This document shows positions 1-64,000 of a DNA stretch of 64,000 nucleotides, piece after piece (positions within the stretch are counted from its first letter, which is position 1; the number at the start of each line of letters is the position of its first letter). The stretch covers positions 2,108,001 through 2,172,000 of the forward strand of contig NZ_CP133038.1 of assembly GCF_033060595.1 (NCBI RefSeq), in the 5' to 3' direction. Position numbers and translations under genes: made by a program. The DNA comes from Pyramidobacter sp. YE332 (GTDB lineage: Bacteria > Synergistota > Synergistia > Synergistales > Dethiosulfovibrionaceae). Below the pieces are notes generated by a model, which did not search any database, was not told the origin of the DNA, and was given only the letters and a program-made list of their open reading frames with translations.

Positions 1-450
1 CGCCTGCGCGAAACGGTGAAGATCGCGCTGCTGTTTTCGGTCGGCTATTATATTTTGTCCGAAGCGGCGGCGATGTTCTGGGCGGAGGAATTGGCATCCC
101 TCTTCACCGACGGCGACGCCGAACTGATCGCCCTCGCGGCGCGCTGCATGCGCATCGGCTACGCCGCCCTTCCCTTCAGCGCTGCCGCGATCATCGTCGG
201 CTACACGCTCGAGGCGCTCGGACGGGCGCGGGCGTCTTTCTGCTTCAACCTGATCCGCCAGCTCGTCGGCATCGCGCTGATCGTCATCCTGCCAAGATTC
301 CTCGGCGTCGACGGCGTGTGGATCACCTTTCCCGCCATCGATTTCGTCGGCGGCCTCGCCGCCGCGCTGCTGCTGCGCCGTGAAGCGCGGAACCTGCGGC
401 GAACGGAGTTTGCGGCGCCGAGTTCCGCCGCGCACGCGCCAGCTCCATGA
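1..450 (+). CDS. MATE family efflux transporter, C-terminal part (5' end outside window)
   Basis: The reading frame is open from the first base, so the gene starts upstream; about 149 C-terminal residues are visible. The segment is very hydrophobic, with several predicted membrane helices, and ends in a short basic and Ala/Pro-rich cytoplasmic tail. The pattern around EALGRARASFCFNLIRQ and the following helix resembles the last helices of MATE cation/drug antiporters, two complete copies of which lie elsewhere in the window. MATE proteins export cationic compounds against a sodium or proton gradient across the inner membrane. Family assignment rests only on this fragment. Confidence 0.75.
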   Translation, partial: RLRETVKIALLFSVGYYILSEAAAMFWAEELASLFTDGDAELIALAARCMRIGYAALPFSAAAIIVGYTLEALGRARASFCFNLIRQLVGIALIVILPRFLGVDGVWITFPAIDFVGGLAAALLLRREARNLRRTEFAAPSSAAHAPAP

Positions 451-482
451 AACAGCTTTTTTCGCGGGCGTCAGAAAAACAA

Positions 483-507
483 AAACGCCGATTGAACTTC
501 GGCGTTT
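483..507 (+). terminator. Probable terminator of the partial MATE gene
   Basis: A 9-bp stem (AAACGCCGA with TCGGCGTTT) and short loop lie 33 bases after the MATE stop codon. The downstream T-run is short, so termination efficiency is uncertain. Confidence 0.5.
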
Positions 508-619
508 ACACACAACGCAGCAACCCTTTCCCCCTTCCGACCGTCTGTCATCGTCACTTTCAGATCTGTCGGAAGGGGATTTTTTTGAAAAAAGCGCTGT
601 TCACACATAACTTCATGAT

Positions 620-656
620 GAGGCGCGCGCGACGACATTGCCGTCGCGCGCGCCTC
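620..656. terminator. Long GC-rich hairpin between convergent genes
   Basis: A perfect 15-bp stem (GAGGCGCGCGCGACG and its complement) with a 7-base loop sits between the ends of two convergent genes. It could end transcription in both directions, but neither side has a strong T-tract. Confidence 0.5.
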
Positions 657-669
657 ACTTATTTTGCTC

Positions 670-1683
670 TCAGCCGAACAGATCTTCCTGATCGTCCACG
701 TCGGGACGCAGGATGCGCACGGTCTCCTCCTGGAACCAGTCGTAAAGGGTATCTTTCGGCTCTTTCTGCGCGCGCAGGCGTTCGATGCTCGTGCCGAGGA
801 TGTAAAACGGACGGCAGGGTTCGATCAGATCGCGCCCCCAACGCCGCAGCGTCGCCGCCAGACCGGCCAGCTGCGTTTCGGTGTCGGCGACAAGAGCCAG
901 CAGCGTCCAGTCCTCCTGCTCATCGGCGTCGAGATCATACCAGCCGGGGACGTAGACGCGCCGCTGCTCCATCAAAAAGACGTGCAGCCGCCCGATCAGC
1001 GGCAGCAGCTCCCGGGGATCGTCACCGCATTTCACGGCGAACAGCAGATCGACGTTGTAAAATCCGAAGCGGTCCGACGCCATCGGTTTGAAAAACCTGT
1101 AGTGTTCGAAATCGGCATGGCTGCGCAGCATGAAGTCGATCGTCAGCGTCCCCGCAGGCGCGCCGTTTTCCTCCGCCCAGGCGTCGAGCCCCGACTGGCC
1201 GGGAGCGGGCAGGCCGCGCGCGCCCACGCCCCAGTGCGGAAAAGCTTTCGTAAACGATTCGACGAGCGGATGCTGCGGCCAGATCGCCCTGACGCGTTCG
1301 CCCTCGAAGGCGAAGTACCGGTCGTCGGGCAGGCACGGCACGACGGGAAACGTTTCGTGATGAGTGACTTCCTTGACGCCCCACTGCTGACGGAACGCGC
1401 GATCGAGCAACTGGCACATGCGGTTGTGTTCCAGCGCCCGGCAGGCCTGTGCCTCGTCGTCCGTCGGCGCGCCCATCTCCGCCGCCGGAACGCCGGTCGA
1501 CCGCGCCAGCTCGCGCCGCGCCGCCTCGCCCTCGGGCGTCAGAACGTAGCCGCCGCCGCGGCGCGTCAGTTCACCGGCTTCGAGCATCCCGGCCAGCGAT
1601 GAGGGATCGTCGCCGGCCAGACGCACCGTCTCTTCGTCCCAGCAGGGGAATTCGGGAGAAAACAAAAGGATCGAAGATTCCAT
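670..1683 (-). CDS. Unrecognised 337-residue cytoplasmic protein
   Basis: I do not recognise this protein. The chosen start has a good ribosome site (GGAGGAACGATC before ATG), and the reading frame upstream of it is only overlap with the next gene. There is no signal peptide or membrane helix. Residues about 25-60 look like a small winged-helix-type segment (alternating Leu/Glu helices, then GGGYVLTPEGE). The rest is rich in Trp, Phe and acidic residues, with a distinctive HNRMCQLLDRAF stretch and a very acidic C-terminus (DVDDQEDLFG). Codon use matches the neighbours. It is monocistronic, with a hairpin on each side. Confidence 0.8.
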   Translation of the reverse strand: MESSILLFSPEFPCWDEETVRLAGDDPSSLAGMLEAGELTRRGGGYVLTPEGEAARRELARSTGVPAAEMGAPTDDEAQACRALEHNRMCQLLDRAFRQQWGVKEVTHHETFPVVPCLPDDRYFAFEGERVRAIWPQHPLVESFTKAFPHWGVGARGLPAPGQSGLDAWAEENGAPAGTLTIDFMLRSHADFEHYRFFKPMASDRFGFYNVDLLFAVKCGDDPRELLPLIGRLHVFLMEQRRVYVPGWYDLDADEQEDWTLLALVADTETQLAGLAATLRRWGRDLIEPCRPFYILGTSIERLRAQKEPKDTLYDWFQEETVRILRPDVDDQEDLFG

Positions 1684-1734
1684 GATCGTTCCTCCTTCGT
1701 TTAAGAGAAATAATTTTCCCATGACGATTTTACA

Positions 1735-1770
1735 AAACGGACGCCCTTTTTCGCAAAAAGGCGCCCGTTT
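1735..1770 (-). terminator. Terminator of the BCCT transporter gene
   Basis: Downstream of the minus-strand transporter gene, a stem of about 15 bp (ACGGGCGCC core, one mismatch) is followed by TTTTGT on the minus strand, as expected for intrinsic termination. Confidence 0.75.
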
Positions 1771-1793
1771 TTTCACGCTTGGATTGAAGAGAC

Positions 1794-3356
1794 TTACAGA
1801 CGCCCGTTCCGCTCGTCGGCGTTGAGGGCCTTCCAGAACCCCCAGCAGGAGAAGAACATGATGAACGCGAACGGAGGCGCCGTGCACAACGAGATGGTCT
1901 GAATGTTGATCAGGCCGCCGGTGGTCAAAAGCACCACGGCCAGAGCGCCCATGAGGATGCCCCAGATGGCCATCTTGCTCTTGGACGGATCGCTGGTGCC
2001 GTGCTGGCAGTACGCGGCCAGCACGAACGTGGCCGAATTGGCCGAAGTGACGAAGAACGTCGTGATCAGCACGATCATGCCGTAGGACATGGCGGTGCCG
2101 AGAGGATAGTGCTTGTACAGCTCGAAGGCGCCGACGGAAACATCCTTGATCACTTCCGCCGCGATCTTGACGTGTTGGACCAGCTCCAAATGCAGCGCCG
2201 AAGTGCCGAAGATGGCGAACCAGACCGCGCTGCCGAGCGCGGGAACGATCAGAACGCCGGCGATGAACTCGCTGATGGTGCGGCCGCGGGAAATGCGGGC
2301 CACGAAAGCGCCGACGAAAGGCGCCCAGGCGATCCACCAGGCCCAGTAGTACAGCGTCCAGTTGGCAAGATGTTTCTGGTACCCGGCGCCGTAGGGATCC
2401 ATCATGAAACTCTCCTCGACCAGGCCGCTGAGGAAATCGCCGATGCCGGTCATGAAGGATTCGACGATGGGCAGCGAGGGGCCGACGATGAACATCAGGG
2501 CCATGAGGATGAAGCAGACGCGGATGTTGAAGTCGGCCACCTTGGAAATGCCCTTTTTGATGCCGAGCACGGCCGAACCGGTGTAAAGCACGGCAAGAAT
2601 CGCAATGATGACGACCTGAACGAACGTGGTCTTGGGCAGTCCGAAGACGGTATTGGCGCCCGAGTTCAGCTGCAGCGTGCCGAGGCCGAGAGACGTGGTG
2701 ATGCCGCCCAGCGTGGCGAACGTGGCGAGAATGTCGACGACCTTGCCGAACGTCCCCTTGACGGCCTTTTCACCGACCAGCGGGATGAAGATCGAACTGA
2801 TCAGACCGGGCGCGTTGTAGCGGAACTGGTAGTAGGCCAGCGGCATGGCGATGACGGCGTAACCGGCCCAGGGATGCAGACCCCAGTGGAAAAAAGAAAT
2901 CTGCAGCGCGTCGCGGGCGGCCTGAACGGACTCGGGCGCCGCGCCGAAGGGCGGATTGGTGAAATAAATCAGCGGCTCGGCGGCGCCGTAAAACACCAGC
3001 CCCACGCCCATACCGGCCGAGAACAGCATGGCGAACCAGGCCAGATTGCCGTATTCGGGGCGGTCCTCCGCCCGGCCCAGGCGGACTTTGCCGAAACGGC
3101 CGGCGGCGATGAAAAGACAGAAGATGACGAAAACGTTCATGAAGAACATATACCCGGCGCCGAAATAAGTCGTCAGGCCGTTGAACAACGACTTGGCGAA
3201 GGAGCCGAAAGAATCGGGCGACAGCAGCCCCCAGAGGACCGCCGCAAACGTGATCAATATCGAAACGTAATAAACCGTGTTGCTCTTGGTATCGACGCAG
3301 CCTGACCAGTCGAGCCGGCCGTGGTCGAGAGGATTCCGCGAAACTTTGTCCGACAT
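1794..3356 (-). CDS. BCCT family betaine/carnitine/choline transporter
   Basis: This is a 520-residue inner-membrane transporter of the betaine-choline-carnitine family. It has about 12 hydrophobic segments, the sodium-site-like SAGMGVG motif near residue 113, and the family Trp-rich stretch WAWWIAWAP near residue 337. The ribosome site AAGGAG precedes ATG by a normal distance. It lies directly downstream of, and on the same strand as, betaine/glycine-reductase-type B-component genes, separated only by a terminator hairpin. This arrangement is known for betaine reductase loci, where the BCCT protein imports the substrate. I infer glycine betaine as the likely substrate; carnitine or choline remain possible. 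Confidence 0.93.
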   Translation of the reverse strand: MSDKVSRNPLDHGRLDWSGCVDTKSNTVYYVSILITFAAVLWGLLSPDSFGSFAKSLFNGLTTYFGAGYMFFMNVFVIFCLFIAAGRFGKVRLGRAEDRPEYGNLAWFAMLFSAGMGVGLVFYGAAEPLIYFTNPPFGAAPESVQAARDALQISFFHWGLHPWAGYAVIAMPLAYYQFRYNAPGLISSIFIPLVGEKAVKGTFGKVVDILATFATLGGITTSLGLGTLQLNSGANTVFGLPKTTFVQVVIIAILAVLYTGSAVLGIKKGISKVADFNIRVCFILMALMFIVGPSLPIVESFMTGIGDFLSGLVEESFMMDPYGAGYQKHLANWTLYYWAWWIAWAPFVGAFVARISRGRTISEFIAGVLIVPALGSAVWFAIFGTSALHLELVQHVKIAAEVIKDVSVGAFELYKHYPLGTAMSYGMIVLITTFFVTSANSATFVLAAYCQHGTSDPSKSKMAIWGILMGALAVVLLTTGGLINIQTISLCTAPPFAFIMFFSCWGFWKALNADERNGRL

Positions 3357-3398
3357 TCAAGTGACTCCTTTCACAACGGGAAGGAACGTCTAAAACAA

Positions 3399-3438
3399 GG
3401 GGCTGAAATTCGCGTTTCAAAAACGTCCTTTCAGCCCC
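3399..3438 (-). terminator. Hairpin between the reductase genes and the BCCT gene
   Basis: A perfect 10-bp stem (GGGGCTGAAA with TTTCAGCCCC) and 20-base loop is followed on the minus strand by TTGTTTTAG. It probably lowers, rather than abolishes, read-through into the BCCT gene. Confidence 0.65.
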
Positions 3439-3495
3439 TCGAACTTACTTGCCGCGTCTCTTGTCGAGAGGATTCCGCTCCGCCGTTCCGTCAGA

Positions 3496-4812
3496 TCAGA
3501 ACTTGGAGGGGAACACCGTCGGCTCGGCGATGTCCGTCGCCAGAGCGTTCAGAGCCGCCTCGACGCGGCTGGTGCGCAGCTGCCATTCGGCCTCGGCGCT
3601 CAGTTCGGGATCGCCCAGAGGATAGGGAACGGACACCGTCTGGACCATGCGGTTGGCGCCGACGGTCTTGGCCACGTCGATCAGATTGCACATCACGACC
3701 ACGGGAATGCCGGTTTTCTCGATTTCTTTGCCCATCGTTGACCCGCAACGAGTGCACGTGCCTCAGGTGGCGGTGAGCACGACGGCGTCGACCTTGGCGG
3801 CGTGAAGCTCGGCGGCGATCTCCTTGCCGAATTTGGCGGCAAAAGCCTGGGTCGTGCCGGTGCCGACGGTCACATAGTAATAATCGTAAAGCTTGCCGAT
3901 CTTGCCCTGCTTCTCGAAGTAGCGCATGGCGTCCACAGGCACGCCGCGGTCGGGAATGTGGCACATGGCGGCGGGGTCGAAGCCGGCGTGGATCGTCTTG
4001 AACACGCCCTCGGGCAGATTGTCGAGTTTGGAGATGTCGTACTTGCCCCACTTCTGCGCGGAAGCGCTCTGAATGTGGTCGGGGTTGTCCACGGGCACGA
4101 CGCCGGAGGACGAGACGAGAGCGACGGTGGCGTGAGCCAGATCCTTGAGCGCGGGCGCGGGCGGGATCTTCTCCATCTTGGGGATGATCAGCTCGGTCTG
4201 GAACGGCTCGCCCTTGAGCTTCTTGAGCAGCATGTCGATGACGCGGTCGGCGGCGATGCGTCCGTCGGGCTGAGGGATCTCGGCGCGGATGCCGCGGGGG
4301 AAGTAGCCTTCCTGGGCGGCGGGCAGGAGCTCTTCGCCCTTGGCGATCTTCTTGGCGAATGCGGCCATGGCGGTCACGTCGTCCTTCATGAAGGTCGCCT
4401 TGCGGCCGCCCTTGAAGATGTAGCACACGGATTTGTACTCTTCGACGCCGGGATTTTCCTCGTTCATGGAGGTGATCACGGGCACGTGATAGCGCTCGGC
4501 CACCGCCTTGCACATGATGCCGCAGCCGACGCCGTAGCGTCCGGCCATGAAGGCGGGACCGGCGAAGAAAATATCGAATTTCTTCGTGTCGAGCCAGGCG
4601 AAGATCTCTTTCAGGGCTTCGTCGGTGTGATTGGTGATGTAATTGTCGCCGCAGACGATGGTGTTGGTGACTTCGATGTCGGGCTTCACCATCTGGTTCA
4701 GCATCATCGAACAGCCGACGAGATTGTCGTGGAAAATGGGCTTGGCGTCGGCCGCGTCTTCGCCGCCGACCTGGCCGAAAAACTGGTTGATGTAGTGAAT
4801 GGCTTTCAGCAT
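3496..4812 (-). CDS. grdH: Selenocysteine-containing B-component beta subunit of glycine/sarcosine/betaine reductase
   Basis: This is a 438-residue protein read through an in-frame UGA at codon 350 (complement 3763-3765). The residues after the UGA give U350-G-T-C-T-R-C356, the UxxCxxC motif of GrdB/GrdF/GrdH. The protein continues in frame for 88 residues (GIPVVVMCN...) to a UGA stop at 3496. A gene caller that treats UGA only as stop would split it into a 349-residue and a 79-residue piece. The B component binds the amino acid substrate and transfers its carboxymethyl group to the GrdA selenoprotein. A ribosome site (GGGGAGG) precedes ATG, 20 bases after the alpha subunit gene. The BCCT neighbour favours betaine specificity (grdH); grdB or grdF are alternatives. 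No grdA, grdC or grdD lies nearby. Confidence 0.9.
3735..3751 (-). promoter_or_regulatory. Bacterial SECIS element candidate of grdH
   Basis: Exactly 11 bases after the UGA codon, a 6-bp stem (UCGUUG with CAACGA) closes a 5-base loop CGGGU. A short hairpin with loop guanines just 3' of UGA is the form of bacterial SECIS recognised by SelB. It overlaps codons 355-360. Confidence 0.7.
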
Positions 4813-4832
4813 TTTATTTTTGCCTCCCCGAT

Positions 4833-6139
4833 TTAAAAATCAGCGCAGGTTCTCTTGGAGTAACCGCTGATGTGGTTGGCGCAGAACATGCCGTTGTTTT
4901 CCATCACGAAGGAACCGTCGGAACGGATGCAGCCTTCCCAGCCGCCGGAGTTCCCGTCGCGGGCCAGAGCTTCGAGCTCGCCGATGACTTCCATCTTCGG
5001 GAACTCGTACATCTGGGACACGTTGCCGGTGGTGACCAACGCGTCGGTGGCGGGGTTCATCGAAACGAGGGGCTGCGAGGCGCCGTCGCGGCCGGTGCAC
5101 TCGTCCGACAGGCCGATGGTCTTGATGCCGAGGCGCTCGAGCTCGACCAGCATGGCCGTGTAATCGACGTCGGGGTTGCCGTACCCTTCTTCGACGACGA
5201 CCGCGGCGTCGACGCCGAGCGAGGCGCAGATCTGTCCGGCCATTTTGGCGCAACGGACTTTTTCGTCCATCTTCACGTTCAGCGTGGACATGACGACGCC
5301 GAGGAAATTGATGGTCTTGCCGTGCTGTTCGTAGAGCTTCTTGATCATCGGATTGACGGCGAACTCGTAAGTCGAGATCTTCGACGACGTGGGCATGAAG
5401 GACCCCGACACCATGCAGCCGTCGAGCAGTTCGTTGGGGTGCATGAAGGTGGGCAGGATATGGTTGCCGTCCCAGCCGTAGATCAGCGTGTTGTAGCCCA
5501 TCGTCTCCATCTGGGTCTGCGGCTGAAGCAGGTAGACCACGCGGGGCAGTTTGTCCACTTCGGGGCCGCGCTCGTTCAGGGGGGCAGGTCGTAGACTTCG
5601 ATGTTCTCGGGCTCGAGGTCTTTCACGCACTGGCCGACGTATTCGGCAAGGCGCATGCCGGCCCAGCGCAGGGCGTGATTTTTCTTCTGCTGCTCGCGCT
5701 TTTCAAACTCTTCGTCGGTGTCGGCCACCAGCACGAGATTGACCATGTCGCCGAAAATGGTGTGATGCTGATACGCGCCGCCCATGGCGATCAGGCCGTC
5801 CTGGAATCCTCCCCAATGTTCGCCGACGACGAGCAGCGAACAGTCCTGCAGGCAGTGGGTGCGGCCGGAACCGGCGATCTCCATCTCGGACAGCACGCCG
5901 GGGAAGATCCCGTGGCCGCCGGACACCTTGCAGCGCATCTCCACCGCTTCCTTGACGGGACAGAGCACCACCTCGTCGCCGGGATGCACGATCCTCAGAT
6001 CGGCGGTGGTGATGTGCTCGTCTTCCTTGACGACCTTGAGCAGTTCTTCCTTGTTGACGGTGAGAATGCCCTTGCTGTAGCCCGTATGGTCGCCGAACTT
6101 GATGTCGGTCACATGAAAGGCTCCGATTTCAAGTCTCAT
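4833..6139 (-). pseudogene. grdI: B-component alpha subunit (pyruvoyl proprotein) of betaine/glycine reductase, frame broken
   Basis: Two adjacent frames together encode one 435-residue GrdE/GrdG/GrdI-type proprotein. The first 187 residues (MRLEIGAFHV to EVYDLPP) run into UGA at 5576. The next frame continues without a gap as LNERGPEVDKLPRVVYL. The switch falls in a run of six C on the minus strand (plus-strand G run 5579-5584); one extra base restores the gene. Family members self-cleave before a Cys that becomes the pyruvoyl group; Cys242 in LLDGCMVSG is my best candidate in the restored protein. The start has a good ribosome site (GGAG). A homopolymer sequencing error is the simplest explanation, with true loss or slippage as alternatives. 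The motif assignment is from memory of the family. Confidence 0.8.
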
Positions 6140-6258
6140 AACTGAAATCACTCCTTCTTCAAGATTTGCGGGATCAAATCCCTCCGATGCCCCTTCGAGA
6201 TGACCGAACGTTCTCAGCCCGGCCACTCCATTCCCTCTGTGTTGCTTTTCACGATTGA

Positions 6259-6287
6259 ATTATAATGAAAAAGAATGAATGATTTCC
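6259..6287 (-). promoter_or_regulatory. Putative promoter of the betaine reductase cluster
   Basis: A perfect TATAAT box lies on the minus strand (complement 6259-6264), 120 bases upstream of the grdI start and in AT-rich DNA. No good -35 hexamer is visible at 17 bases. Confidence 0.45.
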
Positions 6288-6375
6288 ATAATGAAAAATG
6301 TGAAAATGCCCGTAGTAAAAATTATGACGCGCCGCTCGCGACAATCCGACGGCGTCGCTTAACGCGGAACATGCA

Positions 6376-6410
6376 CAAAGAGCCGCCCCGGTCGATGCGA
6401 GGCGGCTCTT
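6376..6410 (-). terminator. Terminator of the two-component operon
   Basis: A perfect 11-bp stem (AAAGAGCCGCC with GGCGGCTCTTT) lies downstream of the response regulator stop, followed on the minus strand by TTTGTG. Together with the promoter at 6259 it accounts for the 400-base gap 6140-6540. Confidence 0.7.
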
Positions 6411-6540
6411 TGCCGTTGTTTCCCGACGAGATTTTCACGATGGTTCGGTGCCTGCCGCGCAGGCGGCGCCGTTGCCGATTTTCCTCTTCCGTTGTGCCGC
6501 GGGTGCCGGCCCGCTTTTTCTTCGCGGCTGGAGACGGCGT

Positions 6541-7191
6541 TCAGCTGAGGTCGAGGTAGCCTTCGCGGATGGCGTAACGCGTCAGCTCGGCCATGCTGTT
6601 GCAGCCAAGCTTGTCGAGGATGTGGCGACGGTGGGTGTCCACCGTGTTTTTGCTGATGCTGAGCTGTTCGGCGATCTGTTTGGCGTTGCAGCCGTTGACG
6701 AGAAGCTTCAACACGTCCAGTTCACGGTCCGACAGCGGGCAGTTCGAGGACTGGGCCTCGCTTTCGGTCAAGCGCAGATAATCCCCGATGAGCGTCGAAA
6801 GGATCGCCGGCGTCAAGTAATACTGCCCGTTCGCGACGGTTTGGATGGCCAGGCACAGTTCCTGCGACGAACACTCTTTCAGCACGTAGCCGCGGGCGCC
6901 GGCTTTCAGGCTCTCGACGATCAGGTTCTTGTCGCCGTGCATGGACAGCACCAGCACCTTCGTGCCGGGCGAGCCGGCGGCAATCTTCTGCGTCGCCTGG
7001 ATGCCGTTCAGCCGCGGCATCGTCATGTCCATCAGCACCACGTCGGGCTGCAGGCGCTCCACCGCCGCGACGGCCTCCGCGCCGTCGCGGGCCAGTCCGG
7101 CCAGTTCGATGCCGTCCGCTTTGCCGAGCAGTTCCCGCAGTCCTTCAAGAAACATTTCGTGATCGTCGGCCAGAAGCACGCGAATACTCAT
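6541..7191 (-). CDS. NarL/LuxR-type response regulator
   Basis: This 216-residue protein has an N-terminal receiver domain with the acidic pair in LLADDHE, the phosphoacceptor Asp in VVLMDMTMP (about residue 54) and the conserved Lys at about residue 105 (YVLKE). A linker leads to a C-terminal LuxR-type helix-turn-helix (LSDRELDVLKLLVNG and the KNTVDTHRRHILDKLG recognition region). It presumably binds DNA as a phosphorylated dimer. Its start overlaps the end of the histidine kinase gene by 4 bases (ATGA), so the two are translationally coupled partners. The regulated genes are not evident; the betaine reductase cluster lies directly downstream. Confidence 0.93.
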   Translation of the reverse strand: MSIRVLLADDHEMFLEGLRELLGKADGIELAGLARDGAEAVAAVERLQPDVVLMDMTMPRLNGIQATQKIAAGSPGTKVLVLSMHGDKNLIVESLKAGARGYVLKECSSQELCLAIQTVANGQYYLTPAILSTLIGDYLRLTESEAQSSNCPLSDRELDVLKLLVNGCNAKQIAEQLSISKNTVDTHRRHILDKLGCNSMAELTRYAIREGYLDLS

Positions 7192-8315
7192 TTGAACTCC
7201 CCTTCCTTCAGTTTCAACGGGCAGGACATGGCGACGGTCGCGCCTTTCCCGGGGATGGAAACGATTTTCAGAGTCCCATCGATGGGTTCAAGACGTTCCC
7301 TGATGCTGAAAAGCCCAAAGCTTTTCGTCTCCTTGCGCGCCTCGTTATGATCGAGGTCGAAGTCCTCGGGGAATCCCCGGCCGTTGTCCTCCACCGCGAC
7401 CATGATCTTCCCCGGGCCGCGGTTGACGATGATGGTGACGCGCGTCGCGCCGGAATGTTTGATCACGTTGATCAGCAGCTCGCGTGCCATGCGGTAGAGG
7501 ATCACGCAGACGGCGTCGTCCGCCCAGAAGTCGGCCATGGTCCCCTTCGCGCGCAGCTCCCACTTGATGCCGTGCGGCGTGAGCAGATTGTCGGCCAACG
7601 ATTCCAAGGCAGGATTGATGCCCACTTCCTTGAGAATGGGCGGGCTGAGCTCGAAGATCAGCGAACGGCTTTCGCAGATCATCTTCTCCGTGTTGGCTTC
7701 CAGCGCCGCCATCTCCGCCTCCAGCGCCGGACGCACTTTTTCGCGCAGCTCGCGGATCTTGTGAAGCTGCGATACCAGATCGTAGCCGATGCGGTCGTGC
7801 AGGTCGGTGGCGATGGCGCGGCGCGTGCTCTCCTCGGTGAGCGTCAGCTGCGTGGCCAAATTGCGCAATTCGTTTTTTTTGCGGTCCAGCGCCTCGTCGG
7901 CATCCTTCAATTTTGTCTTGTCGAGGAAGATCACGGCCGCCATGGCCGGCGGCAGCGGGAAGGCGATCGCCTCGAGGAAACTGCCGGCCTCTTTGCTGTT
8001 GCCCTCGCAGTGCACCGAATGTCCGAGACGCAGACAGTCGACGATGATCTGGGACCAGCGCGGCTCGGAAATCGGCCATACGTCGAGAAAGCTGCGGCCG
8101 ATCACGTCCCGGCGGCGAACCTTCATGACGCGCTCGTAAGACGGGTTGACGTCGACGAAAAACACTCTGTCGGCCGTGATGCTGCGGCGCGATCCTTCCT
8201 CCACGCGGTACAGCGCGATCGGGTCGAACGTCCGCGCGAACAGCATCCGATACACGATCATGGCTTCTTCGGATGTCCCGGATGCTCTTCTTCCGTTATA
8301 TTCATTACGATTCAT
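7188..8315 (-). CDS. Cytoplasmic PAS sensor histidine kinase (HisKA_3 type)
   Basis: This 375-residue kinase has no clear membrane segment. Residues about 20-140 form a PAS-like sensor (FFVDVNPSYERVMKVRRRDVIG, then FLDVWP). A coiled linker leads to the HisKA_3 dimerisation region with the phosphoacceptor His in ATDLHDRIGYDL. A HATPase domain follows, with the N-box ELLINVIKHSGA and G-boxes DNGRGF and FGLFSIRERL. It phosphorylates the overlapping NarL-type regulator. A soluble PAS domain suggests sensing of an internal signal such as redox state or a small ligand. The start has only a weak ribosome site, so a few residues of N-terminal uncertainty remain. Confidence 0.9.
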   Translation of the reverse strand: MNRNEYNGRRASGTSEEAMIVYRMLFARTFDPIALYRVEEGSRRSITADRVFFVDVNPSYERVMKVRRRDVIGRSFLDVWPISEPRWSQIIVDCLRLGHSVHCEGNSKEAGSFLEAIAFPLPPAMAAVIFLDKTKLKDADEALDRKKNELRNLATQLTLTEESTRRAIATDLHDRIGYDLVSQLHKIRELREKVRPALEAEMAALEANTEKMICESRSLIFELSPPILKEVGINPALESLADNLLTPHGIKWELRAKGTMADFWADDAVCVILYRMARELLINVIKHSGATRVTIIVNRGPGKIMVAVEDNGRGFPEDFDLDHNEARKETKSFGLFSIRERLEPIDGTLKIVSIPGKGATVAMSCPLKLKEGEFK

Positions 8316-8462
8316 TTCAACTCATCCGCCTTATCCACGAAATACAAAACCTTCGTTTTCTCCCGCCAACGCATAAAAGCAGAGGCACTGATTCATTCTA
8401 TAATATTTCCCGATTTTCGGCGAACAGGAAAAAGATCGTCCTGACCGCTTCACTGCGGCTTC

Positions 8463-8491
8463 TTGACAGGGCACAAAGTTCATGATAATCT
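8463..8491 (+). promoter_or_regulatory. Sigma-70-type promoter of the aminotransferase gene
   Basis: A perfect -35 hexamer TTGACA (8463-8468) is followed after 17 bases by TAATCT (8486-8491), preceded by TGA. Transcription would start near 8498 and include a 145-base leader. Confidence 0.65.
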
Positions 8492-8538
8492 ACAATCGAT
8501 AAAAATAAGTTCACCTTCTCCGGCACCGGCCGGAGGCA

Positions 8539-8611
8539 AAAAGGCGTCCCGACCCTGCCGCAGGTACAGCGCGCGAAAGCGCGCCACAAGGCACGGTTTG
8601 GGACGCCTTTT
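8539..8611 (+). promoter_or_regulatory. Structured 5' leader, candidate attenuator or regulatory RNA
   Basis: A 12-bp outer stem (AAAAGGCGTCCC with GGGACGCCTTTT) encloses about 49 bases. These hold a GCGCGC-GAAA-GCGCGC tetraloop hairpin and further complementarity (ACC/GGU and GCC/GGC). The outer stem ends in TTTT, like an intrinsic terminator, yet it lies inside the 5' leader of the aminotransferase gene and no gene upstream needs terminating. I do not recognise the fold as a known riboswitch class. Confidence 0.55.
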
Positions 8612-8643
8612 CCAATATCCAGGTATCCAGGGAGGAATCGTTC

Positions 8644-9792
8644 ATGAAGATCAGGCCTTTTGCAGTGGAAGAGTGGATGAACGCCTACGAAACCGGCGCC
8701 GCCTACAATATCGCCGAGACCTGCGTAAGCTCAATATCCGTCGACGAGCTGTTCGCACTGACCGGCGCGAACAAACGGGAATTTCTTGACGCGTTCTGCG
8801 CCCGTCGTCTCACCTACGGCGACATCCAGGGCGCGCCGGCCTTCAAAAGGGGCGTCTGCAAACTCTACCGGACCATTGCGCCGGAAGACCTCGTCACCAC
8901 CCATGGAGCCGCCGGCGCCAATCACCATCTTTTTTATTCGCTGATCGAACCCGGCGACCGAGTGGTCACCGTCATGCCCACCTATCAGCAACTCTATTCC
9001 ATTCCCGAAAGCTACGGCGCCGACGTGAAGATCATGCGCCTCAAGCCGGAGAATCGCTATCTGCCCGATCTGGAGGAACTGAAAGGACTCGTCGTCCCCG
9101 GCACGAAGATGATCTGTCTGAACAACCCCAACAATCCCTCCGGCGCGCTGATGAACACGGAGCTGCTCGAACAGATCGCGGCGATCGCCCGCAGCGTCGG
9201 CGCGTGGATCGTCTGCGACGAAGTCTATCGCCACCTGACGCAGACCGACGAGTGGCAAGAGTCGATAGCCGACCTATACGAAAAGGGCATTTCCGTCAGC
9301 AGCATGTCAAAGACTTTCTCCTTGGCGGGCCTTCGTCTCGGCTGGATCGCCACGCGCGACAGGAGCGCGCTCAAGGCCTGCCTCTCGCACCGCGACTACA
9401 ATCTCATCAGCTGCGGCATGTTCGACGAAGCGCTGGCCGCCGTCGCCCTGGCGCACGGCGACGCATTGCTGGCCCGCAACCGCGCCATCGTGCGCGCCAA
9501 TCTCGCCATCCTCGACGAATGGGTCGCCGGGCAGCCGCACGTGCGTTATGTCAAGCCCGTGGCCGGTACGACGGCGCTGCTCCATTACGATCTGGACATG
9601 CCGTCTTATGAGTTCTGCGAGAAAATGTACCGTCAAACCGGCGCCTTCGTCACGCCCGGCGACTGCTTCGCAGAGCCGTACAGCCTGCGCATCGGCTACG
9701 CCTGCGACGCGGCAACGCTGAAGGCCGGGCTCGCGGCGGTAAGCGAGTTTCTCGCTTCGTACGAGGAATCACATTCGACGCCGAGATCGTAA
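8644..9792 (+). CDS. PLP-dependent class I/II aminotransferase
   Basis: This is a 382-residue fold-type I aminotransferase. It has the substrate/PLP loop NNPNNPSG near residue 160, the Asp/Tyr cofactor motif CDEVYRHL near 197, and the Schiff-base Lys223 in SMSKTFSLAG. The Arg-containing C-terminal region (SLRIGYACD) should bind the substrate carboxylate. It resembles capreomycidine-synthase-like and arginine or aspartate-type members; the substrate cannot be read from the sequence. The start has a good ribosome site (GGGAGG). The gene is monocistronic, between a structured leader and a terminator, and divergent from the sensor kinase. Confidence 0.9.
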   Translation: MKIRPFAVEEWMNAYETGAAYNIAETCVSSISVDELFALTGANKREFLDAFCARRLTYGDIQGAPAFKRGVCKLYRTIAPEDLVTTHGAAGANHHLFYSLIEPGDRVVTVMPTYQQLYSIPESYGADVKIMRLKPENRYLPDLEELKGLVVPGTKMICLNNPNNPSGALMNTELLEQIAAIARSVGAWIVCDEVYRHLTQTDEWQESIADLYEKGISVSSMSKTFSLAGLRLGWIATRDRSALKACLSHRDYNLISCGMFDEALAAVALAHGDALLARNRAIVRANLAILDEWVAGQPHVRYVKPVAGTTALLHYDLDMPSYEFCEKMYRQTGAFVTPGDCFAEPYSLRIGYACDAATLKAGLAAVSEFLASYEESHSTPRS

Positions 9793-9908
9793 ATCTACGC
9801 TTCGAATACGGCATCCACACAAGAAACGGCTTCGCTGCGACGCCGCCGTGCGAAACCGGCCGTCGGACCGCCGCAGCGCAAGGATTTCCGCGCCCCGCGC
9901 GCACAGGA

Positions 9909-9946
9909 AAGCGCCGCCGCTCCGTTCGAGAGGAGCGGCGGCGCTT
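9909..9946. terminator. Long hairpin between convergent genes
   Basis: A 15-bp perfect stem (AAGCGCCGCCGCTCC) with an 8-base loop lies between the ends of the aminotransferase and MATE genes. It may terminate both; neither side has a long T-tract. The rest of the gap 9793-10043 shows nothing else recognisable. Confidence 0.6.
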
Positions 9947-10043
9947 CGCAAAGGGACAAAATCTTTACGACGTCGCCCTGAAGAATGCGTTTCGCTGCGG
10001 AGCGCGGCATCGCCAACCATGCGTTTCTATCGACACGTCGTCA

Positions 10044-11396
10044 TCATCGCCGTTCAAGCCTTTTGAAGCGTCCCCGGTAGAAGATCAGCAGCGCCAGCGT
10101 CACGCAGCAGGCGCACACGTCCGCCACGGGATAGCTCAAGAACACGCCGGCGACGCCGAAAAACCGCGGCAGGATCAGCAGCGAGGGGATGAAAAAAATC
10201 ACCTGCCGGCTCAGCGACAAAAACAGCGCCGGCCCCGCGAATCCCAGCGCCTGAAACGTCACCGTGCCGACGATCTGAAAGCCGATGATCGCGAACGTCG
10301 ATTGGAGGATGCGCACGCCCCAGACGGTGAGGCGGATCACCTCGGCGTCGTCGGTGAACGCGCGCACGAAAACGTGCGGAAAGCCGAGCAGGATGATCTC
10401 GCCCGTCACGGTGATGACCGTGGCCGAAAGCAGCGCGATCTCGATAGCCCTGCGGGCGCGGCCGTAAAGTCCCGCGCCGTAACAGTAGCCCACGATCGGC
10501 TGCATGCCCTGGCCGATGCCGAAGATCGGCATCACGGCGATCGACGAGACCTTCATCATGATCGCGTAGGCGGCGATATGCAGCGCCGAACCGTAATGCG
10601 AGATCTGATTCATCAGGATCGTGTTGGCCACCGTCAGCGCCCCCTGGCGCGCGAACTCGGAAACGCCGACGCCGAGGATCTCGGCGTCGATGGCCCAGCG
10701 CAGCGGCATGCGGCTGACGCGCAGGGCGATCAGGCTGCGGCGCCCCGTCAGATAGTAGCGAAGATTCCACAGCAGCGTCACCAGCTGGCCGATCACCGTC
10801 GCCCAGGCCGCCCCCGCCATGCCCATCTTGAAGCCGAAGATGAACAGCGGATCGAGAAAAACGTTCAGCACCGCCGGCAGCACCATCGAGTACATGGCGT
10901 AGCGCGTGTTGCCCTCGGAGCGGATCGTGTTGTTGAAGAGCATCCCCACGATCACCAGCGGATTGCCGAGAAAGACGATGCCGAGATATTGCCGCGCGTA
11001 GTCTGCCACCCGCTCGTCGGCGCCCATCATGGCGATCAGCGAATCGAGGAAGAACAGCCCGGCAGCTAGCGTCGCGAAACCCAGCGCCGTCGACATCACG
11101 AAGCCGTTGCCCAGCGCCCGTTCCGCGTCGTCGTCAAGCCCCGCGCCCAGTTTGCGCGACGACAGCGAAGCCGTGCCCATGGCCACCCACATGGACAACG
11201 CTCCCACGAACAGCTGCAGCGGGAACGCCACCGACGTGGCGGCGATGCCCAGCGGACCGACGCCCCAGCCGATGAAGATCGCGTCGACCACGTTGTACGA
11301 CGCCATGACGAACATACCGATCATGGCCGGCAGAGACATTTTGGCGAGCAGATGCAGCAGCGGCGCCTGCGCCAGCATTTCACGACGATTTTCCAT
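10044..11396 (-). CDS. MATE family efflux transporter
   Basis: This 450-residue protein has about 12 hydrophobic segments and the two-fold repeat of MATE exporters. The N-terminal motif region is LLAKMSLPAMIGMFVMASYNVVDAIF, with a glycine- and proline-rich second half. It should extrude cationic compounds across the inner membrane. I chose the start at 11396 because AGGAAA precedes it; an in-frame start 12 codons upstream has a poorer context. No regulator gene lies beside it. The insertion sequence at 11477 lies about 80 bases upstream of its start and may have displaced or replaced its promoter. Confidence 0.92.
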   Translation of the reverse strand: MENRREMLAQAPLLHLLAKMSLPAMIGMFVMASYNVVDAIFIGWGVGPLGIAATSVAFPLQLFVGALSMWVAMGTASLSSRKLGAGLDDDAERALGNGFVMSTALGFATLAAGLFFLDSLIAMMGADERVADYARQYLGIVFLGNPLVIVGMLFNNTIRSEGNTRYAMYSMVLPAVLNVFLDPLFIFGFKMGMAGAAWATVIGQLVTLLWNLRYYLTGRRSLIALRVSRMPLRWAIDAEILGVGVSEFARQGALTVANTILMNQISHYGSALHIAAYAIMMKVSSIAVMPIFGIGQGMQPIVGYCYGAGLYGRARRAIEIALLSATVITVTGEIILLGFPHVFVRAFTDDAEVIRLTVWGVRILQSTFAIIGFQIVGTVTFQALGFAGPALFLSLSRQVIFFIPSLLILPRFFGVAGVFLSYPVADVCACCVTLALLIFYRGRFKRLERR

Positions 11397-11459
11397 AAGT
11401 TTCCTGCACCTTCCACAAATGTATTGCTTCATGATAACACGATTGTTTTATAAACACTA

Positions 11460-11476
11460 CACGATGCAAATGGAAA
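11460..11476. repeat. Target-site duplication, left copy (17 bp)
   Basis: CACGATGCAAATGGAAA is repeated exactly at 13016-13032, directly abutting both ends of the insertion sequence. Confidence 0.85.
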
Positions 11477-11545
11477 TGTCGTTGTTCAGTGATAAAGTCC
11501 CCCATAACTGTTCCAAGAAAATGTCACTCTGAGATAATACCGTTC

Positions 11546-12900
11546 ATGAAACAGGAGCGAATGACATTGTCACAAAAGGAACTGGATCGTATCAGGATTA
11601 TCGGAGCGCTTGTCGAGGGACGCATGACGAACAGGGAGGCGGCGGAGAAGCTGGGGCTCTGTCAACGGCAAATCATCAGGATCAAAAAGAGGTTCGTCGT
11701 TCAAGGGGCGGCGGGGCTTGTTCACGGCAACCGCGGCAGAACGTCTCGGCGCAGGATCGGAGATGAGGTTCGGGAGTCGGTGCTGAAGGCGTATGAGGAG
11801 GTCTATTACGATTTCAACTTCTCTCACTTTGCGGAATGCCTGAACGAACGAGAGGGGATCGGGATCAGTCGTTCGAGTGTCGTCCGCATTCTGAAGGACG
11901 AGGGGATCAGGAGCAAGAAGAGTGCGCGGCGGCGGCCGAAGCTTCACCGTTCCCGACCGCGGAAGGTGGCCGCGGGGATGTTGTGGCAGACTGACGCCAC
12001 GTCGTTTGAATGGTTTGGCAGGGGGAACGGGCGTGCGACGCTGCACGCTTATATTGACGATGCGACGGGGATCGTGACTGGCGCCTGTTTCACTGAGAAC
12101 GAATGTATGGCGGGCTATGTCGCCGCGCTGGGGATGGGGATCGAGGGGTATGGGCTGCCGATGGCGATTTACAGCGACCGGCATACGATTTTCCGCTCTC
12201 CAAAGGCACGGGCGCAGGATGATGAGGATCGGATCGAAGGGAATGAAGAAAATGAAGGGAATGAGGCGGGGAAGGGGGAGCCGTTAAGTTGTTTCGGACG
12301 GGGGCTGAAGGATCTTGGGATCGGGCAGATCTTTGCCTTGACGCCGGAGGCGAAGGGGCGTGTCGAACGTCTTTGGAACACGATGCAGGACAGGCTGCCG
12401 GGGAGCTGAGGCTGCTTGGCGTCTCGGATATCACGGCGGCCAACGAGGTTTTGCCCAAGCTCATCGCCAGGCACAATCGGAAGTTTGCCGTCACTCCGGC
12501 TGAGGGAGAGGACGTTTATGTGAAGCCGGAAGGAAAAGTCGATTTGGATTTTCTCTTTGCGCGTCGCGAATCTCGCAGGACGGATCACGGCGGCATGATT
12601 TCCTACGGAGGTCGTCGGTACGTTCCGGCGGCGGACGATTGCCTCGGGATGGCCAAAACGACGGTTGAGGTGCGTGAAACGTCGACCGGGCGGATCTGGG
12701 GTGTTTCCAAGGGCAGACGGATCGAGATGAAGGAGGTTGAAAGTCAAAAACGAGTCGACTCCGATGAGGCATCGGCAAAGAAACGGAAAAGCGGGCTTGT
12801 GAAAGCGCACAAGCCCGCTCCGGACCACCCATGGCGGCGTGGCGTCGTCAAAAGGCAGGGATATCATAGCACATGTCGGGATAAATGTACGTTCGCGTAG
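11546..12900 (+). pseudogene. IS1202/ISNCY family transposase, frameshifted
   Basis: An N-terminal helix-turn-helix (MTNREAAEKLGLCQRQIIRIKKR) is followed by an rve-type DDE core: Asp150 in WQTDATSFEW, Asp211 in IYSDRHT, Glu274 in KGRVERLW. Near 12398 (CCGGGGAG) the frame must slip back one base to continue as GELRLLGVSDITAANEVL. With one base restored the protein is about 451 residues, the usual size for this family. The break lies in a four-G run, so a sequencing error, true decay or regulated slippage are all possible. The last residues read through a terminator-like hairpin and may not be native. Confidence 0.85.
12790..12819 (+). terminator. Hairpin inside the 3' end of the transposase gene
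   Basis: A perfect 12-bp stem (AGCGGGCTTGTG) with a 6-base loop lies within the annotated 3' coding end. No T-run follows. It may block read-through from the element. Confidence 0.5.
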
Positions 12901-13015
12901 ACGTTGTTATGGCGGCACGATGGGGAGTTCTTTCAGATGTCTTGCTGTGATGGGAGTGTGAGGGGATGACTTTTTCAATGAGCAGTTATGGTGACTTTTT
13001 TACTGGCTATTGACA

Positions 13016-13032
13016 CACGATGCAAATGGAAA
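13016..13032. repeat. Target-site duplication, right copy (17 bp)
   Basis: Exact copy of the 17-bp sequence at 11460-11476, abutting the right end of the IS1202-like element. Confidence 0.85.
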
Positions 13033-13077
13033 CGCTCCGTTCCTTTTCCGCGCGGAAACGTCCCTTTTCTAAGCCTG

Positions 13078-13086
13078 TGCTATAAT
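13078..13086 (+). promoter_or_regulatory. Extended -10 promoter of the AsmA-like gene
   Basis: TGCTATAAT is a perfect extended -10 element, 90 bases upstream of the AsmA-like start. No convincing -35 is present, as is common for extended -10 promoters. Confidence 0.6.
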
Positions 13087-13175
13087 GAGTCCGGCACAAG
13101 AATGCCGGCACAAAATCGCGAAGCGTACCATCATTGCCGTTGTGAAAACGACAGAATAGAGGAGGCTAAATCCCA

Positions 13176-15947
13176 ATGAAAAAATTTTTCATAGGCATTG
13201 CGGTCCTGCTTGCGGCGGCCGTCGTCGCCGTCTGCACGCTGGACGTCGGCACAGGCTGGATCGCTCAAAAAGGCGCCGAATACGTGGCCAACACCTATAA
13301 TCTGGGCGTGTCCATCGGCGGCGCCAAAGGTAATCCCGTCAAAGGCTACACCTTCAACGACATCGAACTGACGCGCGACGGTACATCGCTGATCAAAGCC
13401 GGCAAAATTTTCGTCGACCCGGCGCTGCTCAAGCTGATCACCGGTAACGTGGCGCTCGACTGGGTGGAACTGGGCGACATCAAGAGCACCATTCCCCACC
13501 TGCTCCAGCTGGCCGAAATCTTCACCGGCCAGAAAGTCACGCTGCCCAGCGCCGTTCCGCTCAACGACCTCCAGCTCAATTCAGTCGGCGGTACGCTGGA
13601 CGGCAGCGAGGCCGAGGCGGCCTTCGACATCACCCTCAACGGTCTGCCCCTGAAGGGCAGTTTCAAAGTCAGCATGGCCCCCGGCCTGACGATCAGCAAG
13701 GGAGACATCAAAACCGCCGGCGGCACGATCAGCGTCAGCGGCGGCGTAGCGCCGGCGCTGAATCTCAAGGCCGCTGCCGACAAGGTGCAGATCGGCGATC
13801 TGGCGGCCCTCGTTCCCCAGCTGGAAAGTTTCCTCGTCAAAGGTTTGGTCACCGCTGACATGACCGTCACAGGCGAGCCGGACAATCCCGCCGTAGCGGG
13901 GACTGTCAGCTTCGAGGACGGTTCCGCCATGGGCTTCCCCGTTTCGGCCAACACCACGGTCGCGATGAAAGACCTGAAAGTCAATCTCAAGCCTCTGACC
14001 GTCAATGCCATCGGCATTCCCACCAAAGGCGACGTGTTCGCCGACCTCGGCGGCAAAACGCCTTCCATCAAAGTGAACATGAACACCGACGGCCCCGTCA
14101 CCGCCGAAACTCTGCGCAAGAATCTGCCCTCGCTGCCCGCTGAACTGAGCGGACAGGTCAACGCCGTCAACGTCGCGGTCGAAGGACCGGTGAACGCCCT
14201 CAAGGGCAGCGCCCAAATCAAAGCCGACAAACTTACGCTCGGCGGCGCCAGCGTCACCGACACACTTTTCAAGGCCGCGTTCAACAGCAAAGGGCTGATC
14301 ACCGTCTCCGGCGGCTCCAACCTCGCCGGCAATCCCGCCACGCTCAAAGGAACGGTCAACGCCGGCGGCAAGGAAGTGGCGGCCGACGTGGCTTTCAGCG
14401 TCAAGGACTTCGACCTCGCCATGCTGCCCAAGATCGTGCCTTCGGCGCCGGCGAACATCAAGGGCAAAGTGAACGCCGCCTTCACCGTCAAGGGCAAGGG
14501 CAGCGCCATCACCGCCGGCGGCAAGATCGACTCGCCGCGCGTCTCGCTCAACAACATGAACATCGACAAGGTCAACGTGCCCGTCGCCTTCCAGGGCAGC
14601 ACGGTGACGTTCAAAAACGCCTCGCTGGTCTTTATGGAACTGCCCGTCACCAAGGTCAACGGCTCCATCACCATGGGCAGCGACAATCTGGCCTTCAAGG
14701 AAATGTCCGCGGTCGTCGCCAACGGAACGATCAAGATGGACTCGGTGCTGAAATTCGGCAAAAATCTGAACGGCACCTACGATCTGAAACTGAACGGCAT
14801 CGACCTCGGCAACGTGATGAACACGTTCGGCGCCGCCTCGCTGGGCGCTTCCGGCAAACTCAGCGGCGGCCTCAAGGGCGAGCTTTCCGACACGGACATC
14901 ACCGGCGACGGTTCGCTTTCCATCCCCGTCTTCTCGCTTACGGGGCTCAAGTTCGAACAGATCAGATCCTCCCTCAAGCTCTCCAAAATGGTGGCCTCGC
15001 TGCCCGATTTCTCCTCCAAATTCGCCGGCGGAACGATCGACGGCAATGCGAGCATGGACATCAACAAGATGACTTACGAGCTCGGCGCCAGCCTGAAGGG
15101 CAGCCAGCTCAAGACCATCATCGACCAGATGGCGCCCGCGCTCGGCGGCGGACTGACCGGCACGCTGACCGGCGAATACAAGGCCGCCGGCAAGCTCAGC
15201 CCCTTCACGCTCGACGGCGAAGGTTCCGTCTCCTCGGCGGGCGGCAGGATGTACGGCTTCAAGCAGTATCAGTCCATCGTCAACGCCGTCGCCGCGCTGC
15301 ACGGCAACAAGGGCATCGCCTACGCCAACGCCAGGATCCCCTTTTCCAACGACATCGAAAAGCTGACGCTCAAGGACGGCACCGTCATCAACGCCGAAAA
15401 GGGCGACGGCATTTATCAGTACATCAAAGCCAACGGTACCTTCGCCTACGCCGGCAATCTGGACATCAACGTCGACGGCTCCATCAACGCCATGCTCGTG
15501 AACACGGCAGCTTCGACCCTGAGCGGCGCGATGGCGGCCGGCGGCGCGGCGGCCCTGTTGACCGGCGGAGCCGGCGGCATCGCCGGACTGATCGGCGGCG
15601 GTATCGCCGGCGCCAGCAAGAGCTGGGGCGTCAACGACTTCCGCAACCTGACCTTCCACGTCGGCGGCACCATTGACGACCCCAAGATCGGCAGTTTCAA
15701 AGTCAACGGCAAGACCTGGGACGCCAAGGAAGCCCAGCAGGAAAACGCCAAAGTCACCAACGTCAAGGACCAGGCCAAGAACGCCGTTGAAAAGGCCAAA
15801 GAAGACGCCGTGAACAAGCTCACCGAGAAACTCACCGGCAAGAGCGGCGCCGAAAGCGGATCCGGCAAAAACAGCGTCAGAGACCAGCTCAACGATGCGC
15901 TCAACAAAGAGCTCGAAAAAGGGTTGAACAGCCTTTTCGGTAAATAA
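13176..15947 (+). CDS. AsmA/TamB-like envelope protein, 923 residues
   Basis: A short cytoplasmic N-terminus and a single membrane anchor (FFIGIAVLLAAAVVAVCTL) precede a very long periplasmic region. This region is built of repetitive beta-rich segments with recurring KG..N, GxVxxDPA and FxxAS...VNGSI patterns, as in AsmA/TamB/DUF748 proteins. A Gly/Ala-rich segment (AAGGAAALLTGGAGG) occurs near residue 790, and the last 70 residues are charged helices (NAVEKAKEDAVNKLTEKL). Proteins of this superfamily bridge the envelope and are implicated in lipid transport or outer-membrane assembly. The ribosome site GAGGAGG supports the start. The gene is monocistronic. Confidence 0.8.
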   Translation: MKKFFIGIAVLLAAAVVAVCTLDVGTGWIAQKGAEYVANTYNLGVSIGGAKGNPVKGYTFNDIELTRDGTSLIKAGKIFVDPALLKLITGNVALDWVELGDIKSTIPHLLQLAEIFTGQKVTLPSAVPLNDLQLNSVGGTLDGSEAEAAFDITLNGLPLKGSFKVSMAPGLTISKGDIKTAGGTISVSGGVAPALNLKAAADKVQIGDLAALVPQLESFLVKGLVTADMTVTGEPDNPAVAGTVSFEDGSAMGFPVSANTTVAMKDLKVNLKPLTVNAIGIPTKGDVFADLGGKTPSIKVNMNTDGPVTAETLRKNLPSLPAELSGQVNAVNVAVEGPVNALKGSAQIKADKLTLGGASVTDTLFKAAFNSKGLITVSGGSNLAGNPATLKGTVNAGGKEVAADVAFSVKDFDLAMLPKIVPSAPANIKGKVNAAFTVKGKGSAITAGGKIDSPRVSLNNMNIDKVNVPVAFQGSTVTFKNASLVFMELPVTKVNGSITMGSDNLAFKEMSAVVANGTIKMDSVLKFGKNLNGTYDLKLNGIDLGNVMNTFGAASLGASGKLSGGLKGELSDTDITGDGSLSIPVFSLTGLKFEQIRSSLKLSKMVASLPDFSSKFAGGTIDGNASMDINKMTYELGASLKGSQLKTIIDQMAPALGGGLTGTLTGEYKAAGKLSPFTLDGEGSVSSAGGRMYGFKQYQSIVNAVAALHGNKGIAYANARIPFSNDIEKLTLKDGTVINAEKGDGIYQYIKANGTFAYAGNLDINVDGSINAMLVNTAASTLSGAMAAGGAAALLTGGAGGIAGLIGGGIAGASKSWGVNDFRNLTFHVGGTIDDPKIGSFKVNGKTWDAKEAQQENAKVTNVKDQAKNAVEKAKEDAVNKLTEKLTGKSGAESGSGKNSVRDQLNDALNKELEKGLNSLFGK

Positions 15948-15973
15948 GAGGCGGACGCCCGCGGAATAAAAAG

Positions 15974-16037
15974 CGGCAGTCATAGAACATGGGCGGCGGA
16001 TTCACATGAATCCGCCGCCCATGTTCTATGACTGCCG
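15974..16037. repeat. Perfect 31-bp inverted repeat
   Basis: Two perfectly complementary 31-base arms (15974-16004 and 16007-16037) are separated by only 2 bases. It lies 26 bases after the AsmA-like stop, preceded by AAAAAG but not followed by a T-run. It probably ends the AsmA transcript, but the stem is far longer than an intrinsic terminator requires. Confidence 0.85.
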
Positions 16038-16175
16038 TGACGAGCTTCTTTTCTTTTCGAAAAATTGTCGGCAAATAAAGCTGAGAAAAAGTATTTTATC
16101 TGTGTGACAGTTCTGCAACAAACATTTTAATGTAAAAGCAACCCTCATTATCACACCGATTACTATGTTTTATTG

Positions 16176-16204
16176 TTGAATTTTGTATCCATAAAAATTA
16201 TGAT
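16176..16204 (+). promoter_or_regulatory. Promoter of the peptide ABC transporter operon
   Basis: TTGAAT (16176-16181), a 17-base spacer and TATGAT (16199-16204) form a good sigma-70-type promoter in AT-rich DNA, 44 bases upstream of the binding-protein start. Confidence 0.7.
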
Positions 16205-16248
16205 TCAGATGGTTCTTAAAAACTTATCTTTAACAGGAGGAAAATACC

Positions 16249-17859
16249 GTGAAGAAAAGTATTTTGTGGTGTGCGCTGGCCGCTCTGGCACTGGGAGCCT
16301 CGGCAGCCTGCGCGGCGGGCCCGCGGGACGTGACGATCGGCCTGACGGGCGACGCTTATTCGTTTTATCCCTATTCGCTGAACGAAGACCTCAACAACGC
16401 CATCATGGAGCACGTCTTCGAGCCGCTCGTGACCCTTGACCGGGAGATCAAACCGCAGCCGCTTCTGGCCGAGAGCTGGGAAACCAACGAAGACGCTTCG
16501 ATCTGGACGTTCCATCTGCGCAAGGGCGTCACGTTCCACAACGGCAGCGCCTTCAACGCCGACGACGTCCTGTTCTCGTTCGAGCGCGCCAACACGGCCG
16601 GCAAGTCGGCCTTCATTTACGCGTTCGCCACCATCGACAAGAGCGAGAAGATCGACGATTACACCGTCAAAATCACCTGCAAGGCGCCCAACGTGCTGCT
16701 GCTGGCCCACGTCAAGGACGTGGTGATCCTCGACAAGGAGACCTACGAGGCCCACGACGACGATTACAACGCCAACCACCCCGTCGGCACCGGCAAGTAC
16801 GCGCTGGCCGAGCACGTGCGCGGCGACCGCATCGTCTTCAAGCGCAACGAAACTTATTGGGGCGACAAACCCGAGGCCGAGAACGTCGTCTACAAGCCGA
16901 TCACCAACCCCGGCACCCGCACCGCCAACATGATGTCCGGCGCCGTCGACATGATCGTCGACGTGCCGGTGCGCGACGTGGCCATGATCGAGCGCAACAA
17001 AAACATCAGCATCGTCAAGATGCCCAGCCTGCGCGTCATCTACCTCAATCCGTCCTGCGTGGAAAACCCCAGCAAGGATTCCAAGTTCCCGCTGGTTTCG
17101 CCCACGGGCAGAAACCCGATGGCCGACAAGCGCGTCCGCGCCGCCATGTACCACGCCATCAACGAGGACGAGATCGTCGCCAAGGTCATGAACGGCTTTG
17201 CCCTCCCCGCCGCGACCTACTGCCCCGAGGGCTACAACGGCTACAATCCCGAGATCAAGCGCCTTGCCTACGATCCTCAGCTGGCTGAAAAGCTGCTCGA
17301 CGAGGCGGGCTATCCCCGCCAGGCCGACGGCACGCGCTTCCAGGTGACGCTCGACGCATCCAACGACCGCTACATCAACGACGGCGCCATCGCCACGGCC
17401 TGCGCCTCATACCTCGAAAAGGTCGGCATCAAGGTCGTCCCCAATCTGATGTCGCGCAACATTTTCTTCTCCTACATCGGCGCGGTCAATCGGTCGGGAG
17501 ACAACACGCATCTGTGCCAGACCGGCTGGGCCGACTCCGGCGGCGAGGGAGCGCTGATCGCCCTCGACATGATCTACTCGATGAAGCCCGGCGAGTACGT
17601 CAAGCAGGGCTGGGGCGGCGTCAACCGCGGTTATTACAGTAACGCCGAGGTGGACAAACTGATCGAGGAAGCGATGGCGACCGTCGACGCCGCCAAACGC
17701 GATCAGATCATGCGGCAGGCGTGGAAGCTGGCCGCCGACGACGTGGCCTACATCCCGCTGCACTTCCAGATGGACGTGTACGCCGTCGGGCCGCGCATCG
17801 ATTACGCGCCGCGCTACAACAAATACGTGTACGCGTGGGACGTCACGTTCAAAAAATAA
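16249..17859 (+). CDS. Peptide/nickel-type ABC transporter substrate-binding protein (SBP_bac_5)
   Basis: This 536-residue protein has a signal peptide ([22 protein letters not shown]). The mature part has the family-5 binding-protein hallmarks: [34 protein letters not shown], and the [13 protein letters not shown] signature near residue 110. It binds oligo- or dipeptides in the periplasm and delivers them to the permeases encoded next. The operon runs binding protein, two permeases, two ATPases, then a secreted dipeptidase. The ribosome site AGGAGG is strong. A hairpin after this gene should make its transcript more abundant than the permease part. Confidence 0.95.
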
Positions 17860-17889
17860 TTTCCCGGTTCCCGAAAGACACCCATAATG

Positions 17890-17923
17890 CAGACGGTTCT
17901 TTTCACGCGAAAAGAACCGTCTG
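17890..17923 (+). terminator. Partial terminator after the binding-protein gene
   Basis: A 14-bp perfect stem (CAGACGGTTCTTTT) with a 6-base loop is followed by TCTTTG. Located inside the operon, it likely attenuates transcription after the binding-protein gene. Confidence 0.7.
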
Positions 17924-17995
17924 TCTTTGATGAAAGTCTTTTTCCGTCCTTTTCGCTCCGGAATAGACTGCTTTTCCGCGGAGGTGACCTTTAAG

Positions 17996-18961
17996 GTGCT
18001 TCAGTTTCTCGTCAAAAGGCTGACCCAGCTCGTGCTGGTCGTGCTCGTGGTCTCGCTGATCGTGTTCGTGCTCACGAGCGTGCTGGGCAACCCCGTTTAC
18101 CTTATGGTGCGCGAAAACGCGACGCCCGAGGAGATCGCGGCCGTCTCGGCCTATCTTGGCCTGGACAAACCGCTGTACGTGCAATACTGGATCTTCGTCA
18201 AAAACGTTTTGAACGGCAATTTCGGCCAGTCCTACATGTACCACCTGCCGGCGCTGGCGCTGATCACCGAACGGCTTCCCGCCACGCTGGACATCGTCGC
18301 CGTGGCCATGGTGCTCTCGATCTTTCTCGGCATCCCGCTGGGCGTATGGTCCGGCGCGTATCCGAAGAGCCGTTTCAGCAAAAGCGTCATGGCCATGTCC
18401 ATCGCCGGGATCTCCATGCCGTCGTTCTGGATCGGCATGGTGATGATCTATTTCTTCGGCCTGTATCTCGGCGTCCTGCCCGTGTCCGGACGCGGCGAAA
18501 CGGGCGTGATCTTCGGAATCACGACCAGCCTCGCCACCGCCGACGGCTGGGCACATATCATCCTGCCGTCGATCACGCTGGCGCTGGGCAACGTGGCGAC
18601 CATCATCCGCCTCACCCGCGCGGGGATGCAGGAAAACATGCGGCAGGATTACGTCAAGTTCGCGCGCGCCAAGGGCGTGCCCAACCGCAAAGTGCTGTTC
18701 GGACACGCGCTGAAAAACACGCTGATCCCGGTGGTCACGGTCTTCGGACTGCAGCTGGGCAACCTGATCGCGTTCACGACGATCACCGAGACGATCTACG
18801 CCTGGCCGGGCATCGGCAAGCTGCTCATCGACGCGGTGACCAGCGCCGACCGGCCGATCATCGCCGCCTACATTCTGTTCGTCGCGGTGATGTTCGTGTT
18901 CATCAATTTCATCGTGGATCTGCTCTACGTCTTCATCGATCCGCGCATCGACTTGCAGTAG
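17996..18961 (+). CDS. Peptide ABC transporter permease (DppB/OppB type)
   Basis: A 321-residue inner-membrane permease begins at GTG 17996, chosen because GGAGGTGA lies just upstream; an in-frame ATG 69 bases earlier has no ribosome site. It has six hydrophobic segments, the N-terminal VLQFLVKRL amphipathic start typical of DppB, and the EAA-type loop (ARAKGVPNRKVLFGHALKNTLIPV) that contacts the ATPases. It forms the translocation channel with the following permease. Confidence 0.94.
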   Translation: MLQFLVKRLTQLVLVVLVVSLIVFVLTSVLGNPVYLMVRENATPEEIAAVSAYLGLDKPLYVQYWIFVKNVLNGNFGQSYMYHLPALALITERLPATLDIVAVAMVLSIFLGIPLGVWSGAYPKSRFSKSVMAMSIAGISMPSFWIGMVMIYFFGLYLGVLPVSGRGETGVIFGITTSLATADGWAHIILPSITLALGNVATIIRLTRAGMQENMRQDYVKFARAKGVPNRKVLFGHALKNTLIPVVTVFGLQLGNLIAFTTITETIYAWPGIGKLLIDAVTSADRPIIAAYILFVAVMFVFINFIVDLLYVFIDPRIDLQ

Positions 18962-18975
18962 GAGGAGGACGAAAA

Positions 18976-19875
18976 ATGTCTGACGCACACGAGAAAAGCC
19001 GAGTCGCACGCTTTCTGGATTCGGAACTGTTTTACAATTTCCGCCACTCCCCTACGGCGATCGCCGGAGCGGTGATCGTCCTGCTCGTGATCCTGATCGC
19101 GGTCGTGGGGCCGCAGTTCACGGTGCAGAATCCCTACAACATGGCCGAGCTCGACCTGGGCGACGCCTACAAGCCGCCGTTCTGGCTGGAGGGCGGCGAC
19201 CCCAAGTTCCTGCTGGGCACCGACCAGCAGGGGCGCGACATGGTCAGCGCCATGGTCTACGGCAGTCGCGTCTCGCTGGTCATCGGCCTGCTGGGCACGT
19301 TGATGGCCAGCGGCATCGGCATCGTGCTGGGGCTGATCTCGGGCTATTTCGGCGGCAAGGTGGACGCGCTCATCATGCGCTTTGCCGACGTGCAGCTGTC
19401 GTTCCCGTCGATGCTGATCGCGCTGTTCCTGATGTCCATGCTGGGGCGCAGCATCACCAACATCCTGCTGTCGCTGATGCTGGTCGGCTGGGTGCGCTAC
19501 GCGCGCACGGTGCGCGGCGAAACGCTGCGCGTCAAAAAATGCGAATACATCGAAGCCACGCACGTGATCGGCCTGCCGAACTGGCGCATCCTTTACAAGC
19601 ACGTGCTGCCCAACGTCTTCGCCTCCATCGTCGTGCTGTCCACGATCCAGGTGGGCGGCTTCATCCTCACCGAGGCGACGCTGAGCTTCCTCGGCCTGGG
19701 CGTGCCGATCTCGCGCCCGTCGCTTGGCATGCTCTGCAACGACGGCTTCACGGTGCTTTACAGCGGCCTGTGGTGGGTCTCGATCCTGCCGGGGCTGTAC
19801 ATCATGATCATCGTGTTCGGCATCAACCTCCTCGGCGATTTTCTGCGCGACGAGATGAATCCCAAGCTGAAATGA
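18976..19875 (+). CDS. Peptide ABC transporter permease (DppC/OppC type)
   Basis: This 299-residue permease has the OppC N-terminal segment ([25 protein letters not shown]), the [24 protein letters not shown] signature, and the EAA loop in [32 protein letters not shown] precedes ATG. It follows the first permease by 14 bases and pairs with it in the membrane. Confidence 0.95.
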
Positions 19876-19883
19876 GGCCCGCC

Positions 19884-20867
19884 ATGGACGACAAACTTCT
19901 TTTGCAGGTGAAGCACCTGCGCACGTGGTTCAAAACGTTCAAGGGCACGGTCAAGGCCGTGGACGACGTGTCGTTCGACATCAGGCAGGGTGAAGTGCTG
20001 GCCGTGGTCGGAGAGTCCGGCGGCGGCAAATCGGTGACGGGCTTCTCGCTGATCCGCCTGATCGAAGAGCCGGGCTTCATCGAATCGGGCGAGATCCTGT
20101 TCGACGGCAAAGACCTCATGACGCTTTCCGAACACGAGATGAACAAGCTGCGCGGCAAGGACATCTCCATGATCTTCCAGGATCCGATGACCTCGCTCAA
20201 CCCCGTCTACACGATCGGCCAGCAGCTCGACGAAACGCTGCGGCTGCACACGTCAATGAATACGGCCGAGCGCCGCCGAGCCAGCGTCGACCTGCTCAGG
20301 GCCGTCGGCATTTCCAATCCCGAAAACCGGCTCAAGAACTATCCGCACCAGTTCTCCGGCGGCATGAGGCAGCGCGTGGTCATCGCCATCGCGCTGGCGG
20401 CCCGCCCGCGGCTGATCATCGCCGACGAACCGACGACGGCTCTGGACGTGACGATCCAGGCGCAGATCCTCAAGCTGATGACCGATCTGATCCGTGCCGA
20501 GGGCTGCTCGCTGATGCTGATCACCCACGACCTCGCCGTGGTGTCGGAGGTCGCCGACCGCATCAACGTGATGTACTGCGGCAAGATCGTCGAGAGCGGC
20601 GCCGCGCGCGACGTGATCGACCGCAGCGCGCATCCCTACACCCATGGATTGATCAGCTCCATTCCCGACCTGAGCACGGAAAAAGAGCGCCTCGACACGA
20701 TCCCCGGCATCGTCCCCAACATGTTCGCCCTGCCTTCGGGATGCTATTTCAGTCCGCGCTGTTCCTGCGCTCAGGAACGTTGTCGCCGCGAAGCGCCGCA
20801 GCTGCGCGAGATCGCGCCGGGGCATTGCGCCGCCTGCCATTTTCCGCTTAGCGGGGAGGTGAAGTAA
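19884..20867 (+). CDS. Peptide ABC transporter ATPase (DppD/OppD type)
   Basis: This 327-residue ATPase has Walker A GESGGGKS, signature FSGGMRQR, Walker B LIIADEP and the switch His in LITHDLA. The C-terminal oligo_HPY region carries a Cys cluster ([15 protein letters not shown], then CAAC); homologues with such clusters bind an iron-sulfur cluster. I place the start at the second of two close ATGs, which has TGAGG upstream; the first overlaps the previous stop. It powers peptide import with its partner. Confidence 0.95.
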
Positions 20868-20868
20868 C

Positions 20869-21870
20869 ATGGCTTGTCTGCTTTCAGTCAAAAATCTCGA
20901 ACAGCGTTTCGACCTCGACCGCTCGTTCCTCAGCCAGCTCCGCTTCGAAGGCGGGCGCGTCGTGCGCCGCAAACGCGTCGTCCACGCCGTCAACGGCATC
21001 AGCTTCGATCTCGAAGAAGGCCAAGTCTACAGCCTTGTCGGCGAATCGGGCTGCGGCAAATCGACGGCCGCGCGCAGCATCATCCGCCTGATCGAACCGG
21101 CCGGCGGCTCGGTCCGCTATCGCGGGCAGGACATCGCCCACATCCCGCTGGACGAGATGCTGCCGCTGCGCAAGAAGATGCAGATGATCTTTCAAGATCC
21201 CTACGCTTCGCTCAACCCGCGCCAAAACGTCATGGAGATCCTCACGGAGCCGATGCTGTTCCACAAGGTGGCGAGCGGCAAAAAGGAAGCGCGCGCCCGC
21301 GCGCTCGACCTGCTGTCCCGCGTCGGCATCCGTCCCGAGCAGGCGACCCGCTACCCGCACCAGTTCTCGGGCGGACAGCGCCAGCGCATCGGCATCGCCC
21401 GCGCCCTGGCCGTGGAACCGGAATTCATCATCGCCGACGAACCGGTGTCGGCGCTGGACGTGTCCATTCAAGCCCAGATCCTCAACCTGCTCATGGATCT
21501 GAAGGACGAGTTCCACTTCTCCTATCTGTTCATCGCCCACAACCTCTCGGTGGTCAAGCACATTTCCAATCAGGTGGCGGTCATGTACCTCGGCAGCATC
21601 GTCGAGAAGGGCAGCAAGGAGCAGATCTTCGCATCTCCGCAGCATCCCTACACCAAGGCGCTGTTCTCTTCGATCCCCACGCTGACGGGACACAACATGC
21701 GCAACGCCGAAGGGCTGGAAGGCGAGATCCCCAGCGCCGTGAACCTGCCGTCGGGCTGCTGCTTCCACACGCGCTGCCGCTGCGCCATGCCCGTCTGCTC
21801 ACAGTGCGCGCCCGAAGAGCGCGAGATCGCGCCGGGGCATTGGGTGCAATGCCATCTTTTTGATCAGTAA
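20869..21870 (+). CDS. Peptide ABC transporter ATPase (DppF/OppF type)
   Basis: A 333-residue ATPase starts one base after the previous stop, with ribosome site GGGGAGGTG. Walker A is GESGCGKST, the signature FSGGQRQR, Walker B FIIADEP, and the switch is IAHNLSVV, where Asn follows the His. The Cys-rich C-terminus ([18 protein letters not shown]) resembles that of its partner and suggests a bound metal cluster. The long insert before the first beta strand ([18 protein letters not shown]) is common in DppF-type proteins. Confidence 0.95.
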
Positions 21871-21876
21871 AAACCT

Positions 21877-21905
21877 TTGACGCTCGTTCGAAGGCTTTCT
21901 ATAAT
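21877..21905 (+). promoter_or_regulatory. Sigma-70 promoter upstream of the first C69 dipeptidase
   Basis: TTGACG, an exact 17-base spacer and a perfect TATAAT (21900-21905) form a strong promoter just after the last ATPase gene. It gives the dipeptidase a transcript of its own. Confidence 0.75.
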
Positions 21906-21913
21906 CGACAATG

Positions 21914-21950
21914 GAAAAAGGGGAGGAAACGCTTTTCCTCTCCTTTTTTC
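21914..21950 (+). terminator. Operon terminator overlapping the start of the next transcript
   Basis: The stem pairs GAAAAAGGGGAGGAAA with TTTTCCTCTCCTTTTTTC. It ends the peptide transporter operon but lies just downstream of the promoter at 21877, so it would also be at the very 5' end of the dipeptidase transcript. Confidence 0.65.
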
Positions 21951-21998
21951 GCAGCGGCCGTTTCGATTCCATCATTTTTTCAGGAAAGGGTGTTTCCC

Positions 21999-23795
21999 AT
22001 GGATCTTGTCATTCTGGCTCTGGCGCTTCTGATCGCGCTGCCCGCGGCGGCGCGCGCTTGCACGACCGTGGTGATCGGGCGCGAAGCTTCGCCGACGGGG
22101 CACGTGATCGTCGGGCACAACGAAGACGACGGCGGCCGTCTCGTCAACCGCCACGGTTACGTTCCCGCCGCCGACCACGCTCCCGGCGAAACGCTGCCGG
22201 CCGAAGATGGTTACGCGCTCATCCCGCAGGCGGCGCACACGCACGGATTCTACTGGAGCGAGATGAAGGGCGCCTCCGGCGGCATGTCGACGGCCGACTC
22301 CTTCTACAACGACCGGGGCGTGCTGATCGTCAGCGACAGCTGCGTCGACTCCAAGGAAGACCTCGAAGACGCCTCACGGCTCAGCGAGGGCGGCATCGGC
22401 TTCAACCTTCGCCGCGTCATGGCCGAGCGCGCCAATTCCGCCCGCCACGCCGTGGAAGTGGGCGTCGAAATGCTCAAACGCTACGGTTACGTTTCCTCCG
22501 GTCGCACCTACACCTGCGCCGACGCCGACGAAGCCTGGATGCTTCAGGTCGTCAGCGGCCGCCGTTACGCCGCGCGCCGCGTCGGCGACCGCGAGGCGGC
22601 GTTCATTCCCAATTACTATACGATCCACGAGATCGATTTCGACGACCGCGACAACTTCATCGTCTCGCCCGATCTGGTCGAGTACGCGCAAAAGAAAGGC
22701 TGGTACGATCCCGCTCAGGGCGCGTTCGACTTCGCGCGCGTCTATCAGGCCGAGAGGGACTGGATGGGGCCGGGCAACACGTACCGCAGCGCCGCCGGCT
22801 ATTCGATCCTGACGCGCAGCCCCTTCTGGCGCGAAGACCGCTACCCCTTCGCCGTCGTGCCGAAGCGTCTCGTCGCCGTGGAACAGGTCATGGAAATCCT
22901 GCGCTGCTACTACGAAGGCTCGTTCCTCGACCCCGCCTGGGCGCGTATGCAGTTCCCCGGCGGCGCGCCGCACGACACGGAGATCCGCCGCATCTGCACG
23001 GGCACGACCATGGAATCGTCCGTCACCGTCTTCGGCGATCGGGATCGTCCCGAGACCACGACGATGTGGCTGTGCGCAGGACGCCCAAGCGAACTGCCCT
23101 ATCTGCCCTTCCATCCTTTCTGCGGCGTGCCCGCCGCGCTGGACACGATGGGAGACGAAGCGCCGGCGCTTTTGGCCGTTCACTGCCGCCCCGACGCGGA
23201 GATCGCGACATGGCGCGACAACGGCTGGCAAAAGCTGCGCGACTTCCAAAACCTCTTCGAACTGGTCTTCCAGCAGCATCACGACGAGCACGAACGCTGG
23301 CTGTGGAGTTACGAAAACGGCCTTGCGCGGCGCGAAAGCGAACTGCAGGCGCGCGTCGCGGCGCTCGACGACAGAGAACGCGCCGCCGCGCTGCTGCGCG
23401 AGCGCGACGCAGCCGTCGCCGCCGAAGCGTTGGCCGCCATCGGCGAGCAGGAGAAAAACTTGCGCCCCGTCGCCGTCAGCGCCTCCCCCGCCGCCACGGC
23501 GATGGACAGCGCCGAAGAGATCGAGTTCAGCTTCGCGCTCACGGACGGGCGCATCCCCTCCGAGGACGCGCTGCTGCTCACGCTGGGAGGCACCAACGCC
23601 CGTCTGATGGGCATCCGCCCCGTCGCCGGTTCGTTGCGAGCCGAAGAGGGCCGCTGGACTGTCCGCGTCAAAGCCGCCGATCTGCAGAAAGCCGGCGTGC
23701 CCGGGACCTTCGACTACTGGCTCGGAGGACGCGACCAATGGGGGCGCTCCTTCGGCGGCCGCTGCTTTTTCACGTTCACGGAGCGAACGGCATAG
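21999..23795 (+). CDS. Secreted C69 family dipeptidase
   Basis: This 598-residue protein has a signal peptide ending ALPAAARA before Cys21. C69 (PepD-like) enzymes are N-terminal-nucleophile hydrolases, so signal cleavage at ARA|CTT would itself expose the catalytic Cys. Family motifs follow: CTTVVIGREASPTG, VGHNEDDGG and the RYAARRVGDREAAFIPNYYTI region. The C-terminal 130 residues, after the usual domain, form a coiled, Glu/Arg-rich stretch and a beta-rich tail. The ATG at 21999 is preferred over GTG 21990 because AGGAAAGG is then correctly spaced. It lies behind a peptide ABC transporter, which fits extracytoplasmic dipeptide hydrolysis. Confidence 0.9.
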   Translation: MDLVILALALLIALPAAARACTTVVIGREASPTGHVIVGHNEDDGGRLVNRHGYVPAADHAPGETLPAEDGYALIPQAAHTHGFYWSEMKGASGGMSTADSFYNDRGVLIVSDSCVDSKEDLEDASRLSEGGIGFNLRRVMAERANSARHAVEVGVEMLKRYGYVSSGRTYTCADADEAWMLQVVSGRRYAARRVGDREAAFIPNYYTIHEIDFDDRDNFIVSPDLVEYAQKKGWYDPAQGAFDFARVYQAERDWMGPGNTYRSAAGYSILTRSPFWREDRYPFAVVPKRLVAVEQVMEILRCYYEGSFLDPAWARMQFPGGAPHDTEIRRICTGTTMESSVTVFGDRDRPETTTMWLCAGRPSELPYLPFHPFCGVPAALDTMGDEAPALLAVHCRPDAEIATWRDNGWQKLRDFQNLFELVFQQHHDEHERWLWSYENGLARRESELQARVAALDDRERAAALLRERDAAVAAEALAAIGEQEKNLRPVAVSASPAATAMDSAEEIEFSFALTDGRIPSEDALLLTLGGTNARLMGIRPVAGSLRAEEGRWTVRVKAADLQKAGVPGTFDYWLGGRDQWGRSFGGRCFFTFTERTA

Positions 23796-23799
23796 GAAA

Positions 23800-23815
23800 T
23801 GTTCCACGTGGAACA
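23800..23815. other. parS: parS-like ParB-binding site 1
   Basis: Perfect palindrome TGTTCCACGTGGAACA, identical to three other sites in the window and matching the bacterial parS consensus (TGTTNCACGTGNAACA). It lies 4 bases after a stop codon. Confidence 0.85.
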
Positions 23816-23875
23816 TTTCGCGCCGGACACAGTCAGTCGTGCGATCTCTTCAACATGAAAAATCCACGATGAAGG

Positions 23876-23919
23876 AAACGCCGCGGCCCGGTCAGCGCTG
23901 ACCGGGCCGCGGCGTTTTT
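23876..23919 (+). terminator. Terminator of the C69 dipeptidase gene
   Basis: A 42-bp perfect palindrome (21-bp arms starting AAACGCCGCGGCC, no spacer) is followed by TTTTTA. Confidence 0.8.
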
Positions 23920-23930
23920 ATCTCATACTA

Positions 23931-24060
23931 ATCCTCGATAGAAAGTATTAACATAGTTTCCCGGGCGCTGCGGAGGAGTTCAGTCGCTCAGGACTATTTC
24001 GACCGCTGCGCGGTCTGCGCAGCTCGCTTTGTGAATCTCCCCCGCAGCGCCTCCATATTC
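23931..24060 (-). repeat. Dispersed repeat, copy 1
   Basis: Read on the minus strand, this matches the segment 55170-55296. The 32-base core (complement 23996-24027; compare 55203-55234) has only two differences, and both copies end CTATCGAGGAT. The core folds as GCTGCGC / GCGCAGC. No coding sequence is apparent. Confidence 0.65.
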
Positions 24061-24091
24061 GGCATTTTAATTGAGAAATAGTATCATACTA

Positions 24092-24971
24092 GGGCTTGTT
24101 TAAAAAACGTCAAAGTTGCCTAAATCGATCCAATCGCTTAAACTTTTCTCATGGAAGAGAGAAGATATGAACTGACCTCCAGCGAGTGGAATCGAATCAA
24201 GAGAATGCTGCCGCCCGAACACCCGAAATCAGGTCAACGTGGACGCCCGGCAAAATACGATAACCGCAGGATCATCAATGGGATTCTGTGGCTTGCCAGA
24301 AGTGGAGCGCCATGGAGAGATCTTCCGGAGCGTTACGGCAAATGGCAGGCAGTTTACGCACGTTTCAGGCTGTGGAAACAGCGGGGAATATTCGAGGCGA
24401 TCTTTGCCGCCCTAAGCGCTGATGCCGACATGGAAAATCTCTCTATCGACTCCACGTCCTGCAAAGTACATCAAAGTGCCAACGGGAGAGGGAAAACCCC
24501 GGAAGGGGGAAAAAAGGGGCTCAAGCGATTGGCATGTCCAGAGGCGGCAAGAATACGAAAATTCATGCGATAGTAGATGGTTTAGGCAATCCGCTGGCGC
24601 TCCTGCTCAGTCCCGGCAATGACCACGATTCCCGCCATGCCGTGTCCTTGCTCGGGCAAGCGGAAATCAGAGGGAGCAACGTCATCGGCGATAAGGCTTA
24701 CGGTTCGCAAGCCATCAGAGAGTACATTACTTCTCGGGAGGGAAGTTACACTATCCCGCCGAAGAGCGATAATCCCGAACCGTGGTTTATAGATGAGCAT
24801 GTTTACAAGGAACGACACTTGGTTGAATGTTTCTTTCAGAAAATCAAATGGTTCCGTAGAATTTTCACCCGCTATGACAAACTTGACGCTTCGTTTTTCG
24901 CTTTTGTTCTTGTCGCTGCCAGTGTTATTTTATTGAAATAATACAAGCTGAAATGTTTTTTAAACAAGCCC
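24092..24971 (+). mobile_element. IS5-type (IS427 group) insertion sequence, 880 bp
   Basis: Perfect 17-bp terminal inverted repeats (GGGCTTGTTTAAAAAAC at 24092 and its complement ending at 24971) are flanked by a TA duplication (24090-24091 and 24972-24973). Two overlapping transposase frames fill the element. It separates the dispersed repeat from the DUF2088 gene, whose stop lies 17 bases beyond the right end. Confidence 0.9.
24151..24941 (+). CDS. IS5 family transposase, OrfA and OrfB joined by -1 frameshift
   Basis: OrfA (24151-24573) carries the DUF4096-type N-terminal domain (RRIINGILWLARSGAPWRDLPERYG) and the first catalytic Asp region (SIDSTSCKVH). OrfB continues from the -1 frame as KGAQAIGMSRGGKNTKIHAIVDG, with the second Asp in IGDKAYGS and the Glu in ERHLVECFFQKIKWFRRIFTRYDK. 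The slippery heptamer A AAA AAG lies at 24510-24516, in phase for -1 slippage and preceded by a G-rich, ribosome-site-like run. This is the classical programmed frameshift signal, so the transposase looks intact. Confidence 0.88.
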
Positions 24972-24989
24972 TAATTCTTTGCGGAGTGG

Positions 24990-26264
24990 TTAGAACAGGT
25001 TGCCGTCCGCGTCGAATTTCAGTTCGTACGGCGCGCCGACGACCTCCATGTGCGGATGGACGGCGACCGCCGGGAGCAGCGCCTCGGAGACTTCGATCTC
25101 GTCGAGGGCGAGGGTGTTTTTGATGCGCACGAGGCGCAATTTCGACGGGTCGAGCACGTTGCAGGTCTTGATGCAGCCCTGGATGGCCTGACGGTCGCTC
25201 TTCAGCACCATGGGGATCTTCACCGTCAGCGGCACGGTGGAAGTGATGGCGTTCGGATAGGTCTGCTCCATGCTGAACTTTTCGTAGGCGCGCATGGTGG
25301 TCACGTCGAGCATGCCCAGACCGTTGCCGTTGCCGTGCGAGACGTCGGTGATGTCGAGCGCGGCGACGCGGGTGATCTTCGGGCCGCCGGAGGCGTAAGG
25401 CGTGTTGTAGCGTCCCACCACGTTGGTGTCGAAGCCCGTGCCGGCGATGTTCTTGCCGATCTCGTCCATGATCAGCACGTCGAATTCGTCGAGCTGGATC
25501 TTGGCCAGCAGCTCCCATGCGCGTTCGAGCAGCACCGGTTCGCGCCCGAGCACTTCGTCTTTGCGCATCAGTTCGATCTGCGCCGTCTCGTGATAGGCGT
25601 TTTCCAGCAGCGCCACGCAGCAGAGCACGTTCTTCTTGGCCAACGTTACGGCGGCGATGGCGGGAATGTTCTCGGCCATGTGCCCGAAGCCTTCGGCGTG
25701 ACAGAAGTCCGCGCCTTTCTGCTTGCCCATGCCGATGGCGCACATCTTGCAGATGCCGCTCTCCACTGCGCCGCGAAATCCCGTGTGCGGCTTGACGCGG
25801 TTGACGATGATGATGGCGTCGGCCGCGTCGGCATACTTGTCGAGGTAGACGGGACGACCGTTGGCAGCCGTGCCGAGCCGTACCGTTTCCATCGTGGAAC
25901 GAACCGGCGCACCCATGGTTTCTTCGCTGATGCCGAGGCCGGCCAGCATGTTTTTCTGTCCTTCGGCGGTGGCCCCGCCGTGGCTGCCCATGGCGGGGAA
26001 GATAAAGGGCTCGCCGCCTCGCCTTTTCACCGCTTCGACCAGCGTCCTGATGATCAACGGATAGTTGGTGATGCCGCGGCTGCCGGCGGTGATGGCAACG
26101 CTCATACCGGGCGTGACGGAGTCGAGATAACGCCCCGTTTCCAGCCCGGTACGCAGATCGCCGGCGGGGTCCTGCACGCAAGGGCGAGGAAAGTTCTGGC
26201 GGACTTTCACGAACCGGGGGATCCGAATGGGATCCAGCGCTTCATCGATGAACGACATGGACAT
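24990..26264 (-). CDS. Lactate-racemase-like (DUF2088/LarA N-domain) protein
   Basis: This 424-residue cytoplasmic protein has the LarA N-terminal-domain features: PGMSVAITAGSRGITNYPLIIRTLVEAVKRRG, then the FPAMGSHGGATAEGQ loop that in LarA carries His residues near the nickel-pincer cofactor. It continues with KPHTGFRGAVESGICKM and an MDEIGKNIAGTGFDTNVVGR segment. True LarA needs LarB, LarC and LarE to build its cofactor; none is nearby. A different hydroxy-acid epimerase or dehydratase activity is therefore possible. AGAGGAAG precedes the chosen start. Transcription runs toward the IS5 element. Confidence 0.8.
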   Translation of the reverse strand: MSMSFIDEALDPIRIPRFVKVRQNFPRPCVQDPAGDLRTGLETGRYLDSVTPGMSVAITAGSRGITNYPLIIRTLVEAVKRRGGEPFIFPAMGSHGGATAEGQKNMLAGLGISEETMGAPVRSTMETVRLGTAANGRPVYLDKYADAADAIIIVNRVKPHTGFRGAVESGICKMCAIGMGKQKGADFCHAEGFGHMAENIPAIAAVTLAKKNVLCCVALLENAYHETAQIELMRKDEVLGREPVLLERAWELLAKIQLDEFDVLIMDEIGKNIAGTGFDTNVVGRYNTPYASGGPKITRVAALDITDVSHGNGNGLGMLDVTTMRAYEKFSMEQTYPNAITSTVPLTVKIPMVLKSDRQAIQGCIKTCNVLDPSKLRLVRIKNTLALDEIEVSEALLPAVAVHPHMEVVGAPYELKFDADGNLF

Positions 26265-26459
26265 GCACTTCCTCTTCATGAAAAAATAACGATCTCTCGA
26301 GGCAGTTCCGCGCAGGCGCGCGCCTTCTCGAAAGTCGGACTGGCGATTCATTCCTATCACAAACCCCGCTCTTTGTCCAAGTCATGAAAGCATATAACTT
26401 TATGAACGCGCGGCTATCATCACGTCGAAAAACTCCCGCCGCCGGCCGCAAAGCGGACG

Positions 26460-27092
26460 TCAGGGCCGTACCATGAGCGGAATGATCTTCTTCAGATCGG
26501 CTGTTTTTTCGATCGTGAAGAGCGGCACGTTTTTTTCGGCGCAGAGCGTGGTAAAATAGCCGTCGAGATTGCCGTCCGAACGGACGATCATGAAGTCGGC
26601 GGCGCCGGCGAAGGGCAGAAACGGTTCGGAGTTCTTGAGACGGCGCGGCTCGCCGCCCACGTGCATGGCGACGACTTTTACGTTGTGTTTCTTCGCCTCG
26701 GCCAGGATCTCGGAACAGCGGGCCGCTTCGTCGAGGATGCTCAGCCCCGACACCGTCGGGCTGGGTTTGCCGTCGCGGGTGATCACGATCGCCGTCGAAT
26801 CGGCGTCGAACGAGCAGCAGTACACGCTGCTGCTGCACCCCAGTACGGCGAAGATGGTCTTGTAGCGGCTCCAGTCCACCTCCCCGGCGGGAACGTCGAG
26901 CTTGTAGTCGTAGTCGATCTGCAGACGGCGGCACAAAATGTTGACCGAATTGGTGTCCTGACTTTGCCCGAAGCCGGTGATCAGCACGGGCGTTTCGACC
27001 CGGGGCAGCGGCGGCTCTGCGGCCGCGGCGCTGTCCGTCCGGAGGAAGAGCGCACAGAAAAGGACGGCCCAACGGAAGATTTTCCTCATCAT
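26460..27092 (-). CDS. Exported DUF6305-like protein
   Basis: A 210-residue protein has a signal peptide (IFRWAVLFCALFLRTDSAAA) and a single alpha/beta domain. The mature part begins PVLITGFGQSQDTNSVNILCRRLQIDYDYKL, with a later AVLGCSSSVYCCSFDADS and a final FTIEKTADLKKIIPLM. The fold resembles a nucleotide- or cofactor-free flavodoxin-like domain. I associate it with DUF6305, whose function is unknown. It is divergent from the zinc uptake operon and shares its intergenic region. The start has GAGGAG upstream. Confidence 0.7.
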   Translation of the reverse strand: MMRKIFRWAVLFCALFLRTDSAAAAEPPLPRVETPVLITGFGQSQDTNSVNILCRRLQIDYDYKLDVPAGEVDWSRYKTIFAVLGCSSSVYCCSFDADSTAIVITRDGKPSPTVSGLSILDEAARCSEILAEAKKHNVKVVAMHVGGEPRRLKNSEPFLPFAGAADFMIVRSDGNLDGYFTTLCAEKNVPLFTIEKTADLKKIIPLMVRP

Positions 27093-27141
27093 TGAATATC
27101 TCCTCAGCGTTACGACGACTGAACTTATGCATTCTTTTCAT

Positions 27142-27170
27142 TTGACAACGGCGATGCCGCGTGCTAGCTT
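27142..27170 (+). promoter_or_regulatory. Possible promoter of the zinc uptake operon
   Basis: A perfect TTGACA (27142-27147), a 17-base spacer and TAGCTT with a TGC extension (27162-27170) precede the operon by about 100 bases. The -10 is weak. No clear Zur-type palindrome is seen. Confidence 0.4.
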
Positions 27171-27272
27171 TTGAAATATATTTTTGCCAATGGCGTAAAA
27201 AGTCCGCCCTTTTGCGATTATAGCACAGAGGTGCGGACAATTTTAAATTTTCTGCAACGGAGGCTTTCAGAA

Positions 27273-28229
27273 ATGAGAAGATTTTTCCTGCTGCTGACCG
27301 CGCTGACTCTGGCGTGCCACGGCCCGGCCGCGGCGGCAGACAAGAAGCTGACCGTGGTCGCCACTGTTTTTCCGGCCTATGACTGGGCACGCGTCATCCT
27401 CGGCGAACGAGCCGGCCAGGTTCGCCTGAAACTGCTTTTCGACAATGGCGTGGACCTGCACAGTTATCAGCCTACCGTCAACGACATGATCCTGGTTTCG
27501 TCGTGCGACCTCTTCATCGGCGTGGGCGGCGCGTCCGACAGCGGTCTGTCCGGCGCGCTCTCCGGCGCGGTCAACCGGGAGATGGCCGTGATCGATCTGC
27601 TTGCCTCGCTTGGCGAGCGCGCCCGTGAGGAAGCTCCCGCGGCCGGCGAAACGCCGGAGCATCACCATCATGATCACGCGCGCGAAGAGCCGGAGCTGGA
27701 CGAACACGTGTGGCTGTCGCTGCGCCATGCCCAGCGCTTCTGCCGTCTCATCGCCGAGAAGCTGGCGGCACTCGATCCCGAGGGCGCGCCGCTCTACCGC
27801 GCCAACGCCGCGGCCTACATCGCCCAACTGCAGGCGCTCGACGGCGAATACGCGGCCATGGCCGCCTCGGCCAAGCGCCGCACCGTCGTCTTCGCCGACC
27901 GTTTCCCCTTCATCTACATGACCGAAGACTACGGACTGGAGCACTACGCCGCTTTCAGAGGCTGTTCGGCCGAGAGCGAAGCCAGTTTCAAAACCGTGGC
28001 CGTTTTGGCGGGCAAGGTCAAAGAACTTGACTTGCCCGCCGTGCTGGTGTTGGAAAACTCGGACCGCAAGATCGCCGCAACGGTGCTGCGCACGGCCGGC
28101 GGCCGGGAGCGGAAGATCGTCGTCATGAACTCCATGCAGTCCTGTACCGCCCGGGATCTGGAACGCGGCACGACCTACCTTTCGCTCATGCGGGACAATC
28201 TTGCCGCGCTGCGCGAAGCGCTCGACTAG
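27273..28229 (+). CDS. znuA: Zinc/manganese ABC transporter substrate-binding protein (ZnuA type)
   Basis: This 318-residue periplasmic binding protein has a signal peptide (MRRFFLLLTALTLACHGPAAAA). It has the cluster-9 metal-binding layout: first His in DLHSYQPT, a His-rich loop HHHHDHAREE near residue 130, the second His in DEHVWLSL, and FADRFPFIYMTEDYGLEHYA. The His-rich loop favours zinc. The start is supported by GGAGG; the longer frame upstream has no ribosome site. It is the first of four tightly linked genes. Confidence 0.9.
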   Translation: MRRFFLLLTALTLACHGPAAAADKKLTVVATVFPAYDWARVILGERAGQVRLKLLFDNGVDLHSYQPTVNDMILVSSCDLFIGVGGASDSGLSGALSGAVNREMAVIDLLASLGERAREEAPAAGETPEHHHHDHAREEPELDEHVWLSLRHAQRFCRLIAEKLAALDPEGAPLYRANAAAYIAQLQALDGEYAAMAASAKRRTVVFADRFPFIYMTEDYGLEHYAAFRGCSAESEASFKTVAVLAGKVKELDLPAVLVLENSDRKIAATVLRTAGGRERKIVVMNSMQSCTARDLERGTTYLSLMRDNLAALREALD

Positions 28230-28244
28230 GACGGGAAGATTTCC

Positions 28245-28958
28245 ATGGCTCTGCTTACCTGCGAAAATGTCGCCGCCGGCTACGAGGGCGCGCCGGTGAT
28301 CGAAGGGCTGAACTTCGCCGTCGAACGCGGCGACTATCTCTACATCGTCGGCGAAAACGGCTCCGGCAAAAGCACGCTGATGAAGACCGTCCTCGGCCTG
28401 ATCAAGCCGCGGACGGGACGCGTCGTCACCGGCGAAGGACTGAAACGGACCGAGATCGGTTACCTTCCCCAGCAAACCGCCGTGCAGAAAGATTTTCCCG
28501 CCAGCGTCAGGGAGATCGTGCTGTCGGGCTGCCTGAACCGCATGGGGCTGCGGCCGTTTTACACGCGCCGGGAAAAAGAACTGGCGGCGCGGAACATGGC
28601 CCGTCTCGGCGTGACGCCCCTGACCAGTCATTGCTACCGCGAACTTTCGGGAGGACAGCAGCAGCGCGTGCTCCTCGCCCGCGCGCTCTGCGCCACGCGC
28701 AAGCTGATCATGCTCGACGAGCCAGTGACCGGCCTCGACCCCAGAGTCACGACGGAAATGTACGAGCTTGTGGCGGCGCTGAACCGCGACGAAGGGCTCA
28801 CGGTCGTCATGATCTCCCACGACATCGCCGCCGCCGTGCGCTACGCCACGCATATCCTCCACCTCGGCGGAGGAAAATACTTCTTCGGCTCCCGTGCGGA
28901 ATATCTGGGCAGCGCCGCCGGCCGGATCTTCACGCACCGCGAAGGGGGAAAGCAGTGA
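28245..28958 (+). CDS. znuC: Zinc ABC transporter ATPase (ZnuC type)
   Basis: A 237-residue ATPase has Walker A GENGSGKST, Q-loop region IGYLPQQTAVQKDFPASV typical of metal importers, signature LSGGQQQR, Walker B LIMLDEPVTGLD and switch ISHDIAA. It lies 15 bases after znuA. Its stop overlaps the start of the permease gene (TGATG). Confidence 0.94.
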   Translation: MALLTCENVAAGYEGAPVIEGLNFAVERGDYLYIVGENGSGKSTLMKTVLGLIKPRTGRVVTGEGLKRTEIGYLPQQTAVQKDFPASVREIVLSGCLNRMGLRPFYTRREKELAARNMARLGVTPLTSHCYRELSGGQQQRVLLARALCATRKLIMLDEPVTGLDPRVTTEMYELVAALNRDEGLTVVMISHDIAAAVRYATHILHLGGGKYFFGSRAEYLGSAAGRIFTHREGGKQ

Positions 28959-29809
28959 TGTCCGCCATGTTCACCCAACTCGCCGCGTATTTTCAGTATC
29001 CTTTCGTGCGCTACGCGTTCATCGTCGGCGTGCTCGTGGCGCTGTGCTCGTCGCTGCTCGGCGTGACGCTGGTGCTGAAACGCTTCTCGCTGATCGGCGA
29101 CGGCCTGTCGCATGTGGCCTTCGGCGCCATGGCCGTGGCCGCTGTGCTGAAGATGAATAGCACCACGGCGCTGACGCTCCCCGTCACCGTGGCCTGCGCC
29201 GTGCTGCTGCTCCAGGGCGGGAGGACTCGCCGCATCAAAGGCGACGCCGCCGTCGCCATGCTCTCCGTCAGCGCCCTCGCCATGGGCTATCTGCTCATGA
29301 ACGTTTTTTCGCGTTCGGCCAATCTGTCCGGCGACGTGTGCAGCATCCTCTTCGGTTCCTTCTCGATCCTCACGCTGGATCCGTTCGAGGTCAAACTCTG
29401 CGCCGTCCTCTCCTTTGTCGTTATCGCCGTGTTCGTGCTGTTCTATCACAAGATTTTCGCCGTCACGTTCGACGAAGAATTCGCCGCCGCCACCGGCACG
29501 CGCGCCGGGCTGTACAATCTGGTCATCGCCGTCGTCATCGCCGTGATCATCGTGCTGGCCATGAATCTCGTCGGTTCGCTGCTGATTTCGGCGCTGATCA
29601 TTTTTCCGGCGTTGAGCGCCATGCGGCTGTTCACGTCGTTCCTCTCGGTCACGCTCTGCTCCGCCGCCGTTTCCGTGCTGTGCGCCGCCGCCGGCATCGT
29701 CGTCTCGGTGCTGGCGGGGACGCCTGTCGGATCTACCATCGTCGCCGGCAACATCCTCGTCTTTCTGCTCTGCGCGGCACTCGGCCGCCTGAAAGGGGCC
29801 GCACGATGA
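28958..29809 (+). CDS. znuB: Zinc ABC transporter permease (ZnuB type)
   Basis: A 283-residue ABC-3 family permease with eight or nine hydrophobic segments. Family motifs include LGVTLVLKRFSLIGDGLSHVAFG, DVCSILFGSFSIL and the C-terminal GNILVFLL. ATG 28958 overlaps the ATPase stop, and GGGGGAAAG precedes it. Its own stop overlaps the next gene (ATGA), so all four operon genes are translationally linked. Confidence 0.94.
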   Translation: MSAMFTQLAAYFQYPFVRYAFIVGVLVALCSSLLGVTLVLKRFSLIGDGLSHVAFGAMAVAAVLKMNSTTALTLPVTVACAVLLLQGGRTRRIKGDAAVAMLSVSALAMGYLLMNVFSRSANLSGDVCSILFGSFSILTLDPFEVKLCAVLSFVVIAVFVLFYHKIFAVTFDEEFAAATGTRAGLYNLVIAVVIAVIIVLAMNLVGSLLISALIIFPALSAMRLFTSFLSVTLCSAAVSVLCAAAGIVVSVLAGTPVGSTIVAGNILVFLLCAALGRLKGAAR

Positions 29810-30216
29810 AACGCCTCGCCGCAGCGCTGTTCCTCCTCGCGGCGCTGGCCCTCCCCGCGCCGGCCGCGCCGGATATCGACCTCGCCGCCATGGGGCGCAC
29901 GATGCTGTTCGCCGCCGTCTACGACATCAAGAACAATCCCGAAAGCTACCTCGGCCGCCGCATCAAAATGACCGGCCAGTTCGCCATCATCCAGGGCGCC
30001 GACGCTCAGGGACAGCCCGATCCCGACAAGATTTTCTACAACTGCGTCATCCCGATGGCGCAGAACAGCCTCGAGTTCGGCGTCGCCGGCGAGCTGTACT
30101 ACCCCGAAGATTTCCCCGATCTCGAAGCCCCCATCACCGTGGAAGGCGTTTACGAGAAATACGAGGACAACGGCACAACCTACTACCGCGTCGGCCAGTC
30201 CGCCATCGACTTTTAA
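29806..30216 (+). CDS. Small exported protein coupled to the zinc transporter
   Basis: A 136-residue protein with a signal peptide (MKRLAAALFLLAALALPAPAAP) and one compact domain. GRRIKMTGQFAII and PITVEGVYEKYEDNGTTYYRVGQSAI suggest an OB-like beta barrel. There are no His or Cys clusters. It overlaps znuB by 4 bases, so its synthesis is tied to zinc uptake. I do not recognise a named family; an accessory role in metal handling is inference from context only. Confidence 0.75.
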   Translation: MKRLAAALFLLAALALPAPAAPDIDLAAMGRTMLFAAVYDIKNNPESYLGRRIKMTGQFAIIQGADAQGQPDPDKIFYNCVIPMAQNSLEFGVAGELYYPEDFPDLEAPITVEGVYEKYEDNGTTYYRVGQSAIDF

Positions 30217-30315
30217 CGCCACCTCTTAACGGAACGGCCCGACGGCGAGCGAGCGCCCAGATGTTAAGGCTTTCTCAAGAATCGATTGACAGTCCTATGA
30301 CGCACGCGATGACAG

Positions 30316-30353
30316 AAAAAGGCGCTGAGAGACAGGTCTCTCAGCGCCTTTTT
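30316..30353 (+). terminator. Terminator of the zinc uptake operon
   Basis: A perfect 18-bp stem (AAAAAGGCGCTGAGAGAC) with a 2-base loop ends in TTTTT. It is symmetrical and may also stop transcription from the convergent pilin-like gene. Confidence 0.85.
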
Positions 30354-30475
30354 CATAATGCCGGGGGAACGACACTTCCGCTTTTTTCCCTCTCCAGTCT
30401 GCGGGCGCGCCGCAAAAAGCGGCGGTTTTTCTCGAAGCCTTGGCCGTCCCTTCCCCACTTTTTCGGGAACCAGCG

Positions 30476-30931
30476 TCACTTGACGCGCACATAAAGGCCC
30501 GCCGTGCCGCCGTCGTACACGTCGGTGTCCGCCGAGGTCGTGCCGACGCGCAAGCCGTTGGCGGCGGCCATTTTCTTCAGGTTTTCGCGCACGCCGGCGT
30601 CGGCCCCCGCTACCTTGTAGCCGACGAACCACTGTCCCGCGTCGGCTCCGGCGACAAATTCGTACTGATCGCCGCTCAGCTTTTCCGGCGCGGTCACGTA
30701 GGTTTTCAGTCTGGCGATGTCGGGCGACAGCGCGCCGCCGACGTTATCGGCGTAATACAGCCCGGCCGCCAGCTTGAGGCTGTGCAGATCGGCGACGATC
30801 CGCGTCGCTTCGGCCTTGTCGGCGCTCGAGCCCATCGTCAGCATCATGCTGCCGGAAAGGATGCCGATCACCGTGATCACGATCAGCAGTTCGATCAGCG
30901 TAAACCCCTTGCTCCTCCGCGCCTTCCTCAT
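30476..30931 (-). CDS. Prepilin-type pseudopilin (GspG/PilE-like)
   Basis: A 151-residue protein with a class III signal: basic leader, then cleavage G9|F10 in SKGFTLIELLIVITVIGIL, with Glu at mature position 5. This is typical of type IV pilins and type II secretion pseudopilins. The rest is a small globular head (ADLHSLKLAAGLYYADNVGG...). It needs a prepilin peptidase and an assembly machine, neither of which is in the window. Its start overlaps the tsaD stop by 4 bases, at the end of the murJ-tsaD run. Confidence 0.85.
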   Translation of the reverse strand: MRKARRSKGFTLIELLIVITVIGILSGSMMLTMGSSADKAEATRIVADLHSLKLAAGLYYADNVGGALSPDIARLKTYVTAPEKLSGDQYEFVAGADAGQWFVGYKVAGADAGVRENLKKMAAANGLRVGTTSADTDVYDGGTAGLYVRVK

Positions 30932-31971
30932 TTTCCGACCACCTCGTCTTCGCCGAAATCAAGCGCCGGATCAGGCGCCAGCCCAATGTCATCCCGGCGG
31001 CCGCTCTGCCAGGCCGCGTAGCCGGCGGCAGCCACCATCACCGCGTTATCGGTGCAGAACATCTTCGAGGGCAGGAAGGGTTTCCAGCCCTCGTGTTCCG
31101 CCACCGCGCGGCGAAAAGCGCTGTTGGCCGCCACGCCGCCGGAGATCGCTACGGATTTCACGCCCGTCAGCCGCACGGCCTGTTCGAGACGCGCGACCAG
31201 CGTCTTCACCACCGTGTTCTGGAACGACGCGCAAAAGTCCTCCAGCGGAATTTCTTCGCCCTTCTGCCGCAGACGGTTGACCTGATTGATCGCCGCCGTC
31301 TTCAAACCGCTGAAGCTGAAATTCAGCCCGTCCAGATGCTGCAGCACGTCGGGAAACTTAAAGGCCTCCGCGCCGCCTGCGGCGGCCAGACGGTCGATCA
31401 CCGGGCCGCCAGGATAGGGCAGGCCGAGCACTTTGGCCACCTTGTCGAACGCCTCGCCGGCCGCGTCGTCCTGCGTGGCGCCGAGCATCCGGTACGCGCC
31501 GCAGCCTTCGACGAGCACAATCTCGGTGTGCCCGCCGGAGACGACCATGCACAGAAACGGGAACCGTAAATCTTCGTGATCGACCATGTTGGCGTAGATG
31601 TGCCCTTCCAGATGGTTGACGCCGAGGATCGGCACGTTCCACGCCTGCGCGTATGCCTTGGCCGTCATCACTCCGACCAGCAGCGAGCCCATCAGCCCCG
31701 GGCCGCGCGTCACCGCCACGAGGCCGATCTGTTTCGCGGGATCGGCGACGCCGCCCTCGGCGAGGACGGCACACGTCAGCGGCAAGATCGCCTCCAGATG
31801 CATGCGCGAGGCGTACTCGGGCACGACGCCGCCGAACGCCGCGTGCCGTTCGATCTGGCTGGAGATCTTCCAGCTCAGGACGCGCCGCGGCCCTTCGAGC
31901 AGCGCCACCGACGTGTCGTCGCAGCTGCTCTCGATGCCCAGCGTCAGGAAACGCCTGTCTAGTGGCAGCAT
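30928..31971 (-). CDS. tsaD: tRNA N6-threonylcarbamoyladenosine synthase catalytic subunit TsaD
   Basis: A 347-residue protein that makes t6A37 in ANN-decoding tRNAs together with TsaB and TsaE. It has LTLGIESSCDDTSVALL at the N-terminus, the metal-binding NHLEGHIYA near residue 115, VVSGGHTEIVLV, FSFSGLKTAAI and AISGGVAANSAFR. I placed the start at ATG 31971, which overlaps the preceding zinc-ribbon gene by 13 bases; the ribosome site there is weak and a start a few codons inside is possible. It lies in a minus-strand run with murJ upstream and the pseudopilin downstream. Confidence 0.95.
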   Translation of the reverse strand: MLPLDRRFLTLGIESSCDDTSVALLEGPRRVLSWKISSQIERHAAFGGVVPEYASRMHLEAILPLTCAVLAEGGVADPAKQIGLVAVTRGPGLMGSLLVGVMTAKAYAQAWNVPILGVNHLEGHIYANMVDHEDLRFPFLCMVVSGGHTEIVLVEGCGAYRMLGATQDDAAGEAFDKVAKVLGLPYPGGPVIDRLAAAGGAEAFKFPDVLQHLDGLNFSFSGLKTAAINQVNRLRQKGEEIPLEDFCASFQNTVVKTLVARLEQAVRLTGVKSVAISGGVAANSAFRRAVAEHEGWKPFLPSKMFCTDNAVMVAAAGYAAWQSGRRDDIGLAPDPALDFGEDEVVGK

Positions 31972-32135
31972 CCGCTGCAACCGCTGCACGATCCCGTGCA
32001 GCACGCCTTTTTCCGCAACGGTTCGCCCTCTTCATGGACGAACGCCTTGCCCCCGCACTTCGGACAGCGCGCCGGACGGGCGTCGGAACTGATCCGTTCG
32101 CCGCAGAGCGCGCACTTGAACACATGCCCCGCCAT
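31959..32135 (-). CDS. Small Cys-rich zinc-ribbon / rubredoxin-like protein
   Basis: A 58-residue protein with two CxxC pairs (KCALCGERI and RCPKCGGKAF) forming a rubredoxin- or zinc-ribbon-like knuckle. It is followed by a tail with seven Cys (ACCTGSCSGCSGCCH). The start MAGHVFKCA is favoured because GAGGTG is then 7 bases upstream; an ATG two codons earlier directly follows the previous stop. Small RCKP/FmdB-like proteins of this kind are common in anaerobes, and their role is unknown. The Cys-rich tail could bind extra metal. It overlaps the tsaD start. Confidence 0.75.
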   Translation of the reverse strand: MAGHVFKCALCGERISSDARPARCPKCGGKAFVHEEGEPLRKKACCTGSCSGCSGCCH

Positions 32136-32141
32136 TTTCAT

Positions 32142-32690
32142 TCACCTCTCGGGAATCGTTAATTTCACGGAATATCCTTCATAGCCGAAAACGATCTCGC
32201 TGCCGCCGCGCGACTGCGAACGCGGCACGCCGAAAGCGATCGCGTCCTGCGTATCGGGGGCCAGATTGCCCGTTTCCTTGGAGAGCAGACTCGTGTAAAT
32301 GCGGTTGGCCGGCAGCGGTTCGCCGTTGACGGTCAGCTTGCCCGGATCGAAGTTCCAGCGGTTCATGGCCCGATAGCCGAGGATCACCAGGTTGCATTTG
32401 GCGCGGGCCGCCTTGTCGATATACGACGCGTTCCAGACGATGTCGTCGGGAAAGTTGTTCGGCGCCGCGTAGATCCGCGCCGACAGCGTCCGATCCACGA
32501 ACTGGAACTGCAGCTTGGCGTCGGCCCCGACCATCAGGTCGCCGACGCGCGTGCCGCCGATCCACAGCAGCACCGAGCGGGCTTTCATCAATTCTTCATC
32601 CTTGTTCGCCGAAGCGGCAAAGGCCGAAATCGCTCCCATCGTCAGAAGCACCGCCGCCCCAAGAAGTTTTATCATCTTTTTCATTCTCAC
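32142..32690 (-). CDS. Exported protein of unknown function, 182 residues
   Basis: I do not recognise this protein. It begins at GTG (GGAGGTGA 4-7 bases upstream) with a signal peptide (IKLLGAAVLLTMGAISAFAAS), followed by one beta-rich domain (VLLWIGGTRVGDLMVGADAKLQFQFVDRTLSARIY ... SEIVFGYEGYSVKLTIPER). No Cys pairs or catalytic motif are evident. It sits between murJ and the zinc-ribbon gene with short spacings and is probably co-transcribed with them, which hints at an envelope role. Confidence 0.75.
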   Translation of the reverse strand: MRMKKMIKLLGAAVLLTMGAISAFAASANKDEELMKARSVLLWIGGTRVGDLMVGADAKLQFQFVDRTLSARIYAAPNNFPDDIVWNASYIDKAARAKCNLVILGYRAMNRWNFDPGKLTVNGEPLPANRIYTSLLSKETGNLAPDTQDAIAFGVPRSQSRGGSEIVFGYEGYSVKLTIPER

Positions 32691-32730
32691 AAACTCACCT
32701 CCGTTTTTCCGCGCCTGCGGACAGCCGGCG

Positions 32731-34296
32731 TTATTTCTCCCGCGGCGTTTTCCGACGCACGGCCTGAGAGATCAGCCCCCACTCTTCGCATTTCAGTTTC
32801 AAAGTCGTTATACCATAAACGGCCGCGCACGCCGCGGCGATCCCGACGATCCAGAGCCCGCGCCGCAGCAGCGAAGCCTCGACCGGATAACGCCACAGCG
32901 TCCGCCACGCCAGTCCCGCCGCAAGCGTCAGCGCGCAGGAGACGGCGATCTTCGCCAGCCAACCGGCGGAAAACAGACGCAGCGGCGCCGACATGGAACG
33001 ACGCAGCAAAAGAAGGCCGACGCCGCTGGAAAACGTGAACGCCAGCGAACTGGCCAAGGCGATGCCGTTCATCTTCATCGGCAGCACCAGCGCCGCCGAG
33101 AACAGCAGCGTGCCCGCCACGCTGGCCGCCGTCGTCGTCATCGCCGCGCGCGGCAGCGAACGGGCGAAAAGCGCGCGCATCAGCACCGTCGAACAGGCCA
33201 TACCCGGCAGTCCCAGCGCCGCATAAAAAAGAGTCGAGGCCGTCCCGCGCCACGCTTCCGCGTCGAAAGCGCCGCGGAAGAACAGAAAGTTCACCGCCTC
33301 GCTGGACACGAGCAGCGTGCCCAGCGTCACCGGCAGGATCACGAACAGAGCGAAGCGCAGCGCGTCGCGCAGCGTGCCCGCAAAGACTTCGTCGCCCTGC
33401 CGCACACAGCGCGCCAGCTCCGGCAGCACCGCCTGCGAAATGGCGATCACCACCAGTCCGAGCGGCAGCTGGATGACGCGGTTCGAATAATTGAGCATGG
33501 AAATGGAACCATCGGCCAAAAACGAACCGAACAAACGTCCCAGCACGGGATTGACCTGATTCAGCGACAGTCCCGCCGCGTAGGGCAAAAACAGCGTCAG
33601 CATGCGCCGCAGGTCGTGGTCTTTCCAATTTGGACGGGCGGGGACGAGCAGCATATCCTTGCGGCAGGCCGCCCACCACTGAAACGCCAGCTGCGCCGCG
33701 CCGCCGAAAAGCACCGCGGCGACCAGGCTTTCCACGCCGAATCTTGACGCGCAGAACAGGACGGTCATAATATAAACGGCGTTGCTGAGCGCAGGGGCGA
33801 GCGCCGGCACGAAAAAGCAGTTCAGGCTGTTAAGCGCCCCCATCGCCAGCGCGGCCACGGAAATCAGCAGCAGGAACGGAAACATCTGTCGCGTCATCGT
33901 CACCGCCAGCAGTTTCTTCTCGCCCGCAAAGCCCGGCGAGATCAGCGCGATCAGCTGCGGGCTGAAAACGACGCCGGCAGCCACCGCCAGCGCGCCCACG
34001 CCGAGGATCACCGTCAGCGCCTGACGGGCCAGACGCTCGGCGCGGCGGTGTCCGTCGCGCTCCAGGACCTGCGAGAACACCGGCACGAAAGCGGCCGACA
34101 GCGCCCCTTCCGCCAACAGCTGACGGCCGAGATTGGCGACAGTGTAGGCCACGAAAAAGGCGTCCAGCGAGCGTCCGGCGCCGAAATACGCCGCGGTGAT
34201 CACCTCGCGCAGCAGCCCGAGGATACGGCTCGAAAACGTGCCCGCCATCATCGTCAGGGCGTTGCGGATCATGTTTCCCGATTTTTCACTTGCCAT
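32731..34296 (-). CDS. murJ: Lipid II flippase MurJ
   Basis: A 521-residue MviN/MurJ protein with about 14 hydrophobic segments. The N-terminus has the family motif GTFSSRILGLLREVITAAYFGAGRSLDAFFVAYTVANLGRQLLAEGALSAAFVPVF. Mid-protein motifs include the ARPNWKDHDLRRMLTLFLPY region and NRVIQLPLGL. It flips the peptidoglycan precursor lipid II across the inner membrane. The start at 34296 has GGGAG upstream; the longer upstream frame runs over parS site 2. It probably heads the run with the next four genes. Confidence 0.95.
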   Translation of the reverse strand: MASEKSGNMIRNALTMMAGTFSSRILGLLREVITAAYFGAGRSLDAFFVAYTVANLGRQLLAEGALSAAFVPVFSQVLERDGHRRAERLARQALTVILGVGALAVAAGVVFSPQLIALISPGFAGEKKLLAVTMTRQMFPFLLLISVAALAMGALNSLNCFFVPALAPALSNAVYIMTVLFCASRFGVESLVAAVLFGGAAQLAFQWWAACRKDMLLVPARPNWKDHDLRRMLTLFLPYAAGLSLNQVNPVLGRLFGSFLADGSISMLNYSNRVIQLPLGLVVIAISQAVLPELARCVRQGDEVFAGTLRDALRFALFVILPVTLGTLLVSSEAVNFLFFRGAFDAEAWRGTASTLFYAALGLPGMACSTVLMRALFARSLPRAAMTTTAASVAGTLLFSAALVLPMKMNGIALASSLAFTFSSGVGLLLLRRSMSAPLRLFSAGWLAKIAVSCALTLAAGLAWRTLWRYPVEASLLRRGLWIVGIAAACAAVYGITTLKLKCEEWGLISQAVRRKTPREK

Positions 34297-34367
34297 AAAG
34301 TTTCTCCCGCTCTCATGCGTATTTTCGCGGATTTTCCACAAAAGAGACTCGACCCGCCGAAACGGAA

Positions 34368-34383
34368 TGTTCCACGTGGAACA
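34368..34383. other. parS: parS-like ParB-binding site 2
   Basis: Perfect TGTTCCACGTGGAACA between the divergent murJ and hydrogenase-protease genes. The flanks GGAA and TTTCC extend the palindrome. Confidence 0.85.
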
Positions 34384-34424
34384 TTTCCGTTTCGGGCCGG
34401 CCAATCGAAAGGGGCCGCAAGAAT

Positions 34425-34883
34425 ATGAGAACCCATACCACCGTCTGGGGCGTCGGCAATCCTCTGCTGCGCGACGACGCCGCCGGGCTCGAGGTCGTGC
34501 GCCTGCTCGGCGAAAGGAATCTGTCGGGCTTTTCGCTGCGCCGCTGCGAGCTGGCGCCCGGCAATTATCTCGCCACGCTCGCAAGGGAGCGCCCGCGCCG
34601 CTTTCTGCTGATCGACGCCTCCGACATGGGGCTGCCGCCCGGAACTCTGCGCCGATTTCCGCTGGCGCGCGTCGACGATCCTTCCTTCACCAGCCACGAT
34701 CTGCCGCTGCCGCAGCTGCTGGCCGGCACGCTGCCGTCGGACTGCGAAGCCTGGGTCGTCGCCATCCAGCCGCAGAGCGTCGATTTCGGCATCGGGCTCA
34801 CGCCCGCGGCGGTCCAGGCGGCGCAGGAGTGCGCCGATCTGATCGCCGAGGAACGGCTCGACGGGATCGCCGCGCTCGAATAA
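34425..34883 (+). CDS. Hydrogenase maturation endopeptidase (HycI/HyaD family)
   Basis: A 152-residue peptidase that trims the C-terminus of a nickel-iron hydrogenase large subunit. It has the family N-terminus WGVGNPLLRDDAAGLEVVR with the first metal-binding Asp, LLIDASDMGLPPGTL with the second, and SHDLPLPQLLAG with the conserved His. No hydrogenase structural or hyp genes lie in the window, so its substrate is encoded elsewhere. AGGGG precedes the ATG. Confidence 0.88.
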   Translation: MRTHTTVWGVGNPLLRDDAAGLEVVRLLGERNLSGFSLRRCELAPGNYLATLARERPRRFLLIDASDMGLPPGTLRRFPLARVDDPSFTSHDLPLPQLLAGTLPSDCEAWVVAIQPQSVDFGIGLTPAAVQAAQECADLIAEERLDGIAALE

Positions 34884-34899
34884 GCCGGAAAACGCCTCT

Positions 34900-35634
34900 T
34901 CAGTCGAGGCGGAACGAATCGCCCAGATAATATTTTCTCGCAAAGGGATCGTCGGCGATCTCCGCAGACGTTCCCTTCACCTTGATCTCGCCCTGATAGA
35001 TGATGTAGGCGCGGTCGGTGATGGCCAGCGTGTCGCGCACGTTGTGGTCGGTGATCATGATGCCGTAGCCTTTGTCCTTCAGGGTTTTGACGATCTGCTG
35101 GATGTCGCCGACCGCGATCGGGTCGATCCCGGCAAACGGTTCGTCGAGCAGGATGAAATCGGGATCGAGCGCCAGCGTGCGGGCCACTTCCAGCCGGCGG
35201 CGCTCGCCGCCGGAAAGGGAATAGCCCATCACGTCGGCGAGCGCCGTCAGGCCGAATTCCTCCACCAGCTCGTCGATGATCTGCCGGCGCTTCTTCGTCT
35301 CGATGCCGCGCTCCTGCAGCACCAGATCGATGTTGTCGCGCACGGACAGGCTGCGGAACACCGAGGCTTCCTGCGGCAAATAGCCGATGCCGCAGCGGGC
35401 GCGCTGATATACGTGCAGCCCCGTGACGTCGCGGTCGTCGATCCTGACAACGCCCGAATCGGCCTCGATCAGGCCGACGATCATGTAAAAGCTCGTCGTC
35501 TTGCCGGCGCCGTTGGGGCCGAGCAGGCCAACCACCTCGCCGGTGCTGAACTCGAGGCTGACGTCGTTGACGACGTGGCGTTTTTTGAAGCTCTTGTTCA
35601 GCCCCGTCGCGCTCAGCGTTTTTATCGCGTTCAT
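34900..35634 (-). CDS. lptB: LPS export ABC transporter ATPase LptB
   Basis: A 244-residue ATPase with LptB features: NDVSLEFSTGEVVGLLGPNGAGKTTSFYMIVGLI, Q-loop IGYLPQEASVFRSLSVRDNI, signature YSLSGGERRRLEVAR, Walker B FILLDEPFAGIDPIAV and switch ITDHNVRDTL. It powers extraction of lipopolysaccharide from the inner membrane with LptF/G (not in the window). It overlaps lptA by 4 bases (ATGA). Presence of lptA-lptB is good evidence for a diderm with LPS. Confidence 0.95.
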   Translation of the reverse strand: MNAIKTLSATGLNKSFKKRHVVNDVSLEFSTGEVVGLLGPNGAGKTTSFYMIVGLIEADSGVVRIDDRDVTGLHVYQRARCGIGYLPQEASVFRSLSVRDNIDLVLQERGIETKKRRQIIDELVEEFGLTALADVMGYSLSGGERRRLEVARTLALDPDFILLDEPFAGIDPIAVGDIQQIVKTLKDKGYGIMITDHNVRDTLAITDRAYIIYQGEIKVKGTSAEIADDPFARKYYLGDSFRLD

Positions 35635-36551
35635 TTCTTGCCGCCTTTTTCGCTTCCCGCGGCGGGAGCTCCGTTCTTCGCGGGCGTCCGCGGCGACGGT
35701 TTCAGATTCGTCAGATCCACCGAGATGCGCGGCGTTCCCTTGGCCTCGAGCCGCCCGGTATCGGGATGGTAGATCAGCGTCTCGGCGCTGATGCGGCGCC
35801 CGTCCTGCACGGCCCGGGCTTTGCCCGTCGCCGTCACGACGCTGCCGCCCACGGAGTAGACGAGTTTTTCGCATTCGATCGTCGTCTCGCTGGTTTTGCC
35901 GCTCTTGGGCTGCACGTGGATCTTGGCGCTGCCGGTCCCCGTCAGCGTGTCGGCCGCGCGGGAATAGGACAGCGCGTCGCACCAGAGGCGCGAAACCTTC
36001 TCTTCATCCTGCTGCACGACCGTGACGTTCCCCTTTCCTTCGGCGGCGCGAAGCCCTTGGGCGTCGTAATCGCCGCTCAGCGTGCGGCACGTCATGACCA
36101 TATTGCGGTCTTTATCCTCGAAATGCGTCACGTCCTCGGCGCCGAAAGTCTGCCCGCTCAGCCGCGCCACGGCCGCGCGCAGCACGCGGCTGCCGAAGGC
36201 GGCGTCCACGTTGCCATTCATCGCATAGCTGCCGCCGGAAACGGAAAAGTCGGCCGTCAGCTCGGCACACACGGCGTCGAGCTTTTCGCCGCGATAAGTG
36301 CCGAAAGCGCGCACGCTCCGCCACAGGCGCGCCTTCTGCGTTTTCGTGCTGGCTTCGCCGTAGGCGGACGTCAGCGTCACGTCCTCGCGCTTCAGCGTCA
36401 CGTGTCCCTGCACCTTGAACTCGCCGCTTTCCATATCGTAGTCCATGGCGTCGGCGGTAAGCTGCGTGGCGACGGGAGCCGCCGTCAGCGCAGCGCCTCC
36501 CGCCGCCAGCAGCAGAACGCTCAAAAGAATTTTCGCGGGAAAGTTTCTCAT
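35631..36551 (-). CDS. lptA: OstA-like LPS transport protein (LptA/LptC-like)
   Basis: A 306-residue exported protein with a signal peptide (FPAKILLSVLLLAAGGAALTAAP) and repeated OstA beta-jellyroll segments. The first is TADAMDYDMESGEFKVQGHVTLKREDVTLTSAYGEAS; a second similar unit runs from about residue 190 to 285 (TIECEKLVYSVGGSVVTATGKARAVQDGRRISAETLIYH). It should carry LPS across the periplasm. A Pro/Lys/Gly-rich tail follows. The start lies 3 bases after the aldolase stop, with no clear ribosome site, so translation is probably coupled. Confidence 0.88.
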   Translation of the reverse strand: MRNFPAKILLSVLLLAAGGAALTAAPVATQLTADAMDYDMESGEFKVQGHVTLKREDVTLTSAYGEASTKTQKARLWRSVRAFGTYRGEKLDAVCAELTADFSVSGGSYAMNGNVDAAFGSRVLRAAVARLSGQTFGAEDVTHFEDKDRNMVMTCRTLSGDYDAQGLRAAEGKGNVTVVQQDEEKVSRLWCDALSYSRAADTLTGTGSAKIHVQPKSGKTSETTIECEKLVYSVGGSVVTATGKARAVQDGRRISAETLIYHPDTGRLEAKGTPRISVDLTNLKPSPRTPAKNGAPAAGSEKGGKK

Positions 36552-36554
36552 CGC

Positions 36555-37817
36555 TTATTCGGAATAATCGCCGCCGTCGTTGCCGCCCTTCGTGGGCGCG
36601 TTGTCGGCGCGGAAATCGCTCCGGTCGGCGATGATCTTGCGCTCGGGCAGCGGGTTCCACGTGCCGCGGCGGTTGACGATCTCGATCACCCTGTCGGCCG
36701 TGCCCTCGGCGTTGAACGCCCTGATGAAGCGCTCCGCCCAGTACTCCGTCTCGTCGAGGATGCGGTCCAGATATTTGTCGGGCAGGGCGAGGATCTTGTC
36801 GCAGAAGGGCAGATTCGCCTTCTTGTAGTCGCCCGATTTGCGGCTCATGCCCTTGCCGTCGCAGTACGCCACGATCTCGTTCCACAGTTCGACGGGAATG
36901 CCGCGGTCCGCTTCCTTGACGTAGGAATCGCCCTCGATCACCGCGTTGCCCGTATCCGGCTCCATCTTGATGCCGAAGATCACATTCTGGAACAGCGTCG
37001 CCACGTTGCCCTTGACGATGCCGTACTTGCGGAACTTGGCGCACTTCTCGATGTCGGTGCCGGAGATGCCGTGCTGGGCGATGCTGACGCCGTAAGGCCG
37101 CAGCGCCGTGGCGATCTCCAGCGTGCGCTCGAGGTTGATGCCTTCGTCCTGCCCCATCGTCTTGTCGTAGGTGCCGTGCTTGCTGCCGTTGGAGATGGCG
37201 ATCAGGTCGGGGAAGATGCCCCACGAGTTGAGCCCGCCGATGAAATACGACGCTTCTTCCACCGTGGAGAATTCGCCCGGTCCCTTGATCTCGCCCACCT
37301 CGGCCTCAAGCCCGAAGTACGGCGGGATGTGCATGGCCACGTCGCGCGTGGCGCAGAGATTGTTCCAGTCGTCGAGATGCGAGGCGTCGATCGCCACCGA
37401 GGTCCAGCCCTTGGCGACGATCTCGCCCATCTGCGCGACCGCCTTCATCACGTCCTCTTTGCCCTTGATGCCGTAATGATCGACGTGCATGGCGAAGACC
37501 GCGCCGTGCCCCAGCTCCCTGGAATACTGCACGGTGGAGTCGACGAGATTGTCGAAATTGGCGCCGCAGTAATTGGTCTCCGATTTGGCGATCTCGATCA
37601 GCACGGCGGCGCTGTGTTTTTTGGCGGCGCGCAGCACGCCCTTGGCCGTAAGCGGATGGCGGGCGTTCGCCGCCAGCACGATCGCCTCGTTTTCCTTCAT
37701 GGCGTCGAAAATATCGCGGCCGCTGAACAGTCCTACGTCTTCGTTTTCCCAGCGGTTTCTCACATTGAGAGGGCGACGGTCGAGCGCTTTGCGGTAAAGT
37801 TTGTCGTTAACGTCCAT
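36555..37817 (-). CDS. Class II fructose-bisphosphate aldolase
   Basis: A 420-residue zinc-dependent aldolase, longer than the common form of about 300 residues. Metal and substrate motifs include MHVDHYGIKG (His-x-Asp-His), VAIDASHLDD, YFGLEAEVGEI, ISNGSKHGTYD and SIAQHGISGT. It splits fructose 1,6-bisphosphate, or a related ketose bisphosphate, in glycolysis and gluconeogenesis. It heads an unusual run with lptA and lptB. The start has AAGGAG upstream and a good promoter at 37892. Confidence 0.88.
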   Translation of the reverse strand: MDVNDKLYRKALDRRPLNVRNRWENEDVGLFSGRDIFDAMKENEAIVLAANARHPLTAKGVLRAAKKHSAAVLIEIAKSETNYCGANFDNLVDSTVQYSRELGHGAVFAMHVDHYGIKGKEDVMKAVAQMGEIVAKGWTSVAIDASHLDDWNNLCATRDVAMHIPPYFGLEAEVGEIKGPGEFSTVEEASYFIGGLNSWGIFPDLIAISNGSKHGTYDKTMGQDEGINLERTLEIATALRPYGVSIAQHGISGTDIEKCAKFRKYGIVKGNVATLFQNVIFGIKMEPDTGNAVIEGDSYVKEADRGIPVELWNEIVAYCDGKGMSRKSGDYKKANLPFCDKILALPDKYLDRILDETEYWAERFIRAFNAEGTADRVIEIVNRRGTWNPLPERKIIADRSDFRADNAPTKGGNDGGDYSE

Positions 37818-37891
37818 GATCGTTCATACTCCTTTTCTGAAATAGGATTTTTGAGGAGAAAATTCGTGGTTCCGCAAAAACTTTCAGCTCA

Positions 37892-37920
37892 ATTATAGAC
37901 TCTGAACGCCATAAGTTCAA
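37892..37920 (-). promoter_or_regulatory. Promoter of the aldolase-lptA-lptB operon
   Basis: On the minus strand TTGAAC (complement 37915-37920), a 17-base spacer and a perfect TATAAT (complement 37892-37897) lie 75 bases upstream of the aldolase start. Confidence 0.7.
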
Positions 37921-37987
37921 ACGTTGCGGCGCTTTTGGGGCGTTATTTTCGGACGAAACACAACCGCCTCGGGAACATCGGTAAATT

Positions 37988-38046
37988 TTCAGAGTAAATG
38001 CAACCTCGTCAAAGTAAATGCGACAGGGTTGCATTTACTTTGACAG
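37988..38046. repeat. TAAATGCAA motif cluster, left
   Basis: Contains TCAGAGTAAATGCAAC, CAAAGTAAATGCGAC and the inverted GTTGCATTTACTTTGA. A further TCAGAGTTAATGCAAT lies near 38198. These resemble the motifs on the other side of the transposase gene. The rest of 38047-38235 shows nothing recognisable. Confidence 0.6.
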
Positions 38047-38235
38047 GACAAAAGCAGCAAGCAGTCATTACGAACACATAATAACGATCAAGATTGCGCT
38101 AACGGAACAAATTCAAGGGGATGAAAAGCTGTTACGAGGAAATTGTCCGAAAAAAGTGCATACAAAAGTGATCCTCAACTGAAAGCAAAATTTTCAGTTC
38201 AGAGTTAATGCAATCAAGAAATTAAAAAGGAGCCG

Positions 38236-39528
38236 TTATTTACCGGCGAGAAGAGTCCGCTTTAAACAGATATCCTGTGGCGGAATAAGTTCGAGTCCGA
38301 GTAAATGCAATACATCCTCGCCATACAGGTTGATAAAGATCTCTGCAGGAGATTTTCCGTTAAATTTTTTCCTCCCGTATGAGTTTATATGAGACATCAT
38401 CAGGTTGATATCAGTTTGGGATAAATTGTCGAAAGTTGTTCCCTTGGGAAGGATCCTTCGAATGAGAGTATGATTATTTTCAACCTTCGTTTTTTCCTGC
38501 GGTGCTTGTGGATTGCAATAGAACATATATGATTTTCTTTCTCCGTCCGGACCTTTTTCGATAGCCGTCGGATTGGAAAACTCTGTACCGTTGTCAGCAA
38601 GAAGGACCTGAAACATGGACTTATAGCGTTTCCTGCCCAGAAGAGTGAAGAGCATTGTAAAAATCTGCTCAACAGATTGAGCAGTATTTTTATCTCTCAA
38701 AAAAGCCAGCATAAAGTTGCAGTTTCTTAAGATGACAGTCAGAAGAACTTTTCCTCCTGTGGTGCCAACGACACTGTCGATTTCGGTAATAAGCATGTCC
38801 GGATGTTTCTCCGAAAAAGAGAGAAAATCATTGTAGGTACGGCCTTCACGACATTTTTTATCCACCTTCATGTTATTTCTTTTTCCCTTTCTCTTCTTAA
38901 AACGGACAGCTCGGGGCAAGTCTATTTTCCGTGCCTCTAAAATACCCGAAAGCAGGAGCCGTCTGGCGGTACTTTCAGAACAGGGAACAGTATCTCGATT
39001 ATTACGGATAATATGATAGAGAGACTGCCCCTGTTTGATGAGAGGAGAGAAAAAAGAATCAATATCTGCAAGCTCGGCATCGGAGATATTGAAGCCTTCA
39101 CGAGCCTCATGCAAAGTTTTCTCGTAAGAGTCATTTGCAGATTTAGCAGAATAGATCCGTTTTTTTAAAGTGCAGCGGTGACGGTTGGGGCAGCCGTTAC
39201 AGACATACGGAGGAACCGAAAGCTGCGGGCAGACCTCCTCCTTAAAGTCAGGACACATCGTATTACATCTTGAGCACCGGAAACACAGTGAACGGCATTT
39301 CGGAGAGGTGTTACAAAGGGAAGTAACGGAGCAGTCATACCGGTGAAGGCAGCAGTTTACTGTCCGGCCATAACAGCCTTTGAAGACAGTCTCTGCATGT
39401 TTTCTGATCTCTCTGGAGATCGTACTCGGCGACTTCAGAACCGTTGAGGCAATACTTCTGAGAGATTCTCGCCGGTTGAGGGCGCTTTCAATGGCTTTTC
39501 TTTCAGCCAGAGTCAAATGTTTGTTCAT
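38236..39528 (-). CDS. IS30 family transposase
   Basis: A 430-residue transposase with an N-terminal helix-turn-helix (LTLAERKAIESALNRRESLRSIASTVLKSPSTISREIRKH). A Cys-rich zinc-finger segment (CFRCSRCNTMCPDFKEEVC ... CNGCPNRHRC) follows, then the DDE core: EIDSVVG, LLADNGTEF and KVENNHTLIRR, with the IS30-type DxxG/E spacing and a KSPAEIF tail. The start MNKHLTLAERK is chosen because AAAGGAG is 9 bases upstream. It looks intact. Base composition differs clearly from the host genes. Confidence 0.92.
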   Translation of the reverse strand: MNKHLTLAERKAIESALNRRESLRSIASTVLKSPSTISREIRKHAETVFKGCYGRTVNCCLHRYDCSVTSLCNTSPKCRSLCFRCSRCNTMCPDFKEEVCPQLSVPPYVCNGCPNRHRCTLKKRIYSAKSANDSYEKTLHEAREGFNISDAELADIDSFFSPLIKQGQSLYHIIRNNRDTVPCSESTARRLLLSGILEARKIDLPRAVRFKKRKGKRNNMKVDKKCREGRTYNDFLSFSEKHPDMLITEIDSVVGTTGGKVLLTVILRNCNFMLAFLRDKNTAQSVEQIFTMLFTLLGRKRYKSMFQVLLADNGTEFSNPTAIEKGPDGERKSYMFYCNPQAPQEKTKVENNHTLIRRILPKGTTFDNLSQTDINLMMSHINSYGRKKFNGKSPAEIFINLYGEDVLHLLGLELIPPQDICLKRTLLAGK

Positions 39529-39579
39529 GATGATGAACTCCTTTCCGAGATCTGTTGTCTCGTAAGAAAGGTCTTTCAT

Positions 39580-39650
39580 CAATTCAGACTAAATGCAAGC
39601 TCCTTTTAATTCAGATTTAATGCAACGGGGTACCGGATGTTGCGTTGCAT
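39580..39650. repeat. TAAATGCAA motif cluster, right
   Basis: Contains TCAGACTAAATGCAAG, TCAGATTTAATGCAAC and the inverted GTTGCATTTACCTTGA, in the same order and orientation as on the left side. Confidence 0.6.
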
Positions 39651-39703
39651 TTACCTTGAAGAATTTCACTCGGGAACATCTCGGGATTTTCTCGATCAGG
39701 GTC

Positions 39704-39731
39704 TTGCAATTTTTTTGAGGCATGCTATTAT
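39704..39731 (+). promoter_or_regulatory. tRNA operon promoter
   Basis: TTGCAA, a 16-base spacer and TATTAT preceded by TGC (extended -10) lie 46 bases upstream of the tRNA-Gln gene. Confidence 0.65.
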
Positions 39732-39777
39732 TCCCTTGCTCTGCGGAAGACGCCGAGCTCAATTTAACATGAGGCTT

Positions 39778-39851
39778 TGGGATATCGTCCAACGGCAGGA
39801 CATCTGACTCTGGATCAGAGAATTGGGGTTCGAATCCCTGTATCCCAGCCA
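39778..39851 (+). tRNA. tRNA-Gln, anticodon CTG
   Basis: Acceptor TGGGATA pairs with TATCCCA; the D-arm is GTCC/GGAC. The anticodon stem is TCTGA/TCAGA with loop CTCTGGA, giving anticodon CTG. The T-loop is TTCGAAT. The 3' CCA is encoded. Confidence 0.93.
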
Positions 39852-39861
39852 TTTTTTACGC

Positions 39862-39937
39862 GCTCTCTTCGTCCAGTGGCCCAGGACATCGGGTTCTCAG
39901 CCCGGTAACAGGGGTTCGAATCCCCTAGAGAGTGCCA
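39862..39937 (+). tRNA. tRNA-Glu, anticodon CTC
   Basis: Acceptor GCTCTCT pairs with AGAGAGT (first pair G-T); the D-arm is GTCC/GGAC. The anticodon stem is TCGGG/CCCGG with loop TTCTCAG, giving anticodon CTC. The T-loop is TTCGAATC. CCA is encoded. It lies 10 bases after tRNA-Gln in the same transcript. Confidence 0.93.
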
Positions 39938-39983
39938 TTTTTTTATTCTCGTTCGGAAAACGCAACCAGAGGACGAAAAATAT

Positions 39984-40018
39984 CGAGGCGCTTCACCTTC
40001 AACGGGTGAGGCGCCTCG
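39984..40018 (+). terminator. Terminator of the tRNA operon
   Basis: A stem CGAGGCGC...CACC with GGTG...GGCGCCTCG (one bulge) is followed by TCTTTTTC. Confidence 0.75.
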
Positions 40019-40063
40019 TCTTTTTCATGAAAGAGCCGGCGGCACACGATTTTCCGCCGCGTC

Positions 40064-40072
40064 TGCTATAAT
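40064..40072 (+). promoter_or_regulatory. Extended -10 promoter of the hydrolase gene
   Basis: TGCTATAAT with a perfect -10 lies 89 bases upstream of the hydrolase start; no good -35 is seen. Confidence 0.55.
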
Positions 40073-40160
40073 ATTTAACAGATAAAAATGAAAAACTCGT
40101 CTGTCCGCCTCGGACGGACAGCCGCATGCCGCAAGGGAACGGCCGAAAGGAGAGGAACCC

Positions 40161-41363
40161 ATGAAAAAATACGATGTCGGCGCACCGATCGTTTTCAAAA
40201 AGGGCTTTCACGAACTCAACGACGAACCGCACCTCAACTATCAGTTGAACCGCATGATCAGCTGGAGCGGCGGCGATCTGGAGGAGGTGAGACGCGTTTC
40301 GCGGCAGATCAGAGACTTCGACGACTGGAAGAAAATCCTCATGGAGCTCGGCGCCCGGGCGCTCGCCGAAGAGCGCATCGGCAATGCCATCGCCTATTAC
40401 CGGATGGCGGAATTCTACATGGACGGCGGCGATCCCGACGCCCTCGCGTGCTACAACAAAGCCCGCGAGCTGTTTTACGGATATTTTGCGGATTATTTCA
40501 CGCCAGGTTCCGGCAGCGCGCCCGTCGTCGAGCGTCTGGAAGTTCCCTACGAGGACGTTACGCTGCCGGTCATGCACACAGAACCGGAACGGAAGAAAAA
40601 AGGCGTTTTTCTCGTTCATGGCGGCAACGACTCCTATTACGAGGAATTCTTCTTCCCGATGTTGTACCTGCGCGAACGGGGTTACGAAGTCTATCTGTTC
40701 GAAGGGCCCGGCCAGGGCGCGGTGACGCGGCTGCGCGGCCTTCCCTTTACCGCCGCGTGGGAAAAGCCGGTGGCGGCGATCACGGCGCGCTTCGATCTGC
40801 GCGACGTCGCGATCGTCGGCGTTTCGCTCGGCGGCTATTTCGCGCCGCGGGCCGCCGCGTTCGACAAGCGGATCTCGCGCGTGATCGGCTGGTCGGTCTT
40901 CCCCTCGTTCTGGGACGTGTATCGGGCGACGGCCGGAAAAGCGCGCGCCCAAGCGCTCCGCTCCCTCTTGAAAGCGAATATGAAAAGCGTCGTCAACGGA
41001 CTCTTCCGCCGCAGCGTGAAGAAAGGGGACCTGCACGCGCTGGCGTTGGCAAAAATGCTGCCGCGCTACGGCGCGGCTACGCCGTTCGACCTCGGGCTGG
41101 CGCTCGCGGATTACGATCTGGCTCCCGTGGCGGAAAAAATCGATCAGGACGTGCTCATCCTCGGCGCGCAGCACGACATCATGATCCCCTACACGCTGGT
41201 CGGCAAGGAGATCGCCATGCTGAAAAACGCGCGTTCGCTCACCTTCCGCCTCTTCACCGACCGCGAAGAGGCCGGCGATCACTGCAGCTGCGGCAATACC
41301 CAACTGGCTCTGGACTCGATCTGCCGCTGGATGGACGCTCTGGACGCCAGGGACCGCGGATAA
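40161..41363 (+). CDS. Alpha/beta-hydrolase (FrsA / dihydropseudooxynicotine hydrolase-like)
   Basis: A 400-residue cytoplasmic enzyme. Residues 1-130 are helical (NYQLNRMISWSGGDLEEVRRV ... IAYYRMAEFYMDGGDPDALACYNKARELF), as in FrsA-type hydrolases. The hydrolase domain follows: oxyanion segment LVHGGNDSYYEE, nucleophile Ser in VGVSLGGYFAPR, Asp in LGAQHDIMIPY and His in EEAGDHCSCG. It probably cleaves an ester or C-C bond of a small metabolite; the substrate is unknown. It is monocistronic, and AGGAG supports the start. Confidence 0.85.
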   Translation: MKKYDVGAPIVFKKGFHELNDEPHLNYQLNRMISWSGGDLEEVRRVSRQIRDFDDWKKILMELGARALAEERIGNAIAYYRMAEFYMDGGDPDALACYNKARELFYGYFADYFTPGSGSAPVVERLEVPYEDVTLPVMHTEPERKKKGVFLVHGGNDSYYEEFFFPMLYLRERGYEVYLFEGPGQGAVTRLRGLPFTAAWEKPVAAITARFDLRDVAIVGVSLGGYFAPRAAAFDKRISRVIGWSVFPSFWDVYRATAGKARAQALRSLLKANMKSVVNGLFRRSVKKGDLHALALAKMLPRYGAATPFDLGLALADYDLAPVAEKIDQDVLILGAQHDIMIPYTLVGKEIAMLKNARSLTFRLFTDREEAGDHCSCGNTQLALDSICRWMDALDARDRG

Positions 41364-41365
41364 AA

Positions 41366-41407
41366 AACCGCAGAGCCGGCCGCCGTGCGACGGCCGGCTC
41401 TGCGGTT
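41366..41407 (+). terminator. Terminator of the hydrolase gene
   Basis: A perfect 17-bp stem (AACCGCAGAGCCGGCCG) with an 8-base loop is followed by CTGTCTTTTT. Confidence 0.85.
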
Positions 41408-41465
41408 CTGTCTTTTTAAAAGGCCTCGCCGAAATTTCCGCCGTGACGCAAAAATGCGGGGCCTG

Positions 41466-41494
41466 TTCTCAAATTTCAAAATCGAGGGTATAAT
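41466..41494 (+). promoter_or_regulatory. Promoter of the small PH-like gene
   Basis: TTCTCA, a 17-base spacer and a perfect TATAAT (41489-41494) lie 85 bases upstream of the start. Confidence 0.6.
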
Positions 41495-41579
41495 CTTGCG
41501 AAGGGTTTTCATGCCCTGAACGGAAAATGAATTTTCCTTGCTATCCAACCCAACATTACTTTTCAGGAGGGATTTCTCA

Positions 41580-41993
41580 ATGCCAGTATCGAAAGAAGTC
41601 GTCCGGGAGCAACTCCGCAAAATCGGTCCCTATCACAAGTGGTTCACCGGAAAAGAGCGCCGCGCCCTGCCCAAGATCATCGACGAGGGCGAAGTGATCG
41701 AATTCCTGACCAGCGGCTACGACGGCAAAAAGAATACCGTGCTCGTCGTGGCGACCAACCGCCGCTTCATGGTGCTCGACTCGGGCATCGTCTACGGCAG
41801 CGACGACCGCATTTTCCCCTACGGCAAGATCAACTCCATCCGCGGCGAGCGCGGCATTTTCTTCGGCAAACTCCGCATCAGCACCGCCGGCGTCTCCGGC
41901 GACGACGTGGTGATCTCCTGGGTGCGCAAGACCGACATCGCCCGCATGATCTCCACCGTGTCCAAAAACATCGCTCTGGCCAAAGGCGAGTAG
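41580..41993 (+). CDS. Small PH-domain-like (YokE-type) protein
   Basis: A 137-residue cytoplasmic protein. An N-terminal helix (VSKEVVREQLRKIG) precedes a bacterial pleckstrin-homology-like beta barrel (EGEVIEFLTSGYDGKKNTVLVVATNRRFMVLDSGIVYGSDDRIFPYGKINSIRG) and a C-terminal amphipathic helix. The ATNRRFMVLD segment is typical of the bPH/YokE group, whose function is unknown; short-lived stress or membrane-associated roles have been suggested. AGGAGGG supports the start. It is flanked by its own promoter and terminator. Confidence 0.8.
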   Translation: MPVSKEVVREQLRKIGPYHKWFTGKERRALPKIIDEGEVIEFLTSGYDGKKNTVLVVATNRRFMVLDSGIVYGSDDRIFPYGKINSIRGERGIFFGKLRISTAGVSGDDVVISWVRKTDIARMISTVSKNIALAKGE

Positions 41994-42012
41994 TTTCTTT
42001 ACAAAAAAATTG

Positions 42013-42043
42013 AACCGGCCCTGCGCAGGGGCCGGTTTTTTTG
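42013..42043 (+). terminator. Terminator between convergent genes
   Basis: Stem AACCGGCCC with GGGCCGGTT, followed by TTTTTTG; on the minus strand the other arm is followed by an A/T-rich tract (CAATTTTTTTG), so it can act in both directions. Confidence 0.85.
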
Positions 42044-42059
42044 TACCCAAACGCCCGTT

Positions 42060-42563
42060 TCAGCGGCGGCCGTACCGGGCCTTCAGCAGCGGCTTGATGC
42101 CGCCGGCTTCGAGGATCGTCAAAGCGTAATCGCCGACGGGCTCGCAGGGCAGCTCTTCGCCGCTGGTTTCGTTTTTCAGCAGCGAACGGGACAAGTCGAG
42201 CGTGAGTCGGTCGCCGTCCCTGACTTTTTTCGAAACTCCGGGGCAGGCCACGAGCGGGATGCCGAGGTTGACGCCGTTGCGGAAGAAGATGCGCGCGAAG
42301 GACTCGGCGACGACGGCGCCGACGCCCACGGCCTTGAGGGTGGCGGCGGCATGCTCGCGCGAGGAGCCGCAGCCGAAGTTCGTGCCGGCGACGATCAGGC
42401 CTCCGGGCCGGAAGCTGGCCGCAAATTCGGGATCGACGCCGGCCATGGCGTGGCGCTTCACGTCGTCGGGATCGGTCTCGGAGAGGAAGCGCCCGGGATA
42501 GATCTGGTCGGTGTCGATGTTGCTGCCGAAGACGCGGGCGCGGCCGGAAATGATTTTGTCCAT
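42060..42563 (-). CDS. LeuD-type small subunit of a hydro-lyase (aconitase swivel domain)
   Basis: A 167-residue protein with the swivelling-domain signature: GSNIDTDQIYPGRFL, GTNFGCGSSREHAAATL and FFRNGVNLGIPLVAC. With the LeuC-type subunit it forms an aconitase-superfamily dehydratase. Such pairs act on isopropylmalate, homocitrate/homoaconitate, citramalate/citraconate or methylcitrate-type substrates. No other leucine genes are nearby; the operon is with citrate lyase subunits. AGGAGG supports the start at 42563. Confidence 0.88.
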   Translation of the reverse strand: MDKIISGRARVFGSNIDTDQIYPGRFLSETDPDDVKRHAMAGVDPEFAASFRPGGLIVAGTNFGCGSSREHAAATLKAVGVGAVVAESFARIFFRNGVNLGIPLVACPGVSKKVRDGDRLTLDLSRSLLKNETSGEELPCEPVGDYALTILEAGGIKPLLKARYGRR

Positions 42564-42577
42564 GGGATGCCTCCTGA

Positions 42578-43828
42578 TCACAGGAATTCGGCGGGATCGA
42601 CGATCTCGCCGGCGACCGCCGCAGCCGCTACGGCGGCGGGAGAGCCGAGGTAGATGCGCGCCTCGGCGCTGCCCATGCGGCCGGGAAAGTTGCGGCTCGA
42701 GGAGCTGATGCAGTTTTCGCCTCCCGCGAGCATGCCCTCGTGCGTGCCGAGGCAGGCGGCGCAGCCGGGCGTGACGAACGTGGCGCCGGCTTCGACGAGC
42801 GTCTCCATGACGCCGCTTCTGACGGCTTCAAGCAGCACTTTGCGGCTGGCCGGCACGACGACGAAGCGCGCACCGCGCGGCACTTTCCGCCCCTTGACGA
42901 CGCGCGCGGCGATTTCCAGATCCTCGAAGCGGCCGCCGGTACAGGTGCCGAGGAAGGCCTGCTGGATCTTCACGCCGGCGCAGTGCGAAACGGGATGCAC
43001 GTTGTCGACGCTGTCCGGCTCGGCGATCTGCGGCTCGAGCGCGCCGACGTCGAAACGGTGCACGGCGGCATAACGGTAATCGGGATCGGTATCGTACACC
43101 GTGTAGTCGTCGATACCAAGCCGCCTCATGTGCGCGAAGGTGACTTCGTCCGGCTGGATCCACGCCGTCTTGGCGCCGATCTCGGTGGTCATGTTGCACA
43201 GCGTCAGGCGTTCGCACAGCGGCATACGGCGCACGGCCTCGCCGCAGAACTCGATCACCTTGTAGACGCCGTAATCCGCTCCCAACGCGCCGATGACGTG
43301 CAGGATCGCGTCCTTGGCGAAGATGCCTTGGCGCGGCGCGCCGTCGAGGACGATTTTGACCACTTCGGGCACGCGGAACCACAGCTGCCCGGAGATCAGG
43401 ATCGCGGCCATGTCGGTGGCGCCGACGCCGGTGCCCAACGCCCCCAGCGCGTCGTGAGTGGTGGTGTGCGAATCGGTGATCACCATCAGGCGGCCGGGGC
43501 GCGAAAAGCCCTTGTCCACGCAGATCTGGTGGCAGACGCCCTCGTTCACGTCCATGAGGTTGGCGATGTTCTGCGCGTCGCAGAACTCGCGGAACTGTTT
43601 TTGGTTGTCGGCCTGCTGGATCGACGAGGCCGGCGCGTAGTGGTCGAGGAACATCACCACGTTCTGCGGCGAATGGACTGTGACGCCGCCGATCTCGAAA
43701 AACGAGCGCACGGTCTGCAGATACAGGTCGTTGATCCCGGCCACGTCGACCGTGCAGTTGACGATCTCGCCCGCCGCGACGGACGCGCGTCCGGCGTGGG
43801 CGGCGAGGATTTTTTCCGTTGCGTGCAT
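42578..43828 (-). CDS. LeuC-type large subunit of a [4Fe-4S] hydro-lyase
   Basis: A 416-residue aconitase-superfamily protein. Cluster-ligand regions are GTCTGGRFEDLEIAARV and TPGCAACLGTHEG; other motifs include MVITDSHTTTHDALGALGTGVGATDMA and the MGSAEARIYLGSPAAVAAAAV C-terminus. The chosen start has GGGGGGAG upstream. It lies after citD-citE-citF and before the small subunit. A 2-hydroxy-tricarboxylate or citramalate-type substrate feeding the lyase fits better than leucine synthesis, but this is inference. Confidence 0.9.
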   Translation of the reverse strand: MHATEKILAAHAGRASVAAGEIVNCTVDVAGINDLYLQTVRSFFEIGGVTVHSPQNVVMFLDHYAPASSIQQADNQKQFREFCDAQNIANLMDVNEGVCHQICVDKGFSRPGRLMVITDSHTTTHDALGALGTGVGATDMAAILISGQLWFRVPEVVKIVLDGAPRQGIFAKDAILHVIGALGADYGVYKVIEFCGEAVRRMPLCERLTLCNMTTEIGAKTAWIQPDEVTFAHMRRLGIDDYTVYDTDPDYRYAAVHRFDVGALEPQIAEPDSVDNVHPVSHCAGVKIQQAFLGTCTGGRFEDLEIAARVVKGRKVPRGARFVVVPASRKVLLEAVRSGVMETLVEAGATFVTPGCAACLGTHEGMLAGGENCISSSSRNFPGRMGSAEARIYLGSPAAVAAAAVAGEIVDPAEFL

Positions 43829-43900
43829 TGCAGCATCTCCCCCCTGCGATGTCTGTGACAATGCGGGCCGTCCCGGTCAAAAGGATCGCCCCGCGCGAAA

Positions 43901-45310
43901 TTATTTCACGCTCTTGATGCTGTCGATCTGAGTTCCGTCGCGGTATATGACCTTCGCCACCTCGCGGGTCCCGCGCGTGGGGCGGTTGGGCACGCCGGTC
44001 AGCTTCTCGGCCATGGCTTTGAGGTCGTGGATGTCCACGATCGTGACGCACGCTTCGGCCAGACGACCGCGCAGGGCCGCGCGGGCCGGATTGACGGCCA
44101 CGCCCTTCTGGGTGACGAGCACGTCGACCGTGCGGCCGGGAGTGGAAATCGTGGTGACGCGGTCGGTGACGATGGGCAGGCGGGCGCGGATCAGCGGCGC
44201 GACGACGATGCACAGTTTCGCCCCGGCGGCGACGTCGCTGTGGCCGCCGCTGCCACCCATGATGAAACCGTTGGAATCGGTGTGCACGTTGACGTTGAAG
44301 TCGGTGTCGATCTCCGTCGCGCCGAGGATGGCCGCGTCGAGGCTGTCGACGCAGCAGGACTTGGACGTAGGCGAGGCGTAGCGCGTCGCCGAAATTTCCA
44401 CGTGACGCGGATCGTCGCGGATCGAGGCCACGGCGCCGAGGTCGAAGCACTGCACGTCCATGATGGAACGGAAGCAGCCGGCGTTCAGCATATCGACGAT
44501 GGCGCTGGTGATGCCGCCGAGGGCGTAGCCGCCCTGAATTTTTTCAGCCAGCATCACGTCTTTGAGGAACGTGGCGGCAGCCAGCGAAGCTCCGCCCGCG
44601 CCCGTCTGGAAGGAAAACCCGTCTTTAAGCAGGCCGGAGGCGCGGATCACGTCGACGGTAGTGCGCGCCATGGCGAGAGCGACGGGATCGCGGGTGATGC
44701 GCGTGGTGCCGGAAACGATGCCCCGCGGATCGCCGATGCTGTCCACGGGGACGACGCTGTCGACCCACTGCTCCTGGATCAGCGCGTCCTCGAGCGGGTA
44801 CGGGACAAGGTTGTCGGTGACGACGATCGTATGCCGGGCGCAGCGCGCGTCGGCTTCGGCGTAGCCGAGGGAGCCGCAGGCGCTTTTGCCACGTTTGCCC
44901 GTGGCGTTGCCCATGGGATCGGCCGCGGGCGCGGCCACGAACGCCACGTCGATCGGCGTGACGCCGTTTTCGATGGCGCTCGGGCGGCCGCCGTGCGATC
45001 GGAAGACGACCGGCTCCTTCATGCCGCCCTCGGAGATGAAGCGACCGACCTTGGCGCCCATGTAGTTGGTCTCGATGCGGCTGACGAGACCGCTTTTGAC
45101 GTGATCGATAATGGAGCTCTGCACGTCGAACACGGAGCTGCTGTTGAGCGTCAGACCGCGGTAGCCCATGGCGGCCAGTTCGGCCAGGACCATGTTCATC
45201 ACGCCGTCGCCGTTGCGCAGGTGATGATGGAACGAGATCCTCATGCCGTCTTTCAGCCCGGAGCGGAGGACGGCGTCTTTCAGCGTGGCGACGACTTTGC
45301 TGTCTTTCAT
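43901..45310 (-). CDS. citF: Citrate lyase alpha subunit (citrate:acetyl-ACP transferase)
   Basis: A 469-residue CitF-type CoA/ACP transferase, slightly shorter than the usual 500 residues. Typical segments are GMRISFHHHLRNGDGVMNMV, GRFISEGGMKEPVVFRSHGGRPSAIENG, FSFQTGAGGASLAAATFL and SNGFIMGGSGGHSDVAAGAKLCIVVAP. It swaps acetyl for citryl on the carrier subunit. It overlaps citE by 4 bases; GGAGG precedes the start. citC, citX and citG, which activate the complex, are not in this cluster. Confidence 0.93.
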   Translation of the reverse strand: MKDSKVVATLKDAVLRSGLKDGMRISFHHHLRNGDGVMNMVLAELAAMGYRGLTLNSSSVFDVQSSIIDHVKSGLVSRIETNYMGAKVGRFISEGGMKEPVVFRSHGGRPSAIENGVTPIDVAFVAAPAADPMGNATGKRGKSACGSLGYAEADARCARHTIVVTDNLVPYPLEDALIQEQWVDSVVPVDSIGDPRGIVSGTTRITRDPVALAMARTTVDVIRASGLLKDGFSFQTGAGGASLAAATFLKDVMLAEKIQGGYALGGITSAIVDMLNAGCFRSIMDVQCFDLGAVASIRDDPRHVEISATRYASPTSKSCCVDSLDAAILGATEIDTDFNVNVHTDSNGFIMGGSGGHSDVAAGAKLCIVVAPLIRARLPIVTDRVTTISTPGRTVDVLVTQKGVAVNPARAALRGRLAEACVTIVDIHDLKAMAEKLTGVPNRPTRGTREVAKVIYRDGTQIDSIKSVK

Positions 45311-46185
45311 TCTTCGCGTCCTCCTTTGGCGATGGCTTCGGCCATGGCGATGGTCTGCTCGGCGCGCGCGACGATCGGCTTGTCGATCATCTTGCCGTAC
45401 AGCGAGACGGCGCCGCGCCCCTGCTCCTTGGCCTGGCGGATGGCGGCGAGCACTTCGCGGGCGTAGTCGATCTCCTTCTGTGTCGGGCTGAACGCCTCGT
45501 TGACGGCGCGCACGTGGCGCGGCGAGATCACGGCCTTGCCGCTGAATCCCATGCTGCGCGCGAACCGCGCGTCCCTGGCGGCGCCTTCGTCGTCGTTGAC
45601 GTCGGTGAACGGCGTGTCGTAGACGTCGATCCCGGCGGCGCGGGCGGCCGAAACCATGCGGCTGCGCGCGTAGAAGATCTCCGTTCCTTCCTTGGTGCGG
45701 GGGCAGCGCAGGTCGGCGGTCAGGTCTTCGGCGCCGAGGAAGATCGCCGCCACGCGCGGCGAAGCCGAAGCGACGGCGTAGGCGTTTTCCAGCCCGCGCG
45801 CCGTCTCGATCAGCGGGATCAGCTTCACGGTCCCGGCGGGAAGTCCGTGTCGTTTTTCCACTTCGGCCATGTAGGCGTCGAGCGTCGCGACGTCTTCCGC
45901 GCCGCCGACTTTGGCGGGCATGATCAAGTCGGGACGCAGCGGCACGATCTCGTCGAGGTCGGCCTGCCAGTACGGCGTGTCGAGCGAGTTGATGCGCACG
46001 GTCAATTCGACGTTTTCGAAGCCGAGCGCTTCGATGGCGTTGCGCACGAGGATGCGGGCGGCGTCTTTCTGGTCCGGCGCGACGGCGTCCTCGAGGTCGA
46101 GGATGACGTTGTCGGCGCCGAGCGCGTCGCCGTTGACGATGATGTTGGGCGTGTTGCCCGGCAGGAACAGCATGGAACGGCGCAT
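45307..46185 (-). CDS. citE: Citrate lyase beta subunit (citryl-ACP lyase)
   Basis: A 292-residue HpcH/HpaI-superfamily lyase: RRSMLFLPGNTPNIIVNG, metal- and substrate-binding VILDLEDAVAPDQKDAAR, IMPAKVGG, LIPLIETARGLENA and IFLGAEDLTADLRC. It cleaves citryl-ACP to oxaloacetate and acetyl-ACP. Related enzymes cleave citramalyl- or malyl-thioesters, so the substrate could differ. It follows citD without a gap. Confidence 0.93.
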   Translation of the reverse strand: MRRSMLFLPGNTPNIIVNGDALGADNVILDLEDAVAPDQKDAARILVRNAIEALGFENVELTVRINSLDTPYWQADLDEIVPLRPDLIMPAKVGGAEDVATLDAYMAEVEKRHGLPAGTVKLIPLIETARGLENAYAVASASPRVAAIFLGAEDLTADLRCPRTKEGTEIFYARSRMVSAARAAGIDVYDTPFTDVNDDEGAARDARFARSMGFSGKAVISPRHVRAVNEAFSPTQKEIDYAREVLAAIRQAKEQGRGAVSLYGKMIDKPIVARAEQTIAMAEAIAKGGREE

Positions 46186-46455
46186 TTACTTTTCCTCCTC
46201 CGCCGCGCGTTTGATCGCGGTCTCCACGCGGGCGCGGATCGTGCAGTCGAGCGCGCCGCGATCGACGACGCGCAGCGACGCGTTTTCCACCGCGAACTCC
46301 TTCAGCACCTCGCGCACGGTCTTCTCGATCGAAGCGCCGAACTGCGCCGTCACGACCGATTCCAGTTCGACGGCAACGCCGCGCCCCGGTTCGATCTCCA
46401 CCAGCGCGTCGCTCGATTCCAGCGTGCCGGCAACGGCTTTTCTCCTGATCTCCAA
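46186..46455 (-). CDS. citD: Citrate lyase gamma subunit (acyl carrier protein)
   Basis: An 89-residue carrier protein. Ser14 in AGTLESSDALVEIEPG corresponds to the residue carrying the phosphoribosyl-dephospho-CoA arm. The rest (EIEPGRGVAVELESVVTAQFG ... VDRGALDCTIRARVETAIKRA) matches CitD length and order. It is the first gene of the operon citD-citE-citF-leuC-like-leuD-like. Confidence 0.92.
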   Translation of the reverse strand: MEIRRKAVAGTLESSDALVEIEPGRGVAVELESVVTAQFGASIEKTVREVLKEFAVENASLRVVDRGALDCTIRARVETAIKRAAEEEK

Positions 46456-46611
46456 ACGGCATCCCTCCCTGTCAAAAAAACGAAGCGGCCCTTCTTCAGC
46501 GCCGACGGATCATCCGAATCGTTTTTATTCTAGCACGGGCGCTCCGTCTGTAAACGATGTTTTCGTCAGTCGTTGAGAAACAAAAATACGGCATTTCCGA
46601 AGAGTTTCGTG

Positions 46612-46617
46612 TATAAT
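46612..46617 (+). promoter_or_regulatory. Putative -10 box of the malic enzyme gene
   Basis: A perfect TATAAT lies 65 bases upstream of the malic enzyme start in AT-rich DNA between divergent operons. No clear -35 is present, so an activator may be needed. Confidence 0.45.
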
Positions 46618-46681
46618 AGAAAAAATTATAACGTTTTGTTTACAGCAGTCTATGCTCCACATTCAAAAGGAGGAGTTCTCA

Positions 46682-47860
46682 ATGGCAGAAAAAACGATTT
46701 ACGAAATCGCGCTGGAGCGCCACAAGGAAACCGTGGGCAAGTTCGCCATGGTCAGCAAGATGCCCGTCACCAACATGCAGGAACTGGCCGTGGCCTACAC
46801 GCCCGGCGTCGCCGAACCGTGCCGCGTCATCAACAAAAAGCCGGAAGAAGTTTACACTTACACGTCCAAGAGCAACGTCGTCGCCGTCGTCAGCGACGGC
46901 AGCGCCGTGCTCGGTCTCGGCAACATCGGCGCCAAGGCCGCCATCCCCGTGATGGAAGGCAAGTGCTGCCTCTTCAAGAACTTCGCGGGCATCGACGCGA
47001 TCCCCATCTGCATCGAGACGCAGGACACCGAAGAGATCATCGGCATCGTCAAGAACATCACCGCCACGCTCGGCGGCATCAACCTCGAAGACATCGCCGC
47101 GCCGCGCTGTTTCGAGATCGAGGACCGTCTCAAGGCCGTCTGCGACATCCCCGTCTTCCACGACGACCAGCACGGCACCGCCGTGATCCTGCTCAGCGCC
47201 GTGATCAACGCGCTCAAAGTCGTGGGCAAGAAGATCGGCGACGTGAAGATCATCCTCAACGGCGCCGGAGCGGCCGGCACGGCCATCAGCAAGATGCTGA
47301 CGCTGGCCGGGGCGAAGAACATCGTCGCCCTCGACAGCAAGGGGGCTCTGTCCGACGACATGGAGCTCGCCCCCGCCAAGCTCGCGCTCGCCAAGATCAC
47401 CAATCCGAATCACGAAAAAGGCCAGCTGGCCGACGTGATCAAAGGTGCCGACATCTTCCTCGGCACCTCCGTCGGCGGCGCGCTCAAGGCAGAGATGGTC
47501 AAGACCATGGCGCCGAAGGCGATCATCTTCGCCATGGCCAACCCCGTGCCGGAGATCTTCCCCGACGAAGCCAAGGCCGCCGGCGCGATGGTCGTCGGCA
47601 CCGGGCGCTCGGATTTTCCCAACCAGGTCAACAACTGCCTCGGCTTCCCCGGCATCTTCCGCGGTGCGCTCGACTGCCGCGCCACGCAGATCAACGACGA
47701 AATGCAGCTGGCCGCCGCCTATGCGCTGGCCGCGCTGATCCCCGACGAAGAACTGACGCCCGACCATATCATCGCCGACTCGTTCGACAAGCGCGTCGTG
47801 CCCGCGGTGGCGAAAGCCGTGGCCGACGCCGCCCGCAAGACCGGCGTGGCGCGGCTGTAA
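46682..47860 (+). CDS. NAD(P)-dependent malic enzyme / oxaloacetate-decarboxylase-like
   Basis: A 392-residue short-form malic enzyme: AVAYTPGVAEPCRVI near residue 40, the metal-binding FEIEDRL ... PVFHDDQHGTAVI, the dinucleotide site LNGAGAAGTA and IFAMANPVPEIFPDEA. It oxidatively decarboxylates malate to pyruvate. In citrate gene clusters of lactic acid bacteria, a relative (CitM) decarboxylates oxaloacetate, which fits this context: citrate lyase would supply oxaloacetate. AGGAGGAG supports the start. The CitS-type transporter gene follows after 100 bases. Confidence 0.92.
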   Translation: MAEKTIYEIALERHKETVGKFAMVSKMPVTNMQELAVAYTPGVAEPCRVINKKPEEVYTYTSKSNVVAVVSDGSAVLGLGNIGAKAAIPVMEGKCCLFKNFAGIDAIPICIETQDTEEIIGIVKNITATLGGINLEDIAAPRCFEIEDRLKAVCDIPVFHDDQHGTAVILLSAVINALKVVGKKIGDVKIILNGAGAAGTAISKMLTLAGAKNIVALDSKGALSDDMELAPAKLALAKITNPNHEKGQLADVIKGADIFLGTSVGGALKAEMVKTMAPKAIIFAMANPVPEIFPDEAKAAGAMVVGTGRSDFPNQVNNCLGFPGIFRGALDCRATQINDEMQLAAAYALAALIPDEELTPDHIIADSFDKRVVPAVAKAVADAARKTGVARL

Positions 47861-47960
47861 AAACTTTTCCATCCCCTATGGTTGTACCGGCGCGGCGTCG
47901 CTCGGGCCGAGCCGACGTCGCGCCGCGAAAAATTTTCCGTTCTGAGGAGGAATTCCACAA

Positions 47961-49259
47961 ATGTCTGAAGAAAGCAAAAGCCTCAGGCTGTTCAACATGC
48001 CCTGGCAGATCTTCGCCGTCTTCGCGGCCATCGTCCTTGTGGCGACGTATATGGGCGTGCTGCCCAAAGGCATGATCGGCGCCTTTCCGTTCATGATCGT
48101 CGTCGGCGCCGTTCTCAACGAGATCGGCAACCGTTGCCCGATCGTCAACACCTACCTCGGCGGCGGCGCCATCGTCATCATTTTCGGCATGGCGACACTC
48201 TGTTATTATCATCTCATTCCCGACGCGACCGTCAAGATCGTCACGAACTTCATGAAAGGCGAAGGCTTCCTCGACTTCTACATCGCCGCGCTGATCTGCG
48301 GCTCGATCCTCGGCATGAACCGCGATCTGCTGATCCGCGCCGCGATCCGCTATCTGCCCGCCATCGTCGGCGGCGTCGCCGTAGCGATCGGCCTGGCCGG
48401 GCTGGTCGGCGAACTGACCGGTTACGGCGCCAAGCAGGCCATCCTTTACATCGCCGTGCCGATCATGGGCGGCGGCATGGGCGCCGGCGCGGTGCCGCTG
48501 TCGAAGATCTTCGGCGAGACGCTGGCGCAGAAACCCGAAGACATCATCAACATCATGATCCCCGCCGTCGCCCTCGGCAACGCCATGGCCATCGTCGCCG
48601 GCGGGCTGCTCAGCAAACTCGGCAAGTCGTTCCCCTGCCTCACCGGAAACGGCGATCTGCTCATCACCAAGGGCGCCGACGACGCCATTCAAGCCGACGA
48701 AGAATTTCTCAAAAAGCGCGATGCCATCAGCCTGACGGTCATGGGCGTCGGCCTGCTGCTGGCGACGGCATTCTTCGCCTGGGGACGCATCGTCGCGTTC
48801 TTCATTCCCAAGATCCACAGCTACGCCTGGATGATCATCTCCGTCGCCGTCGTCAAGGCGCTGGGGATTCTTCCCCAGTATTACGAGATCTGCTGCTACC
48901 AGTGGTTCCAGTTCGTCATGAAGAACCTCACGGCCGTCCTGCTCGCCGGCATCGGCGTGGCTTACACCGACCTCGGCCAGATCATTTCCGCCTTCTCCGG
49001 CCAGTACCTGTTGCTCGTCGGCGTGACGGTCTTCGGCGCCATCATCGGTTCAGGCCTCGTCGGTCGCCTCGTCGGCTTTTATCCCGTTGAGTCGGCCATC
49101 ACCGCCGGGCTCTGCATGGCCAATATGGGCGGCACGGGCGACGTGGCCGTCCTTTCCGCGGCCCATCGCATGGAACTGATGCCCTTCGCGCAGATCTCCT
49201 CCCGCATCGGCGGTGCCTTCATGCTGATCCTCGCCAGCGTGCTGCTGCAGATCATTTAA
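47961..49259 (+). CDS. citS: 2-hydroxycarboxylate transporter (CitS family)
   Basis: A 432-residue inner-membrane symporter of the 2HCT family with about 11 hydrophobic segments. Two GG-type reentrant loops are visible: PIMGGGMGAGAVPLSKI and the C-terminal AGLCMANMGGTGDVAVLSAAHRMELMPFAQISSRIGGA, which contains the conserved Arg. Members import citrate or malate with sodium or protons. GGAGGAATTC precedes ATG. With citrate lyase and the malic-enzyme-like protein it forms a citrate use module. Confidence 0.92.
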   Translation: MSEESKSLRLFNMPWQIFAVFAAIVLVATYMGVLPKGMIGAFPFMIVVGAVLNEIGNRCPIVNTYLGGGAIVIIFGMATLCYYHLIPDATVKIVTNFMKGEGFLDFYIAALICGSILGMNRDLLIRAAIRYLPAIVGGVAVAIGLAGLVGELTGYGAKQAILYIAVPIMGGGMGAGAVPLSKIFGETLAQKPEDIINIMIPAVALGNAMAIVAGGLLSKLGKSFPCLTGNGDLLITKGADDAIQADEEFLKKRDAISLTVMGVGLLLATAFFAWGRIVAFFIPKIHSYAWMIISVAVVKALGILPQYYEICCYQWFQFVMKNLTAVLLAGIGVAYTDLGQIISAFSGQYLLLVGVTVFGAIIGSGLVGRLVGFYPVESAITAGLCMANMGGTGDVAVLSAAHRMELMPFAQISSRIGGAFMLILASVLLQII

Positions 49260-49336
49260 TGCGTAGAGTAGTGAAAGCGGAGAAAATTAAACAAAAGATG
49301 TCATCAAGTCACAAAGGGAAACGAATGAAATAACAA

Positions 49337-49375
49337 GCCCCCCTGACAGCCCAGTTGCCATCAGGGGGGCGTTTG
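49337..49375 (+). terminator. Terminator after the CitS-type gene
   Basis: Stem GCCCCCCTGA with TCAGGGGGGC, 14-base loop, followed by GTTTGT. Confidence 0.75.
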
Positions 49376-49378
49376 TAA

Positions 49379-49394
49379 TGTTCCACGTGGAACA
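49379..49394. other. parS: parS-like ParB-binding site 3
   Basis: Perfect TGTTCCACGTGGAACA directly downstream of the CitS terminator, between convergent genes. The remainder of 49395-49517 shows nothing recognisable. Confidence 0.85.
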
Positions 49395-49517
49395 TTTTCG
49401 ATCAATGAAGATTCATCAGTTTTTTCGCGTTTTATACCGCGCACCAATTCCTTTCGGATGCTGTGCCACGTTTTCAACGAGGCTGTGAGCCGACCGCGAG
49501 TGACAATTTTTACCGTC

Positions 49518-51461
49518 TCAGACCGAGGCGTTCGGACTCGTTCTGCCCCTAGTCGCCAGCCAGAGGAGAACGAGGGCCGCCAGGCCCACCGCGTCGCTCA
49601 GAGTGCCGGGATAAAGCAGAGCCAGGGAGCCGACCAGCGCCAGAAGGCGTTCATACCAGCGCAGCGGCGCCATGAAAAAGTTCTCGGTGAAGCAGGACAG
49701 CAGGAACACGCCCACCACGGCGGAAATCATCGCCTGGAACGTGACGAACCAGTTCGTGACGTTGGTCAGCAGGATCTCGGGAGCCAGCACGAAGATGAAC
49801 GGCACGATAAAACCCGGCAGAGCCAGTTTGACGCCGGTAAAAGCCGTCCGGTTGGGATCGGCGTTGGCCAGGCCGGCAGCCGTGTAGGCGCCCACGCAGA
49901 CCGGCGGCGTCACCGACGAGAGGACGGCGTAAAAAAACACGAACATATGCGCGTCCAAACCTCTTACGCCGAGCAGAGTCAAGGCGGGGGCCGCCACAGC
50001 GCTGGCCATGACGTAGCTCGCCGTCGTCGGCATGCCCATGCCGAGCAGCGTCGCGATCAGCAGCGTCACGCACATGGTCAGGACCAAATGTCCCCGCGTC
50101 AGCGCCAGCACGGCATCGCCGATGCGCAGGGCCACGCCCGTGGCGCCCATCATGCCGATGACGTTGCCGACGATGATGCAGGCCATGGCGACCGAAAGGG
50201 CGCCCAGCGAACCGTCTTTCAGCGTGTTGACGAACGTCGTCAGGTCCATGCGGTCGGATTTCTTCACAAAGCTCAGCAGCACGCAGCAGCCGATGCCCCA
50301 GCAGCCGGAATAGAGCGGATTGTACCCCTTGACCAGGAAGTAGACGATCACGAACAGAGGGATCGCTTTGTAGCCGCTCTTGACCAGGACTTCTCCGGCC
50401 CGGGGGAGCGTCTCCTTCGGCAGCCCTTTCAGGCCGAGGCGCGAAGCCTCGAGGCTGAGCGAACACCAGATGCCCCAGAAGTACAGCAGAGCGGGAACGA
50501 TCGCGCAGAGCAGAACCTGAGTGTAGGGAATGTTCAGCGTATCGGCGATGATGAACGCTGCGGCTCCCATGACGGGAGGCATGATCTGCCCGCCGGTGGA
50601 GGCGGCCGCTTCGACGGCGCCGGCAAAGTGCGGTTCGTAGCCGATGCTTTTCATCAGAGGGATCGTGAAGGCGCCCGTCGTCGCCACGTTGGCCGACGTG
50701 CTGCCGCTGATCGTGCCCATCAGAGCGCTGGAGAGCACGGAGATCTTGGCGGGGCCGCCCTTCAGATGCCCTGTCAAGGCCATGGAAATGTCGTTGAAGA
50801 AATCCGACGTCTTCGTGGACGTCAAAAAGGCGCCGAAGAGCACGAACAGGTAAATGTACGTGGCCGAAACGCCCGTCACCAAACCGAAGAGGCCGTCCGT
50901 CGTCAGATAGAGCTCTTCGATGATGCGCGGGACCGACAGGCCGAAGTGTTGAATGGGGCCGGGCATCGAGCGCCCGAAGTAGGCAAACAGCAAAAACAGG
51001 AAGCAGAAGATCGGCAGCGGCCAGCCAAGCACGCGCCGCCCAGCGATAAACACCAGCGCGGTGAAGACGCCGCCAAGCCAGAGCTCGTAGCTGTAAACTT
51101 CACCGGCGCGAGTGGCGATGCTTTCATACGCGAAGAACACGTAAAGAGCGCAGGCGCCCGACGCGATCGCAAAGATCCAGTCAAGAGCCGTGGCGCGGTC
51201 GCGCGGCGATCTTTTCGCGGCCGGGTAAAGCAGGAAAATCATGGGAAGAATGAAAGCGACGTGAAAACTGCGCTGCTGCATCGTCGGCAGCACGCCGAAA
51301 AAGGCGGTGTAAAGCTGAAAGACCGCCAACGCGACGGCCAGGACCGTGATCAGCGTACCCATCGCTCCCGTGAAGGTACGGCGTTTGCCCGGTTTTTTCT
51401 GAAGCTGCCGAGCCTGAACGTTGGCGTCGGCAACGCTCTGGGCTGAAATGCGCGTCGTCAT
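49518..51461 (-). CDS. TAXI-type TRAP transporter fused permease (4TM-12TM)
   Basis: A 647-residue membrane protein in which the small and large TRAP permease subunits are fused, as is usual with TAXI binding proteins. The large-subunit half has VSVLSSALMGTISGSTSANVATTGAFTIPLMKSIGYEPHFAGAVEAAASTGGQIMPPVMGAAAFI and later GMGMPTTASYVMASAVAAPAL with SSVTPPVCVGAYTAAGLANADP. It imports an organic acid or amino acid with sodium. The start at 51461 has GAGGGGG upstream. It lies downstream of its binding protein, with a hairpin between. Confidence 0.94.
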   Translation of the reverse strand: MTTRISAQSVADANVQARQLQKKPGKRRTFTGAMGTLITVLAVALAVFQLYTAFFGVLPTMQQRSFHVAFILPMIFLLYPAAKRSPRDRATALDWIFAIASGACALYVFFAYESIATRAGEVYSYELWLGGVFTALVFIAGRRVLGWPLPIFCFLFLLFAYFGRSMPGPIQHFGLSVPRIIEELYLTTDGLFGLVTGVSATYIYLFVLFGAFLTSTKTSDFFNDISMALTGHLKGGPAKISVLSSALMGTISGSTSANVATTGAFTIPLMKSIGYEPHFAGAVEAAASTGGQIMPPVMGAAAFIIADTLNIPYTQVLLCAIVPALLYFWGIWCSLSLEASRLGLKGLPKETLPRAGEVLVKSGYKAIPLFVIVYFLVKGYNPLYSGCWGIGCCVLLSFVKKSDRMDLTTFVNTLKDGSLGALSVAMACIIVGNVIGMMGATGVALRIGDAVLALTRGHLVLTMCVTLLIATLLGMGMPTTASYVMASAVAAPALTLLGVRGLDAHMFVFFYAVLSSVTPPVCVGAYTAAGLANADPNRTAFTGVKLALPGFIVPFIFVLAPEILLTNVTNWFVTFQAMISAVVGVFLLSCFTENFFMAPLRWYERLLALVGSLALLYPGTLSDAVGLAALVLLWLATRGRTSPNASV

Positions 51462-51522
51462 CGAGAAAAATCCCCCTCGTCTCAAAAACACATATTTTAT
51501 AAAAGGCCAAGGACCGTGCAAA

Positions 51523-51553
51523 AACAGGGAGAGCCGGCAGGACTCTCCCTGTT
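51523..51553 (-). terminator. Partial terminator between TAXI binding-protein and permease genes
   Basis: Stem AACAGGGAGAG with CTCTCCCTGTT, followed on the minus strand by TTTTTG. Inside the operon it should favour binding-protein expression. Confidence 0.75.
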
Positions 51554-51576
51554 CGATTTTCGCCGCGAGATCGTCT

Positions 51577-52524
51577 TTACTTAATCAGACCGATCTCCTT
51601 GTAATACTTGAGCGCGCCGGGATGGATCTCCATGGCGCAGCCGTCGAGGGCATGCTCGCGGCCGAAGTTGGAGAAATACGCAGGAAGACGCTTTTTCAAC
51701 TCCTCCTGCCCCTCGAACATGGCCTTGACCGTCTTGTACACGACGTCCTCGCTCACTTTTTCGTCGGACAGCAGCACGCCAATGGCCGCGATCGTGTTGA
51801 CGTCGTCGGGATGCTTGTCGTAAGTGCCGCCGGGGATGGTCGCAAGAGCAAAATAAGGATGCTCCTTGACGATCTGCTGACGCTTGTCCTCGTCGATGGA
51901 CAAAAGGCGCACGCCGCCGGTGATCATGTCGGTGACCTGAGCGTTGGGCGCGGTCGTGGTCCAAAAGTTGCCCTGAACCTCGCCGGTCTTCAGGGCTTCG
52001 GCGCTCTCGGTCTTGCCGTAACGGTTGATCGTCACGTCTTCGTCCTTGATGCCGTAGGCGTTCAGAATAATGCGGCTATACGTCTCGATCCCCTGCCCGA
52101 TGGCGCCGTAATCGATACGTTTGCCGCGGAAATCGGCGACGCTCTTCATGTCTTCGCCGCTGACCAGGACATGACACGGCATCGGATAGATGGCGGCGAC
52201 GAAACGGATGCTCTTCACGGGCGCCTTGAAGGGGCCGGAGCCGTTCAAAGCCTCGTCGACCGTGGCGGACTGACACATGCCGAACTCCATATCGCCTTTC
52301 GCCAAGCCGTTGACGTTCTTTGTGGAACCGCCGGTCACCGCCGTATAGTTGACGCCGTTCTTGGCCGCGTTGCCGATCTGGGCAATCGTGTTGCCGATCA
52401 GATAGAATCCGCCGCCTACGCTGCTCGTACCGATGCGGGCGAAGTCAACCGCAAAACCGGCCGCTGCCGTCATTCCCAAGAACGCTGCTGCCGCGCAAAC
52501 GCTTTTCACTGTCTTACGAATCAT
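51577..52524 (-). CDS. TAXI family TRAP transporter substrate-binding protein
   Basis: A 315-residue periplasmic protein with a signal peptide (MIRKTVKSVCAAAAFLGMTAAAGFA). The TAXI signature DFARIGTSSVGGGFYLIGNTIAQI opens the mature part. Further landmarks are SATVDEALNG, the FRGKRIDYGAIGQGIETYSRIILNAYGI segment and the HPGALKYYKEIGLIK end. TAXI proteins bind glutamate, other amino acids or dicarboxylates; the ligand cannot be told here. GAGGAGG supports the start. It is divergent from an IclR regulator. Confidence 0.93.
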   Translation of the reverse strand: MIRKTVKSVCAAAAFLGMTAAAGFAVDFARIGTSSVGGGFYLIGNTIAQIGNAAKNGVNYTAVTGGSTKNVNGLAKGDMEFGMCQSATVDEALNGSGPFKAPVKSIRFVAAIYPMPCHVLVSGEDMKSVADFRGKRIDYGAIGQGIETYSRIILNAYGIKDEDVTINRYGKTESAEALKTGEVQGNFWTTTAPNAQVTDMITGGVRLLSIDEDKRQQIVKEHPYFALATIPGGTYDKHPDDVNTIAAIGVLLSDEKVSEDVVYKTVKAMFEGQEELKKRLPAYFSNFGREHALDGCAMEIHPGALKYYKEIGLIK

Positions 52525-52722
52525 AACTGCTGCCTCCTCCTCAATGTTCTGACATTTTCTTAAGCAAACGAGCACTGCATTTTACATGATGAAAGCAACT
52601 TTTACTAAGCGAACCCAATTATGAAACACCTTTCCCCCTTTGTCAATGAGCAAATAATGTTTCTTTGTTACACACTGACTTCCATATTATGAAATAAAAT
52701 GATAAAATTTTTGTAGCGCCAG

Positions 52723-52752
52723 TGAGTTCTTGAGAGTCTAGACTTTCACTCA
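52723..52752. promoter_or_regulatory. Palindromic operator candidate for the IclR regulator
   Basis: A perfect 10-bp palindrome AGTCTAGACT (52735-52744) is nested in outer arms TGAGT and ACTCA, just upstream of the iclR-type start and in the region shared with the TAXI operon. The AT-rich stretch 52600-52720 probably contains the divergent promoters, but I cannot assign boxes. Confidence 0.35.
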
Positions 52753-52769
52753 AAAAACGAGGGGGAAAA

Positions 52770-53558
52770 ATGTCTGCAAAATCAGTCAACGGAGTTTCAT
52801 CGATAAGAAAATGTCTGTCAGTGCTCGACTGCTTTTCCGAGGATGCCCCACAGCTCTCGCTGACCGCCGTCACGAAAAAAACCGGTTTTTCCATGCCCAC
52901 CACGCTGCGAGTTCTTGCGGCGCTGTGCGAGGAAGGCTTTCTTGAGCGCGACGCCAATCGTCTCTACCGCGTGAGCTGGAAGGCCTACCGCCTGGGCAAA
53001 CTCTTTCAGGCGCACGACTCCATCAAAAATGCCGTGCTGCCGGTCATGCGGCGGCTGCGTGACGTATTCGGCGAAACGGTCAGTCTCTATTATAAACATG
53101 ACATCTGGCGCGTCTGCGTCGAACAAGCGGTCAGCCTTCACGAGCTGAAGCGCATTTCTCATCCCGGCTCCTACTATCCGCTCTGGGCCGGCGCCACCGC
53201 AAAGATCTTTCTCGGCTTCATGACGTCCGACGAGATTCGACGCGTGTACGCGGAGGCTCCGCAGGATCGGAAGGAACGCTGGGCTCAGTTCCTCGGCGAA
53301 GTCGCCGAGGCGCGGCAGCGTGGTTACGCCGTCAGTCTGGCCGAACGCGAGGAAGGCACGTCGTCCATCGCCTGCCCGCTCTTCGACTTTATGGGCAAGC
53401 TGACGGCCTGCCTGTGTATCTCCGGTCCCAGCTTCCGTTTCACCGACGAGATCAAGGCGAAAGCAGCTCCCGTTATCGTCAGGGAATGCCGTGAACTTTC
53501 CCGTTCCTTCGGCGCGCCCGACTCGGCCCTCGGGACGCGCTCCCAAGCCCGGGGCTGA
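52770..53558 (+). CDS. IclR family transcriptional regulator
   Basis: A 262-residue regulator. An N-terminal winged helix (SIRKCLSVLDCFSEDAPQLSLTAVTKKTGFSMPTTLRVLAALCEEGFLERD) precedes the IclR effector domain (DIWRVCVEQAVSLHELKRISHPGSYYPLWAGATAKIFLGF, REEGTSSIACPLFDFMGKL). It most likely senses the solute taken up by the divergent TAXI-TRAP system and controls it. GGGGG lies upstream of the start. Confidence 0.92.
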   Translation: MSAKSVNGVSSIRKCLSVLDCFSEDAPQLSLTAVTKKTGFSMPTTLRVLAALCEEGFLERDANRLYRVSWKAYRLGKLFQAHDSIKNAVLPVMRRLRDVFGETVSLYYKHDIWRVCVEQAVSLHELKRISHPGSYYPLWAGATAKIFLGFMTSDEIRRVYAEAPQDRKERWAQFLGEVAEARQRGYAVSLAEREEGTSSIACPLFDFMGKLTACLCISGPSFRFTDEIKAKAAPVIVRECRELSRSFGAPDSALGTRSQARG

Positions 53559-53586
53559 CGCCGGGAGCGCCATTTCCGTCTCCATA

Positions 53587-53639
53587 CAGTACGGGGCGGC
53601 AGCTTTTGAATTCATTCCAAAAGCTGCCGCCCCGTACTG
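53587..53639. terminator. 22-bp perfect hairpin between convergent genes
   Basis: Arms beginning CAGTACGGGGCGGCAG (53587-53608 and 53618-53639) are perfectly complementary, with a 9-base loop. It lies between the ends of the IclR and MATE genes and probably terminates both. A second perfect inverted repeat, GGTACGAAGCGA, lies just inside the MATE 3' coding end. Confidence 0.75.
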
Positions 53640-53641
53640 CG

Positions 53642-55003
53642 TCATTTTTCGGTACGAAGCGAGGCCATCGCTTCGTACCGACGGCGCTTCGCCAGGTAAT
53701 AGCCGAGCGTCAGCGCCGCGGTAGCCGCCCAGGCAAGCGGATAGCCGACATAGACGTGGATGATGCGGTGATCCAGCGCCAGCGCTACCGCCAGATAGAG
53801 CTGGCGCAGCACGACCATACCGATCAGCGAAAGGATCATGGGAACGCGCGTGTCGCCGTAGCCGCGCAGCGTGCCCAAGCAGACTTCGCGCAGGGCCATG
53901 AAACCGTAAAACGGCAGCATCACGTGCATCATGTCGATGCCGGCCGCTACGACGGCGGGCGCGTCGTTGAACAGTCTGATGCAGTACGGAGCGGCGGCGA
54001 AGAGCACGGCGCTGACGGTAAAGCAGTACGTCAGGGACAACAGCAGGCAGCTTTTGAAGCCGTGCTTGACGCGCTCGGCCTTGCGGGCGCCGACGTTCTG
54101 GCTCACGAAAGTGGTCTGTGCCATGCCGAAACCTTTGCAGGGCAGCGCCACGAAGCGATCGATCCGCTGCGTGGCCCCCAGTCCAGCCATCGCCGCCGCG
54201 TCGAAGCCGCTGATGTAGCGCCACACGAACAAGTTCGAGAAGGAGATCAGGCAGTTCTGCATTCCCGCCGGCATGCCGATCGAGATCACACGGCGCAGGA
54301 TTTCCCGTTCGCGGGACAGTTCGCCGAAGGTGAGCCGGAAACTGCCGTCGTGCTTTTTCAGCCGGAAGGAGACGATGAACACTGCTACCATCTGCGAGAC
54401 CACGGTCGCTGCGCTGACGCCGGCGACGCCCCAGCCCCAGACCACGACGAAGAGCAGATCGAGAACGATGTTGAGAGCGCAGACCAGCACGAGGACGTTG
54501 AACGGGCCGCGCGAATCGCCGACGGCGCGCAGCAGGCCGGCCGCCACGTTGTAGACGACGGTGAAGAGAATCCCGGCCAGATAGATGCGCAGATAGACGA
54601 CGGCGTCGCCGTAAACTTCCGCCGGCACGGAGATCAGGCCAAGCAGTCCCGGCGCGGCGAAGATGCCGACGCCTGAGAGGATCAGTCCGAGCGCGGCCGC
54701 AAAGGCAAAGGCGGTGCGCATGGCGGCGCCGAGACGTTCGCGTTCGCCGCCGCCGAAATACCGGGCCGCGATCACCGAGGCGCCGATGGACATGCCGTTG
54801 AAAAATCCCACCACCATCTGCGAAACGGCCGAGCACACGCTGACGGCCGCCAGCGCCTTGTCGCCGACGAAATTGCCGACGACCATCGAATCCACCGTGT
54901 TATAAAGGTTCTGGAGCATTTCCGCCAGAACGATGGGCACCGCAAAGGCGACGATCTTTCCGATGATGCCGCCCCGAGTGAAGTCTACCGTCCGCCCCGC
55001 CAC
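53642..55003 (-). CDS. MATE family efflux transporter
   Basis: A 453-residue exporter with 12 hydrophobic segments. The N-terminal PIVLAEMLQNLYNTVDSMVVGNFVGDKALAAV is the DinF/NorM-like first motif, and GFGMAQTTFVSQNVGARKAERVKHG is the matching repeat in the second half. It should extrude cationic or organic compounds. It is the third MATE gene of the window and only distantly similar to the one at 10044. It is a single gene, divergent from nothing obvious. Confidence 0.93.
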   Translation of the reverse strand: MAGRTVDFTRGGIIGKIVAFAVPIVLAEMLQNLYNTVDSMVVGNFVGDKALAAVSVCSAVSQMVVGFFNGMSIGASVIAARYFGGGERERLGAAMRTAFAFAAALGLILSGVGIFAAPGLLGLISVPAEVYGDAVVYLRIYLAGILFTVVYNVAAGLLRAVGDSRGPFNVLVLVCALNIVLDLLFVVVWGWGVAGVSAATVVSQMVAVFIVSFRLKKHDGSFRLTFGELSREREILRRVISIGMPAGMQNCLISFSNLFVWRYISGFDAAAMAGLGATQRIDRFVALPCKGFGMAQTTFVSQNVGARKAERVKHGFKSCLLLSLTYCFTVSAVLFAAAPYCIRLFNDAPAVVAAGIDMMHVMLPFYGFMALREVCLGTLRGYGDTRVPMILSLIGMVVLRQLYLAVALALDHRIIHVYVGYPLAWAATAALTLGYYLAKRRRYEAMASLRTEK

Positions 55004-55089
55004 GATTCATCCCCCATTTCCCGATCGTCGCCAAGATTTTTTCACTTTAGATTCGTTCGCGCGGTTTGTCGATCGACCGAAAAACAAAA

Positions 55090-55121
55090 GCTCCTTCCGC
55101 AGGAATCCACTCGGAAGGAGC
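55090..55121 (-). terminator. Terminator downstream of the GntR gene
   Basis: Stem GCTCCTTCCG with CGGAAGGAGC, followed on the minus strand by TTTTGTTTTTC. It lies 180 bases after the GntR stop, with a dispersed repeat between. Confidence 0.7.
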
Positions 55122-55169
55122 GACCGACAGCGCCGGAAAAGCATCTCTCATTCGTGACTCAAACAACGA

Positions 55170-55296
55170 ATGCCCGCCAAGCCCTCCGGGGAGAGCCTCG
55201 ACGCGAGCTGCGCAGGCCGCGCAGCGGTCGAGATGCTCCCGAGCGGCTGGACGCCCACGGAGAGCGGCGCCTCAGTTGTCGTTTCCTATCGAGGAT
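55170..55296 (+). repeat. Dispersed repeat, copy 2
   Basis: Matches the minus strand of 23931-24060. The core 55203-55234 differs from copy 1 at 2 of 32 bases, and similarity continues with gaps to the shared end CTATCGAGGAT (55286-55296), 6 bases before the GntR stop. The core can fold on itself. Confidence 0.65.
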
Positions 55297-55301
55297 CGGC
55301 G

Positions 55302-55973
55302 TCACTGATCGGGGCGGTAAGCTTTGTCCAGCATGTAGCTTTCAATGCGGTTTTCTCCCAGCGCCGCCAAATCGCCGCTTCTCAGGTTTTTCACGATGTT
55401 GGTGTGGAACGTGAGGATGCTTTCCAGGTCCTCGAGGCCGACGTTGTGGATCATGTACTGGAACAGGCGCGAATAGGTCTTCTTCAGGAGCTCGGAAGTC
55501 CAGGACAGTCCCGAGATCCCGTGGATATAGAAGTGGAAGCGGCATTCCAGATCGAAGAAATCCAGCTGTCCCTCCTGAAGGTTTTTCTCGAAGGCCGCGC
55601 GGATATCACGGTAATCGTCGATGCACTTCATCAGATACCGGTAATGTTCGTCGTTCAGCAGATGGTTTTTCACGATCCGAGAATAGACTTTCGACTCGAG
55701 CAGTACGCGCACATCGTAGATCTCCCCCACGTCGGCATTGGTGTACTGCAGCACCAGGGCGCCGCGCCGCGGCAGAGTTTTGACGATGCCGTAGGACTCG
55801 AGGATCTTCAGCGCCTCGCGCACCGGAGAGCGGCTTACCTTGAGCTCTTCGGCCACGTCGTTCTCGCGGATGAACGAGCCGGGCTGGAAGCGTTTTCTCA
55901 CCAACAGCTGGCGGTGCAAATAACGCGTCACTTCCTCGGTAACGGACTGGGGAATTGCGGACTGATACGACAT
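55302..55973 (-). CDS. GntR family regulator with FCD domain
   Basis: A 223-residue regulator. The N-terminal winged helix (LHRQLLVRKRFQPGSFIRENDVAEELKVSRSPVREALKILESYGIVKTLPRRGALVL) is classic GntR/FadR. The C-terminal helical FCD domain has the metal-binding pattern DVRVLLESKVY ... DLECRFHFYIHGISG ... TFHTNIVKNLRSGD. FCD regulators usually sense carboxylic acids. It has no operon partner; targets are not evident. GAGGAG supports the start. Confidence 0.92.
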   Translation of the reverse strand: MSYQSAIPQSVTEEVTRYLHRQLLVRKRFQPGSFIRENDVAEELKVSRSPVREALKILESYGIVKTLPRRGALVLQYTNADVGEIYDVRVLLESKVYSRIVKNHLLNDEHYRYLMKCIDDYRDIRAAFEKNLQEGQLDFFDLECRFHFYIHGISGLSWTSELLKKTYSRLFQYMIHNVGLEDLESILTFHTNIVKNLRSGDLAALGENRIESYMLDKAYRPDQ

Positions 55974-56130
55974 TTTATCATCTCCTCGGAGAAAACAATT
56001 TCACGGCAAAATTTTTTCTCGCAGCATAGAACGGCTCTTTCAAGAGATCGCGTCTTTCGCGTAAAGCGCCTTCAATGAACGGGAAGAACGACGACCCCAG
56101 CCTCGATAAAGCGCCTGGCAATGACAAAGA

Positions 56131-56175
56131 AACTCGGGACGAAGCCGTCATCCTGCGGAGGCTTCGTCCCGAGTT
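56131..56175 (-). terminator. Terminator of the flavodiiron gene
   Basis: A perfect 16-bp stem (AACTCGGGACGAAGCC), followed on the minus strand by TCTTTGTC. Confidence 0.75.
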
Positions 56176-56221
56176 CTGCGCTCTCCTGCCGGACGGTGGA
56201 ACGCGTAAAATCTTGCCGACG

Positions 56222-57421
56222 TTATTCTGCGCGAATCCGACGCGCCATCTCCGCGCCCACCTCGCGCAGGGCGGCTTCGTCGGCTTCGGTAGGGCAGCTT
56301 TTCACTTCCACGACCTTCTCGATCAGATCCCAGCCGGGCTTGGCGGCCAGCGCCTGCAGCGGCTTGAGCTCGGTGCCCTTGCTCCACGAATAGCAGCCGG
56401 CGACGGCGAGCACGCGGCCGCTGAGCTTGCAGTTGTCGATCTTTTCCACCACGGGCATCATGGCCGGGAACATGCCCATGTTGTAGCAGCAGCTCAGCAG
56501 CGCCAAGCCGCGGCTACGCCACGCGTCGCGGATGATCCAGCTCAGGTCGGCCGTGCCGGCGTCGTAGACTTTGACGTCCGTCACGCCGCCGCCGCACAGG
56601 CCGTCGGCGACGCACTCGGCCATGCGGGCGGTGTTGCCGTACATGGAACCGTAGACGATCACGGCGCTCTGCGTCGTCTCCTGGCGGCTCATGCCGTCGT
56701 AAAGGCGGACGATTTTTTCCACGCCTTCGCCGCGGTGGACGGGGCCGTGGGACGGGCAGATCATCTTGATCGGCAGCGCCGCGGCTTTCTTGAGGGCGGC
56801 CTGCACGTTGACGCTGAAGCGCCCCACGATGGTGGCGTAATAGCGGCGCGCCTCGCCGGTATAAACGTGCATGTCCAGCTCGTCGCCGAAGATGCCGCCG
56901 TTGAGCGCGCCGTAGCTGCCGAACGCGTCGCAGGTGAAGGCGATGCCGCTGGAGTTCTCGAAGGAGATCATCGTCTCGGGCCAGTGCACCATGGGGATCG
57001 TCGCGAAAGTGAGGCTGCGGGCGCCCAGCGTCAGAGTTTCGCCGTCCTTCACTTCTTTCGCGTTCACGGACGGGCCGTAGAACTGACCGATGAAGGCAAG
57101 CGCCTGCTTGTCGGCGACGACGGCGATGTTGGGGTACACCTGGCGCAGCATGCGGATGGCGCTGGAATGGTCGGGTTCGACGTGGTTGACGATCAGATAG
57201 TCCACGGGACGGGCGCCGATGATGCTCTGGATGCGCTCGAGATATTCGCCGAAGAACTCGGCCTTGACGCCGTCGATCAGCGCCACCTTTTCGTCGTCGA
57301 TCAGATAGGAATTGTAGGAGACGCCGTAGGGCAGCGACCACAGATTTTCAAAGAGCGGCGTCTTGCGGTCGTTGACGCCGACCCACCAGATTTTGTCCGA
57401 GACAGAAATCGCCTTCAACAT
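56222..57421 (-). CDS. Flavodiiron protein (oxygen/NO reductase, FprA type)
   Basis: A 399-residue protein. The N-terminal metallo-beta-lactamase domain has the diiron ligands NHVEPDHS, the next His in IPMVHWPETM, Asp in FTCDAFGSYG and the last His in PSHGPVH. The C-terminal flavodoxin domain begins near residue 255 (VIVYGSMYGNTARMAECVADGL), with the FMN-binding CCYNMGMFPAMMP and GCYSWSKGTELK loops. It reduces O2 to water, protecting the anaerobic enzymes. GGGAGG supports the start at 57421. It is a single gene with its own promoter. Confidence 0.93.
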   Translation of the reverse strand: MLKAISVSDKIWWVGVNDRKTPLFENLWSLPYGVSYNSYLIDDEKVALIDGVKAEFFGEYLERIQSIIGARPVDYLIVNHVEPDHSSAIRMLRQVYPNIAVVADKQALAFIGQFYGPSVNAKEVKDGETLTLGARSLTFATIPMVHWPETMISFENSSGIAFTCDAFGSYGALNGGIFGDELDMHVYTGEARRYYATIVGRFSVNVQAALKKAAALPIKMICPSHGPVHRGEGVEKIVRLYDGMSRQETTQSAVIVYGSMYGNTARMAECVADGLCGGGVTDVKVYDAGTADLSWIIRDAWRSRGLALLSCCYNMGMFPAMMPVVEKIDNCKLSGRVLAVAGCYSWSKGTELKPLQALAAKPGWDLIEKVVEVKSCPTEADEAALREVGAEMARRIRAE

Positions 57422-57497
57422 GAAAAAAAACCTCCCGGTCCAGAGTGTACTTTGACGCGCCGTGGGCACGAAACGATGGATATATGAAAACTATATC

Positions 57498-57526
57498 ATT
57501 ATACGATCCGGAGTCGGGACATGCAA
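57498..57526 (-). promoter_or_regulatory. Promoter of the flavodiiron gene
   Basis: On the minus strand TTGCAT (complement 57521-57526), a 17-base spacer and a perfect TATAAT (complement 57498-57503) lie 77 bases upstream of the start. Confidence 0.65.
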
Positions 57527-57652
57527 GGCGGGCGAAAGCCCTTGCTCCCCGCGCCCGCCGCGGACGGCCCAAAAATTTTTCCGCAAAAAAACGGCGGGAG
57601 GTTATAATGATCGGCAGGACACGATCACATTTTTGCAAGGAGGTTTTTCGCG

Positions 57653-59347
57653 ATGTTTTTCTCCGTTCTTCTCGTCCTTCTGACGCTGGGCGCGTTGCTG
57701 GCGTCCGCCTCCGCGGCGCGGGGCTGCACGACCATGGGAGCGGGACGCCAAGCCACCGCCGACGGTTCGGTGCTGGTCACTCACAGCTGCGACGGCTGGT
57801 ACGACCAGCGCCTTCGCGTGATCCGCGGCGGCGACCACGCGCCCGGCGAGACGGTCGACATTTACAACGTCATGTGCCACGCCAACCACCCCGCCGAGCC
57901 GCTGCGCAAGGTTGGCTCTGTGCCTCAGGCGGCGCGCACGTACACCTATTTCCAGATCGCCTATCCGTTCATGAACGAACGTCAGGTCATCATCGGCGAG
58001 TTCACCTGGACGGGCCGGCCAGAGCTGGCGTCGCCGCAGGGCATCTTCTACATCGAAAATCTCGAGGCGCTGGCGCTGGCCCGCTGCGCCACCGCGCGCG
58101 ACGCCGTGCGCCTGATGGGACAGTTCGCCGAACAATACGGCTACGCCGACGGCGGCGAAACGCTGGTCGTCGGCGACCCCAACGAAGCCTGGGTCTTCGA
58201 GATCGTTGGCGCCGGAACGGACTGGGAGCCGGGCTGCGGACGTCCCGGCGCGCACTGGGCGGCGCGGCGCATCCCCGACGACGGCTTTTTCGTGGGCGCC
58301 AACCGCTCGCGCCTCGGCGTCATCGAACTGGCCGAGAGCGACGCGCTCATGCTCGGCTCGGAGCTGACCGCGTACCCGGAAAAACAGGGCTGGTGGAAGC
58401 GGGGCGAGCCGTTCGACTTCTCCGGGATCTTCAATCCCGAACCGTACGGCTACGCCTTTTACGCCTCGCGCCGCGAGTGGCGCGCGCTGAACCTCGTCGC
58501 GCCGTCGCAGCAGTTCCCCGTCGTCACCTGCCGCGAAGCCTATCCGTTCAGCGTCGTTCCCGACAAGAAGCTGACCGTGCGGGATCTGATAGACGTTTAC
58601 AGCGACCATCTCGAAGGCACCGAGTACGACCTCACCAAGGGACTGGCGGCCGGCCCCTTCGGCTGCCCCGTGCGCTGGTTCACGCCCGCCGCGAGCCGTC
58701 CCGAAGGGCGCAAAACCGACGACTGGGAGCGCTCCATCGCCATCTACCGCTGCGCGTACAGTTTCGTGGCGCAGTGCCGCGGCTGGCTGCCCGATCCCGT
58801 GGGCGGCGTGCTGTGGTTCGGGCTGGGTTCTCCCGATACGACCGTCTACGTGCCGGTCTACTGCGGCGCGCTGGACGTACCCGCGCCGTGGAGCGAGGGC
58901 AAGAGCCACGTCTTCGACCGCGACTGCGCCTGGTGGGCGTTTACGCTGGTCAACAACTGGGCCTGTCTGAGATGGGACGCCATGTACAGGGACATCCGCG
59001 CCCGCCGCGCCCGGTACGAAGAGCGTTTCTTCGCCGCGCAGACGGGCTTCGAGAACGAGATCGCCGACCTCTGCTCCCGCGGCCGCGAAGAAGAAGCCGC
59101 CCGGCGCGTTACCGAACACACCTGCGCGCAGATGGACGAGCTGTGCGAGGGGTGGTGGAGCTTCGCCTTCGAGCTGATCGGAAAGTACCACGACGGCGGC
59201 GTGATGACGCCTCAGGGCGCGATGACGACGCCCGGCTATCCTGCCGAGTGGCTGGAACGGGTCGATTTCGGCGCGACGTCGGAACGCGACCTGAAAAAAC
59301 TGGGCGGCCAAAAGCTCAGCGGCTCGTTCTCGGGCATTTCGCTGTAA
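57653..59347 (+). CDS. Secreted C69 family dipeptidase
   Basis: A 564-residue protein with a hydrophobic leader (MFFSVLLVLLTLGALLASASAARG) before Cys25. As in C69 enzymes, CTTMGAGRQATADGSVLVTHSCDGWYDQRL follows and the Cys would be the N-terminal nucleophile; here AlaArgGly must be removed to expose it. DIYNVMCHANHP, IGEFTWTGRPEL, EPGCGRPGAHWAARRIPDDGFFVGANRSR and the Trp-rich GVLWFGLGSPDTTVYVPVYCG match the family. AAGGAGG supports the start. It is more similar to the partial copy at 63730 than to the one at 21999. Confidence 0.9.
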   Translation: MFFSVLLVLLTLGALLASASAARGCTTMGAGRQATADGSVLVTHSCDGWYDQRLRVIRGGDHAPGETVDIYNVMCHANHPAEPLRKVGSVPQAARTYTYFQIAYPFMNERQVIIGEFTWTGRPELASPQGIFYIENLEALALARCATARDAVRLMGQFAEQYGYADGGETLVVGDPNEAWVFEIVGAGTDWEPGCGRPGAHWAARRIPDDGFFVGANRSRLGVIELAESDALMLGSELTAYPEKQGWWKRGEPFDFSGIFNPEPYGYAFYASRREWRALNLVAPSQQFPVVTCREAYPFSVVPDKKLTVRDLIDVYSDHLEGTEYDLTKGLAAGPFGCPVRWFTPAASRPEGRKTDDWERSIAIYRCAYSFVAQCRGWLPDPVGGVLWFGLGSPDTTVYVPVYCGALDVPAPWSEGKSHVFDRDCAWWAFTLVNNWACLRWDAMYRDIRARRARYEERFFAAQTGFENEIADLCSRGREEEAARRVTEHTCAQMDELCEGWWSFAFELIGKYHDGGVMTPQGAMTTPGYPAEWLERVDFGATSERDLKKLGGQKLSGSFSGISL

Positions 59348-59368
59348 AGAAACAAGACAAGACGACAC

Positions 59369-59421
59369 AATGGGGGAGGGCGAGCAGCCGGATAAAATCC
59401 AGCCGTTCGCCCTCCCCCATT
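59369..59421 (+). terminator. Terminator of the second C69 gene
   Basis: Perfect 15-bp stem (AATGGGGGAGGGCGA) with a 23-base loop, followed by TTCG. Confidence 0.75.
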
Positions 59422-59494
59422 TTCGACGGAAAACGCCTGATTTCTTTTTCTCGTCGTCGCGCCGTCCCGGCATCTTTCGGGATCCAACACGGAA

Positions 59495-59510
59495 TGTTCC
59501 ACGTGGAACA
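59495..59510. other. parS: parS-like ParB-binding site 4
   Basis: Perfect TGTTCCACGTGGAACA between the convergent C69 and response regulator genes. Confidence 0.85.
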
Positions 59511-59568
59511 TCAAAAATCGGGAAATGAGACAAAAAACTTTCGCGTCACGGCGACGTCACCGCGATTT

Positions 59569-60255
59569 TCATTTCCTCAGCGCGTAACGGTTCGTGGGAC
59601 GGCCGACTTTCTGATATTCCAGCTCCAGCGTCGCCTCGCCGGCGGCGACCAGATATTCCAGATAGCGGCGCGCCGTGATGCGCGAGATCTTGAGGGCCTG
59701 CGCCGTTTCAACGGAAGACAGCGGCGAGGCGGCGTGCCCGAGGAGGTTCTTCACCTGCTGCAGCGTCTGCGGGTTCAGCCCCTTGGGCAGATCGTTGGCG
59801 GCCGTATCCTTCTGCTGGACTTGAAGCAGTTTGTCCAGCTCCTTCTGATCGATCTGGTCGGCGCCGCGGTTGAGACGGTTTTCCAGCTGCTGGAACGAAC
59901 GCAGCGACGTCTGGATGCGTTCGAAGACGAAGGGCTTGATCACGTAATCGAAAGCCCCCGCCTTGAGCACGGCGTTGATCGTGTTGGTGTCGCGCGACGC
60001 CGACACGACGATGACGCCGACGGTACGGTTCATCTCGCGGATCCTCTGCAGCGTGGCCACGCCGTCCATGCCCGGCAAAAAGACGTCCAGGATCACGAGG
60101 CGGACGGGATGCCGCTGCAAAAACTCCAGCGCGTCCTTGCCGCTGGAGACCACTCCCGCGACGATAAATCCCGGGACGGCGCCGATAAACTGGCGATGGA
60201 TCGCCGCCACCATCGGATCGTCTTCGACAATGAGCACATCAATAGCTTCCGGCAT
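59569..60255 (-). CDS. Response regulator of the CitB/DcuR family
   Basis: A 228-residue regulator. The receiver domain has VLIVEDDPMVAAIHRQFI, phosphoacceptor Asp in VILDVFLPGMDG (about residue 58) and VIVVSASRDTNTINAVLKAGAFDYVIKPF. The C-terminal domain has the CitB-type helix-turn-helix (PLSSVETAQALKISRITARRYLEYLVAAGEATLELEY). It pairs with the kinase gene it overlaps by 17 bases. Relatives control uptake and use of citrate or C4-dicarboxylates. Confidence 0.93.
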   Translation of the reverse strand: MPEAIDVLIVEDDPMVAAIHRQFIGAVPGFIVAGVVSSGKDALEFLQRHPVRLVILDVFLPGMDGVATLQRIREMNRTVGVIVVSASRDTNTINAVLKAGAFDYVIKPFVFERIQTSLRSFQQLENRLNRGADQIDQKELDKLLQVQQKDTAANDLPKGLNPQTLQQVKNLLGHAASPLSSVETAQALKISRITARRYLEYLVAAGEATLELEYQKVGRPTNRYALRK

Positions 60256-62287
60256 CAGAGAGCTCCTCCTGTTTCTTCGGAAGAGGGATCGTCACGGTGA
60301 AATCCGTGTACTCCCCCTCCGCAAAATCCACTGAAATGTCGCCGCCAAGCGACGTTACGATATTGCTGATCGTATAAAGTCCAAAGCCCGAAGGGCGGCC
60401 TCTTTTCTTGGTGCTGAACCCCTTGTCGAAAAGCCGTTCCGCGATGCGGGCGTTCATCAGCCCGGCGTTGTCGCGCACGCTCAGGAAGATGTAGCCCGAT
60501 TCGTCGTACATGGAAAAACGGATCTCGGAACGTTCGTCGACGCCCTTTTCCTGAAGCGCTTCCACCGCGTTCTGCATCAGATTGCCGACGACGATCACCA
60601 GCGACCGCTCGCTGATCTCGGCGCTGTGATCGGCGCAGGAGCTGTCGGCTTCGAGAACAAAATTGATGCCCTGCTCGCGGCACAGTCCGGCTTTGCCCAT
60701 CAGCACGCCGCAGACGGCGGCGTTTTTGATCCGCTCCGTCATGAACGAATGCGCCGACTGGCTCGAATCGGTCTCCGCGGCGATGTAGGCCACCGCCTTG
60801 TCGTACTGTCCCAGCTGGATCAGGCCGGAAATGGCCTGGAGCGTGTTCATGAACTCGTGATTGTGGATGCGCAGCGACTCCACGTACATCTTCACGCCCG
60901 TCATCTCCTCCGCCATGGCCTGCAGCTCGGAAAGGTCGCGCAGCGTGACGATGGCGCCGTAGCAGCGGCCGCTGATAAACACCGGCACTTTGTTGCACGA
61001 CACCAGCGCCTCGCGCAGGTTCTGCTCGAGATTGTACACGGGCTGACAGTCGTCGATCACCCTGCGGATGTCGAGCCCGGGGATCAGTTCGTCGGCGATC
61101 TTGCCGACGTCGCTGTCCTTCAGGTCCAGCAGCAGCTTGGCGATGCGGTTCAGCATCGTGATCCGCCCCGCGGGATCGACGGCCAGGATCCCGTCGCAGA
61201 CGAAATCGAGGATCCGGTCGCGCTCGTTGGAAGCGATGCGGATCTTTCGCTTCAGTTCGTGGTTCCAGAAGAGGATCGCGCCGACGAACAACAAAACGAC
61301 ACAGCCCGCCTGCACGAGAATCCGCGGACTGAGCAGGAATTCATCGTATTGCCCCAGCCATTTGTTCATCACGGCGTTATAGCGCCCGTCGAGCTTCATT
61401 TCCGCCAGCGCATGTCCGATCTTGAGCGTCATCGCCACGTCGCCGTGCAGCACCACCAGACCGCGCTCGTAGGATTGCAGCGGCAGCTTGCGCGCGTCGA
61501 TGGCATAGCGGTAACGCCGCGTCTGCTCCAGCTGATAGCGCCCCTGAAACGTCTCGCAGACAAAGGCGTCGCACATGCCCGCCGCCAGGATGCGCAGCCC
61601 GTCGGCTGCGGACGGACAGTGCATGATCTCTTTTTTGAAGCCCAGATTCGTCAAAAATTTTTCTTCCGGCGCGCCGGCAACGACGCAGATCCTTTTTCCG
61701 CGCAGCTCGTTCAGCCCGTCGGTCCGTCCGCTCGGCAGGAATACGGTCGACGATTCCCACAGGAACGGCAGGGCGAAGCACAGCGAATCCCGCTCCGCCT
61801 CGGGAAAGCCCTCGAGGATCCGCGCCACGTTCTCGGCCATGCCGGGATCGATCGGGTCGAGATTGCGCACGGCAAGATACCCGAATCGTTCCTGCTCGGG
61901 ATCGACCGGGTAGAGCGAACCGAGCACGATCTCCGGCTGGATCTGGTACATGGAGTTTCTCACGTCCCCCGCGCCGCGCGGCGAAAGGAGAAAGCGCATC
62001 TTCTCCTTCTGAGCGATCAGCTCGAGCAGATCGACGTACACGCCCCGCATTGTGCCGCGAGAGTCGATCTGAAGATACGGAGGCTGCGTCTCCATACAGA
62101 GCACGCGTATTGTCCGCCCTTCGCCCGCGCCGATCACCATGTCGGGCACCGCTTCAACCCCAGCGGCGGTTTTTCCGCTCCACAGGATCTGCATCAGACA
62201 AAAGAGCGGCAGAGTCGTTCGCAACACCGCACGGAAAATTCTCGTCATCTCAGCACCGTCACTCGTTCGGATGATCGATATTGTCAT
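60239..62287 (-). CDS. Sensor histidine kinase with substrate-binding-protein sensor domain (CitA/DcuS-type core)
   Basis: A 682-residue kinase. After a membrane/signal segment, residues about 55-310 form a family-3 amino-acid-binding-protein-like domain (IRVLCMETQPPYLQIDSRGTMRGVYVDLLELIA ... LRGKRICVVAGAPEEKFLTNLG). A membrane helix near 325 (AGCVVLLFVGAILFW), a PAS domain (ILDFVCDGILAVDPAGRITMLN), the SpoOB-type helix with His477 (RIHNHEFMNTLQAISGLIQLG) and a HATPase (NLMQNAVEAL, DNAGLM, GFGLYTI) follow. Usual relatives have a periplasmic PAS sensor, so this one likely senses an amino acid or peptide. Start uncertain: 62287 or 14 codons inside. Confidence 0.92.
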   Translation of the reverse strand: MTISIIRTSDGAEMTRIFRAVLRTTLPLFCLMQILWSGKTAAGVEAVPDMVIGAGEGRTIRVLCMETQPPYLQIDSRGTMRGVYVDLLELIAQKEKMRFLLSPRGAGDVRNSMYQIQPEIVLGSLYPVDPEQERFGYLAVRNLDPIDPGMAENVARILEGFPEAERDSLCFALPFLWESSTVFLPSGRTDGLNELRGKRICVVAGAPEEKFLTNLGFKKEIMHCPSAADGLRILAAGMCDAFVCETFQGRYQLEQTRRYRYAIDARKLPLQSYERGLVVLHGDVAMTLKIGHALAEMKLDGRYNAVMNKWLGQYDEFLLSPRILVQAGCVVLLFVGAILFWNHELKRKIRIASNERDRILDFVCDGILAVDPAGRITMLNRIAKLLLDLKDSDVGKIADELIPGLDIRRVIDDCQPVYNLEQNLREALVSCNKVPVFISGRCYGAIVTLRDLSELQAMAEEMTGVKMYVESLRIHNHEFMNTLQAISGLIQLGQYDKAVAYIAAETDSSQSAHSFMTERIKNAAVCGVLMGKAGLCREQGINFVLEADSSCADHSAEISERSLVIVVGNLMQNAVEALQEKGVDERSEIRFSMYDESGYIFLSVRDNAGLMNARIAERLFDKGFSTKKRGRPSGFGLYTISNIVTSLGGDISVDFAEGEYTDFTVTIPLPKKQEELSDAGSY

Positions 62288-62399
62288 CTTGCGAATCCGC
62301 GCAAAAAGACAAAGATCTTGTTTGTTAATAATAACACATACCGAATAAAAAGAGGAGCCTTATGCAAAATGGGGTCAAACATCAGAGAGTAAAGAAGGC

Positions 62400-62680
62400 G
62401 ATGCCGTTCGGCAAAAGCAATGAATTCGGATTTCTCCATGGAATCACAACGACGTCCGCAGCGTCGACGGTGTTTCTCGTAGCTTTTCTGGGTTTCAGCT
62501 TTGCATCTTGTTTTGTCCCCTTGTACAACCTCGTTTGATCTCATCGCGCACCGCGTTGGGGACGCAGTTGAGCTCTTTGACTCTTTGAATGACCGACCAC
62601 CCGTCTTTGGGACGTCCCTAAATTGGTATCCGGCCAGCGTAAGTCAGATGTTTTCCCTTTCGGCGTCCTTCTGTGGTAGA
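62400..62680 (-). pseudogene. Decayed N-terminal fragment of an IS30 family transposase
   Basis: Conceptual pieces in three minus-strand frames follow the order of an IS30 transposase N-terminus: RRKGKHLTYAGR, then YQFRDVPK, then IQRVKELNCVPNAVRDEIKRG, then KTRCKAETQKSYEKHRRRCGR and SEFIAFAERH. At least two frameshifts and a stop interrupt it, and the catalytic domain is missing. The flanking bases 62288-62399 and 62681-62876 show no other feature. It is unrelated in sequence to the intact IS30 at 38236. Confidence 0.6.
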
Positions 62681-62876
62681 ATTGCCTCACAGCAGCATCC
62701 TCCGTGGCGGTGTCGATTGGCGCTTATTTAGGGGGCTTGTTTTACTTCTTACCCTCCCAGATGTTCAACTTCACTTTGCAATGAGCCATCACGAGTATCC
62801 GTGTGGTGTAGATTCAGGACAAAGCCGGCCGCGCTGCTGAGTCGCCGGTGCGATCATGGAACGGAGCGTGAAAAGC

Positions 62877-63242
62877 ATGAATCTTTTTCTCTGTTACGAC
62901 AGATGCAGCACATGCAAAAAAGCCGAACAGTGGCTGAAAGACAACGGCGTCTCCTACGAAAAGCGCCCTATCGTGGACGCTCGCCCCACGGTCGCCGAAC
63001 TGCGCGCGTGGCACGAAAAAAGCGGTCTGCCTGTGCGGCGCTTTTTCAACACAAGCGGAATACTCTACCGTTCGCTGAACGTCAAGGACCGCCTGCCCGG
63101 CATGTCCGACGAGGAAGCGTATGAGCTTCTGGCCACAGACGGGATGCTCGTCAAGCGTCCTCTGCTGGTTACGCCTGAAGCCGTGCTGCCCGGTTTCAAA
63201 GAAGCGGACTGGGCCAAGGCCCTGAAAAAACAGCGCCTGTGA
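62877..63242 (+). CDS. Spx/ArsC (YffB-like) thioredoxin-fold protein
   Basis: A 121-residue protein of the ArsC/Spx family: LFLCYDRCSTCKKAEQWLKDNG with a CxxC redox pair, PIVDARPTVAELRAWHEKSG, the VRRFFNTSGILYRSLNVKDRLPGMSDEEAYELLATDGMLVKRPLLV core with the conserved LxxxxxLIKRP-type loop, and VLPGFKEADWA. YffB-like members may use glutathione or thioredoxin; arsenate reduction is not shown. The start at 62877 has GGAGCG upstream. Confidence 0.88.
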   Translation: MNLFLCYDRCSTCKKAEQWLKDNGVSYEKRPIVDARPTVAELRAWHEKSGLPVRRFFNTSGILYRSLNVKDRLPGMSDEEAYELLATDGMLVKRPLLVTPEAVLPGFKEADWAKALKKQRL

Positions 63243-63265
63243 AAAACGCGCATCGCGTCAATCAT

Positions 63266-63298
63266 GAGGCCGTCTCAAAAGTCAATTGAGGCGGCCTC
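63266..63298 (+). terminator. Terminator of the Spx/ArsC-like gene
   Basis: Stem GAGGCCGTCTCAA with TTGAGGCGGCCTC (one wobble pair), followed by TTTG. Confidence 0.65.
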
Positions 63299-63409
63299 TT
63301 TGCTATATCTTTGATGAGCTCTATGCAGTGCTACAGCACTGCATAGAAGCGGAACGAAGCGGTATCATGTATCTTGAAAGACAGTTCTGTAGTTTTGGGA
63401 CAGCTTCTC
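63266..63409. repeat. Possible miniature inverted-repeat element, 144 bp
   Basis: Imperfect terminal inverted repeats (GAGGCCGTCTCAAAAGT at the left; complement of the right end GAGAAGCTGTCCCAAAACT) flank a perfect internal hairpin CTATGCAGTGCT/AGCACTGCATAG at about 63322-63347. The ends resemble those of common IS families. It overlaps a terminator, so the repeat reading is tentative. Confidence 0.3.
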
Positions 63410-63527
63410 TCAATGACTCATAATTTTCAGACGACAACACACGTAAAGAACAAAACGACGGAATCATTTCCTAAATCTTTATCTCGCTGGGGAAAACTGT
63501 TACACTTTTAATGGTTTGGACGTTTCT

Positions 63528-63716
63528 TTAATCGAGAATTTGCGTCAACTCTTTCATGGGCATGAGAAAAGAAATTTTGTTCAAAGCGCCATCTTCAGTT
63601 GGACACATTCTTGCCAGATCTTCCTTCTTAAATTCCTTATCGTGCAGTACCGGGCCGTCCATGGGGGCAGCGCGGAGTGTTCTTATAAATCCTGCAAACG
63701 GCAGGCAGATTTCAAG
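63528..63716 (-). pseudogene. Possible 3' remnant of an unrecognised gene
   Basis: An open frame on the minus strand ends LHDKEFKKEDLARMCPTEDGALNKISFLMPMKELTQILD. Its composition is protein-like, unlike the usual antisense shadows, and the DNA is less GC-rich than neighbours. No start or ribosome site is evident and its 5' part runs into the next C69 gene. It may be a truncated gene. The rest of 63410-63729 shows nothing certain. Confidence 0.3.
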
Positions 63717-63729
63717 GAGGTCATTAGGA

Positions 63730-64000
63730 ATGGAAATGAAACGTTTCTCGGCAGCGGCCTTCGCCAGCGCCGCCCTGCTCTTCTCGGCGGCGGCGGCGAT
63801 GGCCTGCACGCCCATGGGAGTGGGCGCCAAGGCGTCGGCGGACGGCTCCGTCATGGTGAGCCACACCTGCGACGGCTGGTACGACAACCGCATCAAGATC
63901 ATTCCCGGCGGCGACCACAAAGAAGGCGAAATGGTCGACATCTACAACGTCATGTGCGTCGACACCCGCCCCAACAAGCCGCTGCGCAAAGTCGGCGAGA
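63730..64000 (+). CDS. C69 family dipeptidase, N-terminal part (3' end outside window)
   Basis: About 90 residues are visible. A signal peptide (MEMKRFSAAAFASAALLFSAAAAMA) precedes Cys26, which signal peptidase cleavage at AMA|CTP would make N-terminal, as the family mechanism requires. The following MGVGAKASADGSVMVSHTCDGWYDNRIKIIPGGDHKEGEMVDIYNVMC aligns closely with the gene at 57653. AAGGAGG lies 9 bases before the ATG. It is the third C69 gene of the window. Confidence 0.88.
   Translation, partial: MEMKRFSAAAFASAALLFSAAAAMACTPMGVGAKASADGSVMVSHTCDGWYDNRIKIIPGGDHKEGEMVDIYNVMCVDTRPNKPLRKVGE

Follow-up and report, generated by a model that had tools for sequence, protein, structure and literature searches.

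Does the gene with an in-frame UGA codon at this locus continue through that codon by inserting selenocysteine (Sec), or does it end there? The window, meaning the whole stretch of 64,000 nucleotides analysed from Pyramidobacter sp. YE332, carries on its minus strand a grdH-like gene (Table 1) that starts with ATG at 4812 and terminates with TGA at 3498-3496. Its product is 438 amino acids long when UGA350 is translated as Sec. The gene lies between a GrdI-type partner upstream and a betaine-type BCCT transporter downstream. The reading favoured here, with high confidence, is a bacterial selenoprotein gene of an ordinary kind, most likely grdH, whose product is the selenoprotein B subunit that binds the substrate in glycine betaine reductase.

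Table 1. Features of the locus, with window positions, and the tRNA-Sec gene, with its genome position
Feature	Position	Strand	Basis
grdH-like gene	3496..4812	minus	Translation; profile scores (TIGR01918, NF040795, PF07355)
In-frame UGA, codon 350	3763..3765	minus	Predicted Sec of UxxCxxC, codons 350-356; homologues have TGA at this codon
Putative SECIS hairpin, 6-bp stem TCGTTG/CAACGA, loop CGGGT	3735..3751	minus	Sequence; synonymous-site conservation; paired changes in paralogues
BCCT transporter, betaine type	1794..3356	minus	NF047988 best, 588 bits against a cut-off of 650; TIGR00842 above cut-off
grdI-like partner subunit (PF09338), frame-broken in this assembly	4833..6139	minus	
Run of six C, one missing G, then premature TGA at 5578-5576	5579..5584	minus	
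tRNA-Sec gene (L009)	G000:C1:1467886-1467980		

The UGA codon and the sequence beyond it

The first-pass annotation assigned the gene to the GrdB/F/H type and placed a UGA at codon 350 within a UxxCxxC motif, without giving the strand. Both statements hold. The product scores 601 bits with TIGR01918 (GrdB/F/H selenoprotein B), far above the curated cut-off of 65.45, and 507 bits with PF07355, and the minus-strand translation around codon 350 is TATUGTCTRCGS, with the motif in U-G-T-C-T-R-C-G. The further claim that ordinary gene callers would split the gene is correct for open reading frames called with translation table 11, which give a 349-residue frame ending at 3763. It does not extend to every pipeline, because a single grdH coding sequence spans the UGA in the annotation of the Enterococcus gilvus orthologue. 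Curated libraries already hold models for the family, TIGR01918 and NF040795. Genes with an internal UGA are well known to be prone to misannotation (PMC13188914).

The 349-residue frame is also what would remain if the UGA were a true stop, or had arisen by nonsense mutation or through an error of sequencing, and the protein were truncated. Against this, TGA occupies the Sec codon in all aligned homologues, from Synergistota to Clostridia and in many genera of two phyla, except in two half-length paralogues of the same genome (L027 and L028), which have Cys codons in that column. The 88 codons past the UGA have changed mostly synonymously, for example by 45 synonymous against 8 non-synonymous differences relative to L081, a pattern indicating that they evolve under protein constraint. 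Termination at UGA350 is rejected in view of the homologous TGA codons and the constraint on the downstream codons; with a putative SECIS element and the Sec machinery both there as well, the probability of a truncated product is negligible.

The hairpin and the selenocysteine machinery

The annotation had also described a 6-bp hairpin exactly 11 bases past the UGA, and the count bears this out. The stem starts at 3751 and is perfect, with the strand TCGUUG at 3751-3746, the loop CGGGU at 3745-3741 and the strand CAACGA at 3740-3735. Its geometry (a 5-nt loop beginning after 17 nt, on a 6-bp stem) agrees with the published bacterial SECIS model (PMC13188914). A fold of 42 nt includes the hairpin at -9.6 kcal/mol, the SECIS criterion being -7.5 or lower, and a fold of 60 nt prefers a competing structure. 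For about 0.7% of the TGA triplets in the window, a perfect 6-bp stem follows at a distance of exactly 11 nt, and for about 3% one follows at 8-16 nt, so the hairpin of a single sequence is modest evidence. The RNA fold of the single sequence, with a z of -0.7, is likewise uninformative, and the significance of the hairpin was therefore judged from codon conservation across species.

Synonymous codons were compared in 64 distinct genes of Synergistota and Bacillota. Arg355 is encoded by CGT in 63 of the 64 and Cys356 by TGC in all of them; Ala358 uses GCA in 52 of 53 genes, and ACG codes for Thr359 in 59 of 63. Synonymous entropy along the gene averages 0.87 and drops to 0.18 over the six codons starting at 355, by far its lowest value. 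The bases CGTTGC-GGN-GCAACG recur nearly unaltered in the aligned homologues, and the UGA together with the hairpin is common to homologues of many genera from Synergistota to Bacillota. In paralogues of the same genome, the stem has changed with its pairing kept: a T-A pair is replaced by A-T in L024, where the stem reads CGATGC/GCATCG, by C-G in L025 and by G-C in L026. This conservation of the hairpin across phyla is strong evidence for its function as a putative SECIS element.

The genome has two contigs and 2,795,328 bases in all, of which the larger contig accounts for 2,777,081. The selA, selB, selC and selD genes predicted in the first-pass annotation were all found by profile search of the genome, each above its curated cut-off. 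SelA scores 553 bits (cut-off 268), selB, its pieces included, 368 bits (cut-off 242) and selD 344 bits (cut-off 125); selB comes after selA, the two reading frames overlapping by four bases, and selD has an in-frame UGA of its own. The tRNA-Sec, with anticodon UCA, reaches 66 bits against a gathering score of 47. Codon conservation and this machinery together argue that Sec is inserted at UGA350, and the grdH-like gene very probably reads through the codon.

About 70 bases separate the tRNA-Sec gene from an insertion-sequence copy at G000:C1:1468051-1469508. The same element occurs in the window, where its transposase-like gene occupies 11489-12900, and near-full copies of it number about 13 genome-wide. 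Six of the eight copies checked show the same split of the transposase into two frames, and one copy, with one G more at the GGGG near 12399, contains a single frame of 516 codons. A programmed frameshift in this transposase is possible.

Identity of the reductase

Within the GrdB/F/H type, the gene can be narrowed to GrdH-like (betaine) by its best model, its position in the tree and its partner, though the strict NF040795 cut-off is not reached. NF040795 (betaine GrdH) is the top model among the specific ones, with 669 bits (668.6) under a cut-off of 775; NF040794 (sarcosine GrdF) gives 510 bits and TIGR01917 (glycine GrdB) 473 bits against a cut-off of 602. None of the strict cut-offs of the GrdH, GrdF and GrdB models is reached by the product. 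The NF040795 cut-off is passed by the proteins of E. gilvus (797) and A. noterae (805.5). Because 669 bits is below the strict GrdH cut-off, betaine is the presumed substrate.

In the tree, the gene joins the annotated GrdH of E. gilvus at a fork supported 100/100, and it is separate from GrdF, from the GrdB beside grdE of the same genome and from the fluoroacetate reductase (far) type copies. GrdH of E. gilvus pCR1A (WP_114525747, NF040795) is 55% identical to the window gene, has its UGA in the same UGTCTRCG context and stands in the same gene order, grdI-grdH-BCCT. The loop region of the window gene reads GGG-TCA (Gly-Ser) where the common form is GGT-GCA (Gly-Ala), and for this reason its stem is one pair shorter at the top. 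The partner GrdI has GSFMPTSSK where GrdE and GrdG have GNCVxxCDK and thus carries no pyruvoyl-site cysteines; the GrdI of E. gilvus likewise has neither cysteine of GNCVxxCDK at that place. Betaine GrdI has been described as a non-proprotein partner (PMC10838667). Between grdH and the BCCT gene (window 3388-3445), the minus strand carries GGGGCTGAAA...TTTCAGCCCC, an inverted repeat with TTGTTTT after it, which forms a terminator-like element within the cluster.

A selenoprotein for sarcosine (GrdF) or another substrate would also be matched by NF040794, would be consistent with the unmet NF040795 cut-off and could have the same kind of neighbour. The sarcosine grdGF genes of Peptoclostridium acidaminophilum, which share family and Sec motif with the window gene, also adjoin a BCCT transporter, so this neighbour is unspecific for betaine. 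The GrdH model is nevertheless ahead by about 160 bits and the gene groups in the tree with GrdH rather than GrdF. P. acidaminophilum GrdF is 46% identical to the window protein and its GrdG has the GNCVAPCDK cysteines, which are present in GrdE of the YE332 genome too and absent from the window GrdI. The genome moreover has a separate glycine-type grdE/grdB pair, whose GrdB at G000:C1:736-739 kb belongs to the same family and passes TIGR01917 (648 against 602 bits), and another GrdF/G-like pair. A substrate other than betaine is accordingly unlikely. The profile scores, the tree, the GrdI without pyruvoyl-site cysteines and the betaine-type BCCT neighbour point with good confidence to a GrdH (betaine) function.

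The fluoroacetate reductase FarB/FarE (PMC10838667) represents distant members of the family on a separate branch of the tree, and the FarB-like copies of the YE332 genome have UxxSxx where the window gene has UxxCxx. Two fluoroacetate-reductase-like clusters were seen, at G000:C1:360-363.5 kb (L025, L028) and G000:C1:2651-2656 kb (L026, L027). In both, FarE is above the NCBIfam cut-off and has two GrdB-like neighbours, one containing a UGA in UxxSxx and the other half-length, with Cys at that position. For Synergistota, a published comparison that included Pyramidobacter piscolens already describes selenoprotein GrdB genes and their SECIS elements, betaine-type copies beside opuD among them (PMC10838667).

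The first-pass observation is correct but ordinary: the system is already known and its mechanism is not new. Sec insertion by SelB and the SECIS element is an established mechanism, and the reductase chain is established for the family. On this reading, SelB with Sec-tRNA(Sec) would bind the hairpin just past UGA350, and Sec would be inserted in place of termination. Within the UxxCxxC site, this Sec would then attack betaine bound by GrdH/GrdI, with release of trimethylamine, and the carboxymethyl group would move to the selenoprotein GrdA and next to GrdCD, giving acetyl phosphate. The genome also encodes GrdA, which carries a Sec UGA codon itself, and homologues of GrdC and GrdD, and thereby the pathway's later steps.

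The frame break in grdI

The break in grdI matters more to function than the UGA does. Near relatives have CCCGCCC or CCTGCCC where this assembly has six C in a row; one G is missing, and a stop follows after 187 codons. The sequence is CTGCCCCCCTGA here, CTGCCCGCCCTGAAC in L060 and L061, and CTGCCTGCCCTGAAC at the same site in L080, the relative Pyramidobacter sp. C12-8. YE332 is a rumen isolate of Synergistota, and its assembly was made from PacBio RS II reads only, with no short-read polishing described (PMC11008178). The break is either an error of this PacBio-only assembly or a lesion of the strain.

If grdI is truly broken, the betaine reductase of YE332 would not work, and a Sec-competent GrdH would be left without a working partner. 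The early stop speaks for this, as does the comparison with C12-8: over 8.3 kb shared, the gap in grdI is the only indel within a gene, and the local error rate is therefore not obviously high. On the other side stand the type of assembly and the gap between two C triplets, a plausible site for a consensus error. The grdI gene is unbroken at this site in every relative examined, and there is no other decay in the second half of grdI or in grdH. A non-working enzyme is a possibility to be taken seriously, if not the probable case. It concerns the function of the operon and can be compatible with selenocysteine insertion at UGA350 as the best explanation of that codon.

A conserved programmed frameshift in grdI was considered and rejected: the relatives examined use one frame, and three congeners do not have the six-C run. 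That the break is real in YE332 and some full-length GrdI arises by -1 slippage at CCC-CCC-UGA, making this an operon with two different recoding events, slippage in grdI and Sec insertion in grdH, is highly improbable.

The significance of the locus lies in annotation and in rumen physiology. With GrdH as assigned, Pyramidobacter would reduce betaine in a selenium-dependent way and could be a source of trimethylamine, and the state of grdI bears on whether YE332 is said to have the complete betaine pathway or to lack it.
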